Part shown: positions 1-64,000 of the stretch, one piece after another
Layout: every line of letters starts with the position of its first letter
How positions within the stretch are numbered: position 1 is the stretch's first letter
Origin: Dictyobacter vulcani
Lineage (GTDB): Bacteria; Chloroflexota; Ktedonobacteria; Ktedonobacterales; Ktedonobacteraceae
Assembly (NCBI RefSeq): GCF_008974265.1
Contig: NZ_BKZW01000001.1
Location: 4,092,001-4,156,000 of the forward strand
Reading direction: 5' to 3'
DNA: 64,000 bases
The notes under the pieces: model-generated
Told to the model about the DNA's origin: nothing
Database searches by the model: none
Seen by the model: only the letters and a program-made list of their open reading frames with translations
Program-made: the position numbers and the translations under genes

Positions 1-1
1 C

Positions 2-127
2 CTCTTAGAGCTTGTGGTCACTATTATTCTTAGCCTCCTTATTATCGGCCTTATCGGACTCGCAAGGCATGAGAGTCTGGTAGGGCAAAACAGTAAGGTA
101 GCCACAAGAAACACATGGGGAGATTAA
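2..127 (+). CDS. Branched-chain leader peptide (5' end outside window)
   Basis: This is an open frame running from the window edge to a TAA at 125-127. Of its first 20 visible codons, 15 encode Leu, Ile or Val, with runs such as [17 protein letters not shown]. The frame then becomes polar and stops 43 nt before a strong intrinsic terminator that precedes ilvB. Leader peptides of ilv operons in other bacteria have this composition and use ribosome stalling at Leu/Ile/Val codons to disrupt the terminator, so I infer an attenuation leader. The start codon lies upstream of the window. The alternative is the C-terminal transmembrane helix of an unrelated membrane protein; the tight placement before the terminator and ilvB favours a leader. 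Confidence 0.6.
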
Positions 128-170
128 ACGGGAGCAAAGAAGCCACCCAATCCAAAGAAGGTATCCTGAC

Positions 171-205
171 GAGGACCTCCCACCATGGGAGGTCTTCTTT
201 TTTTT
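171..205 (+). terminator. ilv attenuator terminator
   Basis: An 11-bp stem (171-181 with 187-197, one G-U pair, loop 182-186) is followed directly by an eight-T run. It sits between the branched-chain leader frame and ilvB, so read-through would be needed to express ilvB. A GGGAG at 130-134 and a GGGGAG at 117-122 are complementary to the CTCCC of the 5' arm and could form a competing antiterminator. That pairing is inference. Confidence 0.8.
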
Positions 206-231
206 ATAGTCGATTTTTTTCAGGAGGAATT

Positions 232-2024
232 ATGGTAATCGCTACAAAGGATATTCAGCAGACGGGCATGGCTTATCAGACTGGTCAACATGGGGATGAG
301 GTTCGCGAGTTAACTGGTAGTGAGATCATTTGTGAAGTGTTACAACATGAAGGTGTCGATTTGATGTATGGGTATCCCGGCGGGGCTATTATGCCGTTCT
401 ATGATGCGATTACATCTTATCCAGCATTGCATCATGTGCTTGTGCGCCATGAGCAGGCTGCGGCGCATGCGGCCGATGGCTATGCCCGCGCTACAGGGAA
501 GGTTGGTGTGTGTGTGGCGACCAGTGGTCCAGGTGCCACTAATCTGGTCACAGGGCTGGCTACAGCATTTATGGATTCTATTCCCCTCCTGGCGATTACG
601 GGTCAGGTAGCTCGTAATTTTATCGGGCGCGATGCTTTTCAGGAGACTGACATACTGGGCGTGACACAACCCATTACCAAGCATAATTTTCTGGTCCGCA
701 ATGTCGAAGAACTGGCTGCTACTTGCATGAGGCTTTCCGTGTCGCGCGCAGTGGCCGCCCCGGTCCTGTCCTGGTTGATGTGCCAAAGGATGTGCAGTTC
801 GCCAGGACCACTTATCGTGCGGCTGACCATCAGACCTCCTCTGAATATCTGGATGCGCTCGTAGCCCAGACAGAGGCTCCCTCGGAATATCTTCTTGGTC
901 AGGCGGCTGCCTTGATTGCTCAGGCAAAACGCCCTGTAATTATGGCGGGACATGGAGTCATCCTATCAAATGCCTACGCTGAGCTGAAGGCGTTCGCGGA
1001 GAAGGCATCAGTACCGGTGATTACGACCTTGCTGGGCCTGAGTGCTCTCTCTGATACGCATCCACTCCATATTGGTATGCCTGGTATGCATGGACCAGTG
1101 CACACGAATCATGCTATTGGTGCAGCAGACCTGATCATTGGTGTGGGAATGCGCTTTGATGATCGCGTTACTGGTGATGTTTCCAAGTTTGCGCCATATG
1201 CAAAGTTGATCCACATTGATATCGATGCTGCGGAGATGCACAAAGTCAAGGTTGCCACGGTACCTATTGTGGCTGATGCTCGTGTCGCGTTGGCCGCCCT
1301 GACCGCGACGCTTGAGGCTGGTGATCACCGGGATTGGCTGGGAGAGATCCGTTCCTGGGAGCAGGCCAGTGATGAGCGTGGTAAGCAGCTACAGCGCAGC
1401 GATGAATTGCCAGATCCTATCAGTATTCTGGGAACGATCCATAAGGTGACAGACGGCGAGGCAATTGTGGTTTCGGATGTTGGTCAGCACCAGATGTGGA
1501 CCGCACGCTTCTATCAATGGACGCGGGAGAATAGTCATATCACTTCGGGTGGCCTGGGAACCATGGGCTTTGCCTTGCCGGCCGCGATGGGTGTGAAAAT
1601 GGGCGTGCCTGACGCTCCTGTTTGGGCCGTGGCTGGTGATGGAGGTATCCAGATGAATATTCAGGAACTGGCGACTCTACGGCAGGAAGGGATCGCGGTC
1701 AAGGTTGCGATTATGAATAATGGCTATCTGGGCATGGTGCGGCAGTGGCAGCAGTTCTTCCATTCGCGCAACTATTCCGAGACACCAATGACGGGACCCG
1801 ATCATGTGAAGCTGGCGGATGCTTATGGCTTAAAAGGTATTCGGGTGAAGAGGCGCGAGGAGGTTGAGCCGGCGATTCGTGAAGCCATGGCGACCGAGGG
1901 GAGCGTGATTGTCGAATTTATTATCGAGCCCGAAGCCAATGTGTATCCCATGGTTGCTCCTGGTAAGGCAATCACCGAAATGATTGAGGAAACGGCGCAG
2001 GAGAAAGCAAACGATGACAAATAA
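232..2024 (+). CDS. ilvB: Acetolactate synthase large subunit (one frame break)
   Basis: This is the catalytic subunit of acetohydroxyacid synthase, which condenses pyruvate with pyruvate or 2-oxobutyrate using ThDP, FAD and Mg2+; it is the first common step to Val, Leu and Ile. The ATG at 232 follows AGGAGG. The ThDP-activating Glu74 is visible in [19 protein letters not shown], and the C-terminal half carries the GDG...NN ThDP motif (GDGGIQMN ... MNNGYLG). The reading frame shifts at 721-725: the N-terminal frame ends in LAAT and the rest resumes at [21 protein letters not shown], which is the normal continuation. One extra T at 722-724 restores a single protein of about 597 residues, the usual length. 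The first gene of ilvBNC-leuA, it overlaps ilvN by 11 nt. The break is most likely a sequencing deletion. Confidence 0.93.
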
Positions 2025-2559
2025 TGCTGTGACATCTGTCCGCGCACATCATACCAATGCACCACAAGGTACCGCGAAAACACATACACTGATCATTTCG
2101 GTGGTGGATCGGCCAGGGGCCGTTGATCGTGTGGTTGGTGTCTTGCGGCGGCGGCGCTCGATGCTGAAATCCTTTGCCCTGGCACCCGATACGCAGCCGG
2201 AGGTCTTCCGCGTGACGGTCCAGGTACAGGATGCCGAGGTTGTAATTGATCATCTGGTCGCCCAGATCCGCAAAATTATTGATGTGCAGGAGGTCATTAA
2301 TGTGACGGCCGCACAGGCCGTCCAACTTGAAATAGTCCTGATCCAGATTGCCACGTCTACTGTACAGTCCGCTGACCTGATTGCCGCTGGCCAACAGGCG
2401 GGCGCAACCGTGGTAGATACCACACCTGTGGCCATGACCTTCGAAGCTACAGGAAGTCCCGAAGAAATTGATCAGGTCGTGGCAGCCTTTCAATCCTATC
2501 CAATTCATGACATTGTTCGTTCGGGTTGCGTGGCGATGGCACGCCTTTCAAGTGTGTAA
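2014..2559 (+). CDS. ilvN: Acetolactate synthase small (regulatory) subunit
   Basis: This is the regulatory subunit that binds IlvB, raises its activity and confers valine feedback inhibition. The protein has 181 residues. An N-terminal ACT domain is visible (HTLIISVVDRPGAVDRVVGV, about residues 24-95), followed by the C-terminal domain typical of IlvN/IlvH. The ATG at 2014 lies inside the last codons of ilvB, preceded by GGAG at about 1999-2002, so translation is probably coupled. The first 22 residues before the ACT domain are longer than in E. coli IlvH and poorly conserved in type. Confidence 0.93.
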   Translation: MTNNAVTSVRAHHTNAPQGTAKTHTLIISVVDRPGAVDRVVGVLRRRRSMLKSFALAPDTQPEVFRVTVQVQDAEVVIDHLVAQIRKIIDVQEVINVTAAQAVQLEIVLIQIATSTVQSADLIAAGQQAGATVVDTTPVAMTFEATGSPEEIDQVVAAFQSYPIHDIVRSGCVAMARLSSV

Positions 2560-2671
2560 GTAGCGTTCTCGAGTACTGCTTTAATCAGCCGGATGGAGTG
2601 CTGAAAAAGCGAGGTAGCCAGGTCTTTTCTTTACACGTACGTTTTGGGGTCTTTTATTTGAGACCACATAG

Positions 2672-3718
<1,047 letters not shown>

Positions 3719-3772
3719 CGCTTGAGGCGATTGAGCCTCATAGCAGAACTGATCACAGGGAGGAAACAGAAC

Positions 3773-4951
3773 ATGGGAAATCCAGCAGCCGTAAAAATTT
3801 TTGATACCACTCTACGTGATGGTGAGCAGTCTCCCGGCGCAACTTTGACCAATGCTGAAAAGCTTCAAGTTGCTGAACAACTTGGTCGTTTGAATGTCGA
3901 TATTATTGAGGCTGGCTTTCCCGCTGCCTCGCCTGGAGATCTGCTGGCGGTCAAAGATATTGCGTCTCTGGTACGCAATGTTGCTGTGGCCGCTCTGGCC
4001 CGCGCCAATAAAGATGATATTGATGCGGCCTGGGAAGCTGTTCGTGGGGCTGAACAACCGATTATCCACGTGTTTCTGGCTACCTCCGACATCCATCTGG
4101 AGCATACCCTTTCTTTGAGCCGCGAGGAGGCCCTGGCGTCTGTTCGTGCCATGGTAACGTATGCCCGGCGTCTCTGTCCACACGTGGAGTTTTCTGCAGA
4201 GGATGCCACGCGTAGCGATCGTGACTACCTCTGTCGGATTTTCGAGACGGCGATCCAGGCCGGTGCCAGCACGGTTAATGTGCCGGATACCGTTGGGTAT
4301 ACCTTGCCGCACGAGTATGAAGCGCTTTTCCGGATGTTGCGCGAACGTGTTCCGGGTATAGACACGGTTACCATGAGCGCTCATTGCCATGACGATCTGG
4401 GGATGGCTACGGCTAATACCCTGGCGGCCATCAAAGGTGGCGCACGGCAGGTGGAAGTTACCGTCAACGGCCTGGGTGAACGCGCTGGTAATACACCCCT
4501 GGAAGAGGTGGTGATGGCCTTGCGGACGCGACCAGAGCTCTTTGGAGGGGCTGCGACACGGATTGATACGCAGCAGTTGCTGGCTACCAGTCAGCTTGTC
4601 AGCCAGTTGACGAGTGTGCCCGTCCAGCCCAATAAAGCTATTGTTGGAAGCAATGCCTTTGCCCATGAAGCGGATCTGCACCAGAATGGCATGCTCAAGA
4701 ATCGGATGACCTATGAAATCATGACCCCACAATCTGTTGGCTGGGAAGACATGAATATTGTCCTGGGCAAACATTCAGGCCGGCATGGACTCGATGCGCG
4801 CTTGCGGAAACTCGGCTATAAACTCGACTCCGAACAATTGCAGGCCGCCTATGGACGTTTTGTGGCTCTTGCCGACCAGAAAAAGCTCATCACGGAGAAT
4901 GACCTGCTCTACATTATTGAAAGCGGCAAAGAAACACCCGCTGCCGTATAA
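3773..4951 (+). CDS. leuA: 2-isopropylmalate synthase, short form without regulatory domain
   Basis: This enzyme condenses acetyl-CoA with 2-oxoisovalerate, the committed step to leucine. The catalytic TIM barrel carries [12 protein letters not shown] near the N-terminus, [13 protein letters not shown] and [16 protein letters not shown]. It is preceded by GGGAGGAAAC; the ATG at 3773 fits that site better than the upstream in-frame extension. The protein is 392 residues, against about 510-520 for full-length LeuA. It ends after the linker subdomains ([18 protein letters not shown]), and a terminator follows 20 nt later, so the C-terminal leucine-binding domain is absent rather than lost to a frame break. 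Weak feedback control by leucine is inferred. Homocitrate or citramalate synthase are less likely alternatives given the ilv operon context. Confidence 0.88.
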
Positions 4952-4971
4952 TGTTTTGAGGACAATCAGCC

Positions 4972-4998
4972 GGGGACATTATTGTCCCCCTTATTTTC
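4972..4998 (+). terminator. Terminator of ilv-leu operon
   Basis: A 7-bp stem (GGGGACA 4972-4978 with TGTCCCC 4983-4989) is followed by a T-rich tract. It lies 20 nt after the leuA stop. Confidence 0.75.
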
Positions 4999-5212
4999 TC
5001 ACTCCCGTCTCTATAGATGAGAAAACAGGTTTTATCTCTCAGGAAGTTATTTTAGTGTGAGAAAACTCCATTCTATCCACAAAATCTGTGCATACATGTT
5101 CAGGATGACTTTAGTCCTCGCAATGGCCTGAGCATAACAGAACATGATAGAATAGGTAGATTGAAGAAAGGATGAATTATGCATTCATCGTCAGAAAGGC
5201 AGGTAGCCGGCG

Positions 5213-6241
5213 ATGGCACTGGTATTACCTGTTGCTGTTACAGTCTTAACCCCAGCAACATCAGCTAATCTGGGTCCTGGTTTTGATAGTCTAGGCTTAG
5301 CACTACAGCTGTATAATCGTTTTGAGGTTGAAGAGTGGGGAGATGATTCAGAGCATCCGAATATCGAGATCATCGGTGCGCTTGGAGCAGGCCTATCAAC
5401 TGGACCTGACAATATGTTCTTCCAGACCTTTGTGATGCTTTTACAACGCTTACAGGTACCCGTTCCATCGCTTCGCATTCGTATGACCATCAATATTCCT
5501 CATGGTTGCGGACTTGGCAGTAGTGCGACCGCGGTTGTGGGTGGTTTGATGGCGGCCAATGCCTGGGTTCGTCCACTGGGCCTTGATGTGCCCCGGGAAG
5601 AATTATTGGAATTGGCAGTTGAGGCGGAAGCTGGCAACCATCCAGATAATGTTGCTCCGGCTTTGCTGGGTGGATTAGTTGCCACCACGCATATGGATGG
5701 CAAAATTCATGCAATCAAGACGAAATTCCCCAATGCGCTGAAGGCGGTCATTTTTACTCCTGCTTTTCCCATGGATACCGTTGCGGGCCGTAAACTTTTA
5801 CCGGCAAACTATTCTAAGGCGGATGTGACGTTTAATACTGGACGCGTCGCACTGCTTTTGACCGCATTACAAACCGGGCGTTATGAGTTGATTGGCGAGG
5901 CCATGCAAGATCGGCTTCATCAACCTTATCGCCAGGTGCTCTTTCCTGCTATGACTGAAATTATCAACGCTGCCGTTGCTGCGGGCGCTCATGGCGCTTG
6001 CCTTTCTGGAGGTGGTTCATCCCTTATCGCCCTTGCCAGTTCACATTTCCATGATATCTTAAGTGCGATGCAACAGACTGCTCACGCGGCTGGTGTAGAG
6101 GGAACTGGCATGATTTTACAGGCGAATCAGAGTGGGGCACGAGTCCTTAATACATCTCGTAGTCGCATACGAAAGGAAGTCAGTGCGCGTTATGGCGATC
6201 AATTCTACTGGTCTCCAGCCAGACCGGGAAGCGGACGATAA
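5213..6241 (+). CDS. thrB: Homoserine kinase
   Basis: This GHMP-family kinase phosphorylates L-homoserine with ATP, the penultimate step to threonine. The protein has 342 residues. The substrate-binding N-terminus reads VTVLTPATSANLGPGFDSLG, and the ATP-binding GHMP motif is PHGCGLGSSATAVVGG (about residues 100-115). The C-terminal glycine-rich loop is GACLSGGGSSLIAL. Upstream ATGs near 5173-5180 are out of frame, so 5213 is the only good start, although its ribosome site is weak. It overlaps thrC by 50 nt. Confidence 0.93.
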   Translation: MALVLPVAVTVLTPATSANLGPGFDSLGLALQLYNRFEVEEWGDDSEHPNIEIIGALGAGLSTGPDNMFFQTFVMLLQRLQVPVPSLRIRMTINIPHGCGLGSSATAVVGGLMAANAWVRPLGLDVPREELLELAVEAEAGNHPDNVAPALLGGLVATTHMDGKIHAIKTKFPNALKAVIFTPAFPMDTVAGRKLLPANYSKADVTFNTGRVALLLTALQTGRYELIGEAMQDRLHQPYRQVLFPAMTEIINAAVAAGAHGACLSGGGSSLIALASSHFHDILSAMQQTAHAAGVEGTGMILQANQSGARVLNTSRSRIRKEVSARYGDQFYWSPARPGSGR

Positions 6242-7685
6242 TTCTCATTCAACGCTTCCTACTCTTGCTTCCGATGTGATTGAGGCTTTGTCCTCAATCA
6301 CATTGCGGTGCCTGGAGTGTTCTACTGTTTATCCTGCTGTTGAGTCTGGTTTACCGCCTCGCTATCGTTGTGATTGTGGTGGGGTGCTTGATGTGGAAAC
6401 CGAGTTTAAGCTACCGCAACAGGTAACTCTGGCCACGCCGGAAGTAGACACCATGCTCTATGGCTTTGATTCAGAGCCCGATGGTGGCACGCCTACGGCC
6501 GGTTCTCCCTGGCGCCAGGTTTTTGATGAGCGGGCTGCGAATCCACCGATCTGGTCGATTAGCTCGGACAAAATGTTGTTGGATGGCAGTGGGGTCTGGC
6601 GCTATCGCGAACTCATTTTGCCGGCTCCAGAGCGTTTTGTGGTCACGCGGCCAGAAGGCAATACAAACCTTTATCCTGTCGGCATTGAGAATTGTGGCGC
6701 CGGCCGTGTGGGCCATCGCCAGATTGGTAGCTATGCGGGCCTGGAACGCTTCTTCTTGAAGCACGAGGGTGAAAATCCTACCGGTAGCTTTAAGGACCGT
6801 GGTATGACGGTCGGTGTGACCATGGCGAATATGCTGGGGGCAAAAGCTGTTGCCTGTGCTTCAACCGGAAATACCTCGGCCTCGCTGGCCTCCTATGCGG
6901 CCCAGGCTGGCTTGCCGGGTATTGTCTTTCTGCCCGCTACTAACGTGGCCGCAGGCAAACTGGCACAGTCACTGGCCTATGGGGCCAGAACCATCCAGAT
7001 TGAGGGTGACTTTGATGATGCTATGCGTCTGGTTGAGCAGGTGTGTAATGAACTTGGGATCTATCTGCTGAATTCATTAAATCCTTTCCGCGTTGAAGGC
7101 CAGAAAGCCATTGGCTTTGAGTTGCTCCAGCAGTTGGATTGGCAGGCACCAGATTGGTTGGTGTTGCCTGCTGGTAATCTGGGTAATACGTCCGCGATTG
7201 GCAAAGCTTTCCGGCAGGCGTATAATCTTTCCTTGATCAGTCATATGCCGCGCATCGCCTCGATTCAGGCTGCCGGGGCCAATCCGTTCTATAAAAGCTT
7301 TACGCAGGGTTTTGCCCAACGCGAAAAAGTGCAGGCCGATACACTGGCCACCGCTATTCGCATTGGAAATCCTGTGAGCTATACACGGGCCCGGCGGGTG
7401 ATTGAGGAGTCTGATGGAATTGTGGAGCAGGTGACTGACGAGGAAATTCTGGCCGCCAAGGCGGTGATCGATCGTGCAGGTATTGGATGTGAGCCAGCTT
7501 CTGCTGCTACGCTGGCCGGCGTACGTAAATTGGTGGCGGCAGGTATTATAAAGAGAGATGAGCAAGTTGTCGGTATCCTGACGGGTAATCTTTTGAAAGA
7601 TAGCAAGACAGGTATCCCTCAAACCATTGGTGGCGGCTCAGTAAAGGCAACTATTGAAGCCGTGAGGAGTGTATTGGCACAATGA
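6192..7685 (+). CDS. thrC: Threonine synthase with N-terminal zinc-ribbon-like segment
   Basis: This PLP enzyme converts O-phosphohomoserine to threonine. The protein has 497 residues with the chosen ATG, which has AAGGAAG about 11 nt upstream and overlaps the end of thrB. Cys40, Cys43, Cys60 and Cys62 (CLEC ... CDCG) form a probable zinc ribbon, as in plant-type threonine synthases. The PLP lysine is K201 in GSFKDRG. STGNTSASLASYAA and the GNLGNTSAIGKA loop are PLP phosphate-binding elements. About 30 disordered residues precede the ribbon. Its stop overlaps the next gene's start by 4 nt (ATGA), so the three genes from 5213 form one operon. Confidence 0.93.
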   Translation: MAINSTGLQPDREADDNSHSTLPTLASDVIEALSSITLRCLECSTVYPAVESGLPPRYRCDCGGVLDVETEFKLPQQVTLATPEVDTMLYGFDSEPDGGTPTAGSPWRQVFDERAANPPIWSISSDKMLLDGSGVWRYRELILPAPERFVVTRPEGNTNLYPVGIENCGAGRVGHRQIGSYAGLERFFLKHEGENPTGSFKDRGMTVGVTMANMLGAKAVACASTGNTSASLASYAAQAGLPGIVFLPATNVAAGKLAQSLAYGARTIQIEGDFDDAMRLVEQVCNELGIYLLNSLNPFRVEGQKAIGFELLQQLDWQAPDWLVLPAGNLGNTSAIGKAFRQAYNLSLISHMPRIASIQAAGANPFYKSFTQGFAQREKVQADTLATAIRIGNPVSYTRARRVIEESDGIVEQVTDEEILAAKAVIDRAGIGCEPASAATLAGVRKLVAAGIIKRDEQVVGILTGNLLKDSKTGIPQTIGGGSVKATIEAVRSVLAQ

Positions 7686-9759
7686 GTCTGGACATGCAGA
7701 AAAAAACCTTCGTGGCTGGCAAGGATGAACAGGTTGTTCCTACACAGCGCCCTTTCCGGGCGCTGCTCAAATCCTGGGAACTGTATCTTATCCTGCTGGT
7801 TGCGGCATTTTTACGTTTATATGGCATCAACACGACTGAGTTCGATGGAGATCAAGCGGATATCTTTTATATGGCTCACAATGCTGTGAGTCATGGCCAT
7901 CTGGTCGCAACCAGTAATGTGGCTTCTATTAAAATTTTTAATCCTCCAGCTATTATTTATGCTTTGATGGTGCCGGCGGCGTGAGCGCTAATCCATTGTG
8001 GGGAGCGGTTTTGACGGCTGTCCTGGCTATCGCTGCAGTGGTACTCACCTATATTTTTACACGCCGCTATTATGGTCGCCTGGCTGGTACGTTAACCGCT
8101 TTGCTGTATGCGGTGGCTGCCGTGCCCATCTTCTATTCCCGTTTTATGTGGAATCAGAATCTGTTATTGTTTTTTGTGCCGCTTTTAATCTGGTGTTTAT
8201 TTCGTGGAGCGGTGGCGCGGCGACCAAACTGGCTTTTTCCTGCGGTGATTCTGGTTGGCCTGTTAGTGCAGTTTCATGCTTCGAGTATTGTGCTGGCGGC
8301 TCCGCTACTGGTGACGCTGGTACTGGCTCCTCGTAAAACCCTGCGCTGGTATGACTTGCTTTTGAGTGCTGCCGGCGTGTTGTTTCTCTACTCTACCTAT
8401 ATCATCTGGCTTTTTCAAACACACTTTCAGGATATATATACGCTTCTGCATACATCCAAAGGTCAAAGCTTAATTGATGCACAGGCGCTCATCTTCTATC
8501 TCCAATTTCTCGGACCATTGCAGTATCCTATGACCAATAGCAAGTCTGTTTTGTTTCCTTATTTGAATGCCTTTGTCTGGCTTTTGCCGCTCATGGTCTT
8601 ACTGCTGGTCGCTGGAACTGTGTTGGCTGTGGTCAAGGTTGTCTCCGCGCGTGGGAATGAAGCCAGTGCCGCTACTCAGTCTACTTCATTCTTTGGTCGC
8701 CTGTGGGGATGGTGGAAACAACTGCGGCAGTCACCGCTGCGTTGTGGACTGTTGATCTTGCTGACTTGGCAGATTGTGCCATTGATCTATTTGACGCGTC
8801 ATGATATTGTGCTGCATTTACATTACTTTATTATGTTTATGCCCGGACCCTTTATCTTGATTGGCTTCTTTCTGGCAACGCTGTGGCACTGGTTGCGTAC
8901 CCGTGCTATTAGCAGGCAGCAGGGATTGCGCATTGCACTTGATCTTGTGTGCGCCCTCTTAGTCGGGGCTTCAGGCTTGTCTGCTCTCGGATATGTGTAT
9001 GATGCTTCGCATGGCCGCTATAATGATGTCACGTGGGCGGGCCAGTATTATAATGATCTGGCATCCTTACAAAAAGCGTTGCAAACGGCTGATCAGATGG
9101 CGCAGCAGCGGCACCTTAATCATATCTATATAAGTGCTGATCCGGCGACGCAGGTGGCCTTTACGTATCTGGCGGGCCAGACCAGAACGCCTACGACTGT
9201 GGTAAATGATAGCTGCCTGGTTCTGCCGGGCGCTCAGTCTGGCGCGGCTATGTTGTTGACTGCTCCACGTTCCCATCGCTTAGATCTGGTGAGCAGTTAT
9301 GTGCATGCCACCCCTGCTGGTAGCTTGCCGCATCCTGGTGGACCCGCCTTTAATCTGTATGTGTTACAACCTGGAAAAACCGTGGCGGCCGGTCAAGACA
9401 ATTTTACCCATGGACTCAGTTTTGTCGATGCACGTTCATTTAATAATGGACAGCAGGATGTACTGGCCACGCGCTGGCGTGTGCCGCAGTCGATGCCAGC
9501 AGGATATCGAACCAGTTATAACTATAGCTTTACTGCCGATGCGCAGGGGGGCCAGGAAACGCCTGCGACGCGCACCTGCTCCTTTGATTCGTTGCGTGCT
9601 GGTGATGAGCTTGTCGTACCCCTGGGTGATCCCGCTCAGACGCAGACCGCTATGCAGGTTTCCACCTTTACAACCCTGCCAACTACCCTCTCGTATACTT
9701 TTATGGGGTCTTTCCACTTCAGTTCGATACATTTAAACAATACGATACAGTCAGGGTAA
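7682..9759 (+). CDS. Polytopic glycosyltransferase, GT39/ArnT-like (one frame break)
   Basis: This is an integral membrane protein of about 690 residues with roughly ten or more predicted hydrophobic segments. A DGDQADIFYMAHNAV stretch follows the first transmembrane helix; acidic residues in the first outer loop are typical of dolichol or polyprenyl-phosphate mannosyltransferase-like enzymes. A soluble C-terminal region of about 250 residues follows the last helix. The frame is broken at 7978-7986: NPPAIIYALMVPAA is followed by a stop, while the next frame continues SANPLWGAVLTAVLAIAAVV. One extra base restores the protein. It overlaps thrC by 4 nt. The donor and acceptor cannot be read from the sequence; family assignment is moderate. 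Confidence 0.7.
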
Positions 9760-9839
9760 AATTGCAGGCGAAAAGTGGCAAGGATTACCTTCCGATTTTG
9801 ATCTCCAAAAAATAATAATTTTGGCGAGAAGAGCTAACC

Positions 9840-9878
9840 AGAAAGAGGAGGCAGACCGGAAGGATGCTTCCTCTTTCT
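9840..9878 (+). terminator. Probable terminator after the glycosyltransferase
   Basis: A 10-bp stem (AGAAAGAGGA 9840-9849 with TCCTCTTTCT 9869-9878) has a 19-nt loop. The following tract is AT-rich but lacks a clean T run. Confidence 0.45.
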
Positions 9879-9938
9879 ATATATGATAAGCTTTAGCTAA
9901 TGGATGTGTATTTACTCCCTGGCAGCAGAATTACTGCT

Positions 9939-10050
9939 TGCTATAATATGTGTATCTATCGGCGTAACGCATCACTCAATCATTTTTTAGAGCGTTGTCT
10001 TTGCAGCAGGAAGTGATCAACGAAACGTTGTTGGGTGAGTGCGTTTCTTT
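9939..10050 (+). ncRNA. Possible small RNA between glycosyltransferase and tnpB
   Basis: An extended -10 (TGCTATAAT, 9939-9947) is followed by a segment with an imperfect long-range stem: AACGCATCACTCAA near 9965-9979 pairs with TTGGGTGAGTGCGTT at about 10029-10043, and then TTTCTTT. This could be a short transcript ending in a terminator-like stem. No coding frame is convincing here. The call is inference from promoter and stem only. Confidence 0.25.
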
Positions 10051-10104
10051 AGCTAATCGGTCAATCAAGCAAGCATTCATTACTGGTTAAAAGAAGGTCT
10101 ATTG

Positions 10105-11427
10105 TCAAATACCCCGGCCTAGAGACACGGGGCTTGGATCTAAGCTCCACCGCAATTCAGCATACTTTTGCAAGCGTGCTGCTTTGACTTCATCGCTTGA
10201 TCCATCAGGGGTTAATGACAACAACCCCGTACTCGTCCAGTCTTGCCGGGCGAGCAACGTTCGCATCGTTACATTTCTCGCTCCTACCAGATCGGCATGA
10301 AGAGTATACGTACAGTTCTGACAGACAAAGAGCAAGCCTTGCTTGGGACGATTATCAGGGGTGGTATGCCCACACATCGGACACGCTTGCGAGGTGTAAT
10401 GGGCATCTACCTTGATGGCCATCGACCCATGCGAGAGCGCCTTATACGCAATCATGCTCTGCAATTCAGCAAAACTCCATTTGGAGTACGCATGATTTGC
10501 CTTGCGTTGCTTTTTTGACGCTTTCTTTCCCTTGCGACGGCGGGTTTGCTCTCTGATATCTGCCAGATTTTCTAAACCGATCAAGCTGTGAGGATGAGCT
10601 GTTACGATTCTTTTTGAGACTCGATGATTGGTGTCTAATTTCAACCGTCTCTCTCGTCCACTCATCGCCACCAAACGGCGGGTCGCAGAACGAGTGCCTT
10701 TTTTCTGAAGACGCTTTCTCAGTCTCGCGTAATGGTTCGCTTTCGGCACCATCTGTTTGCCTGAATAGAAGGTACATGCGCCCTTCATATCACTCGTGAC
10801 AGCCAGATAGCGTACACCGACATCCACACCAGCAATACCAGTATGCGTGTCGGGTGTTGGATCTGCCGTCTTGATTTCCAAGGAGACTAATAAATAGAAC
10901 GTTTTCTTTTGTTTATCATACCAGAGTTTTGCCGCGCCGATCTCTGCACCACGTTGGATGAAAGCCACATGCGTAGCATATCCGGTATATGCTACGATGA
11001 CACGTCCCGCAAGTGTGAGGATGCTGACGTGTTGATCCTTCTTGAAGGTATAGTCTTTGCGGTTCTGATAGGTCAGGGTAGGAGAGACAAACTTGGGAGG
11101 TTGATCCAAACCCTTATACCGCTTCTTGGTATGCCCGGCCTTCCGTGCGGCAGCGTTTTGCTTCACTTTTGTCCATAAGGCTTTATACGTAGCTCCGACT
11201 TGGCGGGGAACGGAACAAGCCATTTGCGAAGGGAGATGAAAACGAGCGCGAATCTCATCATAGGTGCCATCTTGCAACCGCACAGCATTGCTCATCTTGC
11301 CGTGTGCAAAAGCGTACTGACTTACAGCGTTCAATGCATCCCGATATGCAAGTTGAGTAGCACGTAATGCGGCAAACTGTTCTGGTGTTGTATTCAGTTT
11401 TATCTTCGCGGTAAGCATCGTTTTCAT
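10105..11427 (-). CDS. tnpB: TnpB RNA-guided endonuclease
   Basis: The protein has 440 residues, typical for full-length TnpB. The RuvC-like catalytic residues are D202 (GVDVGVRYLAV), E286 (LIGLENL) and D379 (LHADLVGARN). A zinc-finger insert is formed by C349, C352, C369 and C372 (CPMCG ... CQNC). An N-terminal helical region precedes the nuclease. TnpB proteins use an omega RNA from the 3' end of their own element to cut DNA next to a short TAM motif, which keeps the element at its donor site. All catalytic and zinc residues are present, so the protein is probably active. The start may be ATG 11427 or the in-frame ATG 11418. Confidence 0.93.
   Translation of the reverse strand: MKTMLTAKIKLNTTPEQFAALRATQLAYRDALNAVSQYAFAHGKMSNAVRLQDGTYDEIRARFHLPSQMACSVPRQVGATYKALWTKVKQNAAARKAGHTKKRYKGLDQPPKFVSPTLTYQNRKDYTFKKDQHVSILTLAGRVIVAYTGYATHVAFIQRGAEIGAAKLWYDKQKKTFYLLVSLEIKTADPTPDTHTGIAGVDVGVRYLAVTSDMKGACTFYSGKQMVPKANHYARLRKRLQKKGTRSATRRLVAMSGRERRLKLDTNHRVSKRIVTAHPHSLIGLENLADIREQTRRRKGKKASKKQRKANHAYSKWSFAELQSMIAYKALSHGSMAIKVDAHYTSQACPMCGHTTPDNRPKQGLLFVCQNCTYTLHADLVGARNVTMRTLLARQDWTSTGLLSLTPDGSSDEVKAARLQKYAELRWSLDPSPVSLGRGI
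10112..10132. repeat. Right-end hairpin of the tnpB element
   Basis: CCCCG and CGGGG arms flank an 11-nt loop containing CTAGAG. It overlaps the 3' end of tnpB and should form the last stem of its omega RNA. It matches the left-end hairpin at 18 of 21 positions. Confidence 0.7.
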
Positions 11428-11433
11428 AGAAAA

Positions 11434-11462
11434 AATCTATCATGTTTTCAACCACCTGTCAA
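11434..11462 (-). promoter_or_regulatory. Sigma-70-type promoter of tnpB
   Basis: On the minus strand a perfect -35 TTGACA (11462-11457), a 17-nt spacer and a -10 TAGATT (11439-11434) are present. The expected transcription start falls at or next to the tnpB ATG (11427), which suggests a leaderless mRNA. Confidence 0.65.
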
Positions 11463-11534
11463 GTAAAAAATAAAAAGTGAACGAACAAATGTTTTACCCT
11501 GATACCCGGCCCCAAATAAGGTAGGCCCATTCCT

Positions 11535-11555
11535 CCCCGGTCTAAAGACGCGGGG
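11535..11555. repeat. Left-end hairpin of the tnpB element
   Basis: CCCCG and CGGGG arms flank a loop with an inner GTCT/AGAC pairing and the CTAAAG core. It lies 20 bp before the start codon of the next plus-strand gene and contributes to that gene's upstream region. Confidence 0.7.
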
Positions 11556-11575
11556 CTTTCAGAAAGGGACGATTT

Positions 11576-12028
11576 GTGAATAGAATCAAACGTTGGCGCG
11601 CATCAATTCCACCCTGGAATATGCCCTCAGATCCAGTACAGGCTATCTGGTGGTTCTTACGCTGGTTTTTGCAGGTCCTGGTCCATTTCTTCTGGCTACC
11701 CATTCTGATCATGGTCATCTATGAAGTGTATAGTAATGGTCTGGTTGGTGGGATTTTCAATGGATTGGTGAGTGGAATTGTGACGCTGTTGGTTGGTATG
11801 CTTGTCTGGGCAGCGTTATATGCTGTACTCTTTGTGGTGAATATCGGTACAGGCATCTCGCGTGCGGTCTCGGATGTGAAGCGTATGCAGCAACAAACTG
11901 AATTTCTTCGTCAGACGTATTCGTCGCCATTTATGGGTGGTGGTTCCAGTGTTCCCAAAGAGGATCGGGTGGTTGAAGGAACTATTACTGATCTGGATGA
12001 GGAGCGGCAGAAGCGTCGCCGCGAGTAA
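11576..12028 (+). CDS. Small membrane protein of unknown function
   Basis: This protein has 150 residues and starts at GTG with AAAGGGA 6 nt upstream. Two hydrophobic segments (about residues 30-50, FLQVLVHFFWLPILIMVIYEV, and 58-92) form a probable hairpin in the membrane. A charged cytoplasmic tail follows, ending in DLDEERQKRRRE. I do not recognise the family. The tnpB element sits directly upstream and may have separated it from its original promoter. A bidirectional terminator follows within 7 nt of the stop. Confidence 0.7.
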   Translation: MNRIKRWRASIPPWNMPSDPVQAIWWFLRWFLQVLVHFFWLPILIMVIYEVYSNGLVGGIFNGLVSGIVTLLVGMLVWAALYAVLFVVNIGTGISRAVSDVKRMQQQTEFLRQTYSSPFMGGGSSVPKEDRVVEGTITDLDEERQKRRRE

Positions 12029-12034
12029 AAACGT

Positions 12035-12058
12035 GAGAGTGCTCTAAAGAGCACTCTC
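12035..12058. terminator. Bidirectional terminator between convergent genes
   Basis: A perfect 11-bp stem (12035-12045 with 12048-12058) separated by two A residues lies between the small membrane protein and manA. It overlaps the manA stop codon. Confidence 0.7.
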
Positions 12059-13086
12059 GGGATTGGCTGTTTTCCAGGCTTGCCAGGCGGAATCATCGGA
12101 TGCTGGTACATAGGAAAAGAGCAGTGAGCCCTCGCCTTCAATACGGTAATCTCCTAATGTGGCCGGCAGTACGATGGTCTGACCACGGCTGAATGTTTCG
12201 TATCTGGCCATGTTCTCTCCATAGACCACCCTGGCTGTTGCACCCAGTGATGTCAGGATGATACAGCTACCCTCAGTCGTACCAGTACGCACCCCATCCT
12301 TGAGCTCTATTTCGCGGGTCACAAAATATTTACAGGCCACCAGGCAGCGTTCGCTGTATTCCGCTGTATTGCTGATCTCAACCGGACGCATCTTAATCTG
12401 TGGAGAGGCTGTATAGTGGGAAACATCCAGTGAGCGCTCAATATGCAATTCACGTGGTTTGCCATTAGCGCCTGGACGTCCATAATCGTACATGCGATAG
12501 GTAACGTCTGAATATTCCTGCAATTCGTATAGTAAGATACCACCGCCGATGGCATGCACGGTTCCGGCCGGTACAAAGACGATATCGCCAGCATGCACCG
12601 TCTCTTCGTGCATGAGATCTTCGAGTTTCACCTCTTCAATGGCCTGGCGCACCTCATCTGGATGAGTAGCGGCTTTAAAGCCATGAATGATGGTGGCACC
12701 CGGTTTGGCGCTGAGGATATACCAGAACTCGGTCTTCCCCAGTTTGCCGCCTTCAAATGTAGCGGCGTAATCATCCTTCGGATGTACCTGTACAGAGAGT
12801 TGGGCATTGGCGTCAATGAATTTCGCGAGGAGGGGGAAGCGTTTCCCAAAGATGGCGACGGCCTGGGGACCTAAAAATGCCTCACCGGCATCCTTCACCA
12901 CTTCTGCCAGCGTTTTACTTTCATAGGGACCGTTTTGAACAATGGTGCTGACTTCAGTTTCCCAGGATTCTCCAATGAGGCTCGCGTTTTGTGGAGGGTT
13001 TTCCACTGATCTTGTTCTAATCTGCGACCTCCCCAGATTGTTTCGTGCAGTGATGCGTGTAAGCGAATGGGATAGATATGAGACAA
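12044..13086 (-). CDS. manA: Mannose-6-phosphate isomerase, class I (one frame break)
   Basis: This zinc-dependent cupin enzyme interconverts fructose-6-P and mannose-6-P and supplies mannose for glycans. The zinc motif QVHPKDDYA and the downstream HAGDIVFVPAGTVHAIGGG and ELQEYSDVTYRMYDYGR are characteristic. The reading frame breaks at 12987-12990. The true N-terminus (YPIRLHASLHETIWGGRRLEQ) is in a second frame that joins at K/N-ASLIGESWETEV if one A is added to an A4 run on the coding strand. The likely start is TTG at 13086, preceded by AGGAG; this gives about 347 residues. The neighbour upstream is the thioredoxin-fold gene. Confidence 0.85.
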
Positions 13087-13126
13087 AACACAACTCCTAA
13101 TAGTAGCGGCAGAAAAATAGGGGTGT

Positions 13127-13462
13127 CTAATTTGCGAGTAAGACACCTTCGAGCTGACGACGTAACTTTTCGCGCATCACGATGCCCGTGATACGGTGGA
13201 TCTCATTCCCGCCTTTAAAGAAGATCAGGGTTGGTATACCCTCGATATGCCATTTTTTTGTTAGCTCTTCTTGTCCGGTGACGTCCAGGCGGGTAAAAGT
13301 TGCACGTCCCTGATAATGTGTGCTGATTGCTTCGATTTCGGGGTCCTGTATTTTGCAGGCATTGCTTTGCTCAGCCGAAAAATTGACGACCACCAATTGG
13401 GAAGACTGGAGCACTTTCTCAGCAAAATTATCTGGTGTTACCTCTATATAATTATTTGCCAT
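13127..13462 (-). CDS. Thioredoxin-fold protein lacking the CXXC motif
   Basis: The protein has 111 residues, a single thioredoxin domain. The fold is clear (VVVNFSAEQSNACK ... GIPTLIFFKGGNEIHRITG, with the cis-Pro in GIPT). At the active site the usual WCGPC is replaced by QSNAC (residues 32-36), leaving only the second cysteine. A normal dithiol-disulfide reductase role is therefore unlikely. A monothiol, chaperone or binding role is inference. It lies 41 nt upstream of manA on the same strand, possibly co-transcribed. Confidence 0.8.
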   Translation of the reverse strand: MANNYIEVTPDNFAEKVLQSSQLVVVNFSAEQSNACKIQDPEIEAISTHYQGRATFTRLDVTGQEELTKKWHIEGIPTLIFFKGGNEIHRITGIVMREKLRRQLEGVLLAN

Positions 13463-13652
13463 GCCATCCTCTTGTCGTCTATAAATAAATTATACTCTTG
13501 CCTACTCAAAGTATCACCCTGTACAGGTGCATGTCAAGCGGCTCAATCGTATGGATATAGCCTGCGGCATGTCAGTAGCAAGCACGATTGTTTATGCAGT
13601 ACACATTTTGTGTGGTCAGCATCTTCACCGGAAAATGCTGACGTTGTTCTTA

Positions 13653-15372
13653 TTATGGCTGTGCTGTCAAGAGTGCTTCCGCATCTTCAATCACGTAGCG
13701 ATATCCCTGTTCTGTCAGGAACAATTGGCGATTAGCGGAGAACTCCTGGTCGCGGGTGTCGCGGGTGACCACTGAATAGAAGTAGGCATTGCCCCCATCT
13801 GACTTGGGACGCAGGATACGGCCCAGGCGTTGGGCTTCTTCCTGTCGTGAGCCAAAGGTGCCCGAGACCTGAATGGCGACGTTCGCATCGGGTAGATCGA
13901 TGGCAAAATTCGCGACTTTGCTGACCACGAGGCGTTTGATCTCGCCTTTGCGAAATTGTTCATAGAGTTTTTCTCGTTGTGCCGTGGCGGTTCGACCGGT
14001 CAGGAGCGGGGCCTTGAGCTCTTCCGCCAGAAGCTTGAGCTGATCAATATATTGTCCAATGATCAAGATCTGAGCCTCTTTGTGTTTGTCGATCAGATGA
14101 CGGACAACGTTGAGTTTGGCTGGATTTTCGGCGGCCAGGCGGTATTTTTCACGGGTTTCGCCCATGGCATAGTTTAACTGCTCGTCTTCGCCAGGAAAAC
14201 TGACGCGGATCTCATGGCACTCGGCGGTGGCAATCCAGCCCTGATGTTCCAGTTCCCGCCAGGGGACATCGTATTTTTTAGGACCGATCAAGCTGAAGAC
14301 ATCGGCCTCACAACCATCCTCTCGCACCAATGTGGCGGTTAAGCCTAAGCGGCGGCGAGCTTGAATCTCGGCGGTAAAGCGGAAAACGGGCGCGGGTAGC
14401 AGGTGAACCTCATCGTAGATGATCAGTCCCCAATCGTAGTTGGTAAATAGCGAGAAATGTGGATAGGCCTCTGGTCCAGCGTTATTTTCTTTGTCCTCTT
14501 TGTTTTCTTCATGGCGGCGATAGGTTAAAATCTGATAGGTACTGACCGTGATCGGTGCGATCTCTTTGCGTTCACCGGTATATTCGCCAATCATTTCGGG
14601 GGGATATCTGTCTTGTCCAGGATTTCATGTATCCATTGACGGACCGCGACGGTGTTGGGGTAAGGATTAAGGTTGCGCGTTGCAGGGTGGCGATGGTGGC
14701 GATGCCGACAATGGTTTTTCCAGCTCCACAGGGCAGAACCACCACGCCGCTACCACCACTGGGTGCGCCGCCCGCATAGAACGTTGAGACGGCAGACTGC
14801 TGATACTGACGTGGCTCGAAGTCTTTGCCCTGGAGTGTAACGCTGCGCATCTGGAGCGGCAGGGGAGAGCCCTCAGTGTAGCCGGCCAGATCTTCGGCGG
14901 GAAAGCCAATGTGGATCAATGCTTGCTTGACATGCCCACGTCGGCTGGCATCAATTTTAATGGTATTGCGATTTATGTGCTGCTGAATATAGGGCTGCAT
15001 CTTTTTATGATTGACAATCTCGGTCATTAAGGCATGATCATCCGAGTAGAGCAGTAGATCATCACCTTCACGAATCAGCTTGACGCGTCCATAGCGGTGC
15101 ACATAGGTCTGGATCTCGGCCGTGATATTGGCTGGCAATGGATATTTACTATAGCTGGTCAATAATTCCAGGATCGCCGGTGCATCCATACCGCCAGCGG
15201 CCGCATTCCAGAGTGAGAGCGGCGTTAAGCGATAGGTGTGAATATGTTCTGGTGATTTTTCAAGCTCGGCAAATTGAGCCAGCGCGTCACGTGCCTCATC
15301 GTGTAATGGATGATCAACCTCTAATAAGATGCTGCGATCACTTTGTACAATCAGGGGATTTCCTGGATTCAT
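13653..15372 (-). CDS. XPB/Rad25-type DNA helicase (two frame breaks)
   Basis: This superfamily 2 DNA repair helicase has about 573 residues when the frame is repaired. The N-terminal XPB-specific region (residues 1-200) is followed by Walker A in LPCGAGKTIVG, the DEVH-type Walker B in LIIYDEVHLLPA, and a C-terminal RecA domain with LGRILRPKSDGGNAYFYSVVTRDT. Bacterial XPB homologues unwind DNA with 3'-5' polarity. Two breaks lie 55 nt apart: a G4 run at 14657-14660 and a G6 run at 14598-14603. Adding one base in each restores the string ILTPNTVAVRQWIHEIL and then DIPPEMIGEYTGERKE. Such close paired homopolymer losses point to sequencing error. Confidence 0.87.
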
Positions 15373-15411
15373 AAGTATTCCTCTTCTTCCAACGTCTTCT
15401 TCCAGTGAGCT

Positions 15412-16082
15412 TTATACTCCTGGCATCTCGGCCCATGCCTTCACATATTTTAGAATCGCTTCCGCGGCTGGTTCTTCGTAGCCACGCATCAAATGTCGGG
15501 CTCCCACAATGACCTTGATGCCTTTAGGACCTGCCTGTTGTTCCACAAATGGCTCTAGTTTGAAAAGCGGACAGATTTCATCAAACTCGCCGGTCACAAA
15601 TAATTTTGGTCGCTCAAACTGGCGTGGAAAACCGCTACTGGCCCGGAATAATGGCAAACTGATGGCAACCACTGTGCGAATACGCGTATCGAATGGTGCG
15701 TAGAGTAGCGTCGTATAAGCCCCAAAGCCATGACCGATCACACAGAGCTTGGCGGGATTAATGCCAGGAAACGTGAGCGCGGTATCGATGGCCCCTGCTA
15801 AATCCAGTGGTTCAAGCCGCCCTTCGCTCTGTTGACCCTGACTACGACCGACACCCCGGAAATTAAAGCGTAGCACCACCATTCCGGCTGCTGCCAGACT
15901 TTGTGCCAGCGCGACATTTAATGGATCATGCATATTACTGCTGGCAGGTTGGGGATGGCAGAGAATAATTATCGGTGCTTTCTCTGCCTTCGGGGCGTAT
16001 GTACGACTCCTTCAAGAAGAAAGGCCGGCTGGCCTTTACTATGAAATGTTATTGGTCGTCCCGCCTGTTTTGATAAGGTCAT
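15412..16082 (-). CDS. Alpha/beta hydrolase, dienelactone-hydrolase-like (one frame break)
   Basis: This is a small alpha/beta-hydrolase of about 223 residues. The VLRFNFRGVGRSQG motif, CVIGHGFGAYTTLLYA as the nucleophile-elbow equivalent (G-H-G-F-G, with Gly in place of the usual Ser) and a C-terminal ARHLMRGYEE histidine segment are visible. It resembles the COG2945 type of predicted alpha/beta hydrolases. The N-terminal 34 residues lie in another frame; one added base near 15995 gives GVVHTAPKAEKAPIIILCHPQPASSNMHDPLN. The start ATG is at 16082. The missing nucleophile Ser is odd and raises doubt about hydrolase activity. Confidence 0.7.
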
Positions 16083-16540
16083 CGCTGATCCTTTGCTTCC
16101 CTGATGTAATTCCTGGCAATCGTGTGAGCGAAGCTAGCCGCGAGTGAGAGGCGTGCACGATTGAATTTTAAAGCTTTCATGCCTCTATCTTTAAATACTA
16201 TCTCAGTCAGGCTCATGCGTCAATATTCTTGTATTATTGTGTTTGAAAGTGCCTATTTTTCCCGTCACAAAATTCGCTGCGTTTTGCTAAAATTATACCT
16301 CATTTTTGCCACCAGCTAATCGTCTCTACTAGTATGTGAGGTTATTCTGCCTCCCTTTCAATACTAAAATGTTTAGCGTAAACGAAAGATAGCGGGAGAG
16401 ACCCCTAAAAGTCATAGTTGTGTGAGATTTTCGCAATCCGTGACGAATTGGCGCGATTTGTTCAACAAAAGCTTTGCATGTGAGTCGAAGGATGTTATAC
16501 TAACTATGACATATGCATACTTACTTTTATTCAGGTAGGT
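16083..16540. other. Long intergenic region with promoter
   Basis: This stretch has no convincing gene. It holds the divergent control region between the hydrolase and the receiver-GGDEF gene, including the promoter at 16473-16501. The rest is AT-rich with no clear repeats. Confidence 0.5.
16473..16501 (+). promoter_or_regulatory. Promoter upstream of the small ORFs and the GGDEF gene
   Basis: TTTGCA (16473-16478), a 17-nt spacer and TATACT (16496-16501) form a plausible sigma-70 promoter. Start of transcription would be near 16508, leaving about 440 nt before the receiver-GGDEF start. Confidence 0.5.
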
Positions 16541-16678
16541 ATGGTGTGTACATTGAAGTACAACCTGTTTCTCTCATTTTTTCTCACAGGTATTGTGCTA
16601 CAGTGGCTTCTCGTCGGGCACAATGCCCCACTCTCCCATAAGATGGGCTCGCATCAGGAGGTGATTTTGTCCTTTTGA
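16541..16678 (+). CDS. Possible 45-residue membrane peptide
   Basis: ATG 16541 opens a 45-codon frame with a hydrophobic stretch (YNLFLSFFLTGIVLQWLLVG, residues 7-26). AGGTAGGT lies just before the start. It begins 33 nt downstream of a predicted transcription start and its stop overlaps the start of the next small frame (TTGA). I do not recognise it. It could instead be a regulatory leader or non-coding. Confidence 0.3.
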   Translation: MVCTLKYNLFLSFFLTGIVLQWLLVGHNAPLSHKMGSHQEVILSF

Positions 16679-16881
16679 TACGCATGCCGCGTATTTTGTG
16701 CTACTTATACACTGTTGGCTTCAGGACACATTATGTTTTATGCATGTTGTATCTTTGTTGGTACGCTGTGATTCATATGAAACGTTCAATGCTACGGTGG
16801 TGTACCTATAGCAAACGGCGGAACACTAGTATTTTGACTCATAAAAAATCGATATGCGCGCTGAATATTTCACCCGTATAA
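16675..16881 (+). CDS. Possible 68-residue peptide, coupled to the preceding frame
   Basis: The TTG start at 16675 is preceded by AGGAGGTGA (16656-16664), a near-perfect complement of the 16S anti-Shine-Dalgarno, with a 10-nt spacer. The predicted product is hydrophobic in its first half and basic in its second, with five Cys. No family is recognised. The strong ribosome site is the main evidence; composition gives little support. Confidence 0.3.
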   Translation: MIRMPRILCYLYTVGFRTHYVLCMLYLCWYAVIHMKRSMLRWCTYSKRRNTSILTHKKSICALNISPV

Positions 16882-16948
16882 AGAAGCAGGTGGGTCTTCT
16901 AAAAGGTATACACGGTGTATATAGTGAAACGTAGAGGTAGGAGCATAT

Positions 16949-17977
16949 ATGTCCAGCATTCTAGTCGTCGAAGATGAAGGAGTTATCACTCAATTAGTCA
17001 GAGAACATTTTGGGGATGAGGGATATCAAACTGTGATGGCGGTGACTGGTGAAGATGCTGTACAGTTTGCCATGCGCGAGATGCCCAGTCTGGTTATTCT
17101 GGATGTTGAGCTTCCTGGTGTCGATGGCTATCAAGTCATCCAGCAATTACGCGACCACCCCAAATGTATGCACATTCCTATAATTATGATGAGTGCACAT
17201 ACTTCTCTGGTTGATAAGGTCCGTGCCTATGAGCTCGGAGTAGATAGTTATATCACAAAGCCGTGTTGCTCTGATGAACTCCTTGCGCATGTCCGTAGAC
17301 AACTCCGTCGTATGCAGCAAAGTACGCTGTCTCCTCTAACACGTCTCCCGGGCGGTCTCCAGTTGGAACGCGCCATCGATTATAAGTTGCGTGGTTCAGA
17401 TCCCTGGAGTATTCTCTATCTAGATTTAGATAATTTTAAAGCCTTTAATGATGCCTATGGTTTTGTGACTGGCAATGATATGATTCTGCTGGTTGGTCGC
17501 ATCTGTCAACGCGTCGTGTATGAATATGGCAATGCCGATGATTTTGTGGGGCATATTGGTGGAGATGATTTTGTGATTGTGACGACGCCAGATCGTGAAA
17601 AGTTGCTCTGCCGGCATATCCTGGCTCGCTATAAAGAAGAGAGTCTGGCCTTTTATCGACCTGAGGATATTGCGCGTGGCTCGCTCAGTAGCGTGGATCG
17701 CAAGGGACGCCCGCATCAGTTCCCGCTGGTGTCGCTGTCCATTGGGGTTGTCAGTGATCAAATCAAATGCTCGCACTCGATGAATGAGGTTAGTTGCCTG
17801 ACCGCAGAGGCCAAGCGCCTGGCAAAGCAATCCTCAAATAATGTCTCACGTGTTTCTCCTCAATGGGGCATTCCCTCACAGGTCTCACACACGCCAGCAA
17901 CGTTTAATCTGGTGGGCAATATTGGTCGGAACCTTTTTCACTTCGCGGATGAGGATATCCTGGCCAAATTTAAATAA
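16949..17977 (+). CDS. Receiver-GGDEF response regulator (GGDDF variant)
   Basis: The protein has 342 residues. The N-terminal receiver has acidic pocket VVEDE, phospho-acceptor D52 (VILDVELPG) and K104 (YITKPC). A GGDEF domain spans about 125-300, with D159 and D161 in LYLDLDNFK as metal-binding positions and GGDDF at 204-208 in place of GG(D/E)EF. The E-to-D change makes c-di-GMP synthase activity uncertain; it could be a sensor or degenerate effector. About 50 C-terminal residues have no recognised domain. Start ATG 16949 follows GTAGAGGTAGGAG. It stands alone after a long leader region. Confidence 0.88.
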   Translation: MSSILVVEDEGVITQLVREHFGDEGYQTVMAVTGEDAVQFAMREMPSLVILDVELPGVDGYQVIQQLRDHPKCMHIPIIMMSAHTSLVDKVRAYELGVDSYITKPCCSDELLAHVRRQLRRMQQSTLSPLTRLPGGLQLERAIDYKLRGSDPWSILYLDLDNFKAFNDAYGFVTGNDMILLVGRICQRVVYEYGNADDFVGHIGGDDFVIVTTPDREKLLCRHILARYKEESLAFYRPEDIARGSLSSVDRKGRPHQFPLVSLSIGVVSDQIKCSHSMNEVSCLTAEAKRLAKQSSNNVSRVSPQWGIPSQVSHTPATFNLVGNIGRNLFHFADEDILAKFK

Positions 17978-18073
17978 CGGTTTGCACGTGTGTTGTGTCT
18001 GGTAGACTCTTGCTCTTTTGTGCTATGCTGGGGATATTAACTATCTATTGTTGCTGTTTTTTGGAAGGTTATT

Positions 18074-18505
18074 ATGTCTACAAGCCAGGATTATCAGGAA
18101 TCTGCATCCGAGTTGGATGAGTCACTCCATGAGCAGGAGCAGGAAGCGCGTCGGATTGCTACGCGCGAGAATGCCAAGCATGTATTGCGTGAAAGCGGAT
18201 TGGCTGAGATGCTTCAGAGCATCAATAAAAATTTACTTAAGGGGCGCGGCCACTTTGAAGAGTATGATTCTCTGATCCTTTTTCGTTGGGGCACGCATTC
18301 TACGCGCCGCCACATGTGGATCGAAGTGCGCGGTAGTTCTCTTTTGTTCCGTTTACACCCTCATCGCACCTGTGCGAACAGTGCTCCCATCTGTGATGGC
18401 GAATACCATACTTTTACTGCCGCTATGTGGTCTGATAGAGAATTCCTCAAAGCCGAATTAAAAAAATACTATGATCGGCCTGTTGCTGAAACCTCCGCTG
18501 ACTAA
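18074..18505 (+). CDS. Conserved-looking protein of unknown function
   Basis: This is a 143-residue soluble protein. The N-terminal 35 residues are highly acidic and helical (ESASELDESLHEQEQEARR). The rest contains an aromatic, arginine-rich core (LILFRWGTHSTRRHMWIEVRG ... FRLHPHRTC). The ATG follows GGAAGG. I do not recognise a family. It stands alone 96 nt after the GGDEF gene. Confidence 0.65.
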   Translation: MSTSQDYQESASELDESLHEQEQEARRIATRENAKHVLRESGLAEMLQSINKNLLKGRGHFEEYDSLILFRWGTHSTRRHMWIEVRGSSLLFRLHPHRTCANSAPICDGEYHTFTAAMWSDREFLKAELKKYYDRPVAETSAD

Positions 18506-18542
18506 AGCCAGCAATTGGCTATGAACAAGTATCGCATCATGG

Positions 18543-18863
18543 CTACAGGGTCTCCAGGGGGAGGATGGTGATGGTTCCTTCTTGTTCAGCGCTTTTTTTG
18601 AGCTGCTGATAGGTTCCATGGGCGTAAAACTCTTCGCGTTCCATTTCGTTCGACCAGCTGAAGAATCCTAGCAGGAGTGAACTACGCTGAAAGAAGAGCT
18701 CACGGTAGCCAGCATGCTGAGATGTGGTGGCCATACGGGTGGCGGTAGGCGTATCATTGATGCCACGTGCGAAAAAGGCAAAGGTAAGCTGGGATTGTAG
18801 CTCTGGCTGTTGCAGGGCTGTCAACCAGCTTTTCTGCACCTGCTGTATACGTTGGGGGGTCAT
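18543..18863 (-). CDS. Small protein of unknown function
   Basis: This 106-residue frame starts at ATG within the ATGA overlap with the stop of the upstream gene, so the two are translationally coupled. No signal peptide or membrane segment is apparent. Residues such as FFSWSNEMEREEFY suggest a small alpha/beta fold. Function unknown; it may act with the ABM-like partner. Confidence 0.6.
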   Translation of the reverse strand: MTPQRIQQVQKSWLTALQQPELQSQLTFAFFARGINDTPTATRMATTSQHAGYRELFFQRSSLLLGFFSWSNEMEREEFYAHGTYQQLKKSAEQEGTITILPLETL

Positions 18864-19273
18864 CCCATCAACTGTACCGCAGCATGCTGTGGTGGCTGTG
18901 TAGGCCGGCTATAGCCCCAGAGATAATACATTAACCACTGCTCGGGTGGTGCGACCAGGAGATCTTTAGCGTGTAAGGACAGTAGTTGACGGGGGGTGTG
19001 GCGTTCCTGCGCTTTTAGCCAGCTCTCCTCATCATCCCAGGTAGTGAAGAGCAGATAGAACATCCCATTATTGCGTCCGGCGTATATGCGCGTTGAAATC
19101 AGCCCTGGAGCGCTCCGTAATGTCTCAACAACCGAGCGTATACGTCCTCGCGCTTCAATATCTTTTTCCGGTAAGACCCGTGCGAGGGTAACTACCAATA
19201 ACTCCGAACTTTGCTGCACGATGATTGCCTCAACTTTGTTTGCATATCCGTTAGAACGCAGATAGAATAGCAT
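18860..19273 (-). CDS. ABM-like (dimeric alpha-beta barrel) domain protein
   Basis: This protein has 137 residues. The segment LVVTLARVLPEKD...RIRSVVETLRSAPGLISTRIYAGRNNGMFYLLFTTWDDEESW resembles antibiotic-biosynthesis-monooxygenase-type ferredoxin-like domains. Those often act as small oxygenases or heme-degrading enzymes, but the similarity here is only at fold level. It is first of a two-gene unit divergent from thiL. Confidence 0.5.
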   Translation of the reverse strand: MLFYLRSNGYANKVEAIIVQQSSELLVVTLARVLPEKDIEARGRIRSVVETLRSAPGLISTRIYAGRNNGMFYLLFTTWDDEESWLKAQERHTPRQLLSLHAKDLLVAPPEQWLMYYLWGYSRPTQPPQHAAVQLMG

Positions 19274-19327
19274 AGGGATGCTATCTGTGCAATAGGTTTA
19301 TTGCCGTGGTACTAGAGAGGGATACGA

Positions 19328-20355
19328 ATGAATATTGCTGAACTCGGGGAGTTCGAACTGATCGCGCGCCTGACCGCAGGTCTTCACACCCATTCAGAAC
19401 ATGAGATAGGCGTTGGGGATGATTGTGCTATTCTGGATCTGGGTAGCGAGGATCTATTGCTGGCAACCTGTGATAGTCAGGTAGAAGCTATTCACTTTAT
19501 GCTCCAGACTTCAACTCCCGAAGCTATTGGTCAGAAGGCGCTGGCTATCAATCTAAGTGATATTGCTGCGATGGGTGGGACTCCGCGTGCGGCGCTGGTC
19601 TCGCTGCTTCTGCCCGCTACGCTGCCAGTGGCTGTGCTGGATGGTATTTATGCTGGCTTACGAGCAGAGGCACAGCGTTTTGAGACGGCGATCGTGGGTG
19701 GCAATATTTCTGGTGCTGGCCCGGCTGGAAAGCTGGTCATTGATATTACATTGCTGGGAACGGTGAGGCGTGGCCATGCCATCCTGCGCAGTGGGGCGCG
19801 TGTAGGTGATCTCCTCTGCGTTACGGGCTGGCTGGGAGATTCCGCTGCTGGACTGCAATCCTTTCTGCAGGCCTGTCCACATATAGAGCCACATGACCTC
19901 CATTGGGTACAGCGACGCCATACCACTCCTACTCCACGCGTGCAGGAAGGTCAGGTGCTGGGTGAGCTTGGTCCTGAACTGGTTACGGCGATGTTGGATA
20001 TCAGTGATGGCTTGAGTGGAGATCTTCAGCACCTTTGTGAGCGAAGTGATTGTGGCGCACAGATCAACCTGGCCGCCTTACCGCTTTCTACCCCGCTGAA
20101 GGCTGTGGCCCATGACCTCCAGCAGGATCCAGTGCAATGGGCGTTGCACGGAGGAGAAGATTATGAGTTGCTCCTGACGCTACATCCCCAGGCCCTGGAT
20201 ACGGTAAGAACGGCCCTTGCAGCCAGGTCTAATACGCCACTGACCGTATTGGTTCCATCCAACCAGCCTCCAGTGGCATACAAGTAGTCCATCCTGATGG
20301 TCGCCTGGAAGAACTACAGGTAAAGAGCTGGGATCATTTAAAATCCAGCCCCTGA
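19328..20355 (+). CDS. thiL: Thiamine-monophosphate kinase (one frame break)
   Basis: ThiL phosphorylates thiamine monophosphate to the active diphosphate. The N-terminal metal/ATP motif IGVGDDCAIL, the LSDIAAMGG and VGGNISG motifs, DISDGLSGDL and HGGEDYELL are all present. The frame breaks at about 20245-20250: the continuous frame runs on through VLVPSNQPP, while adding one base gives LTVIGSIQPASSGIQVVHPDGRLEELQVKSWDHLKSSP, the expected C-terminus. With that repair the protein is about 342 residues. The ATG 19328 lies close to the divergent ABM-like gene. Confidence 0.9.
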
Positions 20356-20411
20356 ATAGTAGCGGTAGGTCTTGGGCCTGCGCCCAGTTCACGTCCGAGC
20401 AGGCAACCGGC

Positions 20412-21002
20412 TTAACGGGAGAAGGAGCGCAGGGCAAACGTAACCTGCTCTTCCAGCGTCATCGGCTTATCCTGAGGAATTTTGGCGAGAGCTGCCTGAG
20501 CTTCAGAGGTTGAGAAGCCCAGTCCCTGTAAGGCTTCCAGCGCCTCTGCCTGGATCCTGCCAGCGACTGGTGTCGTGCCAGTACTGCTCAGAGCCGCTAA
20601 TGATGGTAGCTTGCCCTTTAACTCTAACACGAGATGCGCAGCCAGCTTTTTGCCCACCCCTTTTGCTAATCCCAGGCGTTGCTGATCTTCTTCTGCGATG
20701 GCTTGATAGAAAGCGCTGGCATCCATTACGGACAGGATCGCCAGTGCTACTTTGGGACCAACTCCACTGACCCCGATTAACTGTTCAAAGGCATCCCGAT
20801 CAGCAGAATTGGTAAAGCCATAGAGAGAGATACCATCTTCACGCATATGAAAGTGTGTTGCCAGCGAGACCTCTATTCCCGGCTCGCTTAAACGATTCAG
20901 TGTTGAAGATGGCGCGAAAACGCGTATTCCGAAACCACCCACGCGTACAATTGCATAATCACTCCCGGTTACTTCCAGGGTTCCGTGAATACTTGTAATC
21001 AT
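20412..21002 (-). CDS. ruvA: Holliday junction DNA helicase subunit RuvA
   Basis: RuvA binds the four-way junction and recruits RuvB. The protein has 196 residues. The N-terminal OB domain (MITSIHGTLEVTGSDYAIVRVGGFG), tandem helix-hairpin-helix (LIGVSGVGPKVALAILS and LGLAKGVGKKLAAHLVLELKGK) and the C-terminal RuvB-binding domain (EALEALQGLGFSTSEAQAAL) are in order. It is downstream of ruvC and yebC. No ruvB is found within the window. Confidence 0.95.
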   Translation of the reverse strand: MITSIHGTLEVTGSDYAIVRVGGFGIRVFAPSSTLNRLSEPGIEVSLATHFHMREDGISLYGFTNSADRDAFEQLIGVSGVGPKVALAILSVMDASAFYQAIAEEDQQRLGLAKGVGKKLAAHLVLELKGKLPSLAALSSTGTTPVAGRIQAEALEALQGLGFSTSEAQAALAKIPQDKPMTLEEQVTFALRSFSR

Positions 21003-21068
21003 CGCCCGACATATCCCTTTTTATGTTCCAATGTATGAAATTGCCAGCGTTTAAAAATAGCGCATAGC

Positions 21069-21611
21069 CTACGATCGATTATAGCGCAGGAGATTGGCGG
21101 CATATGTTGCAGTATTTAAGTGGCAAATAGCCACGGCTGCTGCATCTGCGGCGTCATCTGGTTTAGGAATGGCTGTTAATTTGAGCAGGATACGGACCAT
21201 CTCTCCGACCTGATTCTTATCGGCGCCGCCATATCCGGTAACGGCCTGTTTGACCTGTTTCGGTGTATATTCGGCGACGGAGAGACCGCCATTTGCCAGG
21301 GCCAGCATTGCAACTCCACGCGCATGTCCCACAGTCATTGCGGTGCGTGCGTTTTTCGCAAAGAAGAGTTCCTCCATAGCCGCTTCCTGCGGTTTGTAGG
21401 TTGCAATGAGTTTACTCAAACCTTCATAAATAATTTGCAAGCGTTGTGCCAGTTGCATTTTGGCCGGGGTCGTGATCACATCACATGCTAGCATGCTTAG
21501 TTCACTCCCCCGAGCCATAACCACGGCATAACCAACGATTGCTGTACCTGGATCAATGCCGAGCGCGATACGCGCATTTGAAGGTGGAGGCGGCACGAGA
21601 TCTTTTTGCAT
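21069..21611 (-). CDS. ruvC: Holliday junction resolvase RuvC
   Basis: This endonuclease cleaves Holliday junctions. It has 180 residues and the RNase H fold starts at IALGIDPGTAIVGYAVV. The catalytic acidic residues D7-type (GIDPGT), E in AAMEELFFAKNARTA and DDAADAAAVAICH are visible. The order yebC-ruvC-ruvA is common in bacteria. Confidence 0.95.
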   Translation of the reverse strand: MQKDLVPPPPSNARIALGIDPGTAIVGYAVVMARGSELSMLACDVITTPAKMQLAQRLQIIYEGLSKLIATYKPQEAAMEELFFAKNARTAMTVGHARGVAMLALANGGLSVAEYTPKQVKQAVTGYGGADKNQVGEMVRILLKLTAIPKPDDAADAAAVAICHLNTATYAANLLRYNRS

Positions 21612-21652
21612 CTGCCACGCTCCCTTCTAACATTGACGACTTTTACAAAAAT

Positions 21653-22423
21653 TTACGCGTTGTAAGAAGCCGCAAATGCCTCAGGGAAGTCAGCGTTGGT
21701 ATACACGTTCTGGACATCATCCAGATCTTCCAGTTTCTCGATCAGACGGATGGCCTGGTGGGCGGTTTTCTCTTCGTCCAGTTCGATTCTGGTCTTTGGT
21801 ACCAGGGTGCTCTCGGCCTTCAATACCTTCAAGCCATTATCTTCGAGCGCTTTCTGCACTTTTTCCAGTTCGGCATGCGATGGATCAGTGTAGATGACAA
21901 GTGTTTCATCACCTGGATTAGCCGGCTCGACATCCTCAGCACCCATGTCAATCGCTTCCAGTGAGAGCTCGTCGGCGTCATGGCCATTCAGCTCAACCTC
22001 GATGACCCCTTTGTTTTCAAACAGCCAGTCCACGCAGCCATTCTCACCCATATTGCCCGCATTACGGTTGAAGGCATTACGTACCTCGGCCACGGTGCGG
22101 TTGCGGTTCTCGGTTAATGTCTGTACCAGGATTGCAGTGCCACCAGGACCATAGCCTTCGTAGGTGATCTCCTCAAGGTTGTTGTCCTCGCTACCACCGA
22201 GGGCGCGTTTAATATTGCGCTCAATATTATCCATTGGCATGTTGGCGTCGCGCGCTCGCTGTACCGCAATGCGTAGACGGAAGTTTGCAGCTGTGTCACC
22301 ACTGTTGCCCTCACGTACCGCGACAACGATCTCGCGTCCTAGCCGAGTGAACAGTTGGCCTCGGCGTGCGTCATTGACGCCTTTTGAGCGGCGAATCTGT
22401 GCCCACTTTGAATGTCCTGACAT
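21653..22423 (-). CDS. yebC: YebC/PmpR family protein
   Basis: The protein has 256 residues and starts MSGHSKWAQIRRSKG, the family signature. YYEGYGPGGTAI-like and ENRNRTVAEVRNAF motifs are typical. Members act as transcriptional regulators or, in the YebC type, as ribosome-associated factors easing stalling at proline stretches; which applies here cannot be decided. It heads the yebC-ruvCA unit. Confidence 0.94.
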   Translation of the reverse strand: MSGHSKWAQIRRSKGVNDARRGQLFTRLGREIVVAVREGNSGDTAANFRLRIAVQRARDANMPMDNIERNIKRALGGSEDNNLEEITYEGYGPGGTAILVQTLTENRNRTVAEVRNAFNRNAGNMGENGCVDWLFENKGVIEVELNGHDADELSLEAIDMGAEDVEPANPGDETLVIYTDPSHAELEKVQKALEDNGLKVLKAESTLVPKTRIELDEEKTAHQAIRLIEKLEDLDDVQNVYTNADFPEAFAASYNA

Positions 22424-22898
22424 ATCGTTGCTCCCCTAATCTATTCAGAAGATTCTCTCTATAAAATATGCCGTAAGCATACATTACATGTTGCTGTGTG
22501 TTATCAATAGCTGTCGGGCCTATTTTAACACGAACGGGTATAGAGCGTCGAGGGGTGTCCCCCTGCGAAGTTTGCGGATGTGCATCTCCTACGAGCTATC
22601 TCCTTTCATTATAGGTATACCGCCAGAGACAGTGGGCAGCGGCATTCTATCCTTCCTCTGATTGCTAACAGCAAAAGAGTTCTTGCCGCCACAAGGTTTT
22701 TTTGTGTTAAAATGAGCATAGCGCACACTCTTTTTCAGCGTTGATCCAATACAGCTGGTGGCATCCGTTTTGCTGCCTGTTTTGAGCCCTGCCAGGGACA
22801 GTATAGAGGATCTAACATCTATCTATACAACACAACGGCTTACAGAGCGTACATAGATACAGAGAGGCGAAGTGGTAGATGTCAAGGAGGAAGCAAGC
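22424..22898. other. Divergent intergenic region
   Basis: This region separates yebC from yraN. A TTGCCG ... GTTAAAATG pair near 22684-22716 could be a promoter toward yraN. I see no coding frame, RNA gene or strong repeat. Confidence 0.4.
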
Positions 22899-23279
22899 AT
22901 GGATCTATCCGGACGTGGGGCTCGCCAGGGACTGGGAAGAACCGGGGAGCGCCTGGCGGCGCTTCAACTCGAGCAATCAGGTTATACTATTCTGGAACGG
23001 AACTTTCGTTGTCGCTATGGAGAGATAGATCTGGTTGCCGAGCACGAAGCTGATCTTGTCTTTATTGAGGTCAAGACGCGCCGAGGAATGAGCCATGGTT
23101 TGCCTGAAGAGGCTGTAAATTATCGCAAGCAACAAAAAATTATCCAGGTAAGTCAATACTATCTGTTTCAGCATGATTATGCGCTGCGTGATTGGCGTGT
23201 TGATGTTGTGGCCGTTCAACTCAGTGTTACTGGCCATCTTGAAGCGATCCGTATCTATCAACATGCATTTACTGAATAA
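22899..23279 (+). CDS. yraN: YraN family protein (UPF0102, nuclease-like)
   Basis: The protein has 126 residues. ATG 22899 follows AAGGAGG (22882-22888). The restriction-endonuclease-like core is visible: GERLAALQLEQSGYTILERNFRCRYGEIDLVAEHEADLVFIEVKTRR, with E/D/ExK acidic residues. The function is not firmly known. It neighbours recombination genes on the opposite strand. Confidence 0.9.
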   Translation: MDLSGRGARQGLGRTGERLAALQLEQSGYTILERNFRCRYGEIDLVAEHEADLVFIEVKTRRGMSHGLPEEAVNYRKQQKIIQVSQYYLFQHDYALRDWRVDVVAVQLSVTGHLEAIRIYQHAFTE

Positions 23280-23340
23280 ATCACCTCGCAGATATTATAT
23301 AGAAGAATACACCTTACAAGGGTTCTATGGAGGCAAATTA

Positions 23341-23853
23341 ATGAGTGATTTTCTATCATCAGCCAAAAACTTTGTGAATTCCGCAGTCAGTCGTACCGGC
23401 TGGGAGGCGCAGAAGCAGATGCGTGTGCGCAGCAAACAGACGGAGATCGATAAATTGTTGGAACAGCGCCAGCAATTGATGGATGAACTGGGCCAGGTGG
23501 CTATGAATCTGTATCAGCAGGGCTCACTTAGCGATTCTCAGTTGTCACGCTTATGTGCCAGTATTTTTGAGCTGGACCACGATATGCGCACGCGTGAAAC
23601 GCAACTGCAGGAGGTTAAGAACGAGGCTTATCCCGTCGACCAGCTTGGACCCGAGCCAACGATGAACTATGCCCCGCCCCCATCTTCATCCAATGCTAGT
23701 ACCTCTGGCAATCCTGCGAATACTAACGCCAGCTATGTAGCGCCCACACCTAACGCCGCCCCGGATGCCCAGACGCAGCGCTGCCCACAGTGTGGCAATC
23801 CTCTGCGTCCAAACGCCCTCTACTGCCGTAGCTGTGGTGCCAAACTACGCTAA
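23341..23853 (+). CDS. Zinc-ribbon protein with coiled-coil N-terminus
   Basis: The protein has 170 residues. Residues 20-95 are helical and likely coiled-coil (EIDKLLEQRQQLMDELGQV). A Pro/Ser/Asn-rich linker (about 105-145) leads to a C-terminal double CxxC ribbon (CPQCG ... CRSCG). ATG 23341 follows TGGAGG. Such zinc-ribbon adaptors are common in Chloroflexota; the partner is unknown. Confidence 0.8.
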   Translation: MSDFLSSAKNFVNSAVSRTGWEAQKQMRVRSKQTEIDKLLEQRQQLMDELGQVAMNLYQQGSLSDSQLSRLCASIFELDHDMRTRETQLQEVKNEAYPVDQLGPEPTMNYAPPPSSSNASTSGNPANTNASYVAPTPNAAPDAQTQRCPQCGNPLRPNALYCRSCGAKLR

Positions 23854-23893
23854 ATCAGCCTGGCATAGATGCCCGGGATGAAATCTCATCCCC

Positions 23894-24006
23894 GGCGTAC
23901 CGGCAGCTCTTGGGCCCAATACGTTTCGTTGAAGGAGATAACCTCAACGGTATGGCGTGGCGTCCTCTCCACGTATGATTCGCTGCTTTTCTCCACCATG
24001 TTTTTT
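23894..24006. repeat. Dispersed repeat, left part, interrupted by the IS
   Basis: This is the left part of a repeat also found at 31926-32337. It shares the GGCGTACCGGCAGC start and a block of over 40 bp ending CTGCTTTTCTCCACC. An arm at 23915-23927 is the exact inverse of 26317-26329 beyond the IS. Confidence 0.75.
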
Positions 24007-24027
24007 ACCCACGGGATGCGCAACGAG
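24007..24027 (+). repeat. Left terminal inverted repeat of the IS
   Basis: The 21-bp sequence beginning ACCCACGGGATGCG is identical to the inverse of 26271-26291. Confidence 0.9.
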
Positions 24028-24130
24028 ATTTGTAACTGATCCGCAGAGACTGGCGAAACGCTAAAAAAAAGTGTCTCCTATAAGAGAAGAAACCTCAAAA
24101 TTTTTCTCAGAAGGAGGACACCTTTCTAGT

Positions 24131-26128
24131 ATGACGCATTCGACCACCACCGTCCAGACGACTCCAGAGTCGCAACCTTCCACTCCCAATTGGATGGGAG
24201 AAGCGGCAGCTTTTGCTCAGAGCCTCACCCAGACGGGTATTCTCACGGCTATCACCCAACGAGTCCGCTTCGCGCGCGCCCGGATGGGGACCTACGATCT
24301 CATCGATTTTGTCGTGGTCCTCGTCGGCTACGCGCTTTCCGGTGAACCGACCTTGCAAGCCTTTTACGAGCGCCTTGTGCCGTTTGCCGACGAGTTCATG
24401 GCCTTCTTTGGCCGCCAGCGTTTGCCCTCGCGCTCCGCGCTCTCTCGCTTTTTGGCGGCGCTGGATCAGGCCAGCGTCGAAAACATGCGTACCCTCTTCC
24501 AGCAAGACGTGCAGGCCCGCACGTCGTTTCCTGATCCCGGCGGGATCATCGATCGGTGTGGGCAGAGCTGGCTGGTCGCGGATGTGGATGGCACCCGAAA
24601 GGTCGCTCGCCAACGCGCCTTGCCCCAGGCCGAGTCGCTGCCTGCTGCGCGCCGTCGCTTTGACCAGGTGTGCGCCAAAGGGTATCAGGGCCGCAAGCGC
24701 GGGGAAGTCGTACGCACCAGGACCGTGGTGCTCCAAGCTCATACCCATCAGTTTCTGGGAACCTTTGGAGGGTCGGGCAACGGCGATTACCGGGGCGAAC
24801 TGCTGCGAGCGATCCAGGTTCTGCTCGACTATGGAAAGCAGGTTGGTGTACCTGCCCAGCAGATCGTCATCCGCCTCGACGGCCTGTATGGCAATGCTGC
24901 TCCTCTCTGCGATGTCCTCACCTCGGGCCTGGCAGTGGTGGCCCGCCACAAGGATTACCACCTGCTGGATGTGGCGGAAATGCAGGCCGTGTTGGCTGCC
25001 GCTCCCGCTGCCACCTGTACGCACCCCGAAAGCCAGATGACCCGGACCCTGTTTGATTGTCCAGCCGTCCCGCTTTCCCCTACGGGGCCTCTGGTACGCG
25101 TGATCGTGGCGACCCATCCAGCCACCTCAGACCCTCCCTCCGTTGGGGAGCAGCGAGCGGAGACTGTCTACGAGCTCTTTGTTTCAACGCTGCCTTGCCC
25201 TGCCTTCAGCGCCAAAGATGTCCTGGATGTGTATCTGCATCGCGGTTCTTTTGAAACCGTGCTGGCGGATGAAGATGGTGAACAGGACGCTGACCGTTGG
25301 GTCTCTCACACGGCCTGGGGACAGGAATGCTTCCAGATCCTGGTTCAGTGGCTCTGGAACCTGCGGATGGAACTCGGCCTGCATCTGACTCCCGCAACAG
25401 TGCGCACGACCGAATTTGCTCCGGCTCACGCAGTTTTGCCAGTCGCTCTCAGTGAGCCAGCCGTTCCCAGTGGGTCAGCCGCTCCGGTAATCTATGGTCC
25501 TGCGCAGTGGGCCAAACGCTCGTTTACCGGCGGTTTTCCTGGCTCAGTGTTTACGCTGCAACCCGACGGTACCTTGCGCTGTCCCGCTGATCATCCGCTG
25601 TACGCGCAAGAGCGTCGACCCGAACATGATGGCTCTCTGCGTGTCTTGTATGCGGGCCGCATTGGCTTCTGTCGGGCTTGCCCCTTGCGCGAGCAGTGTC
25701 AAGAACATCCTTCCACCAAAAAACCACGCCGCGTCAGTGCCGTCTTCTGGCCTCTGCCTCCTGATCCGCTCTCTGCTCCTGCGGTGCCATCCTTGCCGCA
25801 TGTTCCCGTCGTGTCTCCGTCGGCTCCCTTGCTCTGGCGCGATTGGCCTCGTCGCTCTGTGCGCCGTCACTGGACCCAGCTCCTACGGCGAGAAACAGCC
25901 ACCTTTTCCTGGGAAGCTTGCCCTCAGTCCTCACAGCCAGCACATCCTCTGAAGCCAGACGAGACGCTGCTGACTCGCGAGCAGCGTGCTCATTATCGGC
26001 TCTCCTGGTCCCAGCGCCTCGCTCGCAATGCCCGTTCCGCTGATGCTCCCAGGCTCTCTGTTCTTTTACATGGCCTGCCCGTCCGCTTCTTCGAAACGTT
26101 TGGCCCTCCTGCTCAAGCCGTCGCGTAA
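24131..26128 (+). CDS. DDE transposase (IS4-like superfamily)
   Basis: The protein has 665 residues. Candidate catalytic residues are D151 or D153 (WLVADVDGTRK), D250 (VIRLDGLYGN) and E375 (HRGSFETVLADED), in RNase H-like context. A C-terminal Cys-rich segment (CPADHPLY ... GFCRACPLREQC, about 500-550) resembles the zinc region of IS1182-type transposases. The ATG at 24131 follows AAGGAGG with a wide spacer; an in-frame upstream extension exists but overlaps the left end. Precise IS family is not certain. It is probably active since the frame and both ends are intact. Confidence 0.88.
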   Translation: MTHSTTTVQTTPESQPSTPNWMGEAAAFAQSLTQTGILTAITQRVRFARARMGTYDLIDFVVVLVGYALSGEPTLQAFYERLVPFADEFMAFFGRQRLPSRSALSRFLAALDQASVENMRTLFQQDVQARTSFPDPGGIIDRCGQSWLVADVDGTRKVARQRALPQAESLPAARRRFDQVCAKGYQGRKRGEVVRTRTVVLQAHTHQFLGTFGGSGNGDYRGELLRAIQVLLDYGKQVGVPAQQIVIRLDGLYGNAAPLCDVLTSGLAVVARHKDYHLLDVAEMQAVLAAAPAATCTHPESQMTRTLFDCPAVPLSPTGPLVRVIVATHPATSDPPSVGEQRAETVYELFVSTLPCPAFSAKDVLDVYLHRGSFETVLADEDGEQDADRWVSHTAWGQECFQILVQWLWNLRMELGLHLTPATVRTTEFAPAHAVLPVALSEPAVPSGSAAPVIYGPAQWAKRSFTGGFPGSVFTLQPDGTLRCPADHPLYAQERRPEHDGSLRVLYAGRIGFCRACPLREQCQEHPSTKKPRRVSAVFWPLPPDPLSAPAVPSLPHVPVVSPSAPLLWRDWPRRSVRRHWTQLLRRETATFSWEACPQSSQPAHPLKPDETLLTREQRAHYRLSWSQRLARNARSADAPRLSVLLHGLPVRFFETFGPPAQAVA

Positions 26129-26270
26129 GCCTTTTTTCCTGTCTTTGGCAACCCTTCCGATGCGCTGCTGGCTGGGCATCACCTCTTCATCGAAGTCTAT
26201 CGATGCAAGGCTTTTGCTTCCTTTCCTTTTCCTGTTGAGGTTTTCAATTGATTCCATTGCCTGAGTTTAC

Positions 26271-26291
26271 CTCGTTGCGCATCCCGTGGGT
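26271..26291 (-). repeat. Right terminal inverted repeat of the IS
   Basis: This is the exact inverse complement of the left repeat. Beyond it the sequence resumes the interrupted dispersed repeat. Confidence 0.9.
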
Positions 26292-26342
26292 TTTATAGTC
26301 ACAAAAGCGCTTCTCTGAAACGTATTGGGTCTTGGGCCTGCG
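26292..26342. repeat. Dispersed repeat, right part
   Basis: This continues the repeat interrupted by the IS (matches 32279-32317). It contains the arm inverse to 23915-23927 and then GGTCTTGGGCCTGCG, which also occurs at 20368-20382 just after thiL. Confidence 0.7.
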
Positions 26343-26694
26343 ACCCTGCTCGCCTCGGATCTCGTCAATGTCCCTCCTCCATTCCCAGGAAGATACTTTT
26401 AATATATCGAAAAACACTTATGTTATAACCGTTTGTGTAGTATAACATACTGTGCAAGATATTGATATTATGCGGAACACACTAAAAATGTGACGCATCT
26501 CATAGATTCATCTACCTTTACAATCTATAATTCCCCGAGTAAGAGATGCACGTAATACGAACGGCTTCTTTACCTAATAGTGCGAACTATCATGGCAAAA
26601 GCGTAACGCGTCGCAAATCGCTGTGGTTTAAAATCAAGCGGATAGACGGGTTTTTACTGGGCTTTAGCCCTTGATTGTTACATTTATTGCATTA
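26343..26694. other. Intergenic region with two inverted repeats
   Basis: No gene is supported. A 9-bp inverted repeat (26419-26427 and 26441-26449, TATGTTATA) looks like a possible operator. A second nested stem pairs 26495-26508 with 26522-26549 (GCATCTC/GAGATGC and ATAGATT/AATCTAT). Their roles are unknown. Confidence 0.4.
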
Positions 26695-27067
26695 TTGAAT
26701 TAGACTGGATAGGTGCAACGAAGGCACGACGGCACAGGCTGTACGGCCTTAGGAAGTGTTGCCAGGTAAAATCGTGCAAGAAAAGCCTCCCACTGATGCG
26801 TGCATCAGTTTTCGAAAGAGAAAGGTGTTCACCCTTTCCAGGTCGCCAAACACCAGACGTTGGCTGCACACCCGTCGGGTACGGCATGAAACGGTGAACG
26901 GGCATGGCACCGCCCTTTAAGCAAGCAGATGTGTAGATCTGTGCTTGAGCGTATTCCTCACCCACTACGGTTCTTCAACGAGTTGCCTCAACGAGGCACC
27001 GACTCAGAGAGCCGACTACGTAGGAGTACAAGAAGCCGCCGCCTCTTTAGGGCGTGCGGAGTGTCAC
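26695..27067 (+). ncRNA. Omega-RNA-like relic of an IS200/IS605 element (no tnpB)
   Basis: This 370-nt region is dense in local stems: GCACGA/TCGTGC (26721 to about 26775), ACTGATGC/GCATCAGT, GAAAGG/CCTTTC, CAAGCA/TGCTTG, TGCCTC/GAGGCA. It ends in a C-rich stem with a CTCTTTAG loop followed by AGTGTCAC, the layout of TnpB guide-RNA 3' ends. No tnpB or tnpA accompanies it. A 93-residue antisense frame over it is probably spurious. By analogy the guide would start at 27068. Identity as an omega RNA is inference from shape and the terminal motif. Confidence 0.4.
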
Positions 27068-27069
27068 AA

Positions 27070-27113
27070 CAAAAGTAAAGGAAATTAATCACAAAAGTAA
27101 AGGAAATTAATCA
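27070..27113. repeat. Tandem 22-bp duplication holding a ribosome site
   Basis: Two exact copies of a 22-bp unit (27070-27091, 27092-27113), each with AAAGGA, precede the ATG at 27115. The first begins directly after the omega-RNA-like end. Confidence 0.9.
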
Positions 27114-27114
27114 C

Positions 27115-27354
27115 ATGAGCAATTCAATGCAATCTAGCGCCGAAATCAATGCACAGGTGACCAGCGTCGAACTGAATGATCAGGAACTCGCCGAGGTCGT
27201 AGGTGCCTTTGGTGGTTGCTGCGAGACCGTTTTAGATGTTTGTTGCGGTACTGAACACCACCACCATGGTCACTTCTTCCATCACCACCACCGCCATCAC
27301 TTCCATAATAGCGATCCTTGCTGCGATCCCTGCTGCGATCCTTGCTGCTTCTAG
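27115..27354 (+). CDS. RiPP-like precursor: double-glycine leader with Cys/His-rich core
   Basis: The product has 79 residues. Residues 1-34 resemble a double-glycine leader (VELNDQELAEVVGAFGG, with acidic residues and a Gly-Gly end). The following 45 residues are a core with ten Cys in five CC pairs, twelve His in one His-rich block, and three DPCC repeats before a final Phe. Leaders of this type are removed by C39-family peptidase-transporters, and the core composition suggests metal binding or crosslinked cysteines. No modification enzyme or transporter gene adjoins it. The ATG is preceded by duplicated AAAGGA sites, and a strong terminator follows, so it is probably its own transcription unit. 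A metallothionein-like metal-storage peptide is the main alternative. Confidence 0.6.
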   Translation: MSNSMQSSAEINAQVTSVELNDQELAEVVGAFGGCCETVLDVCCGTEHHHHGHFFHHHHRHHFHNSDPCCDPCCDPCCF

Positions 27355-27387
27355 TTCGCTAAAAGCCAGCATAGCAGCAATTCTATA

Positions 27388-27437
27388 AAAAAGCCCCGGA
27401 CCTCCAACTACTTGATTGGGAGGTCCGGGGCTTTTTT
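27388..27437. terminator. Strong bidirectional terminator
   Basis: A stem of about 18 bp (AAAAAGCCCCGGACCTCC with its inverse) has a 12-13 nt loop and a T7 tail. It follows the Cys/His-rich peptide gene. Confidence 0.9.
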
Positions 27438-27634
27438 TGTCGGGTTTGACTCTGCCTCTGAAATGGTTGAGTCGGATTGCCGTAGCAAGTTCCTTGTATG
27501 CTATAATGGTATTCACTATTCTCTCTGTGTGTTTGGGGCGTTTGGCTTTTTTGGGCTCTGGGAATTCGGGTTGGGAATAGCTATTTGGAACCGTGAATTC
27601 GGTGTGCGCTAAAAAAACGGTAGGGAGGCTTCCA

Positions 27635-28198
27635 GTGCGCGAGGAGCGTGATGTCGATCTGTCTGTCCAGGATGGGTCCTGTTCTCTTGAGGTTGTGAGC
27701 CAGCGGGCAAGTCAAACCCAACGCATCGGGATGGCCCTGGGTGGGTTATTGCAGGCTGGCGATCTGATTCTATTGGATGGACAGCTTGGGGCGGGCAAGA
27801 CGACGTTTACTCAGGGTCTGGCGAAAGGGATGCATGTAACGGATGTTGTGAATAGTCCGACCTTTACCCTGTTAAAAGAATATATGGGGTCTCAGTCGCG
27901 GGATCAGAAGGAGTCAGCTGGCGCACCACTGGCTCTCTATCATTTTGATCTGTATCGACTGGATGATCCTGATGAGATTGTTGATCTCGGATTTGAAGAT
28001 TACTTTTATGGTTCGGGCGTATGTGTGGTTGAGTGGGCGGGCAATGCCGATGAGCTGTGGCCTGCGGATCGACTCTATATTCGCCTGAGTACTGTGGATG
28101 AAACGAAGCGCCGCCTGTTGTTTGTGGCAACCGGGCAGCGCTATTGTGAACTGCTACAACAGTTACAGAAGAATATGTATGCTATTACTCGCTCTTGA
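27635..28198 (+). CDS. tsaE: tRNA t6A biosynthesis ATPase TsaE
   Basis: TsaE is the ATPase of the TsaBDE complex that forms N6-threonylcarbamoyladenosine at position 37 of ANN-decoding tRNAs. Walker A is GQLGAGKTT (residues 49-57). YHFDLYRLDDPDEI and CVVEWAGNADELWP match the family. GTG 27635 follows AGGGAGG, better than the upstream in-frame GTG 27593. The protein has 187 residues including a 25-residue N-terminal extension. It overlaps tsaB by 20 nt. Confidence 0.92.
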   Translation: MREERDVDLSVQDGSCSLEVVSQRASQTQRIGMALGGLLQAGDLILLDGQLGAGKTTFTQGLAKGMHVTDVVNSPTFTLLKEYMGSQSRDQKESAGAPLALYHFDLYRLDDPDEIVDLGFEDYFYGSGVCVVEWAGNADELWPADRLYIRLSTVDETKRRLLFVATGQRYCELLQQLQKNMYAITRS

Positions 28199-29000
28199 TA
28201 CTTCGACTCGCTTTGCGAGCGTAGCTTTGTGTTCAGAAAATGAGTTGCTGGGTGAATATACCTGGTATGCGGAAAATAATCATAGTGTGGATTTGTTGGA
28301 ACGTATCCAGGCTATGACGGTTGAACGACAACTCTCTTTGCAACAACTCGATGCGGTCGCGGTGGCGACGGGACCTGGCTCATTTAATGGTGTGCGCGTT
28401 GCTCTGGCAGCGGCTAAGGCCCTGGCTTTTTCGTTACAGAAGCCGCTGGTTGGCGTTGGGACGCTGGATGTGATTGCCGCCCAGCAGCAGCAGTGGCGGG
28501 GACCCATCTGTGCAGTCCTGGAGGCGGGCCGTACTGAATTATATGCAGCCTGTTATCTTTCCCGAGAACAGGGCTCAGCCGAGGCTGAGGTCGTGTATCG
28601 TCAGCAACGGGTTGGTGAGTATTTTCTGGGGACACCCGAGCATTTGCTCGAGCATCTTAAGACTCAACTGGCTGACTGGCCGGTGCCGGTTTCTGAACCG
28701 GTTCTTTTCTGTGGAGAGATGAAGCCCGTGTCGCGCCAGGCCTTACAACAGGGTATGGCGGGTCAGGGCTGGATAAGGGATGGCCTCCTCTCGACACGCC
28801 ATGCTTCAGTGCTGGCTCAACTGGCTATGCAACGCCTGCAGGATGGTCACACCGACGATCCTCTGTTACTGGAGCCTTTATATTTACGTCGGCCATCTAT
28901 TACGAAGAGTACGCGCAAGCAGCCATTGCTTGGTGCTGGCTCACAACAAGCTATCGATCATGATACCAAAGAAAGGGAACAGGGTGCGTTACGCCATTGA
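28179..29000 (+). CDS. tsaB: tRNA t6A biosynthesis protein TsaB
   Basis: TsaB is the dimerisation partner of TsaD. The protein has 273 residues. It begins MLLLALDTSTRFASVAL, with the ASKHA-type fold and GPGSFNGVRVALAAAKALAF. It starts inside tsaE and overlaps the next gene by 17 nt, indicating coupled translation of the t6A operon. Confidence 0.92.
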   Translation: MLLLALDTSTRFASVALCSENELLGEYTWYAENNHSVDLLERIQAMTVERQLSLQQLDAVAVATGPGSFNGVRVALAAAKALAFSLQKPLVGVGTLDVIAAQQQQWRGPICAVLEAGRTELYAACYLSREQGSAEAEVVYRQQRVGEYFLGTPEHLLEHLKTQLADWPVPVSEPVLFCGEMKPVSRQALQQGMAGQGWIRDGLLSTRHASVLAQLAMQRLQDGHTDDPLLLEPLYLRRPSITKSTRKQPLLGAGSQQAIDHDTKEREQGALRH

Positions 29001-29619
29001 ACGAATGACGATGTCGGACGTGCCTCGCGTTATAGAGATTGAGCGTCTGGCTTATCCATCGACGTGGCCTCCGAGCGCCTATCGCAAGGAACTACAAGAT
29101 AATCGCTGGGCGCATTATATCGTGTTGCGCGATAAGCACATCTTTGAAGAGCAGACGGCGGTAACTTCTGAGCCGGAAAAGGTTCGTAAGACGCGTCCGT
29201 TTCCGCTTTCACTTTTGCCCAGTCGGCCAGCTGTGACTGCGCCATCTCCGGACCTGGCTTCTATTATCGGGTTCTCTGGCCTCTGGCTGATGGTCGATGA
29301 GGCGCATATTACTACTATTGCTATGCATCCGGAATTTCGCGGGAATGGCCTGGGCGAATTTTTATTAGTGAGCTTGATTGATATTTCATATAATATAGGC
29401 GCAAAATGGGTCACGCTAGAGGTGCGCGTTTCGAATCATCCGGCGCAGAATCTGTATCGGAAATATGGGTTCCGTGAGGCTGGTGTGCGGCACCGCTATT
29501 ATAGCGATAATCAAGAAGATGCTTTAATTATGTGGACCGACGAGATCAACTCTCCTGCTTATAAACAAAAATTTCTAGAATTAAAGGCGGCGTTGTTACA
29601 AAAGCTAGAGGCGAAATAG
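28984..29619 (+). CDS. rimI: Ribosomal-protein-alanine N-acetyltransferase-like GNAT
   Basis: This is a GNAT acetyltransferase. RimI acetylates the N-terminus of S18 in E. coli and is commonly linked to tsaB/tsaD. The acetyl-CoA loop is HPEFRGNGLGEFLL, and ALYRKYGF-type LYRKYGFREAG is near the end. Compared with typical RimI (about 150 residues) the protein (211 residues) has a Pro/Ser-rich insertion (about residues 50-85) and a 30-residue C-terminal extension. GTG 28984 with AAAGGGA is preferred; ATG 28960 is possible. Confidence 0.82.
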   Translation: MRYAIERMTMSDVPRVIEIERLAYPSTWPPSAYRKELQDNRWAHYIVLRDKHIFEEQTAVTSEPEKVRKTRPFPLSLLPSRPAVTAPSPDLASIIGFSGLWLMVDEAHITTIAMHPEFRGNGLGEFLLVSLIDISYNIGAKWVTLEVRVSNHPAQNLYRKYGFREAGVRHRYYSDNQEDALIMWTDEINSPAYKQKFLELKAALLQKLEAK

Positions 29620-29666
29620 CGTCTATATATTTGTGTGTCATGGCTGCATTGTTGGGGATGTAATCT

Positions 29667-30842
29667 ATGCTTGTACTGGGTATTGAAAGTTCATGTGATG
29701 AGACCGGGGCCGCTGTTGTACGTGATGGGCGTTATTTGCTTTCCAATGTAGTGGCTTCACAAATTGAGATTCATAATCGTTATGGTGGTGTTGTCCCCGA
29801 AGTGGCCTCACGCCAACAAATTGCTGCGATTATTCCTGTAGTAGAAACGGCGCTGGCCCAGGCTTCGTGTTCCTGGGATGATCTGGATGCGATCTCAGCG
29901 ACCTATGGTCCTGGTCTGGCCGGTTCATTACTGGTCGGTTTGACGGTTGGCAAGACGCTGGCCCTGGCGCGCAATAAGCCGTTTCTGGGCGTCAACCATC
30001 TGGAGGCGCACTTATACGCTAACTGGCTCCGCGATGAGCCTGCTCCTGCGGAGGACGCTGTTGAGGCGGCCTTGCGTGAGCAACCGGGAGATCCACTTTT
30101 TCCTTTGATCTGTCTGGTGATCTCAGGTGCGCATAGCGAGATCGTGCTGGTGCGCGAACATGGTGATTATCAATTGCTGGGCCGTACACGCGACGATGCG
30201 GCCGGCGAGGCCCTGGATAAGGTTTCTCGTGTGCTTGGACTTGGTTATCCAGGTGGTCCGGCTATTCAGCGTATGGCGCAGCAGGCTGAAGATGCCTACG
30301 TAGAACAAAAGAAGTCGGTCAAGAAGGCGCGTAACGTCTATCGTCTACCACGGGCCTGGCTGCGTGGTACCTATGATTTTAGCTTTAGTGGTGTCAAGAC
30401 GGCCATGTTGCATCTGGCTGAAGGCGCCACTGACGCTACTCGTACACATGAGGAAGGGAAGCCATCTACCCAGTACACACGTTATACACGTATGGGGGAA
30501 CAGGCAGCTCAGGCCGGGGCTCCTGATGTGGCCCTACTGGCATCTGGTTTTCAGGAAGCTATCGTTGATGTCCTGGCCGTCAAAACACGCATGGCAGCGC
30601 AAGAATATCAGGTTAAGCAAGTGATTCTGGCTGGCGGTGTCGCTGCCAATCTGAGCCTGCGAGCACGGATGCGTCAGGAATTACAGCCACTGGGCATTCG
30701 TCTGAGCTATCCTTCTATTGATTTTTGTACCGATAATGCCGCAATGATTGCGAGTGCAGCCTTTTTCCACTTAAGTTTAGGTGAGCGCCACGGCATGGAG
30801 CTGGATGTTCAGCCTGGATTAAGTCTGCCATTTAGAAAGTGA
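29667..30842 (+). CDS. tsaD: tRNA N6-threonylcarbamoyladenosine synthase catalytic subunit
   Basis: TsaD transfers the threonylcarbamoyl group to A37. The ASKHA start is LGIESSCDETGAAVV, the metal histidines are H111 and H115 (NHLEAHLYANW), and the ATP region is LAGGVAANLSLR with FCTDNAAMIA. The protein has 391 residues, longer than the usual 340, mainly through an insertion around GATDATRTHEEGKPSTQY. It completes the tsaE-tsaB-rimI-tsaD order seen in many bacteria. Confidence 0.95.
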   Translation: MLVLGIESSCDETGAAVVRDGRYLLSNVVASQIEIHNRYGGVVPEVASRQQIAAIIPVVETALAQASCSWDDLDAISATYGPGLAGSLLVGLTVGKTLALARNKPFLGVNHLEAHLYANWLRDEPAPAEDAVEAALREQPGDPLFPLICLVISGAHSEIVLVREHGDYQLLGRTRDDAAGEALDKVSRVLGLGYPGGPAIQRMAQQAEDAYVEQKKSVKKARNVYRLPRAWLRGTYDFSFSGVKTAMLHLAEGATDATRTHEEGKPSTQYTRYTRMGEQAAQAGAPDVALLASGFQEAIVDVLAVKTRMAAQEYQVKQVILAGGVAANLSLRARMRQELQPLGIRLSYPSIDFCTDNAAMIASAAFFHLSLGERHGMELDVQPGLSLPFRK

Positions 30843-30850
30843 GATGCATA

Positions 30851-31861
30851 ATGCCAAAGTCAAAGTCCTATGCATTGGGGATTGATCTGGGCGGTACCAA
30901 GACCCTTGCCGCAGTGATTGATCTTTCCTCAGGAAGCGTTGTGGCTTCCGCACGTAAGCGAACTCGTGCGGAACGTGGACAGGATTTTGTGTCGCAGCGC
31001 ACAATTGAGCTGGCAAATGCTGCAATTACTGCGGCGAAGCTTCCCGATGATGCGGAATTATTGGCCATTGGTGTCGGTGCCGCCGGACAGATTGATCGTG
31101 CCGCGGGCGTCGTGCTGGATGCTCCGAACCTGGGCGTACGGAATATGGCCCTGGGTGAGATCTTAAATAAGCGCTTCAACTTACCTGTCGTGGTTGGCAA
31201 TGATGTAGAGGTTGCTGCCATGGGCGAAAGCCTGTATGGTTCTGGCCGTGGCTATAATAACTTTGTCTGCCTCTTCGTTGGTACTGGCATTGGATCCGGT
31301 ATTGTGCAGAATGGTCGCATGTATACCGGTTTGACCGGAACAGCTGGCGAAGCCGGACATATGACTATCCAGGCTGGCGGTCGTATCTGTGGCTGTGGTT
31401 CACGTGGCTGTCTTGAGGCTTATGCCTCGCGTACCGCGATCACCAAAGCGATCCTGGCCGAGATGCACCATGGCCGTCCTTCAATCCTGGCCGACGATGC
31501 TCTGGGACAGCTCAAAGAAGGGGATACCATTATTCGCTCTGGTATCATTGCCAATGCCATCGACCACAAAGATGAACTGGTCACTGAAATTGTGACGGAA
31601 GCTGCCAACTACCTGGGCTATGGATTGGGATCGATTATGAACTTCTACAATCCCGATTGCATTATCCTCGGTGGTGGCGTAATTGAGGCCGTGGATCTCT
31701 TGTTTGAGACCGCCGTCAGTCGTGCCCGTACCGTTGCCCTCTCGGCATCCGGTAAACAAACGCCGATCGTACGTGCCAAATTAGGCGATTTTTCTGGTGT
31801 TGCAGGTGCCGCTGCCCTGGGAGCCATGCGCACCGGTTATGCCGTTGATACCAAAAACTGA
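30851..31861 (+). CDS. ROK-family sugar kinase (glucokinase-like)
   Basis: The protein has 336 residues. ATP-binding LGIDLGGTKTLAA, the catalytic-region GNDVEVAAMGE, and the ROK zinc motif CGCGSRGCLEAYAS are all seen. ROK kinases phosphorylate glucose or other hexoses. There is no helix-turn-helix, so it is a kinase rather than a repressor. It overlaps nothing and is 8 nt after tsaD; terminated by the hairpin at 31883. Confidence 0.88.
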   Translation: MPKSKSYALGIDLGGTKTLAAVIDLSSGSVVASARKRTRAERGQDFVSQRTIELANAAITAAKLPDDAELLAIGVGAAGQIDRAAGVVLDAPNLGVRNMALGEILNKRFNLPVVVGNDVEVAAMGESLYGSGRGYNNFVCLFVGTGIGSGIVQNGRMYTGLTGTAGEAGHMTIQAGGRICGCGSRGCLEAYASRTAITKAILAEMHHGRPSILADDALGQLKEGDTIIRSGIIANAIDHKDELVTEIVTEAANYLGYGLGSIMNFYNPDCIILGGGVIEAVDLLFETAVSRARTVALSASGKQTPIVRAKLGDFSGVAGAAALGAMRTGYAVDTKN

Positions 31862-31882
31862 TTCCCACCACCGCTAAACCAG

Positions 31883-31921
31883 ACAAGCCGGACGTATCTT
31901 GCATACGCCCGGCTTGTTTTT
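31883..31921 (+). terminator. Terminator after the ROK kinase
   Basis: A stem (ACAAGCCGG/CCGGCTTGT plus inner CGTAT/ATACG) is followed by TTTTT. Confidence 0.85.
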
Positions 31922-31925
31922 GGTA

Positions 31926-32337
31926 GGCGTACCGGCAGCGCTGGTCGCCAATACTTTTCGGTTAGCGAGACGTTGAGAGATGGTTCGACGTGACCAGCAA
32001 GCAAGGTGTACGTGGAGAGGGCGCCACACGCGGAGGCCGCACTGCTACGTTTGCGCAGGCCAGCGTGCACGAACGACTTCGCAGTGCTGTGGCGCCTACA
32101 GGGATCGTGTGGATCCTCCCCGTACCTTCTCGGAGAGGATCACGAAACAGGATCCGTCTCGGTGTAGGCGCCACAGGCATGCGATGCTCGTTGAGCCCCT
32201 TGCTCCACCATCACGCCGCATGCCGGCCTCACGTGTGGCGCCCTCTCCACGTACGATCCGCTGCTTTTCTCCACCTATTTTTATGGCCACAAAAGCGCTT
32301 AAACGAAAAGTATTGGCGCTTGTCGCTGCGATCTGTT
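31926..32337. repeat. Concentric inverted-repeat element of about 410 bp
   Basis: Four sets of inverted arms share one centre near 32130: 31947-31960 with 32304-32317 (14 bp), 32008-32030 with 32232-32254 (23 bp), 32087-32100 with 32163-32176 (14 bp), and an inner hairpin about 32108-32142. A shorter copy occurs at 23894-24006 plus 26292-26342, interrupted by the IS. No coding frame is convincing. It could be a MITE-like element or a large folded RNA. It fills the gap between the ROK kinase and metG. Confidence 0.85.
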
Positions 32338-32467
32338 GACGTACGAACAAGCACCAGCAGCATGCTGGACGCGCTTGGATACGCTTGCTTTTACACGACG
32401 ACGGGTTTCAGGGACATGGCTTACGTGTACTGATCGCAGATACAAGACCTGCCGCTACGGTTGTTGC

Positions 32468-34138
32468 TTATTCTACGGTGGCTACGGCCTCTTCTAATTT
32501 TGGGAAGAGGGGACTGGGTTTGGGCAGGGTGATTCCGGCTGGAATATCCTGGCGTTGCCAGCGCTGGGTGCTGACTTCGCCTTCAAAACCTAGATAGCCA
32601 TGCAGCTTCTGCGATGAGAATGGCAGGTAGGGACAGAACAACAAGCGTAAGCCACTCAGGACTTGTATCATGGTGTAGATGGTGGTGCCGGCGGCCTCAC
32701 GATCTACTTTGATCTGTTTCCATGGTGCCTGTTCGTCCAGATAGCGATTGGCGGCTCGGGCGACGATCATAGCGCTGTTCAGGCCCTCTTTAAAGTGGCA
32801 CTGTGAGATTTGCTCGCCAACGACCTTGAAGCCGTTCTCAAGCTCGGCCAGGATGGCCTGATCCACAGGACGCAGGGCTTGCGGTTGCGGGACGACACCA
32901 CCGAATTTGCTTTGCAAAAAGGTCAGGGTGCGGTGGATGACATTGCCATATGTCGCGACCAGTTCGTCGTTGTTGCGACGCAACATCTCATCAAAGGTAA
33001 AGTCGCTGTCGCGTCCTTCAGGAGCCGTGGCTGAGAGATAGTAGCGCAACGTGTCAGCCCCATATTTGTCCAGCACATCTTTGGTCCAGATCACATTACC
33101 ACGGCTACTGGAGGCCTTGGCTCCACTCATGGTCATGAACTCGTTGGCGGGCACATCATACGGCAGATTGCGGTTCCCATAGCCCAGCAGCATGGCTGGC
33201 CAGATGATGGTATGGAAAGGAATATTATCCTTACCAATAAAGTAGTAAGGTTTGACTGCTGGCTCGACCTGTCCTGGTACCCACCAGGTCTTCCAGGCTT
33301 CGGGATTGCCCTGCTGGTTGGCCCATTCAACTGAGGCGGAATAATAGCCAATTACGGCATCAAACCAGACATAGATACGTTTGTCTTCGTAACCTTCCAG
33401 TGGAATTGGCACACCCCAGTCCAGATCTCTGGTGATGGCACGCGCACGCAGACCCTCTTTCAGCCAGTTCATGGCAAAGGCCAGTGTGTTAGGACGCCAG
33501 TGTTCTTTGCCCTGTTCGAGCCATTTCATCAGTGGCTCTTGTAGTTTGGGCAGATCCAGGAAGAAATGCTCGGTCATACGCATCTCAAGCTTACTGTTCT
33601 TACTGCCACACAGCTTACATCTGGCGTCAAGCAGATCGATTGGATCCAGTGTGTGACCGCAGTTATCACACTGGTCCCCACGGGCTTCTGTATAGCCACA
33701 TAGTGGGCAGGTGCCTTCTACATAGCGATCTGGCAAGAAGCGGCGATCGGTAGGACAATAAGCGGACTGCATACTGTCTTTGAAGATATAGCCTTTATCG
33801 AGCAGTGTCAGGAAAAAATCTTGCGTAATCTGATAATGATTCTGGGTACCGGTCTCGGTATAGAGATCCCAGGAGATGCCGAGGTTCTCCCAGACTTCAG
33901 TAATCTGGCGGTGATAGTTGGCGACAAATTCGCGGGGCGAAATGCCTAAGCGCTCGGATTCAACCATGATCGGGGTGCCATGCTCATCGCTACCTGAGAC
34001 CATCAGCACCTGGTTTCCTGCCATGCGATGATAGCGTGCAAAGGTATCTGCCGGCAGATAGGCCCCGGCAACCTGTCCAACGTGCGTCGATGTTTTTGCG
34101 TACGGCCAGGCTACGCAGACAAGAATATGTTCACTCAT
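32468..34138 (-). CDS. metG: Methionyl-tRNA synthetase, divergent subfamily
   Basis: This enzyme charges tRNA-Met. The protein has 556 residues with the class I fold. The HIGH equivalent is HVGQ (19-22) and the KMSKS equivalent is ASSSRGN (342-348). The connective peptide has three CxxC pairs (144/147, 157/160, 174/177). GSDEHGTPI, YVWFDAVIGYYSAS and FIGKDNIPFHTIIWPA confirm MetRS. There is no C-terminal tRNA-binding domain. Such altered signature motifs exist in a subfamily of bacterial MetRS known to me from Chloroflexi relatives. A second MetRS elsewhere cannot be excluded. Confidence 0.88.
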   Translation of the reverse strand: MSEHILVCVAWPYAKTSTHVGQVAGAYLPADTFARYHRMAGNQVLMVSGSDEHGTPIMVESERLGISPREFVANYHRQITEVWENLGISWDLYTETGTQNHYQITQDFFLTLLDKGYIFKDSMQSAYCPTDRRFLPDRYVEGTCPLCGYTEARGDQCDNCGHTLDPIDLLDARCKLCGSKNSKLEMRMTEHFFLDLPKLQEPLMKWLEQGKEHWRPNTLAFAMNWLKEGLRARAITRDLDWGVPIPLEGYEDKRIYVWFDAVIGYYSASVEWANQQGNPEAWKTWWVPGQVEPAVKPYYFIGKDNIPFHTIIWPAMLLGYGNRNLPYDVPANEFMTMSGAKASSSRGNVIWTKDVLDKYGADTLRYYLSATAPEGRDSDFTFDEMLRRNNDELVATYGNVIHRTLTFLQSKFGGVVPQPQALRPVDQAILAELENGFKVVGEQISQCHFKEGLNSAMIVARAANRYLDEQAPWKQIKVDREAAGTTIYTMIQVLSGLRLLFCPYLPFSSQKLHGYLGFEGEVSTQRWQRQDIPAGITLPKPSPLFPKLEEAVATVE

Positions 34139-34336
34139 AAAATTTATTGTACTCCCTTTATAGGTTTGAAGGATTGTGTTGTGTGTGGGGAGGGTCTTCT
34201 ATTCAATCTTCTGCGTATCTCAATGAACCATGACAGAGAAAACAGGAGCTGAACCACGGGTATTATAACAAGTGTGATGAGGGAGTACAAGAACCAGATT
34301 ACAGACAGGTTTTTGTGCTCCCGCGAATCCTCCTCT

Positions 34337-35356
34337 TTACATGCCGATGTAGCGTGCATAGACTGAGCGTGCTACCTGTTCGTTATCGGTCCCTTTGATA
34401 ATCGCGCGGGCATCGGGAAAGACAGTCAGTTCATAGTCATCTACCTGGAAGCGCAAGAGATAACTATTATACTGGACGGTGCCGATGGGCTGTAGACGTT
34501 CGGCTAATTCGACAAAATTCAGTTTTGCCTGCGGTCCTGGATTCGTATTACGTACCTGAACGGCGTTGCGACCGCAGAGACTGGTGCTGCTATTGCCACG
34601 GGCATCCAGAAATGTAAACTGTTGCTGCCCGCAGGCCGGACAATCCGGCTGACGGGGGATCTCAATGCGCTCAAACGTATTGTCCCATAGATCCATCCAG
34701 GTCATATCACGGCAGATCCTGTCACTATTGAGTAATATTTTTAAGGCTTCTGTGGATACAATACCAGTGATTGCCCCTACGATGCCATTTAATACGCCTG
34801 CCGTATCGCAGGTGGGGGTCGTGCCAGGAGGAGGGAGTTCTGGAAATGCACAGCGCAGGCAGGCCGTCTGGCCCGGGAGGATATTCATGGTCACACCATA
34901 GGCTGCGATCACGCCGCTATAGATCCAGGGGCGTTGGTGCTTAATACAGGCATCATTCAGGATATAGCGTGTCTCAAAATTGTCCGTGGCATCCAGTACC
35001 AGATCAGCTTCACGTACCAGTGACTCGATGCCATCGGCAGTAATATCATCGACCAGCGCTTCAACCTCAACCTCACTATTAATGCGTGCCAGACGCCGCT
35101 GCGCTGCGATCGCCTTGGGGAGATGTTCTGCTACATCATCCTCATCAAACAGAATTTGCCGCTGGAGATTATTCATCTCAATATAATCGCGATCAGCAAT
35201 CACCAGATGGCCCACACCTGCGCGACAGAGATTATTGGCCAGCACTGTTCCCAGTGCCCCACATCCGATAATTGTTACCCTCGCCTCTTTCAGGCGCTCC
35301 TGTCCCATCTTCCCAATCGGACCAAATAAGGTTTGTCGCGAATAGCGCTCAAGCAT
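34337..35356 (-). CDS. ThiF/MoeB/HesA-type adenylyltransferase
   Basis: The E1-like fold begins YSRQTLFGPIGKMGQERL; the nucleotide site is IIGCGALGTVLANNL and the R-finger region NNLQRQILFDEDDV. The zinc cysteines are CLRCAFP and CPACGQ. The enzyme activates a C-terminal Gly of a sulfur-carrier protein such as ThiS or MoaD. A C-terminal extension of about 75 residues (LNFVELAERLQPIGTVQYNSYLL) is small and ubiquitin-like or MoeB-type in length; it is not a rhodanese domain. ATG 35356 gives 339 residues; no thi or moa genes adjoin. Confidence 0.85.
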   Translation of the reverse strand: MLERYSRQTLFGPIGKMGQERLKEARVTIIGCGALGTVLANNLCRAGVGHLVIADRDYIEMNNLQRQILFDEDDVAEHLPKAIAAQRRLARINSEVEVEALVDDITADGIESLVREADLVLDATDNFETRYILNDACIKHQRPWIYSGVIAAYGVTMNILPGQTACLRCAFPELPPPGTTPTCDTAGVLNGIVGAITGIVSTEALKILLNSDRICRDMTWMDLWDNTFERIEIPRQPDCPACGQQQFTFLDARGNSSTSLCGRNAVQVRNTNPGPQAKLNFVELAERLQPIGTVQYNSYLLRFQVDDYELTVFPDARAIIKGTDNEQVARSVYARYIGM

Positions 35357-35543
35357 CGCGTGTCCCCCCTTCTCAAGCATACAGACTAACAGCTGTCCCT
35401 TGTATTGTAGCACGCCATTCAATTGTGCCAGATTACACCTGGCCATTTCATTTATCGCAAAAAGATCCACAGGTATCGTGGGCTAGTGCATCCCCGCCTC
35501 CCCATCACATGATGTCTGACAGACTACTGGTCAGTCTGTACTC

Positions 35544-35601
35544 GTTTATGGTGTGTGAGTGAGGTGCGGCCGCGGCCGCACCTCACTCACACACCATAAA
35601 C
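35544..35601. repeat. 58-bp perfect palindrome without loop
   Basis: Every base from 35544 to 35572 pairs with 35601 to 35573, centred on GCGGCCGCGGCCGC. It lies in the intergenic space between the ThiF-like gene and a response regulator. A smaller hairpin (GGCGCC-GCA-GGCGCC, 35609-35623) follows at once. Confidence 0.95.
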
Positions 35602-35757
35602 CCCTATCGGCGCCGCAGGCGCCTAAAAATAAAATGAAATCGCATTGGGAAAGTTGGCAGCAGGGCATAACTGTGCTACAATGCGAGGGGTACAAAACTC
35701 TTTTTTGAAGAAATATGTAACCAGTACATTGTGCAATTCTTTGCGAGAGGCGGCTAC

Positions 35758-36204
35758 ATGGGCAGCATGAATGCAATAAAGAAAGTATTGGTTATCGATG
35801 ACAATCCAACGATAGTTGAGCTCATCAAGTATGCCGTGAATTTACAGGGCTCTTATCAGGTTGTTGTCGCTTATGATGGAGTTCAAGGACTTGAGCGTGT
35901 CTATGCTGAACAGCCAGATTGTGTCATTATCGATGTAAAGATGCCCAAGATGGATGGATATCAGCTTGTACGCTGTTTACGTGGCGATGCCCAAACCGCA
36001 AATGTTCCGTTGATCATTTTAAGTGCGATGACACGTGAAGAAGATCAGATGACCGGGTTGCTTTCTGGTGCCGATGAGTATCTGACGAAGCCATTTAAAC
36101 CGACTGCATTAAATGCCGCGATTGAACGTGTGCTCCGCCTGACTCCTGCCGAACGCCAACGCCGCACTGATTCTCTGGTACAAACCCAATCTGAGCGTGA
36201 GTAA
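35758..36204 (+). CDS. Single-domain response regulator
   Basis: The protein has 148 residues, a CheY-like receiver. Acidic pocket VIDDN (13-16), phospho-acceptor D59 (VIIDVKMP) and K110 (LTKPF) are intact. A 30-residue basic tail follows with no output domain. Start ATG 35758 follows GAGAGGCGG. It probably acts through protein contacts. A second receiver follows at 36356. Confidence 0.9.
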   Translation: MGSMNAIKKVLVIDDNPTIVELIKYAVNLQGSYQVVVAYDGVQGLERVYAEQPDCVIIDVKMPKMDGYQLVRCLRGDAQTANVPLIILSAMTREEDQMTGLLSGADEYLTKPFKPTALNAAIERVLRLTPAERQRRTDSLVQTQSERE

Positions 36205-36355
36205 AACGCGTCTTTGTACGTATATAGAAATGTTCTATACTCTTCTTTTGGATGTCTACCAGCTCTATCTGGTGCTTGATAACTTCAGATATGAAACGTA
36301 GGTATTCATCTTCGTCATTATAAATCAGCGCTGGTGCGCATGTGAGCTACAGGTA

Positions 36356-36751
36356 TTGCGTAGGTTACATATTCTTTTTGTGGATCCTGATCCACACATA
36401 CATGATAGAATGAAACATGCGCTGGGTGGGGATTTTACGGTACAGTGTGTCGGGTCTATTTCAGAGGCCGAATGGAGCCTCTCTCAATCTCAGCCCGATA
36501 TACTTATCTCGGAAGTGGTGGTGGGGCAGGAAAGCGGCCTGGATCTATGTCGCTATGTGCGTAATGTTTCCTCTTTTCAACATCTCCCGATTATGTTGTT
36601 AACCTCGATGGCAACCTTACAGGATAAGGTCGCCGGTTTCCAGGCGGGAACCGATGACTATGTGGTGAAACCATTTGATGTGCATCATCTGGTTGCACGC
36701 ATCAGGTTGTTGGCAAGAATTAAGCGTCTAGAGCGGCGTACAACCGTCTAG
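36356..36751 (+). CDS. Receiver domain with Glu at the phosphorylation site
   Basis: This 131-residue CheY-like protein keeps the acidic pocket (VDPDP, residues 9-13) and K105 (VVKPF), but the phospho-acceptor Asp is replaced by E53 (DILISEVVVGQ). Glu often mimics the phosphorylated state, so this may be a constitutively active pseudo-receiver; that is inference. The start is TTG 36356 with a weak ribosome site. Its last codons and stop lie in the inverted repeat at 36714-36765. Confidence 0.82.
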   Translation: MRRLHILFVDPDPHIHDRMKHALGGDFTVQCVGSISEAEWSLSQSQPDILISEVVVGQESGLDLCRYVRNVSSFQHLPIMLLTSMATLQDKVAGFQAGTDDYVVKPFDVHHLVARIRLLARIKRLERRTTV

Positions 36752-36765
36752 ACGCTTAATTCTTG
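36714..36765. terminator. 19-bp inverted repeat spanning the receiver stop codon
   Basis: The arms 36714-36732 and 36747-36765 are perfect inverse complements with a 14-nt loop. It lies between the convergent receiver and oppF genes and could terminate both, although a T tract is lacking. Confidence 0.6.
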
Positions 36766-36795
36766 TTGCTTGCAGTTTCTGTTTACTGTGGTTAA

Positions 36796-37800
36796 CTAAC
36801 CAGGGAAGTGACAGGCTGCATAGTGATTGGACTGTTTTTCTTCCAGCGGTGGGATGACCTCACGACAAATGGCTTGCGCTTTCCAGCAGCGAGGATGGAA
36901 ATTACAACCACTGGGTGGATTGACCGGGCTGGGTACGTCACCTTCCAGAATGATACGTTTACGACGCAGTTCAACCTCTGGATCTGGCACTGGAATGGCT
37001 GAGAGCAGGGCCTGGGTGTATGGATGCAGAGGAGTCTCATACAGGCTTTCACTCTTGGCAAGCTCCACGACACGACCCAGGTACATAACCGCGACACGGT
37101 CACTGATGTGTTTCACGACTGAGAGGTTGTGAGCCACAAACAGGTAGGTCAGGCCAAATTTACCCTGCAAGTCTTGCAGCAGGTTCAGAACCTGAGCCTG
37201 GATCGACACGTCCAGCGCTGAGACGGGCTCGTCGGCGACCACAAAGGATGGATGCAATGCCAGCGCGCGGGCGATACCGATACGCTGGCGCTGACCACCA
37301 CTGAACTCGTGCGCGAAGCGATTGACGTAGAAAGGATTCAAGCCCACCGTCTCCATGAGATTGGCGACCTCTTCCTGAATCTCTTTAGCGTTACCGCGTT
37401 TGAAGTTTTCCAGTGGCTCTGAAATAATCTGACCGATCGTATAACGTGGGTCCAGTGAGCTATAAGGATCCTGGAAGACCATCTGCATTTCCGCGCGCTT
37501 GCGACGGATGTCGTTGGATGAAGCTGTGGTGAGCTCCACGCCATCCAGTTTTACGGTGCCTGCGGTTGGTTTGATCAACTGCAGAATGGCGCGACCGGTG
37601 GTCGATTTACCACAACCACTTTCACCAACCAGACCGAGTGTCTCACCACGGCGGACAAAGAGATCGACGCCATCGACAGCCTTGACTTGTCCGACTGTGC
37701 GCCCAAGGAGACCTCCCTTTACAGGGAAGTGGACCTTGAGGCCTTTGACATCAACGAGTGTGGTTCCGATCGCTTTAGTTTTCTGAACTTGTTGTACCAT
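36796..37800 (-). CDS. oppF: Oligopeptide ABC transporter ATP-binding protein
   Basis: The protein has 334 residues. Walker A is GESGCGKST, the ABC signature [15 protein letters not shown], Walker [14 protein letters not shown]. The C-terminal peptide-transport Cys cluster (CNFHPRC ... CREV ... CHFPG) is typical of OppD/F and often binds an iron-sulfur cluster. It is the last gene of the transporter unit on the minus strand. Confidence 0.93.
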
Positions 37801-37815
37801 AGTTTTCCTCTTGTG

Positions 37816-38793
37816 CTAGTTTGGATAGAAGCATGCTGCAGATTGATCGCCACGACCAACGAGTTGGAGCTCGGGCCTTTCCTGGCGACAGCGAGCCTGA
37901 ACCTTTGGACAACGGGCGGCGTAAGGACATCCCTGGGGAATATTAACCATGTCAGGTGGCTGTCCAGCAATAGGCGTGAGTCGTGCCCCACGTGCATCGT
38001 CTACACGCGGAATCGACTGCAGGAGTCCCACGGTATAAGGATGAGCAGGTGTCTGAAATATCTGTTTGACGGGTGCTGACTCTACGATGTGTCCGGCGTA
38101 CATAACATTGACATATTGGCATGTGCCAGCCACAACGCCCAGATCGTGGGTGATCATCATCACAGCGGTTCCAAACTCCTGTGACAGACCTTTCATGAGC
38201 TCCAGGACCTGTGCCTGAATGGTAACGTCCAGTGCGGTGGTGGGCTCGTCTGCAATCAGCAACTGGGGATTACAGGCCAGCGCAATCGCGATCATCACGC
38301 GCTGACGCATACCACCACTGAATTCGTGGGGGTAATTTTTTGCCCGCCGTTTAGCATCTGGAATACGCACCAGATCCAGCATCTCAACTGCACGACGCCA
38401 TGCCTGCTCGTTGCTGACATCTTTGCGGTGCCGCTTGACTGTCTCAGCAATTTGATAACCGACCGTAAACACAGGATTCAAAGAGGTCATGGGATCCTGG
38501 AAGATCATCGAGATTTTGCTTCCACGCAGTTCGGTCAGCTCATCTCGACTCTTATCTAAAATATTTTCGCCGTTAAAGAGGATTTCTCCACCAGCGATTT
38601 TGCCAGGAGGGGTCGCAATCAGGCGCATCACGGAGAGGGCGGTGACGCTTTTTCCGCTTCCGCTTTCGCCCACAACACCCAGGGTCTGACCTGGTTTCAT
38701 GATAAACGAGACATCGTCAACGGCTTTGACCACACCTCCTCTCGTGTAGAAGTATGTCTTTAAATTATTGACTTCCAGCAAGTTTGCTGCCAT
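37816..38793 (-). CDS. oppD: Oligopeptide ABC transporter ATP-binding protein
   Basis: The protein has 325 residues. Walker A is GESGSGKSVTAL, signature FSGGMRQRVMIAIAL, Walker B LIADEPTTALDVT. The C-terminal CPYAARCPKVQARC ... ACFYPN cluster matches OppD. It pairs with OppF as a heterodimeric motor. The gap to oppC is 17 nt. Confidence 0.93.
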   Translation of the reverse strand: MAANLLEVNNLKTYFYTRGGVVKAVDDVSFIMKPGQTLGVVGESGSGKSVTALSVMRLIATPPGKIAGGEILFNGENILDKSRDELTELRGSKISMIFQDPMTSLNPVFTVGYQIAETVKRHRKDVSNEQAWRRAVEMLDLVRIPDAKRRAKNYPHEFSGGMRQRVMIAIALACNPQLLIADEPTTALDVTIQAQVLELMKGLSQEFGTAVMMITHDLGVVAGTCQYVNVMYAGHIVESAPVKQIFQTPAHPYTVGLLQSIPRVDDARGARLTPIAGQPPDMVNIPQGCPYAARCPKVQARCRQERPELQLVGRGDQSAACFYPN

Positions 38794-38810
38794 ATATCTA
38801 TCTCCACTTA

Positions 38811-39944
38811 CTAGTCTTTTGAATGAGGATCGAAAGCGTCGCGCAATCCATCACCTATAAATGAGAATGATAGCACGATGATGACAAGTGTCAAGGATGG
38901 GACTAAGAGTTCCCAGGGATACGCTGATAGGGACTGTGAAGCATCGGAAATCATCAGTCCAATACTTGCACCAGGGGGGCGTACACCCAGACCCAGATAA
39001 CTGATTCCAGCTTCACCAATGATGGTACCAGCGATATTAAGGGTTGAGGCCACCATGACGATGCTGAACAGGTTTGGCACAATGTGCCGCGTTAAAATGG
39101 TTAAGTCATTGGTACCTGAGGTTCTAGCGGCCTCAATGTACTGTTGCTCTTTGATTTGCAATGTCTGACCACGCACATAGCGCGCCATTAATGGCCAGGA
39201 TGTAAAGGCCAGCACGATTGAGATCAGCAGCAGACGGGCGTTACCACCGGCTCCAATGACTGGAACGGCACCCAGGGTGTCATCGGCCCAGCCGCCCAGG
39301 ATACCGGCAACCAGGATGATGAACAGCAGGCCAGGAAAGGCGAAGAGTAGATCAGCCAGACGCGCTAGAAACTGATCGATCCAACCACCATAATAACCGG
39401 CCAGTACACCAACCGTGATGCCCAGTGAGATATCAACAATTTCAACCACCACTGCCAGGACGATTGAGATCAACATACCTTGCATCAAGCGAGCTAATAT
39501 ATCACGACCGATACCGTCTGTTCCCAGCCAATACTGGGGCGATGGCATCTCATGAGCGCGATCTAGCTCCTGGTGATCGTATGTATGATAGACATCAGGG
39601 CCAATAATATGGGTGCCCAATTGCTGTTTGTAGAGTCCGCCAATATGATGATAGATAAAAGGACCCAATATGGCAATTACAACTATGCACAGGATAACTA
39701 TCAGGCTGATCATTGCACGTTTATCGCGCCGGAAACGCCTGAGTGATTCCTGAAAAGGCGTGCGCGATTTTTTCGGCTTTGGATCAATCGGGGCACTATC
39801 AGCGATAGCAGCCTCTTCTGGGATCGGCGCCGCGTTTTCATGGCCCGGTACCGTACTGAGCTCAAATTCTGGCTCGACCGCATTTGATGTCGGTGCTATA
39901 AATCCGGACGCATTTGTTTCGGGCTTGTGATCATGTGTATCCAT
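38811..39944 (-). CDS. oppC: Oligopeptide ABC transporter permease
   Basis: This permease has 377 residues. A Pro/Ala-rich cytoplasmic N-terminus (about 80 residues) precedes six hydrophobic segments. The EAA loop is visible (EAARTSGTNDLTILTRHIVPNL). The TDGIGRDILARLMQG motif near the first periplasmic loop is typical of OppC/DppC. It is paired with OppB, 8 nt away. Confidence 0.92.
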   Translation of the reverse strand: MDTHDHKPETNASGFIAPTSNAVEPEFELSTVPGHENAAPIPEEAAIADSAPIDPKPKKSRTPFQESLRRFRRDKRAMISLIVILCIVVIAILGPFIYHHIGGLYKQQLGTHIIGPDVYHTYDHQELDRAHEMPSPQYWLGTDGIGRDILARLMQGMLISIVLAVVVEIVDISLGITVGVLAGYYGGWIDQFLARLADLLFAFPGLLFIILVAGILGGWADDTLGAVPVIGAGGNARLLLISIVLAFTSWPLMARYVRGQTLQIKEQQYIEAARTSGTNDLTILTRHIVPNLFSIVMVASTLNIAGTIIGEAGISYLGLGVRPPGASIGLMISDASQSLSAYPWELLVPSLTLVIIVLSFSFIGDGLRDAFDPHSKD

Positions 39945-39952
39945 ATCTTCTC

Positions 39953-40912
39953 CTATGAAACTTTAATGCGCGGATCTACTACTGTATACAACAAGTCGGA
40001 AGCCAGATTTCCTAGCACTACGGCTGTCGCTAACAACACCGCTGTTGCCTGGATGACTGGATAGTCACGTGTATAGATGGACTGGATCGTAATATAGCCA
40101 ATCCCCGAAATGTTGAAAACGTTCTCGGTGAAGAAGGCGCCTGAGACCAGGAAGCCAAGTGAGACACCAAGCACTGTGATGATCGGGATCAGCGCGTTAC
40201 GCATCGCATGGCGATAAATCACAATACGCTCTTTGAGCCCCTTGGCGCGTGCAGTCCGGATATAATCCTGGCGTAGGATTTCCAGCGTGCTGGTACGGGT
40301 GAGACGAGCAAAATACGCCAGACCGATAGCTGCGTAGATAATGATTGGACCTATTTTTGTCTGGATATCAGTTGGGCTATATTGCCAGGTATTGCCCCAG
40401 CCAGAAACTGGCCAGTCCACACCGAAGGAAAGGTGGAGGTAAACAATGGCCACCTGAAAGAGGGATGCAAGAATGAAGGAAGGAACTGCAAACAGGAAGA
40501 TTGCTAAGCCCATGCTGAGTGTATCTATCCAGGTACCGGATTTCAACGCAGCCAGGATACCCAGGGGCACCCCGATGATTAACTGGACTAATAATCCCCA
40601 GAGCCCCAGTTCTAGTGAAGTAGGTAAACCATCCTGGAGAATCGCGAATACCGGGCGGTTCACTGTCTGGAAGGAATAACCCAGATCACCACGTAAGAGG
40701 CGGAAAACGTAGTTGAAATACTGTTGATACCAGGGAAGATCCAGGCCATAACTATGCTTGAGTCGCATATATTGCGCAAGATTGAAATGGTTGCCGAGCA
40801 TTTCCTGGATTGGATCACCTGGCGCCGCGTATCCAATGATGAACGTGATAAATGTCACGCCAACAAGGACAAAAACAAGGCCAATCAGCCTTTTGATGAG
40901 AAATTGAGCCAT
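39953..40912 (-). CDS. oppB: Oligopeptide ABC transporter permease
   Basis: This permease has 319 residues with about six transmembrane segments. The N-terminus MAQFLIKRLIGLVFVLVGVTFITF is typical, and the EAA loop is IRTARAKGLKERIVIYRHAMRNALIPIITVLG. It lies 513 nt downstream of the binding-protein gene, with two hairpins between. Confidence 0.92.
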   Translation of the reverse strand: MAQFLIKRLIGLVFVLVGVTFITFIIGYAAPGDPIQEMLGNHFNLAQYMRLKHSYGLDLPWYQQYFNYVFRLLRGDLGYSFQTVNRPVFAILQDGLPTSLELGLWGLLVQLIIGVPLGILAALKSGTWIDTLSMGLAIFLFAVPSFILASLFQVAIVYLHLSFGVDWPVSGWGNTWQYSPTDIQTKIGPIIIYAAIGLAYFARLTRTSTLEILRQDYIRTARAKGLKERIVIYRHAMRNALIPIITVLGVSLGFLVSGAFFTENVFNISGIGYITIQSIYTRDYPVIQATAVLLATAVVLGNLASDLLYTVVDPRIKVS

Positions 40913-41354
40913 CTTGAACCTTCTACTCCCTTGTTCAAAACACCTGGAGGGTTACAATGGTCGTGCTTGTGCAACGGCTACAAAATAGACAAAATTGGAA
41001 TCAGGTAAACGTTGGATGACAGCATCAGAATCTGAGCTTCGCACGCCAAATGTTCCTCGTTTCCTGGTACAGAAAAACTTGAGGGACGTTGCTCGTGTAT
41101 CCTTTATGCTGTTGTGCTTCGGCTCTATCTATGCGAGGCACCTTTCGCTAGATATCCGTTTTAAAATACCGACAACAGATTGTTATACATGAGCTCATTT
41201 TTGCTATTTTATTTGAGGGCTTTATTATTGTCAAGGTAACTGGCTACTATATATGTATTATTGCCTATGGCCTTGCAGTGAATAGATATACCCTTCAACA
41301 ATTCACGTACCTGAACAGAAAATTGGATGTTGTTGCACAGTGTGATGAATAGGA
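40913..41354. other. Intergenic region, binding protein to permease
   Basis: This AT-rich region lies between oppB and the tandem hairpins. I see no gene. A minus-strand promoter for oppB would be expected here; TTGTCG near 41175 is a weak -35 candidate. Confidence 0.35.
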
Positions 41355-41392
41355 TCAGGGATAATGGACGATTTCCCGTCCATTATCCCTGA
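41355..41392 (-). terminator. 16-bp stem-loop after the first binding-protein gene
   Basis: TCAGGGATAATGGACG (41355-41370) pairs with 41377-41392 around a 6-nt loop. It is the outer of two tandem hairpins. Confidence 0.6.
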
Positions 41393-41418
41393 ACTGTGGC
41401 AGGTCCACCTGCCACAGT
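41393..41418 (-). terminator. 12-bp stem-loop after the first binding-protein gene
   Basis: ACTGTGGCAGGT (41393-41404) pairs with 41407-41418 with a 2-nt gap. It lies 8 nt beyond the binding-protein stop. No T tract follows on the minus strand, so it may act as an mRNA-stabilising or attenuating stem. Confidence 0.6.
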
Positions 41419-41425
41419 GTATAAC

Positions 41426-43135
41426 CTAGTGGTTAGCGACGGAGACTTTTGCCCACTCGAATGGAGGGGTTGCGTCACCGGCGTTGAAGGTGCGACCAAT
41501 GATATAGCTCTTCAACACACGTGAGCGGGCCATCTGGAAGGTTGGCAACCAGACGACATCGTTCACCAGGGTCTGCTCAGCATCATTGTAGGCTTGCATA
41601 CGCTTGGTGTTATCTTGCTCAATGTCAGCGGCAGTCAATGCAGTCTGTACTTTGACCTGAGCAGCAGCATCAGTGGATTTGTTCTGTCCCCAGTTGGTCT
41701 GGTTGTTTGGTGAACCAGCAGTGAATTGCAGGGTCAGGAAGTCCTGAGGATCTGGATAGTCATCGCCCCAGCCACTCTCGAACATCTGCACACTGTCGTT
41801 ACCAACGGTTTTAGGCAGTGAAGCGCTCAAGGTCTCGAAGTCAGTGGGGACAGCCTGGACGGTAACTCCCAGGACATCTTTCCACTGCTGCACGGCGGCG
41901 GCGATTTCTTTGTCGGTATCAGGGCTACCACTTGCATACTGGAATTTGATCTTTGGCAGGGCTGCAGCGTTTGCATAATGACCTTCCTGCAGACCTTTTT
42001 CAAACAGTTGTTTTGCGAGCGTTGGGTTACCAGCTGTGCTGGTGGTGCCATCCGGGCCTTTGAGGTTCTCGTTATAACCAGGCATACCACTTGGTACGAT
42101 ATGGTTCGTTGGAGTGTAAACATCCTTGTAAACAACTTTGATGATCTCATCTTTGTTCAGAGCCAGCGCAAAGGCTTTACGGATGTCGATGATGTCAAAT
42201 GGCTTGGCCAGGAAGTTCATACCATAGTAGAAGATGGAAAGAACAGGGATTTTGTGATACTCTTTACCCGCTTTGGCCTCTGCCAGATAGTCGGTTGGCA
42301 CTGCAGCCTGGTCAATCTGACCATTTTTGTAGGCCTGATAAGCGGTTGCTGAGGTTTTGTAGAAGGTGCTGACAACTTTGATGGTTGGTTTGGCTTTGGC
42401 GTAGTTTGGATTTGGAACAAAGACAATACTTCTGCCATGGGTATATGATTGAACTTTGAAAGGACCTGTGCCGCCGCCCTCGGTCAGGTGGTCGGTGAAG
42501 TTTTTGTTACCATATTTGGTAACCAGGTCTTTGTCAACCACAAAAGCGGTTGAGTAGGTCAAGGTAGCCAGGAAGTAGCTAGCAGGTGTCGTGATCTTAA
42601 TGACAACAGTGTCCGGTGTCGGGGTTGTGATGCTGTCACCAATGATGGTTTTGATTTTACCAGCTAACAGTTTGTCCGAATCTTTGATCAGATTCAGGTA
42701 GCTAGGAGAAGCTGGCGAAGCAAGGTCAGGCTGTAGGGCGCGATCCAGGCTATAAGCTACATCGGCCGAGGTAACTGCGCGACCGCTGCTGAACTTCAGA
42801 CCGGGTTTCAATTTGAAGGTATAGGTGAGTCCCTTATCAGTAACATTCCAGCTATCGGCCAGTTCAGGCACGACTTTCTGGTCGTTATCCAGTGAAACCA
42901 GACCGGTGAAGACCATACCGATGGCCTGCAAGGAAGTCTGAGTGGTGGCCATTGCTGGATCGAATGTTTTGATGTCCGCAATTCCGACCAGTGGCCAGTT
43001 AAATACTTGTTTGTCGGCTGGCGCTTTGCCGGTATTGTTCGTCGATCCTGAAGTGCCACAGGCGCTCAGGATGGTTGCCATCAGGATCAGCATTGTTGCT
43101 ACGACCCCTAAGGCTGATTGCTTTTTCGCTCGCAT
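41426..43135 (-). CDS. oppA: Peptide-binding lipoprotein of ABC transporter
   Basis: This family-5 solute-binding protein has 569 residues. The signal peptide ends in the lipobox LSAC (C26), so it is a lipid-anchored protein. FNWPLVGIADIKTFDPA, KPGLKFSSGRAVTSADVAYSLDRA and the LAKPFDIIDIRKAFALALNKDEI region are characteristic. It is a paralogue of the protein encoded at 43683-45427. The order binding protein, oppB, oppC, oppD, oppF supports one transporter. Confidence 0.93.
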   Translation of the reverse strand: MRAKKQSALGVVATMLILMATILSACGTSGSTNNTGKAPADKQVFNWPLVGIADIKTFDPAMATTQTSLQAIGMVFTGLVSLDNDQKVVPELADSWNVTDKGLTYTFKLKPGLKFSSGRAVTSADVAYSLDRALQPDLASPASPSYLNLIKDSDKLLAGKIKTIIGDSITTPTPDTVVIKITTPASYFLATLTYSTAFVVDKDLVTKYGNKNFTDHLTEGGGTGPFKVQSYTHGRSIVFVPNPNYAKAKPTIKVVSTFYKTSATAYQAYKNGQIDQAAVPTDYLAEAKAGKEYHKIPVLSIFYYGMNFLAKPFDIIDIRKAFALALNKDEIIKVVYKDVYTPTNHIVPSGMPGYNENLKGPDGTTSTAGNPTLAKQLFEKGLQEGHYANAAALPKIKFQYASGSPDTDKEIAAAVQQWKDVLGVTVQAVPTDFETLSASLPKTVGNDSVQMFESGWGDDYPDPQDFLTLQFTAGSPNNQTNWGQNKSTDAAAQVKVQTALTAADIEQDNTKRMQAYNDAEQTLVNDVVWLPTFQMARSRVLKSYIIGRTFNAGDATPPFEWAKVSVANH

Positions 43136-43622
43136 GAAGACTTCTCCTTATAAAGGAATAAAGATGAATAACAGGAAAATCTTTTCGCTTCAGTGATATG
43201 TGGCAATATCTGGATCAGTTATTGCTTCATCACATGCTTCCATCGACGAAAGAAGTTTTGCCCTGTCTTTTTCATGGACCACTTTTCATTCTACTAGTTA
43301 AAAAGTGTTGTTTTCCATGATCATACATACAGTAACCATTCACAGTAACCATTCACAGTAAACGTATACGAGCTATCAGGGTATAGAAATAGGGACAGCT
43401 CAGTGTGAAATGTAACTGTGATTATTGGTCTTTGTATAATAATTACGTCATGCCTTGGGTAAATCTCACACAATATGACCAGATAAAATGGAGAAATAAA
43501 AAAATCTTTTAAAGTTTGGGCTGAATGTGTGATTTTTGCTTTGTCCTATGAGCGATTGGGATATATTTATGGCGAGGTGTGGATGGCTGGCATATTTAGT
43601 AGTATTGCATAAATCTGGCCTT
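43136..43622. other. Upstream region of the first binding-protein gene
   Basis: No gene is supported. It contains the 13-bp tandem repeat at 43329-43363 and AT-rich sequence. It should hold the promoter of the binding-protein gene on the minus strand. Confidence 0.4.
43329..43363. repeat. 13-bp tandem repeat, 2.7 copies
   Basis: The unit ACAGTAACCATTC occurs at 43329-43341 and 43342-43354, with a partial third copy. It lies about 190 bp upstream of the binding-protein start. Confidence 0.85.
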
Positions 43623-43666
43623 AAAAAAGGATGAAGGAGATGTAACTATCTTCTTCATCCTTTTTT
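43623..43666. terminator. Terminator of the second binding-protein gene
   Basis: A 14-bp stem (43623-43636 with 43653-43666) is A/T-flanked on both sides and would work in both directions. It is 16 nt beyond the stop at 43683. Confidence 0.85.
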
Positions 43667-43682
43667 AAGAGGGACGTATGGT

Positions 43683-45427
43683 TTATTGGACGCGGTAAAT
43701 TCTGGCCCAATCATCCGGGGCGATGGTATTCTGGGCGTTATCTACAATACCTACAATGGCGGGACTGCGCAAAAAGGTTTCTGTGACCTGTTGCATTGGC
43801 AGCCAGGCGACATCATTGATGAGTTGTTGTTCGGCATTTTGATAACTTTGCTGGCGTTCACTGGCAGTAAGATTCTCATCCGCATCCTGTAATTGTTTCT
43901 GTACAAGTTGCTGTTGTGCTGCTGTGCCGCTGGTGTTCTGTCCATAATTCATATTATTGTTTGGCGAACCCTTAGCAAACTGCTGCGAAAGCCAATCCTG
44001 TGGATCTGGATATTCTCCTACCCAGGCCAGTCCCCACATCTGGATACCGTTGGCATTGCCGGTGGCGCCAGTAACTTTGTCCAGCAAGGTATTATAGTCC
44101 ACTGCTTCAGGCGTTACCTGAACCTTGAGGACTTTTTGCCATGTCTGGATCAGGACTTTGACTTCCTGGCTAAATGTATTGTTTTCAGCTACATAGGTAA
44201 GCTGGATCGGTGGTAGCTCTGCTGTGGTCTGCAACTTTTCTTCTTGTAAACCTTGTTGCAGAAGTGCCTGTGCTTTTTTCGGGTTTCCCCCAGATTGGTG
44301 GTGCCGTCAGGACCCGTGATCTGGGCGTTGTAGTCTGGCATCCCTTCGGGAACAATATGGTTCGTGGCTCTGGCAGTGTTTTTCCATATATCTCTGGCAA
44401 TGGCCACTTTGTCGATTGCGAGGGCAAAGGCCTGCCGGATATGGATATTATCGAACGGTTTGGCCAGATAGTTCATGGCATAGTAGTTGATCCACTGCTG
44501 GGGAATTTGATGGAAATCTGTGCGTTTCATGTCGCTGGCAAAGGTATTCATCGGGACGCCAGTCATGTCAAGCTGATGATTGGTATAGGCCTGATAGGCT
44601 TCCTGGCCGGTCTGATAAAAAACGTAGGAGACTTTTTGTAGTTGCGGTTGGGCATTATAGTATTTTTTATTTGGTACAAAGTCGATATGCGAGCGATGGG
44701 CATAGGTCGCAACTTTGAAGGGTCCGGCCCCACCGCCTTCGTTGAGATGGTCAGTAAACTGGGTCTTGTATTTTGTAATCAGGCTTTTTTGTACGACATA
44801 AGAGCAAGGATTGGTCAACATTGAGAGAAAATAAGCGGACTGTTTGCTGGTGGTGATGACGACCGTCTGGGCATCTGGTGTCTGGATACTGTCGTTGATG
44901 AGTGTGGTGATGCGGCCAGCTAGCAACTGGTCGGAGTCTTTGATCAGGCGTAAATAGATAGGGGCCACGGTGGACTTTGTATCTGGCTGTAAGGCACGAT
45001 CCAGACTATATGCCACATCGGCTGAAGTTAATGGGGTGCCATCACTAAAGGTGAGATGCGGTTTCAGCTTAAAGGTCCAGGTGACGCCATCGCTTCCCAG
45101 TTGCCAGGATTTTGCCAGTTGAGGTTGAATGTGAAGCTTACTGTCCAGCTGTACGAGTCCTGTAAACATCATCTGAATTGCTTTGAGTGAGATTGGATCA
45201 TGGGCGAGCGCTGGATCCAGTGTATCAAAGTCGGCTATGCCCACCAATGGGGCGGTGAAAATTTGTTTGCTGAGTGGCGCTTTGGTGTGCATCTGATTGG
45301 TGGTGTCACCACCGCCAAATGGATTGCTGCAGGCTGCCAGGAGCAGCGTCAAGAGACAGCTCAGGAGCAAGAGCGCAGGTATTGGGCGCTGCTTGTCTGC
45401 CGTTGAGTATCTTCTTCCAATTGACAT
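43683..45427 (-). CDS. Second peptide-binding lipoprotein (one frame break)
   Basis: This is a family-5 solute-binding protein of about 581 residues. Lipobox LLAAC follows a hydrophobic signal peptide. FTAPLVGIADFDTLDPALAHD and KPHLTFSDGTPLTSADVAYSLDRA parallel the first binding protein. The frame breaks at a C5 run (44287-44291): adding one base gives TTNLGGNPKKAQALLQQGLQEEKLQTTAEL. ATG 45427, preceded by GAAGGAG, is preferred over upstream in-frame starts. It likely arose by duplication of oppA. Confidence 0.88.
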
Positions 45428-45520
45428 CGAGAGCATCTCCTTCAAGTTCACGGACAAAAATCCTTTTTGCCATGTCATAGTTTATGGGGGAGTGGTCATT
45501 CAATTGTATGTAAGTTCGGG

Positions 45521-45648
45521 TTTGATTCCCATGTGTTCCATAGTTTCTCTGCATGAGTTTTCGCACCAAAGAAGTATGGGCGCTTCAGTGCCCGAGTGCG
45601 ACTGTTAGCACGCTCCCCGCTGAGAGTGGGAATCAAACACTAACTCAT
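45521..45648 (-). promoter_or_regulatory. Structured 5' leader of the second binding-protein gene
   Basis: An 11-bp long-range stem (TTTGATTCCCA at 45521-45531 with 45627-45637) encloses smaller stems (GTGC/GCAC and GGGC/GCCC). A crossing pairing ATGAGT/ACTCAT (45553-45558 with 45643-45648) would form a pseudoknot. It lies 94 nt upstream of the start. It is not a riboswitch class I recognise. Confidence 0.35.
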
Positions 45649-45754
45649 ACATAGAAAGCAGTGGTACCTCTGGTTGTTTTTATCGCGTCGCCGTTATGCT
45701 TGAGCTCTATGGCGCACATGAATATTCAGCCAGGAGGCCACTGCTTTATTGTGA

Positions 45755-45815
45755 ACGTGTGTGGTTCATGCGCATGCGCACAGACACATATGCTGTGCGC
45801 ATGCTTTTTCAACGA
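45755..45815 (+). terminator. Stem-loop beside the unknown 480-residue gene
   Basis: A 12-bp stem (GCATGCGCACAG with its inverse) is followed by TTTTT on the plus strand. It lies just past the stop of the minus-strand gene ending at 45823 and may insulate it. Confidence 0.5.
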
Positions 45816-45822
45816 GCTGTTG

Positions 45823-47265
45823 TTACAACTGCGAACTGAGGGCATCGCGTTTGCCCAGGGCCGCGGCCCGCAGGGCGATGTGCAGATAGCTCTCGATATG
45901 CGTGCTGGCAAGATCCCTTGGCCAGCTGATAAATTCTTCACCTGCTGCCTGCACGATTTGCAATGCATGGCCCTGATCAAGCGTGATGTCGTTCATGGCA
46001 GCGACCAGACCGATGCTACCGAAGAGTGCACGTGGATCATGACCTAGCTTCAAATAGCGCTGTGCTGTGGCGAAAGCACCATGCAGATCTTTGTTCTGCA
46101 ACTGGCTCTCCAGCGTCTCTAGCTGGCTGACCGCGATCAGGCCACCGCCGGTACCAGTATGAACGCCAGCCTGTGGCTGGGCGGCGGGAGCAAACTGTGG
46201 GGCCAACTCTTTAAAGAGGCTATTGACATAGGATGCTGCGGTGAAGAGCAGATTGTAGACTTCTTCATCCTGCACCTGGCGGAAGGCATTATGTGCCGCC
46301 GAAGCAAACAATAAGCCATGTCCAGCGCGGATAAACAGTTCCCGATCTTCGTCGCCGATTTGCTGAAGAATGGTAGCTGCGGCCAGCGCGATCACTGAGG
46401 CTACTGCGACTGGCGAGGCTTCGCCTTTGATGAGCACATCATAGACGTTGTCACAGACGTGAGCGGTCTCTGCATCGCTGAGAATAACCTGCTGTAAAGG
46501 CAGGGCGCTGGCATTTTTAGGTGCTGAGAGGCGTGTGCGTACACTGGCAATGCTGTGTTTCGGTTCAGCGATGTAGTCACGCACGACTTTGGCCCAGGCC
46601 GGCTCAGGTTTTTGTGGCTGTAGTGGCAGGTGAGGAGCCAGCCAGTGTAGTATGGTTGGGACCTCGTCACCCCATTCCACCGCATCCAGTAGCTGGAAGC
46701 CACGCACTGTATAGATCAGTGGGTGTCCCCCGTTGCCAAAGGTCGTGGAGACGGATTCGTAGGCACGCACCTGCATGGTTCGATAGTCAGCGCCGGTACT
46801 AAAGAGTCCGAGCAGGATGCGCTCCGCCATTTTGGCGTCGTTCTCCAGCACGGCCTGATTCATAACATAGTTGACGCTTTTGTTCTCATCGAGCAGCTCA
46901 CTCGGGAAGAAGGGTTTGGGCTTCTCATAGGTAGCGTTTTGACCATTGCGAATAGCTGGTGCTGCCGCGATCAGGGCCCGTACGAATAATGGTAGTGCAC
47001 GCATCTGTGATGGTACTTCAGTATCCAATGGGGCTGGTCGGGCGCGCAGAAAGCGAGCCAGCATGGTCGCTGCCGCCAGGGCAATGGTGACATGACCCTC
47101 TGGATCGCCTTTACTGGCGAGTACACCGATACGGCCGATCAAGACATCGGCATTACGTTCTTTTTCTAATAGCGCGCGGGCACTTGAAATAATGCGCGCA
47201 TTGTCTCCGCTGATTACTGCATCAATCAGCGTTGAGAGGTCCACTCTCAGTTCTACTGCAGCCAT
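45823..47265 (-). CDS. Large alpha-helical protein of unknown function
   Basis: This 480-residue soluble protein has Ala/Leu-rich amphipathic helices throughout. The stretch TTFGNGGHPLIYTVRGFQLLDAVEWGDEVP and HWLAPHLPL stand out. No signal peptide, transmembrane segment or catalytic motif is clear. It is first in a run with the next unknown gene (52 nt away) and may be co-regulated with it. I do not assign a function. Confidence 0.75.
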   Translation of the reverse strand: MAAVELRVDLSTLIDAVISGDNARIISSARALLEKERNADVLIGRIGVLASKGDPEGHVTIALAAATMLARFLRARPAPLDTEVPSQMRALPLFVRALIAAAPAIRNGQNATYEKPKPFFPSELLDENKSVNYVMNQAVLENDAKMAERILLGLFSTGADYRTMQVRAYESVSTTFGNGGHPLIYTVRGFQLLDAVEWGDEVPTILHWLAPHLPLQPQKPEPAWAKVVRDYIAEPKHSIASVRTRLSAPKNASALPLQQVILSDAETAHVCDNVYDVLIKGEASPVAVASVIALAAATILQQIGDEDRELFIRAGHGLLFASAAHNAFRQVQDEEVYNLLFTAASYVNSLFKELAPQFAPAAQPQAGVHTGTGGGLIAVSQLETLESQLQNKDLHGAFATAQRYLKLGHDPRALFGSIGLVAAMNDITLDQGHALQIVQAAGEEFISWPRDLASTHIESYLHIALRAAALGKRDALSSQL

Positions 47266-47317
47266 TTATGACTCCTACATATGTAAGTACGTATTTATAA
47301 GAACATGTATAGAAATG

Positions 47318-48097
47318 TTATCCCTCTTTTAATTCACGAATAGCATTTTCTATACGGGGAATTTCTGCATATTCTTCATCGATAAGTTTATAGGCTCGAC
47401 TTAAATAGAGTTCCGCCAATTTCGCGCCGCGCTCATTGGGTGCGGTGGCCGCCTTTGCAATTTCGGATCCACGATATTTATCGGGTAACAGGCGTGCCAG
47501 GCGTTCGATGCGTCGTTGTGTATCCTGGAGCAATGTTTTATCCTGCCCCTCAAGAGCATAGCGAGCCATACCCACAAGTTTGCCAACTTCAGCTAATTTT
47601 TGCCGTTCAGACATAGTTTGCAGCAGGAGTTCCTCGGCATCCAGATTCTCAATCGGGGTTGCTTCCGCAATAGTGTTTTTGGTTGGTTCCTGCGCGAGTT
47701 GACTGGCTTGTGGAATGGTATTGGCATAGAGTTGAGCATATTCCTGGCAGCTGGTAGCCGCCATTTGCATACGCTCGACCTCTTCACTTGAGGTCGAACC
47801 AATATCGCACAGATCGTCACCACGACGGTCTGCCAATGCTTCCAATTGTTCCAGGCTCATTCCTTCTTCAAGCATTGGTGGAATGGGCATACCTGAGATA
47901 CTCTCGGCTCCTTGTAGTTCCTCGGAGGAAATCTGGGCGGCAAAGAGTGGAGGTAGATACTTCGCGATCGACATGGGTATTGGTGGTACGAGACAATAGG
48001 TACTATAGACAACTCGCGAGTTGCTTCTACTTCTTGCTATGAAAATAGCATGCCCTTTAGGGGCTTGTGGATTTCCACGTAAGAATTGTATACCCAT
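47318..48097 (-). CDS. Protein of unknown function
   Basis: The protein has 259 residues. The N-terminal 55 residues (AIFIARSRSNSRVVYSTYCLVPPIPMSIAKYLPPLFA) look like a small beta domain. The rest is helical and acidic (TSSEEVERMQMAATSCQEYAQLY, SERQKLAEVGKLVGMARYALEG). No family is recognised. It sits between the TPR gene and the 480-residue gene on the same strand, suggesting related roles. Confidence 0.7.
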   Translation of the reverse strand: MGIQFLRGNPQAPKGHAIFIARSRSNSRVVYSTYCLVPPIPMSIAKYLPPLFAAQISSEELQGAESISGMPIPPMLEEGMSLEQLEALADRRGDDLCDIGSTSSEEVERMQMAATSCQEYAQLYANTIPQASQLAQEPTKNTIAEATPIENLDAEELLLQTMSERQKLAEVGKLVGMARYALEGQDKTLLQDTQRRIERLARLLPDKYRGSEIAKAATAPNERGAKLAELYLSRAYKLIDEEYAEIPRIENAIRELKEG

Positions 48098-48289
48098 AAC
48101 GAAGTGTCCCTTCAGCTTTCGGGGCAGAGGCGACCGGAGATCGCCTTTGCCTGTTTGTAATAGTTTTTTTCAAGTAGTAGTGTCTACTACTCAAGCTCGT
48201 TTTGAGAAGGAATGGCTTTCCGCGTTTTTTGCCCTTCAATAGGCACGCGGCACGCCTTCTAGTATATCATCGATAGCAATATTTCTGCC

Positions 48290-50528
48290 TTAGAGACTAC
48301 GACGAAGTTGTGCCAGACGTTTAACCAGGTCGGTGTTACGCTGAATCTCTTCGTTGCTGAGCTCTTCGCCCCCAATGGGAATGTCTGCCTCATAGGCCTG
48401 GAGTCGTGCTACGACTTCCTGAGAACCAGCGATGCGCACAAAATTTTCGAGCAGGGAGCGGGCCTGGGCATCATTGTTCTGCCGCAGATCGGTAATGGCG
48501 GTCTGGGCATATTGTTCCGCATACTGGCGCAGGAACATGGACCAGCGCTGAGGCGTACTGATACTTTCCATGACGCGCTCGACCTGCAGGATGGCTTTGC
48601 TTTGCTCGTCGCGGGCACGTTCAAAATCACCGCGCAACAGATAGATAGCTCCGCGTGCGAAGCGGGTATCGGCAACGCCGAGTGGACGTCGCTGCTGGTG
48701 ATAGTGGTGCAACGCCTGCTCAAAATCATTGAGCGCCTGTTCCTGTTCATCTTTTGCGCGATTGGCCAGTCCACGGGTCAGGAATGCGTCCGCCTCGTTG
48801 ACCTGATCATCAGTTTGTCGATAACGGACCAGGGCGGCCTCACAATTTTCCAGCGCCTCATCCCATTGTTGCTGACCGATATGCACCTGGGCCACACAAG
48901 AACAGCTGAACCATCGCCATTGGTATTTTCAATCAGCTGGAACTGGCGTCCGGCTTCATAGAAAGTATTGAGGGCGGTTTCCAGCTCACCTTTGGCTAAC
49001 TGTGCCTGGGCTTTTCCCAGAATGGTTTCGGTTGTCAGGGTTGCTTGCTGGAGCTTCTCTGCTTGCTTGTGGACGTCGTTAAAGAGCGTTTCGGCTTCGT
49101 TGAAGTCCCCTTCCGCCAGACGTAACTGGCCGCGTACCGCAAGGATTTCGGATTGCAGTTGTCGGGATCTCTCATTGTGTTTGCTGTGCTCCTCGGCAGC
49201 CTTGAGCTGATTTTCTGCATCTTTCAGGTCGCCAGCCAGGATAGATAGGCGCGCCAGGCCAATCTCTGCGGCGGTAATAACTGGTATGCCGATAGCTGGA
49301 TCCGTGCGCTCGCCTTGCTCATGAGCGTCATTGAAGATCTTTTTTGCCTGTACCAGTTCACCTTTCTGTTTGTTGACGAGCGCGAGCAGCAGTAAAGCCC
49401 GGCCTTCAACATCTGGATTATCCAGTGCATTCGCTTGTTTGAGTGCATCTTCCAAGGTTTGTCTGGCCCGACTGAGGAAACCACGCTGATATTGGAGACT
49501 GCCCAGACCAACCGTCGTTTCTGCCTGTCCCAGTTTGTATGACACTGCCTGGTAGGTGCGCAGTGAGCGTTCCATAATTGAGTTGGCATAGGAAAGCTGG
49601 CCCCGGCGCAGGTTGACTTCTCCTAACAGGCGACCAGCATTGGCCGTGCCGAGTGCATTGTGTTGATCGCTATAGATCTGCAAAGCGGATTGTGCGGCGA
49701 TCAAGGCTTGATCGATCTGGGATTGGAGGAAGTTGATCTCGCCCAGGCCCAGATTGGCATCAGCCTGGCCTAATTCATATTCGATTAAGCCAGCACGGTT
49801 AAGGGCATCTGCCAGCACATTGCTGGCTTCATCGAGACGTTCCTGTCCGATATAGATCTGGCCCAGTCCAACCTGTGCATCAACGATGCCATAATTATCA
49901 CCGCTTTGCTGGTAAATTTCCAGCGCACGCTTGTAGGCACTTTCGGCTTCGCTAAAATGGCGGCTGAGACGCTGGATATCAGCCAGACTGCGGCTGGCAT
50001 CTGCCTCATTGGTTGTTTCGTTCGCTTCTTTAAAGAGGCGAATCGCATCCTGATAATGTTCCGCTGCATACGTCGTGTTGGCGCGCTGCAACTCAATATG
50101 ACCCAGGGCCAGCTCAACATTGCCCAGGCCTTTCGTATATTGTTGCTTGCGATAGATCTGTTCAGCTTTTTGATAGGCATCCTGTGCCCGATCCAGGTGG
50201 GCCAGCCGTCGCTCTACATGTCCCATTGAGAGAGAAGCTGAGGCGGCGAGCAAGAGGCGATCGGCCTGTTCATAATGTTTAAGTGCACGCTGGTAGCTAT
50301 TGATCGCCGCTTCGAGAGAATTATTCTGTTCTTGAATATCTGCTATCATTGCTCGACAATCGCCAGCTTGTTTAAAATCGCCAATCATGCGAAAACGAAT
50401 CTCGGCGTCCCGAATGCCTCGGTCGCCTGGTCTAACTTGCCATCATTATAGGCAGTAAAGCCAACTTGCAGCCGTTTCTCTGCGAGTTGACGATCTTTTT
50501 CTTTTTTTTCGTTTTCTGATGTCGTCAT
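48290..50528 (-). CDS. Large TPR-repeat protein (two frame breaks)
   Basis: Repaired, this protein has about 746 residues of continuous tetratricopeptide repeats: about 15 to 17 units with A-Y/L-G-A-P type spacing such as ALKHYEQADRLLLAASASLSMGHVERRLAHLDRAQDAYQKAEQIYRKQ. It begins MTTSENEKKEKDRQLAEKRLQVGFTAYNDGKLDQATEAF. Two breaks: near 50409 (adding one base gives FRDAEIRFRMIGDF) and near 48892-48903 (giving AVLCVAQVHIGQQQWDEAL). TPR arrays scaffold protein complexes; the partners are unknown. Confidence 0.8.
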
Positions 50529-50895
50529 AACTTATATATTCCTTAACTCATGTTTTGCTGAGTATAAATCTTGAGGGCTTTGAGTTCTTTTCCATTGTAT
50601 ATTCACTGGCTTTGGAAAGTCAAAGAACTCTTGTGATGATTTTTAGTGGATAGGCTGGGAGAGTGCATACTGTAGCAGGAACAACTAACCAGATATGCTG
50701 CTTGCTCGCTTTTTCGGAATTGCTGAAAAAATACAGACAGGAGTCCTCTGCTAATGGTATAATGGCAGAGTACAGGATAGCCATATGCACATACTTCTGC
50801 GTTGGCCGCTGCTTTCCTTTGCAATATCTGTCCGGGAATATGGCAGCATTTTGACAATAGCTATGTGCTAGTATTTTTGAAAGGCAGCTCTTTTT
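50529..50895. other. Intergenic region before the CNB-domain gene
   Basis: A TATAAT at 50758-50763 is a possible -10 for the gene at 50896; the -35 is weak. No gene is supported. Confidence 0.4.
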
Positions 50896-51324
50896 ATGTA
50901 TGAAGATGCTCTTGCACGTGTAGATCTTTTTTCCGCATTAGATAAAAAGGAACTTCAAGCCCTTGCCAAAAGCTTCCAGGAACGCTCATATACTGCCGGC
51001 TCGACCATTATCGCTCAGGGTGATTCAGGCGTTGGTCTGTATATTGTGACGGCTGGTAATGTGCGTATTACCAGAAGTAAAGATGCTGACCATGGGGATG
51101 AGGATCTGGGCGTCCAGGGACCTGGCAACGTGTTGGGCGAGATGTCGTTGCTGGATGATTTACCCCGCTCAGCTACCGTTACAGCGGTTGATGATGTGAC
51201 GGCTTTGTTGGTGCCCGTCTGGGAGTTCCGCAACTTCTTGCGCAATCATCCTGATGTCGCGTTGAAGTTGCTGGCCGTTTTGAGTCGCCGTTTGCGCAAA
51301 GCGGAAAATCTCCGACCTGAATAA
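50896..51324 (+). CDS. Single cyclic nucleotide-binding domain protein
   Basis: The protein has 142 residues and consists of a single CNB domain. The phosphate-binding cassette is recognisable (GEMSLLDDLPRSATVTAVDDVT), with the ligand Arg in LPRSATV. No DNA-binding or kinase domain is attached. It may be a stand-alone cAMP/c-di-GMP sensor or a regulatory subunit. Confidence 0.85.
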   Translation: MYEDALARVDLFSALDKKELQALAKSFQERSYTAGSTIIAQGDSGVGLYIVTAGNVRITRSKDADHGDEDLGVQGPGNVLGEMSLLDDLPRSATVTAVDDVTALLVPVWEFRNFLRNHPDVALKLLAVLSRRLRKAENLRPE

Positions 51325-51458
51325 GCCTGGTCTGTCTGGCTCTGACCGCTAAAGGGTCGTCAAGCTGAAAAAAGGCAAAAGCGTATTCCACACAGGGAAG
51401 ATCCATCGGGTACTCCTGTCTGGAATACATTTTTTATGTGGTCAGCAGACACCATGGG

Positions 51459-51980
51459 CTAAAAATCGTCTGCCTGATAGATTTCAGCTTCGGTGCTTAC
51501 TGCCATGTGATCAGGTGGAGGGGAGTCGGGTTTCTCTCGATTCAGCAGTTTTTGCATCTCCTCGAACATGGTTTCTACATCTCCGAAACTGCGGTAGACG
51601 CTGGCAAAACGGATATACGCGATTTTATCCATTTGCCGTAAATGTTCCATGACGAGTTCTCCAATGACGTCGCTGGGAATCTCTTGTTTGCCAAAGCGAT
51701 AAAGTTCCTGCTCGATCTCTTCAACTGCTTTTTCAACTTCCCCTGCCGGGAGTGGACGCTTTTCACAGGCTTTGCGAATGCCCACATACAGCTTTTGTCG
51801 GTCGAAGGCCTCGCGGCGCTGATCCTGTTTAATCACCATCAGGTGAAATTTTTCGACCCGTTCATAGGTGCTAAAGCGACCTTTGCACTGCTCGCATTCG
51901 CGACGCCGGTGAATTGCGTCTCCAATATCCCGCGAGTCTTTCACCCGAGACTCGGCTCCTCCACAAAAAGGACATTTCAT
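51459..51980 (-). CDS. nrdR: Transcriptional repressor NrdR
   Basis: NrdR represses ribonucleotide reductase genes in response to (d)ATP. The protein has 173 residues. The N-terminal zinc ribbon is CPFCG ... RRRECEQCKGRFSTYER. The ATP-cone follows (VIKQDQRREAFDRQKLYVGIRKACEKRPL). The 25-residue C-terminal tail is longer than usual. No nrd gene is nearby. Confidence 0.95.
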   Translation of the reverse strand: MKCPFCGGAESRVKDSRDIGDAIHRRRECEQCKGRFSTYERVEKFHLMVIKQDQRREAFDRQKLYVGIRKACEKRPLPAGEVEKAVEEIEQELYRFGKQEIPSDVIGELVMEHLRQMDKIAYIRFASVYRSFGDVETMFEEMQKLLNREKPDSPPPDHMAVSTEAEIYQADDF

Positions 51981-52062
51981 TTTGAGTTGTTAAATCCTTG
52001 CTCTGAATGTCGTGTAGCACTATTCTATCACAACTACCATCATTCAGGCGGTCTTTACCTTG

Positions 52063-52335
52063 CTACATCAGAGCCGGGGCGGCAGACGCTTTGCTGTATT
52101 CTGCCGTTTTTGCTACGGTCGATTTCTGCTTTTTTTCGGTTGGATTGCCTTGCTTGCAGCCCGCTGGCCTGACTTTGCCAATATACCCAGAGCGTAAACG
52201 TGATCCCTGGCGCCAGTAAGCATACCAGTAGGGACCATGCCCTTGCCCGGTACGGCAGGTGCTACATGATGGTTTTCCACACTTACGAAATTGTAACTGG
52301 TAAGTAATATGCTGATCACTTGGTATAACTGCCAT
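52063..52335 (-). CDS. Small DUF6788-like protein
   Basis: The protein has 90 residues. The conserved core QLQFRKCGKPSCSTCRTGQGHGPYWYAYWRQGSRLRSGYIGK has three Cys and the HGPYWYAYW box common to this family of small proteins, often near mobile elements. Function unknown. The basic C-terminal 35 residues are low complexity. Confidence 0.75.
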   Translation of the reverse strand: MAVIPSDQHITYQLQFRKCGKPSCSTCRTGQGHGPYWYAYWRQGSRLRSGYIGKVRPAGCKQGNPTEKKQKSTVAKTAEYSKASAAPALM

Positions 52336-52702
52336 AAATCACGTACCCCTTCCACAAATCTAATACATATAACTGTGACCGTTAACCCTGCTTATATAAT
52401 ACCATCATTGTATGAACATTTTATGAATTTTTTGCAGCAAAACATGAAACAATGTTAATTTTTTGTCAGTGTTTATGCATGCAAATGTATTTTTATATAA
52501 CACATTCTTCATAGAAAGAAAAAGGCAGTTCGTTGTGTGCCAGACTAGAGCAGAATTGGTACGTGTTGCTGCTGATCAGCGCACATCTGAACGCACCGAC
52601 GTTTGTGGAATAGTGATATAATAATGTGTACCCATTTTTTCAGCGATGAGTCATCTGTTTTGTTCGTTACATCGTGTTGTTGGATTGGAAAGAGAGCGAA
52701 CT
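52336..52702. other. Upstream region of hpf
   Basis: AT-rich, with a TATAAT at 52617-52622 as a likely -10 of hpf. No gene is supported. Confidence 0.45.
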
Positions 52703-53314
52703 ATGCAAGTGATTATCAAAAGCAGACAGATGCAGGTTACACCACAGTTGCGCCAACGGATTGAGCGTAAGACTCAGCGACTTTCACGCTGGCTCAATGA
52801 CGATTCGCGCGTAGAAGTAACTGTATCAGAAGAACAGACCCGTAGTGCCAATGACCGCTATTCGGTACAACTGGCACTGGCTGGAAATGCCCATGCTATT
52901 CGCAGTGAGGTGAGCGCCTTAAGCGCAAGCGCGGCCCTTGATCTGGTACTTGATAAAGTAATTGCTCAGCTTGGAAAACAGAAAGATCGGCTGACCACGC
53001 GCCGCCAGCATGTTACACCTATCAAAATCCTATCTTTGTCACGTCTTGGTGAACTTTCATCTGTGGATGAATACGAAGACACCGAGGCGGTGTCGTCCTC
53101 AGTCAGTGAGGAACATAACGAAGAGATCTGGTCCAGGGTGTTGGAAATTCGCCGTCTGCCAACGAAGCCAATGACCGATAACGAGGTGATTGAGCAGATG
53201 GAACAAACAGGCAACGCATTCTATCCATTTTTCAATGAAGAAACCAACAGTGTAAACGTCATGTATAAGCTGGAAAATGGTGGGTATGGATTGCTGGTTC
53301 CAGCACAAGGATAA
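52703..53314 (+). CDS. hpf: Long-form ribosome hibernation promoting factor
   Basis: The protein has 203 residues. The N-terminal S30AE domain (MQVIIKSRQMQVTPQLRQRIERKTQRLSRW) binds the 30S mRNA channel. A linker (about 100-150) leads to the C-terminal dimerisation domain (TDNEVIEQMEQTGNAFYPFFNEETNSVNVMYKLENGGYGLLVP). Long HPF makes 100S ribosome dimers in stationary phase. ATG 52703 follows GAAAGAGAG. Confidence 0.92.
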   Translation: MQVIIKSRQMQVTPQLRQRIERKTQRLSRWLNDDSRVEVTVSEEQTRSANDRYSVQLALAGNAHAIRSEVSALSASAALDLVLDKVIAQLGKQKDRLTTRRQHVTPIKILSLSRLGELSSVDEYEDTEAVSSSVSEEHNEEIWSRVLEIRRLPTKPMTDNEVIEQMEQTGNAFYPFFNEETNSVNVMYKLENGGYGLLVPAQG

Positions 53315-53352
53315 GAGAGATTGACTCGCCGGTCGCTGAAAATGGAGAAAAA

Positions 53353-53393
53353 AAGTAAAGCCCCCGTCTTCTAAAGAGGCGGGGGCTTTACTT
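53353..53393. terminator. Bidirectional terminator, IS605-hairpin-like
   Basis: A 14-bp stem (53353-53366 with 53380-53393) has a CTAAAG loop. It separates hpf from the convergent zinc-finger gene and overlaps the latter's stop. Its core resembles the hairpins at 10112 and 11535. Confidence 0.8.
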
Positions 53394-54033
53394 ATGCTGT
53401 GATGGTGATTTCAAATTCCCACGGCTGTGGGGGTGGCGTTTCAAATTGTCCGAGCGGATCAACTGCACGAATGGTTAATGTACGAGCTTCAGTTGAAGGC
53501 AATGGCCGGAAGCGTGCGGTTCCCTGATAAACAGCATTGTTGGGACCACTGGCCAGATCAGGTCGAGATAGAATCATGCCACCTCGATCTCCTGTCCATT
53601 GGATACCGGTATTGTCCTTGACGAAAAAGATGATGCGTGGCACAAAGGCAAAGCCGGCGGTAAAAGGTGGTCGTATCCACAGATATTGTAGTTCAAAGAA
53701 ATCCTGATAATACTGGATCTGATGTAAGATTAAGGTCATGCCTTGCTGTTTTTGCTCTAACTCTACAGTGATTGTGCGCACAGGAGTACGTGTGCTCGTA
53801 CTTTCGCTGCGGTCCTGGTTGAGTGGCGTTGGGGCCGCGACCACTACAGGTGGTCGGGACGCCAGTTCCAGGGCCTGCGGCGAAAAAGGTGCAGGATCAC
53901 GGAGAATATCATTGCATAACTGTAAACAGTCATCACAGATGTATGCTGCTCCCGGGCCCGCGATCATGCGTCGTACATCTGAAGAATAGCGACCACAAAA
54001 TGAGCAGCGAGCCATCGACCGATCTAAACTCAT
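53392..54033 (-). CDS. ClpX-type zinc finger fused to a beta-rich domain
   Basis: The protein has 213 residues. Residues 1-45 are a ClpX-type C4 zinc finger: C10, C13, C33 and C36 in [20 protein letters not shown]...[10 protein letters not shown]. There is no AAA+ domain. A Pro/Ser/Thr linker (about 50-85) leads to a beta-sandwich-like region ([17 protein letters not shown] ... FEITITA) with two [28 protein letters not shown] strands. In ClpX this finger binds substrates and dimerises. An adaptor role is inference. It follows gatD by 30 nt on the same strand. Confidence 0.75.
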
Positions 54034-54063
54034 AGCATATTCCCCATCAGTTAAACCAACGTA

Positions 54064-54957
54064 TCAGCTTTTGTGGGTGCGCAGGATGGTCGCAGCCTCA
54101 CTATACAATCCTAGACGTTCAAGCATAGAGGCATGTGCCTCCCATTCTAATGAATCTTCTAATGGCGTAAGTAATGGCGATACAGTTGTTTTTTGTAATT
54201 CTAACACAGTTGCACCAATCTCTGCAGCTTTATTGGTATGATTCCCGTTGAACAGGTCGTTCTCGGTGATGGCTCGATCTCCATATTTGCGTTGCAGAGC
54301 TAGCTCGATTAAGTGGTCTGCGAAATGTGGATTTTTGGGGAGCAGGGAACCATGCAGATAGGTTCCATAGGCATGACGGTAGATAGCGCCCTCAGTCTGG
54401 TCCTCCGCATTGTTGCCATTGCCTTTCAGGACCTTACCCAGTGGTTTGGCTGTTCCTAAATAGGTACGGCCGCCATGGTTTTCAAAGCCAACCAGTGTCT
54501 GCCCATTCCAACTGATGGCCACGTTGCCAATACAACGTGGAACTTTTGTGCCTTTGTGCTCTGTCCAGGCGTCAAAGACGCCCAGGCCGCGCATGTCTGG
54601 ACCTTCGGCTGGTCGATAGTAATGGGCTAATAACTGATAGCCGCCACAGACGGCGAGGACTGGCATATCATCTTCAATGGCTGCCCACAGGCCGATCCCT
54701 TTCATCTCATGCAGGTCATCGGCGACCGGGGCCTGTTCTTTGTCTTGTCCACCGCCAATAAAGAGCATATCATATTCATCGGGTGCCAGGGCATCTCCAA
54801 CGCCTAAACCTACTACGCGGAGCTCAATGCCTCGTAGCTGACAGCGCCGACGCAGGGTCAGGATGTTCCCTCTATCGCCGTAGAGGTTTAATTGATCTGG
54901 ATAAAGGTGGCCCAGGGTAAGTGTGAGCGGTTGCTGGGTCGTGTTGGGCGACATCAT
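54064..54957 (-). CDS. gatD: Lipid II isoglutaminyl synthase glutaminase subunit
   Basis: GatD supplies ammonia from glutamine to MurT for amidation of the D-Glu of peptidoglycan. The protein has 297 residues. Class I amidotransferase features: LFIGGGQDKEQAPV, VLAVCGGYQLLAHYY (catalytic Cys) and YRHAYGTYLHGSLLPKNP (catalytic His). The C-terminal 60 residues are an extension. It starts directly after the murT stop, so the two are one unit. Confidence 0.92.
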   Translation of the reverse strand: MMSPNTTQQPLTLTLGHLYPDQLNLYGDRGNILTLRRRCQLRGIELRVVGLGVGDALAPDEYDMLFIGGGQDKEQAPVADDLHEMKGIGLWAAIEDDMPVLAVCGGYQLLAHYYRPAEGPDMRGLGVFDAWTEHKGTKVPRCIGNVAISWNGQTLVGFENHGGRTYLGTAKPLGKVLKGNGNNAEDQTEGAIYRHAYGTYLHGSLLPKNPHFADHLIELALQRKYGDRAITENDLFNGNHTNKAAEIGATVLELQKTTVSPLLTPLEDSLEWEAHASMLERLGLYSEAATILRTHKS

Positions 54958-56634
54958 TTAGGCATCTCTTCCTTCCCAATAATGTGGGGTGAAACCGCGC
55001 TGTTCTAACTCGCGATGTACTTCCAGTAAACCTGTATACGTTGGTACCACGAAGAGAGTTTCGCCAACCGGTGTTTGTTGCAATGCACTATCTAACGCGA
55101 TTTTGATACCATACTGGCGTTCCTGACTTCCCGGCATCTCTGCTAGTTGTTCTTTTATTTCTCTCTTTTTCTTAAGACGCTTTTGCCGGGGTGTTTCGGT
55201 ATTTCTGTGCGCTTTTAAACGGGCAGTTGGGATAATACTCATATTTTTCTCGGCTACGCCAGCATATTTTAGCCGCAGGGCCAGGTCCAGTGCGCGTGTA
55301 CCACTGATGACCAGGGTTTCTGTCTGTCCAGGGACACGCTCAAAATCCACATCCCAGATCCAGGAAATATCCTGTCCATCGGCGATGTTATCATTAAGAA
55401 CAAAGAGGATGTGGCGTGAGATTCCATCGGAGAACAGGGTACGTAGTACTTCGTTAAATCCGGTTGGATTCTTGGCCAGTAGCAGACGCATGGTCTTGCC
55501 ATCCGCCTGAATGCGTTCACCGCGTCCGAAGACAGGCTTGGATTGTTCGATGCCACTGATGATCGGTTCCCATCCAATACCGAGAGCCCGGGAAACGCTG
55601 GTGGCTGCCAGGGCATTGTAGATATTATAAAGACCTGGCAATGGCACGACGATTTCGCGCTGCTCATCGGCTGACTCGATCTGGATGCGGATGCGATCAA
55701 ATGTGTCCATCTGTACATGTGTTACGCGTACATCAGGCGTGGGACGTTGCTTGCCGCAGTTTGGACAATGATAGTGGCCCATATGGCTGTAGAAGCGCTT
55801 GCTATATTCGTAGTCGCTACCACAGTTGCTACAGGTGCGGACATCCAGTACCTGGTGGCGTTCGGCTTCCTGTTCGGCTGGATCATCTTTGAGCGAGAGG
55901 TCATCTATACCATAATAAAGAACGCGCCCTGCAAAGGAATCGCCCAGTTGGGCGATTGTCGGGTCATCAGCGTTCAGGACCAGCGTGGTGGTGTCTGGAA
56001 GTTGCGCGATGGCTTGCTTCCATTTGGTGACAATGCTATCTACCTCTCCATAGCGGTCTAATTGATCACGAAAAAGATTGGTAAAAACGATGACGCGGGG
56101 AGGGATCGCATCCACAAGTTTGGGGAGGGCGGCTTCATCGACCTCTAAGATTGAGATCGCCTTACCGGCACGTCGTAAGTGTCCATTTGGTTGGGCCCGG
56201 ATTACCAGTGAACTGGCGACACCACCCACGAGATTTGAGCCCTCACGATTACGCCAGACCCGCAGGCCGTCATCGCGTAAAATGGCGGCGATAAAGCTAC
56301 TGGTTGTGGTCTTACCATTGGTGCCTGTCACCATCAGGCTCCCATGCTCAAGTTCGGTTGCGAGGTGCTCGATGATATCAGGATAGACGCGTTGTGCCAC
56401 AACGCCGACGATACTGGTGCCTCCGCCAAGGTGTAAGCGGCGACTGATCGCGCCAGCTGTGCGACCTGCCATCACCGCCAGGCCAGCGCGCATGGTATGC
56501 TGTTGGCGTTTAGGCTGTGGCTTTCTGGTCATCTCTTCATCCGCGGCAGGAAGCGGCGCGGGTTCCAGCGTACTATCTGGAGGTGACTGATCTATTTCAG
56601 GCGAGAGTGGCTGGGATGGTTGTTCGTTTCGCAT
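54958..56634 (-). CDS. murT: Lipid II isoglutaminyl synthase ligase subunit
   Basis: MurT activates the D-Glu alpha-carboxylate of lipid II with ATP; GatD amidates it. The Mur ligase P-loop is GSLMVTGTNGKTTTSSFIAAI. A Cys4 zinc ribbon is inserted in the central domain (CSNCGSDYEYSKRFYSHMGHYHCPNCG). ATG 56634 follows GGAGGAACAC, giving 558 residues. The N-terminal 60 residues are Pro/Ser/Arg-rich and precede the conserved start. The MurT/GatD pair points to amidated peptidoglycan. Confidence 0.92.
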   Translation of the reverse strand: MRNEQPSQPLSPEIDQSPPDSTLEPAPLPAADEEMTRKPQPKRQQHTMRAGLAVMAGRTAGAISRRLHLGGGTSIVGVVAQRVYPDIIEHLATELEHGSLMVTGTNGKTTTSSFIAAILRDDGLRVWRNREGSNLVGGVASSLVIRAQPNGHLRRAGKAISILEVDEAALPKLVDAIPPRVIVFTNLFRDQLDRYGEVDSIVTKWKQAIAQLPDTTTLVLNADDPTIAQLGDSFAGRVLYYGIDDLSLKDDPAEQEAERHQVLDVRTCSNCGSDYEYSKRFYSHMGHYHCPNCGKQRPTPDVRVTHVQMDTFDRIRIQIESADEQREIVVPLPGLYNIYNALAATSVSRALGIGWEPIISGIEQSKPVFGRGERIQADGKTMRLLLAKNPTGFNEVLRTLFSDGISRHILFVLNDNIADGQDISWIWDVDFERVPGQTETLVISGTRALDLALRLKYAGVAEKNMSIIPTARLKAHRNTETPRQKRLKKKREIKEQLAEMPGSQERQYGIKIALDSALQQTPVGETLFVVPTYTGLLEVHRELEQRGFTPHYWEGRDA

Positions 56635-57086
56635 GTGTTCCTCCGCATCGGCGCTTCTGCTTCTATCCTCTATAGTAGATGAATGCAGCATAGCATGCAA
56701 GCCTGATAGGGGTCAAGTCTATGGCAAAGATAGTCATCAGGATATATGTATACTTGTGGTACGTCCGGAATGGATGAGGGCTGAACGACACACCACCATC
56801 CACACCGCAGGTCCGGCTACACTTGCCAGAATGTGGTCATCGTGATTATGCTTAAAGAAATGTACTCTTGCCATGTATGGTATGCTTCAAAAGAAATTTT
56901 TGCTGCTTCCCTGACATTTCTCCTTAAGCATCCGTAAGCAACATTCAAAAAAGCAGCTATAAAGTGTTCGTTAGAGGTTGAATATGTAGTAGGGGTGAAA
57001 GAAAAGGACAGCAGTACTTTTTGAATAGATGGAAACAGGATAGAATACCTACTTGTCACGATATGCTATTCTATCCTTTGAAACGA
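56635..57086. other. Intergenic region, murT to topA
   Basis: I see no gene supported by composition. Short frames on both strands look random. Confidence 0.4.
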
Positions 57087-57122
57087 AGACTCGTGAACAA
57101 CCCCTGAGTCTTTAGCTCCGAG
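57087..57122 (+). repeat. IS605-like end hairpin upstream of topA
   Basis: GAACAACC pairs with GGTTGTTC around a GTCTTTAG loop, followed by AC. The CTTTAG loop and the GT(T)CAC end match the relic at 27040-27067. Confidence 0.45.
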
Positions 57123-57150
57123 GTTGTTCACCCACGAAGCTGAAGACATC

Positions 57151-57213
57151 GTGGTTTTCTCGCCGGATGGCATTATACCGGATGGCATTGTGGTTTTCTC
57201 GCCGGACGGCTTT
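57151..57213. repeat. Imperfect direct repeats upstream of topA
   Basis: GTGGTTTTCTCGCCGGATGG (57151) recurs at 57190 with one change, and CCGGATGGCATT is repeated in between. They lie 45-110 bp before the topA start. Confidence 0.75.
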
Positions 57214-57258
57214 ATAAATATACAGATTTGTTTAATAACGAAGGTCAGGTAAAACTTA

Positions 57259-59701
<2,443 letters not shown>

Positions 59702-59805
59702 TCGCAAAAGCAGAATGAATCTGGAAAAGTGTGATATAATCGGGAAATAATTACACTCTCCAAATTCCCGAAACAAAGGGTGTTCTGCTTTAGATGGAGG
59801 ATTAC

Positions 59806-60894
59806 ATGCCGCATGCAGTGACGCTGATTCCCGGTGATGGAACCGGGCCAGAAATTGCTGAGGCGACTTGCCGCGTTCTCGAAGCGACCGGGGTGCAGTT
59901 TCATTGGGATGTGCAACAGGCGGGTGCGGCGACTCTGGCAAAACAAGGTACTGTTTTGCCAGATGAGGTGATTGAGTCGATTCAGCGTACAAAGGTAGGA
60001 TTGAAAGGGCCGATTACGACGCCGATTGGCAGGGGGCAGCGTAGCGCTAATGTCACGTTGCGTAAGAAGCTTGATCTCTATGCCAACCTGCGGCCCGCTA
60101 AGACTTATCAGGGTTTGCGTTCACGCTATGAAAATATTGATCTGGTCATTGTGCGTGAAAATACGGAAGATCTTTATGCGGGTATCGAATTTCAACGTAA
60201 TACCGCTGAATATGAAGAGTTAGCTGAACTGATTGGTCGGACTACCGGGCACCACATTGATTTGAATTCTGCTATCAGTATCAAATATATCTCTGTTGCT
60301 GCGTCTCGACGTATCGTTAAATTCGCTTTTGAATATGCGCGCGCCAATAAGCGGCGTAAAGTAACGGCCGTACATAAAGCTAATATTATGCGACTCTCCG
60401 ATGGTTTGTTTTTAACCACGGCGAACGAAGTTGCCAAAGAATATCCTGATATTCAATATGAAGACCGCATTGTCGATAATATGTGTATGCAGTTGGTGCA
60501 GAAGCCTGAGCTTTATGATGTGCTGGTCCTGCCCAATCTTTATGGCGATATTATCTCTGACTTGTCGGCTGGTTTGATTGGTGGTTTAGGGGTAGCACCG
60601 GGAGCAAATATTGGGATTAACTATGCTGTGTTCGAGCCTGTGCATGGTAGCGCGCCTAAATATGCTGGCCAGAACAAAGTGAATCCTATGGCGATGATGT
60701 TTTCTGGTGTGATGATGTTACGCCATCTGGAGGAAAGAGATGCCGCTCGACGCCTGGAAACTGCGCTGATGCAGGTGCTGGCTGAAGGAAAGGCTGTGAC
60801 GTATGATTTAAAGCCACGGCCTGATGATCCAACGGCTGTGGGAACTTCAACGGTGGCTGATGCAGTAATCGAACATCTGCACGCGCTCTCATAA
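59806..60894 (+). CDS. icd: Isocitrate/isopropylmalate dehydrogenase family, NAD-IDH-like
   Basis: The protein has 362 residues. [60 protein letters not shown], and [26 protein letters not shown] match the family. TPIGRG...S...NVTLRK is typical of NAD-dependent isocitrate dehydrogenase rather than LeuB. It catalyses oxidative decarboxylation of isocitrate. ATG 59806 follows GGAGG; ATG 59794 is also in frame. A leuB role is less likely but cannot be excluded. Confidence 0.88.
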
Positions 60895-60902
60895 ATAACT
60901 GA

Positions 60903-60950
60903 CCAGGCCAGGGAAATGGAGAACAACAGAGTTCCATTTCCCTGGCCTGG
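60903..60950. terminator. Bidirectional terminator between icd and glpX
   Basis: A perfect 18-bp stem (60903-60920 with 60933-60950) has a 12-nt loop and separates convergent genes. A T-rich tail is lacking. Confidence 0.75.
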
Positions 60951-60963
60951 CTTGCTCTGAGGC

Positions 60964-61968
60964 TTATTCCTGAACGACGCCTTTGCGCCATTTGTGACGA
61001 GCCTGGATATAGCGAACTGTACCGGAATGGGCACGCATCATGATTGAAGAGGTACGAGCACCCCAACCGAAATACTGGACTCCGTCAAGCAATTCACCTG
61101 TGGTGATACCCGTGGCGGCGAAGCTCACATCGTGGCCGCTGACCAGATCATCGGTGCGATAGACCTTGTTGAGATCGATGCCATCCGCTTTGAAGCGTTC
61201 ACGCTCCTCCTCGGTACGTGGCCAGATTTTACACTGGATCTCGCCACCCAGGCATTTTAAGGCCGCTGCGGCCAGCACGGCCTCAGGAGCACCACCGACG
61301 CCCATCATGACATCAATACCACGATAGTCTTCCATGGCGGCCTGAATTGCGGCCGCTACGTCACCATCAGTGATCAAACGAATACGTGCACCAGCTTCAC
61401 GGATCTGGCGGATCATATCCTGGTGGCGTGGGCGGTCGAGGATCGCCACTGTGAGATCGTCGATGTGAGATTGACGGGTGCGGGCAATGCGGTCCAGATT
61501 AACGGTGACGGGCGCATTGATGTCAATGACGTGCTTCATCGCTGGTCCAACCGCGATTTTTTCCATGTAGTAGACCCCGGGAGGTGCCGAGTACATGGAA
61601 CCGCGTTCAGCGGTGGCAACAACCGCCAGGGCGCCAGGCAGACCCAGGGCCAGCAGGCGTGTACCATCCACCGGATCAACAGCCACATCTACATCTGGCT
61701 TGTTGCCATTGCCGATCTCTTCGCCAATATACAGCATGGGCGCTTCGTCTTTTTCGCCTTCACCAATGACGACGACACCATGCATATCGACACCATCGAC
61801 TGCGTGCCGCATCGCGTCCACAGCCGCCTGGTCGACCATTTCTTTGTTGCCTTTACCCATCCAGCGGCCAGCACTCAGTGCTGCGGCTTCGGTAACACGG
61901 ATAAGCTCCATGCCAAGATTGCGCTCAATTGTGCGCGACGGTTCAAAACGTGCCTCTTCTGCTGACAT
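60964..61968 (-). CDS. glpX: Class II fructose-1,6-bisphosphatase
   Basis: GlpX hydrolyses fructose-1,6-bisphosphate in gluconeogenesis. The protein has 334 residues. Metal and substrate motifs: GEGEKDEAPMLYIGEE, VDVAVDPVDGT, and the RLITDGDVAAAI region are visible. A fructose-1,6/sedoheptulose-1,7 bifunctional enzyme is possible. Its stop is 2 nt beyond the gmk start region on the same strand. Confidence 0.94.
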   Translation of the reverse strand: MSAEEARFEPSRTIERNLGMELIRVTEAAALSAGRWMGKGNKEMVDQAAVDAMRHAVDGVDMHGVVVIGEGEKDEAPMLYIGEEIGNGNKPDVDVAVDPVDGTRLLALGLPGALAVVATAERGSMYSAPPGVYYMEKIAVGPAMKHVIDINAPVTVNLDRIARTRQSHIDDLTVAILDRPRHQDMIRQIREAGARIRLITDGDVAAAIQAAMEDYRGIDVMMGVGGAPEAVLAAAALKCLGGEIQCKIWPRTEEERERFKADGIDLNKVYRTDDLVSGHDVSFAATGITTGELLDGVQYFGWGARTSSIMMRAHSGTVRYIQARHKWRKGVVQE

Positions 61969-61970
61969 TC

Positions 61971-62636
61971 TTACAATCCCTTTGTGTTATTTTGTATTTG
62001 TACGTAGTGGGGTTTGGTGCGGCAGTGCTCTGCCTGCATAATCGCTTGCAGATGATTGACGGCCTCAGCCAGTTGCCCCTGTCGGTTTACAATAATATAT
62101 TCATAGTGCTCTTGCTGGGCTAGTTCATACCTGGCATCTGTAAGGCGACGGTTGCGCTCTTCTTCCGTCTCTGTCTGACGATGGTTTAAGCGTTCCACAA
62201 GTTCTTCAACGGAGCCGGGAACAAGGAAGATATAGATTGCTCCTGGGACCTTCTGTCGCACGGTTGCCGCTCCCTGCACGTCGATTTTGAGCAGGACATC
62301 GCGTCCCTGTTGCAAATTATCGGCGATCTGTTGGCGCGGCTGTCCATACCAGTTTCCATGCACCTGGGCGTGTTCGATCAGTTCGTCTTTTTCGATCATG
62401 TCCTGAAATTGGGCCTGACTGACAAAATGGTATGGATGCCCATCGCTTTCTCCGGGACGAGGGGGGCGTGTGGTCACCGAGGCTACAACGTGGAAATCAG
62501 CGCCCTTTTTTTTCAGGGCATTGATAACTGTATCCTTTCCTGTTCCAGATGGGGCTGAAAGCACAAAAAGGAGTCCTGGTTTGCTGATTGTAGCCTGACC
62601 AGTTGGTGACAACGGTGATGACGTCTCAAGTTGCAT
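61971..62636 (-). CDS. gmk: Guanylate kinase
   Basis: Gmk phosphorylates GMP to GDP. P-loop SAPSGTGKDTVI, GMP-binding TTRPPRPGESDGHPYHFVS and IDVQGAATVRQ are typical. ATG 62636 follows CAGGAAG; an upstream in-frame start gives 8 more residues. Its order with rqcH (opposite strand) and glpX is not conserved in all bacteria. Confidence 0.93.
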   Translation of the reverse strand: MQLETSSPLSPTGQATISKPGLLFVLSAPSGTGKDTVINALKKKGADFHVVASVTTRPPRPGESDGHPYHFVSQAQFQDMIEKDELIEHAQVHGNWYGQPRQQIADNLQQGRDVLLKIDVQGAATVRQKVPGAIYIFLVPGSVEELVERLNHRQTETEEERNRRLTDARYELAQQEHYEYIIVNRQGQLAEAVNHLQAIMQAEHCRTKPHYVQIQNNTKGL

Positions 62637-62962
62637 GCTATTCTTCCTGCGGTTGTTCAAATAGAGAGAGGGTTAGTGTACGAACAAACATCTCTTTGTT
62701 ATACTTTAAGGTATGTTCGCGAGCACATTGGCGTAGAAAAGCCAGATGGAACTCAAAAACTTGAGTCGGTGCGTGCTTGCACTACTATTGTACAACACTG
62801 ACAGGTATCTCGAAAGTCGCTCAGCTTGTCTTTTTGGGTTTCGTTGCGCTTCACAGGCAGGACGAAAGCAAAAAAAGACAGAGGCGAGGACAAGACGTGC
62901 AGCCGGATGAAGGGCTTGCATCCCTTTGTGCTACGTCAGGATAGTAGATTGGAATTGACATT
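62637..62962. other. Divergent intergenic region gmk/rqcH
   Basis: No gene is supported. The region should hold divergent promoters; I see no strong hairpin or repeat. Confidence 0.4.
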
Positions 62963-64000
62963 ATGTATATGGATGCTATGACGCTGGCGGCGGTGGCCGA
63001 TGAATGGCGTAAATTGTTGCTGGGTGCTCGTATCGATACGATTATTCAGCCAACCGAACACGCGGTGGCGCTGCAATGCTACGCTCCGGGTTCCGAGGGT
63101 GAGGGCGGGAAAAATCGCTGGATCTATCTTTCGGCCCATCCACAGTTTGCGCGGGCGCATATTACAGCGTTGAAGCCGCAAAGGATTGCCAGTGAGCCCC
63201 CGGCTTTTGTGATGTTGTTGCGCAAATATTTAGAGGGGGCGCGCATCGAATCGATCCGTCAGCCGCGCTGGGAGCGTGTGTTAGAGATTGTGGCCGGGTA
63301 TCGGAAGAGTCCCGATAGCGATGAGCGTATTCGCTTCCATCTGATTATTGAGTTAATGGGCCGTCTTAGCAATATTATTTTTTGTGATGACGAGGGCCGT
63401 ATCCTCGGTAGCTTAAAGCGCGTGGGCGCGGATGTGAATCGCTATCGTGTCGTGGCAACCGGTTTGCCTTATGTACCACCACCACCCCAGCAGCGCCAGC
63501 TGGCGGGTCAGCTGTTGCCACGCTTAGAACCAACCACGGTGACGGCCTCCCAACTGGCCATCTGTGCCGCCGATGAGACACCTCCTGACGAGCATGCTCC
63601 CCGCGATAAGAAGCGTAAGCGGACTCCAGAAAAGCCAAAGCTGTGGCAATTGCTTTCCCAGCATGTGCTGGGCTGTAGTCCACTGCTGGCGCGTGAAGCA
63701 GTGTTTCGGACCACTGAGAATGCTGAAACGCTGGTGTCAGAGGCGGATCAGGCGGTCTGGGAGGAGCTGGCCTGGAATGTGAGTGATCTGACCGGTATCT
63801 ATGATAGCCATCAATGGCAGCCGCAGTTGCTTGAGCGACGTCTGACCGCCGAGGAGCAACAGAATTCCTTCGCTACCGCAGGCGAGGCCAGCTATGTTCC
63901 GCTGGCTTTTTCGGCCTATGCGTTAGAGCAATATGCCGAGCGTTCCGATGTGCGCCTGCGCCAGTCGCCTGCGCTCAATGTCTTGCTGGATGAATATTTC
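62963..64000 (+). CDS. rqcH: RqcH/NFACT ribosome quality control protein (3' end outside window)
   Basis: RqcH binds the stalled 50S subunit with peptidyl-tRNA and adds C-terminal alanine tails. The N-terminal NFACT-N domain is visible: MYMDAMTLAAVADEWRKLLL, RIDTIIQPTEHAVALQCY, FVMLLRKYLEGARIESIRQPRWERVLEI and LIIELMGRLSNIIFCD. 346 residues are in the window with no stop. ATG 62963 or 62969 could be the start. Confidence 0.88.
   Translation, partial: MYMDAMTLAAVADEWRKLLLGARIDTIIQPTEHAVALQCYAPGSEGEGGKNRWIYLSAHPQFARAHITALKPQRIASEPPAFVMLLRKYLEGARIESIRQPRWERVLEIVAGYRKSPDSDERIRFHLIIELMGRLSNIIFCDDEGRILGSLKRVGADVNRYRVVATGLPYVPPPPQQRQLAGQLLPRLEPTTVTASQLAICAADETPPDEHAPRDKKRKRTPEKPKLWQLLSQHVLGCSPLLAREAVFRTTENAETLVSEADQAVWEELAWNVSDLTGIYDSHQWQPQLLERRLTAEEQQNSFATAGEASYVPLAFSAYALEQYAERSDVRLRQSPALNVLLDEYF

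What the first reader, a model, noticed from the sequence alone, without database searches (positions are those of the whole stretch)
27115..27354. Candidate RiPP or metal-binding peptide with Gly-Gly leader
The 79-residue product joins a leader like those of double-glycine peptides to a core with ten Cys in CC pairs and twelve clustered His, including three DPCC repeats. No known class that I recognise has this core, and no maturation genes adjoin, so it may be matured by enzymes in trans.
Basis: partly seen in the sequence, partly recalled or inferred. Interest (0 to 1): 0.75.

Follow-up and report, generated by a model that had tools for sequence, protein, structure and literature searches.

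The report
Orphan double-glycine-leader histidine-cysteine peptide gene
This small gene most likely makes an exported peptide packed with histidine and cysteine, one of a scattered family in related bacteria that keep a similar export tag but vary the rest of the peptide greatly, so it may belong to an unstudied extracellular, possibly metal-binding, material.

Summary
In detail: 27115-27354 encodes 79 residues, a double-glycine-type leader and a core with 10 Cys, 12 His and three DPCC repeats. A leader profile built without it finds this ORF alone in the window's six frames (E 3.6e-10; next best 1.4). It is not unique: the own and four same-genus genomes hold 43 leader matches at E<=1e-3, 29 of them with no C39 exporter or LanC-like gene within 10 kb. 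Most orphan cores are low-complexity (21 of 24). Against its closest leader relative found, the leader is kept (21/28) and the core largely replaced (15/37). In three relatives such peptides lie 1.1-1.6 kb from a C39 exporter without LanC nearby; this genome has four strong C39 matches. Best reading: exported and cleaved in trans after Gly-Ala, releasing a 48-residue His/Cys-rich peptide, perhaps metal-binding or cross-linking. Enzymatic modification is unsupported: 3 Ser/Thr, no MNIO enzyme in nine genomes, LanC and YcaO matches only on other contigs. Export, metal binding and role are inferred. New variant of a known kind.

The parts
27115..27354 (+). Precursor peptide gene, 79 aa, ATG to TAG
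   Evidence: one full-length match in its genome
27115..27207 (+). Leader, residues 1-31, double-glycine type ending Gly-Ala (...VELNDQELAEVVGA)
27208..27351 (+). Core, residues 32-79: FGG, two CC pairs, His-rich stretch, three DPCC repeats
   Evidence: cleavage site inferred from the family alignment
27100..27106 (+). Shine-Dalgarno-like AAGGAAA, inside the second copy of a 22-base tandem repeat (27069-27112)
27387..27437 (.). Perfect 19-base inverted repeat with A and T tails: terminator-like on both strands
   Evidence: the scan did not list it (it allows loops of 3-8; this loop is 13)
26593..27068 (.). About 475-base repeat, probably a non-autonomous IS200/IS605 derivative, directly upstream; context, not part of the peptide
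   Evidence: 14 further copies of 91-96% identity in the genome, one of them only about 435 bases; its two ends flank Y1 transposase and TnpB-like ORFs in L186

Best explanation
It is an orphan precursor of a peptidase-ABC exporter (C39, LanT/PCAT type). Steps: (1) translated as 79 residues; (2) residues 1-31 are recognised by a C39 exporter encoded elsewhere in the genome; (3) cleavage after Gly30-Ala31; (4) the 48-residue core FGGCC...DPCCF leaves the cell; (5) outside, it binds soft or borderline metal ions with its CC pairs and His clusters, and/or cross-links, as one of a set of hypervariable low-complexity peptides that build or condition the cell surface or matrix. Shown here: leader homology, codon-level constraint on the leader, variable cores of a shared composition class, scattered genes, C39 exporters in the same genome, and linkage of sister peptides to C39 exporters in three relatives. 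Inferred: steps 1-5 as events, metal binding, matrix role. My odds: export by C39 about 0.75; no extensive enzymatic modification about 0.65; metal binding as a working property about 0.5; structural or matrix role about 0.3.
For: Leader profile without the window's row: E 3.6e-10, next best E 1.4. Leader match in its own genome E 7.9e-11 with a profile that contains it. Sister peptides lie 1116-1571 bases from a C39 match, with no LanC-like match within 10 kb, in G003 (two), G002 (one) and G004 (one); the G003 neighbour is Peptidase_C39 + ABC_membrane + ABC_tran. Own genome: four C39 matches at E<=2.2e-36. One of them (L150) is a stand-alone pair of a 194-aa ORF and a C39-ABC gene; the same pair occurs in five of five same-genus genomes (L150, L162, L163, L202, L203), beside a 1083-1109 aa RND-like and a TetR-like gene (names recalled) in four of them, in G004 beside other genes that L150 or L202 also have; a partial tree groups four of the five at 100/99; a permissive Gly-Gly scan of these loci printed no precursor. 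Pairs: leader 21/28, 24/35, 17/35, 17/35, 42/47, 40/47 identical; core 15/37, 17/37, 13/32, 11/36, 28/58, 34/60. Orphan cores (24): Ser 3.2%, Thr 0.6%; LanM/LanC-linked cores (14): Ser 12.0%, Thr 4.9%. The window's core ranks third of 62 in His+Cys share, 0.46. Precedent: C39-dependent Gly-Gly proteins EbfG1-4 are needed for biofilm (PMC4997328, passages) and EbfG1-3 form amyloid (PMC9981879, abstract).
Against: No exporter, immunity or metal-handling gene was recognised beside it (by reading). The transporter that would serve it is not identified. No expression, cleavage or metal data. The closest leader relative, in G004, has a different, Gly/Tyr-rich core with 2 Cys, so the His/Cys-rich composition itself is not conserved. 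Silent against replacing codon changes in the leader are 9:7 here, 14:5 and 13:7 in two other pairs, but only 11:11, 8:18 and 8:18 in the three pairs of the other orphan, so constraint there is weaker. It may be a recent arrival between mobile elements, and no promoter was established: the promoter-like matches (two on +, one on -; shuffles mean 1.7) lie at 26442-26494, upstream of the repeat element. The 13 training leaders came from searches with this peptide.
Confidence: 0.55

Rival explanations
1. RiPP precursor modified in trans, by one of the genome's LanM enzymes or by YcaO proteins acting on the Cys, then exported.
For: Three of ten family members scanned carry mersacidin/lichenicidin-family leaders (TIGR03898: 59, 57 and 37.6 bits against a cut-off of 23.5). 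The genome has a LanM-like gene, L146:10444-13713 with DUF4135 + LANC_like, further LANC_like matches and YcaO matches. Scattered precursors served by one enzyme are known for prochlorosins (recalled; the start of the abstract of PMC10783134 in the listing names a solitary promiscuous enzyme).
Against: The window peptide has no TIGR03898 match; 3 Ser/Thr only; orphan cores are poor in Ser/Thr; Ser/Thr-poor companions sit even inside LanM-linked loci (0 of 56 in L110, 1 of 78 in L085). The permissive Gly-Gly scan printed no leader near the YcaO pairs of L204.
Confidence: 0.2
2. Antimicrobial bacteriocin of the unmodified double-glycine kind, with fast-evolving cores driven by competition.
For: Leader type, core variability, and bacteriocin-type leader matches in relatives just below cut-off (TIGR01847 up to 15.5 against 15.7).
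Against: No immunity-like gene shared across orphan loci was noticed (by reading ORF lists, not by a search); the low-complexity hydrophilic cores differ from the bacteriocin classes I recall.
Confidence: 0.1
3. Cytosolic metallothionein-like metal buffer; the leader resemblance is incidental.
For: 10 Cys and 12 His in 48 residues.
Against: The leader is the better-kept part and is shared with exporter-linked peptides; no metallothionein family listed by Pfam or NCBIfam at E<=10, though HMMER's filters drop most matches above 0.1; no homologue among solved structures: ten hits at E>=0.063, seven of them ending at the chain's C-terminus and so probably purification tags.
Confidence: 0.07
4. Decaying or unexpressed gene carried to this site with mobile elements.
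For: No such ORF at the site in G003 and G004; repeat element ending 46 bases upstream of the ATG; no promoter established.
Against: Intact frame, ribosome site, terminator-like repeat, silent changes in the leader.
Confidence: 0.08

Closest known systems
EbfG1-4 / PteB of Synechococcus elongatus (C39-exported double-glycine biofilm proteins)
   Same: Small proteins with GG or GA leader, C39 exporter, mature parts without homology elsewhere (PMC4997328, passages seen)
   Different: ebfG1-4 are one operon and the locus tag of ebfG4 (1134) adjoins that of PteB (1133); here most genes are scattered and cores are low-complexity His/Cys/Gly/Tyr
Mersacidin/lichenicidin-family type 2 lanthipeptide precursors (TIGR03898)
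   Same: Three of ten sister peptides scanned match the leader model above cut-off; Gly-Gly type leader
   Different: The window peptide does not match it and its core has 3 Ser/Thr
Prochlorosins (many precursors, one promiscuous LanM)
   Same: Conserved leader, hypervariable core, genes away from the enzyme (recalled; start of an abstract)
   Different: Nif11-type leader and Ser/Thr/Cys cores there (recalled); not here
Bufferins and other MNIO (DUF692) substrates
   Same: Cys-rich metal-related peptides (recalled)
   Different: No MNIO family match in the own genome or eight relatives
Ktedonobacter racemifer LanT Krac_11909
   Different: Whether it is the orthologue was not tested

Membership tests
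Double-glycine leader substrates of C39 peptidase-ABC exporters | Leader motif with conserved hydrophobic positions ending GG or GA | tested here: met
Double-glycine leader substrates of C39 peptidase-ABC exporters | A C39-ABC exporter in the same genome | tested here: met
   five matches, four strong, one weak with a stop inside
Double-glycine leader substrates of C39 peptidase-ABC exporters | Exporter genetically linked to the precursor (common, not obligatory) | tested here: not met
   none within 10 kb of the window gene; linked for sister peptides in G002, G003, G004
Double-glycine leader substrates of C39 peptidase-ABC exporters | Cleavage after the motif and export | not testable with these tools
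   needs biochemistry
Class II lanthipeptide (mersacidin family, TIGR03898) | Leader model above cut-off | tested here: not met
   three of ten sister peptides scanned do meet it
Class II lanthipeptide (mersacidin family, TIGR03898) | LanM nearby and Ser/Thr to dehydrate | tested here: not met
   no LanC-like match within 10 kb; 3 Ser/Thr in 48 residues
MNIO-modified metallopeptide (bufferin, methanobactin type) | MbnB/TglH/ChrH family enzyme in the genome | tested here: not met
   0 of 9 genomes, own included
YcaO-modified azole peptide | YcaO gene next to the precursor | tested here: not met
   four matches in the own genome, all on contig C4; the window is on C1
Metallothionein | Match to a metallothionein family | tested here: not met
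   at E<=10 (filters drop most matches above 0.1)
Metallothionein | Metal-thiolate cluster binding | not testable with these tools
   needs spectroscopy or ICP-MS

The most novel reading that the evidence does not exclude
The bacteria of this lineage run a dispersed secretome of disordered, silk- or beak-protein-like mini-proteins (Gly/Tyr/Trp, His clusters, Asp/Cys) that share one type of export tag and a few trans-acting C39 exporters, and that assemble, by metal-His/Cys coordination and aromatic stacking, into an extracellular material of hyphae or spores; selection keeps the tag and the composition class while sequence drifts freely. The window peptide would be a thiol- and imidazole-rich metal cross-linker of that material.
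Probability: 0.22. Interest if true: 0.82.

Novelty: new variant of a known kind. Interest (0 to 1): 0.57.

Why it matters
Double-glycine leaders are usually read as a sign of bacteriocins or lanthipeptides, and mining tools look for clusters (recalled). Here most precursors lie alone (29 of 43) and most orphan cores are low-complexity, metal-prone sequences (21 of 24). If export is shown, it would extend the C39 route to a lineage-wide set of structural or metal-handling mini-proteins, and it gives a testable case of leaders and cores evolving under separate rules. I saw no description of such a family in my literature searches (two searches returned no paper); of the papers listed I saw titles and starts of abstracts, and looked further only into passages, a section, an abstract or a term search of PMC6497799, PMC3951391, PMC13289182, PMC7268733 (no occurrence of my terms), PMC3140520, PMC4997328 and PMC9981879.

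Tried and rejected
A structured RNA upstream: Rfam gave no match at its gathering score; most of the upstream sequence proved to be a repeated mobile-element derivative. A relative in a named genome: the search for related loci gave one locus, a Mariniblastus MAG matched over residues 67-79 only, the DPCC repeat, taken as chance. Full-protein search of 201 genomes gives many low-complexity chance matches (85 of 201 at E<=1); it served as a source of leads: of 20 loci fetched, 10 showed a motif ORF at the lead, one of them (L046) doubtful; L045 was missed by that motif and found by the profile. MNIO route: no match in 9 genomes. PDB search: no homologue. A transporter tree was incomplete: 17 of 28 loci gave a sequence because the script read one strand only, and one of these was too short and left out (16 rows); I rest the conserved exporter mainly on gene order. 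Structure prediction was not run: I judged that a 48-residue low-complexity core would give a low-confidence model. Limits of the counts: the 62 cores come from loci fetched because of leader matches, after a motif filter, a length filter and removal of duplicates whose numbers were not printed; 36 of 62 fall in the low-complexity class by my thresholds, 21 of the 24 labelled orphan; the labels were assigned by locus by hand. The table was typed from the answers, without the three weak C39 matches and one weak partial LanC row in G000 and one in G004 and one further LanC piece in G004. G001 is in 260 contigs, so some of its four orphan calls may be contig ends.

Full report
What is there. The ORF at 27115-27354 encodes 79 residues, MSNSMQSSAEINAQVTSVELNDQELAEVVGA | FGGCCETVLDVCCGTEHHHHGHFFHHHHRHHFHNSDPCCDPCCDPCCF. 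The bar marks the processing site that the family alignment implies: G30-A31 stands where relatives mostly have GG or GA. A ribosome-binding-like AAGGAAA is 8 bases before the ATG and a perfect 19-base inverted repeat with A/T tails follows the gene.

The leader is not a chance resemblance. Fourteen leaders were aligned. With the window's own row left out, the profile scores the window ORF at E 3.6e-10; the next best six-frame ORF of the window has E 1.4. The training leaders had been found through searches started with this peptide, so this is strong but not fully independent support. That the leader type is a genuine one is supported by three sister peptides, of ten scanned, that match NCBIfam's mersacidin/lichenicidin leader model above its cut-off; the window peptide itself does not match that model.

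It belongs to a scattered family. With the leader profile, 22 of 31 genomes had a match at E<=10; the own genome had 12 (nine at E<0.005, three weak), the four same-genus genomes 11, 9, 28 and 23. Within these five genomes 43 matches reach E<=1e-3. Of these, 29 have no C39 or LanC-like match within 10 kb, 4 have C39 only (two in G003, one each in G002 and G004), 9 have both and 1 LanC only. With a second profile, 14 of 301 genomes of the phylum had a match at E<=1e-4, 12 of them in the window's own family (G003 and G004 were not in that sample). Six of those 12 belong to one genus (g13); the one member of that genus whose core I read (G016, L060) is not low-complexity, so the low-complexity kind is narrower than the leader.

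Cores. I collected 62 distinct cores from the fetched loci. Overall they hold Gly 26.7%, His 9.6%, Tyr 8.2%, Cys 6.9%, Trp 4.2% against 7.6, 2.6, 3.0, 1.2 and 1.2% in long open frames of the window, and are poor in Ala, Leu, Lys, Val, Ile and Thr. 36 of 62 meet my low-complexity thresholds, 21 of the 24 labelled orphan. The 24 orphan cores have Ser 3.2% and Thr 0.6%; 14 cores linked to LanM or LanC genes have Ser 12.0% and Thr 4.9%; 4 cores linked to C39 only have Ser 5.1% and Thr 0. The window core is third of 62 in His+Cys share (0.46). The family spans Gly-Tyr repeats, His tracts, Asp-Cys-His mixtures and CC or DPC motifs.

Leader and core evolve apart. Six pairs were compared: three among own L045, G004 L035 and G001 L156, which share neighbouring genes; two between G004 L034 and G003 L155, likewise; and the window against G004 L153, matched by leader, not by position. 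Leader identity is 24/35, 17/35, 17/35, 42/47, 40/47 and 21/28; core identity 17/37, 13/32, 11/36, 28/58, 34/60 and 15/37. Silent against replacing codon differences in the leader are 11:11, 8:18, 8:18, 14:5, 13:7 and 9:7; in the core 6:20, 6:19, 4:25, 16:30, 11:26 and 11:22. Low-complexity cores align loosely, so the core identities are, if anything, too high.

Export machinery. PF03412 finds five C39 matches in the own genome, four strong (E 6.2e-40 to 2.2e-36), one weak with a stop inside. NCBIfam's best name for the six exporters scanned is NHLM_micro_ABC1, below its cut-off in each. In G003, G002 and G004 a C39 match lies 1.1-1.6 kb from sister peptides with His/Tyr/Asp/Cys cores; in G003 and G002 a protein-kinase-domain gene follows the exporter. 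The own-genome exporter at C2:1062410 forms a pair with a 194-residue ORF that has no Pfam or NCBIfam match (I compare it to HlyD-type partners by recall). The same pair occurs in all five same-genus genomes, beside an RND-like and a TetR-like gene (recalled names) in four; in G004 these two are absent from the 17 kb read, while other neighbours are shared. A partial tree groups the exporters of G000, G001, G002 and G004 at 100/99. A permissive motif scan printed no Gly-Gly precursor near them. That is what an exporter serving distant precursors would look like; its substrates are not shown.

Maturation. LANC_like gives six matches in the own genome, on contigs C2, C3 and C4, YcaO four, on contig C4, MbnB_TglH_ChrH none in nine genomes. 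The window is on C1. The core has 3 Ser/Thr, and Ser/Thr-poor companions occur even in LanM-linked loci. Other enzyme families, such as radical SAM, were not searched. I therefore favour an unmodified or disulfide-bonded product, at about 0.65.

Site. In G003 and G004 the zinc-ribbon gene and the tsaE-like gene are neighbours and no such peptide frame of 60 or more codons was seen between them (for G004 only the + strand was printed). In the window the same neighbours are separated by a transposase-like ORF (24071-26128; no Pfam match; named by recall), the 475-base repeat (26593-27068) and the peptide. In G002 other genes lie upstream of tsaE and in G001 the contig ends there. The peptide gene was thus gained here or lost in the others; the closest leader relative in G004 is elsewhere (C2:1180989).

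Interpretation. The best-supported account is an orphan precursor exported and trimmed by a C39 exporter in trans, releasing a His/Cys-rich extracellular peptide. The closest working precedent is EbfG/PteB in Synechococcus, where Gly-Gly proteins need a C39 exporter and serve biofilm formation (PMC4997328, passages; PMC9981879, abstract). In Ktedonobacter racemifer a LanT homologue without any associated precursor has been noted (PMC3951391, section 40). Metal binding follows from composition only. In my literature searches I saw no description of this peptide family; I saw listings and passages only, and the library lacks most subscription journals.

Noticed in passing
window 26593-27068: About 475-base repeat with 14 further copies of 91-96% identity in the genome (a lower bound: 40 of 156 candidates were scored); its ends match the ends of an IS200/IS605-type element with Y1 transposase and a TnpB-like ORF at G000:C3:421332-423481 (81% and 71%), so it looks like a non-autonomous derivative.
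   Followed up: partly
window 27069-27112: Exact 22-base tandem duplication that begins at the end of the repeat element and carries the Shine-Dalgarno-like site twice.
   Followed up: no
L146:5920-13713 (G000:C2): Own-genome LanM/C39-ABC locus with a Ser/Thr/Cys-rich lanthipeptide-like precursor and a nearly Ser/Thr-free Gly/Tyr-rich companion with the same leader type.
   Followed up: partly
L036 and L159 (G004:C2, G003:C2): Tandem arrays of three and four Gly/Trp-rich, His- or Arg-bearing leader peptides; in L036 beside a gene that looks like hypF (recalled), and one such peptide at L145 in the own genome beside a similar gene.
   Followed up: no
L145:8234-8500 (G000:C3:322266): Leader peptide whose C-terminal third is Ala/Val/Ile/Thr-rich, unlike the family; it may be a drifted or broken copy.
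   Followed up: no
L204:6492-17884 (G000:C4): Two tandem pairs of about 680-710 aa YcaO-domain proteins, pairs also seen in relatives; the motif scan printed no leader peptide nearby.
   Followed up: no
L152 and L161: C39 exporter plus leader peptide followed by large protein-kinase-domain genes in both G003 and G002.
   Followed up: partly
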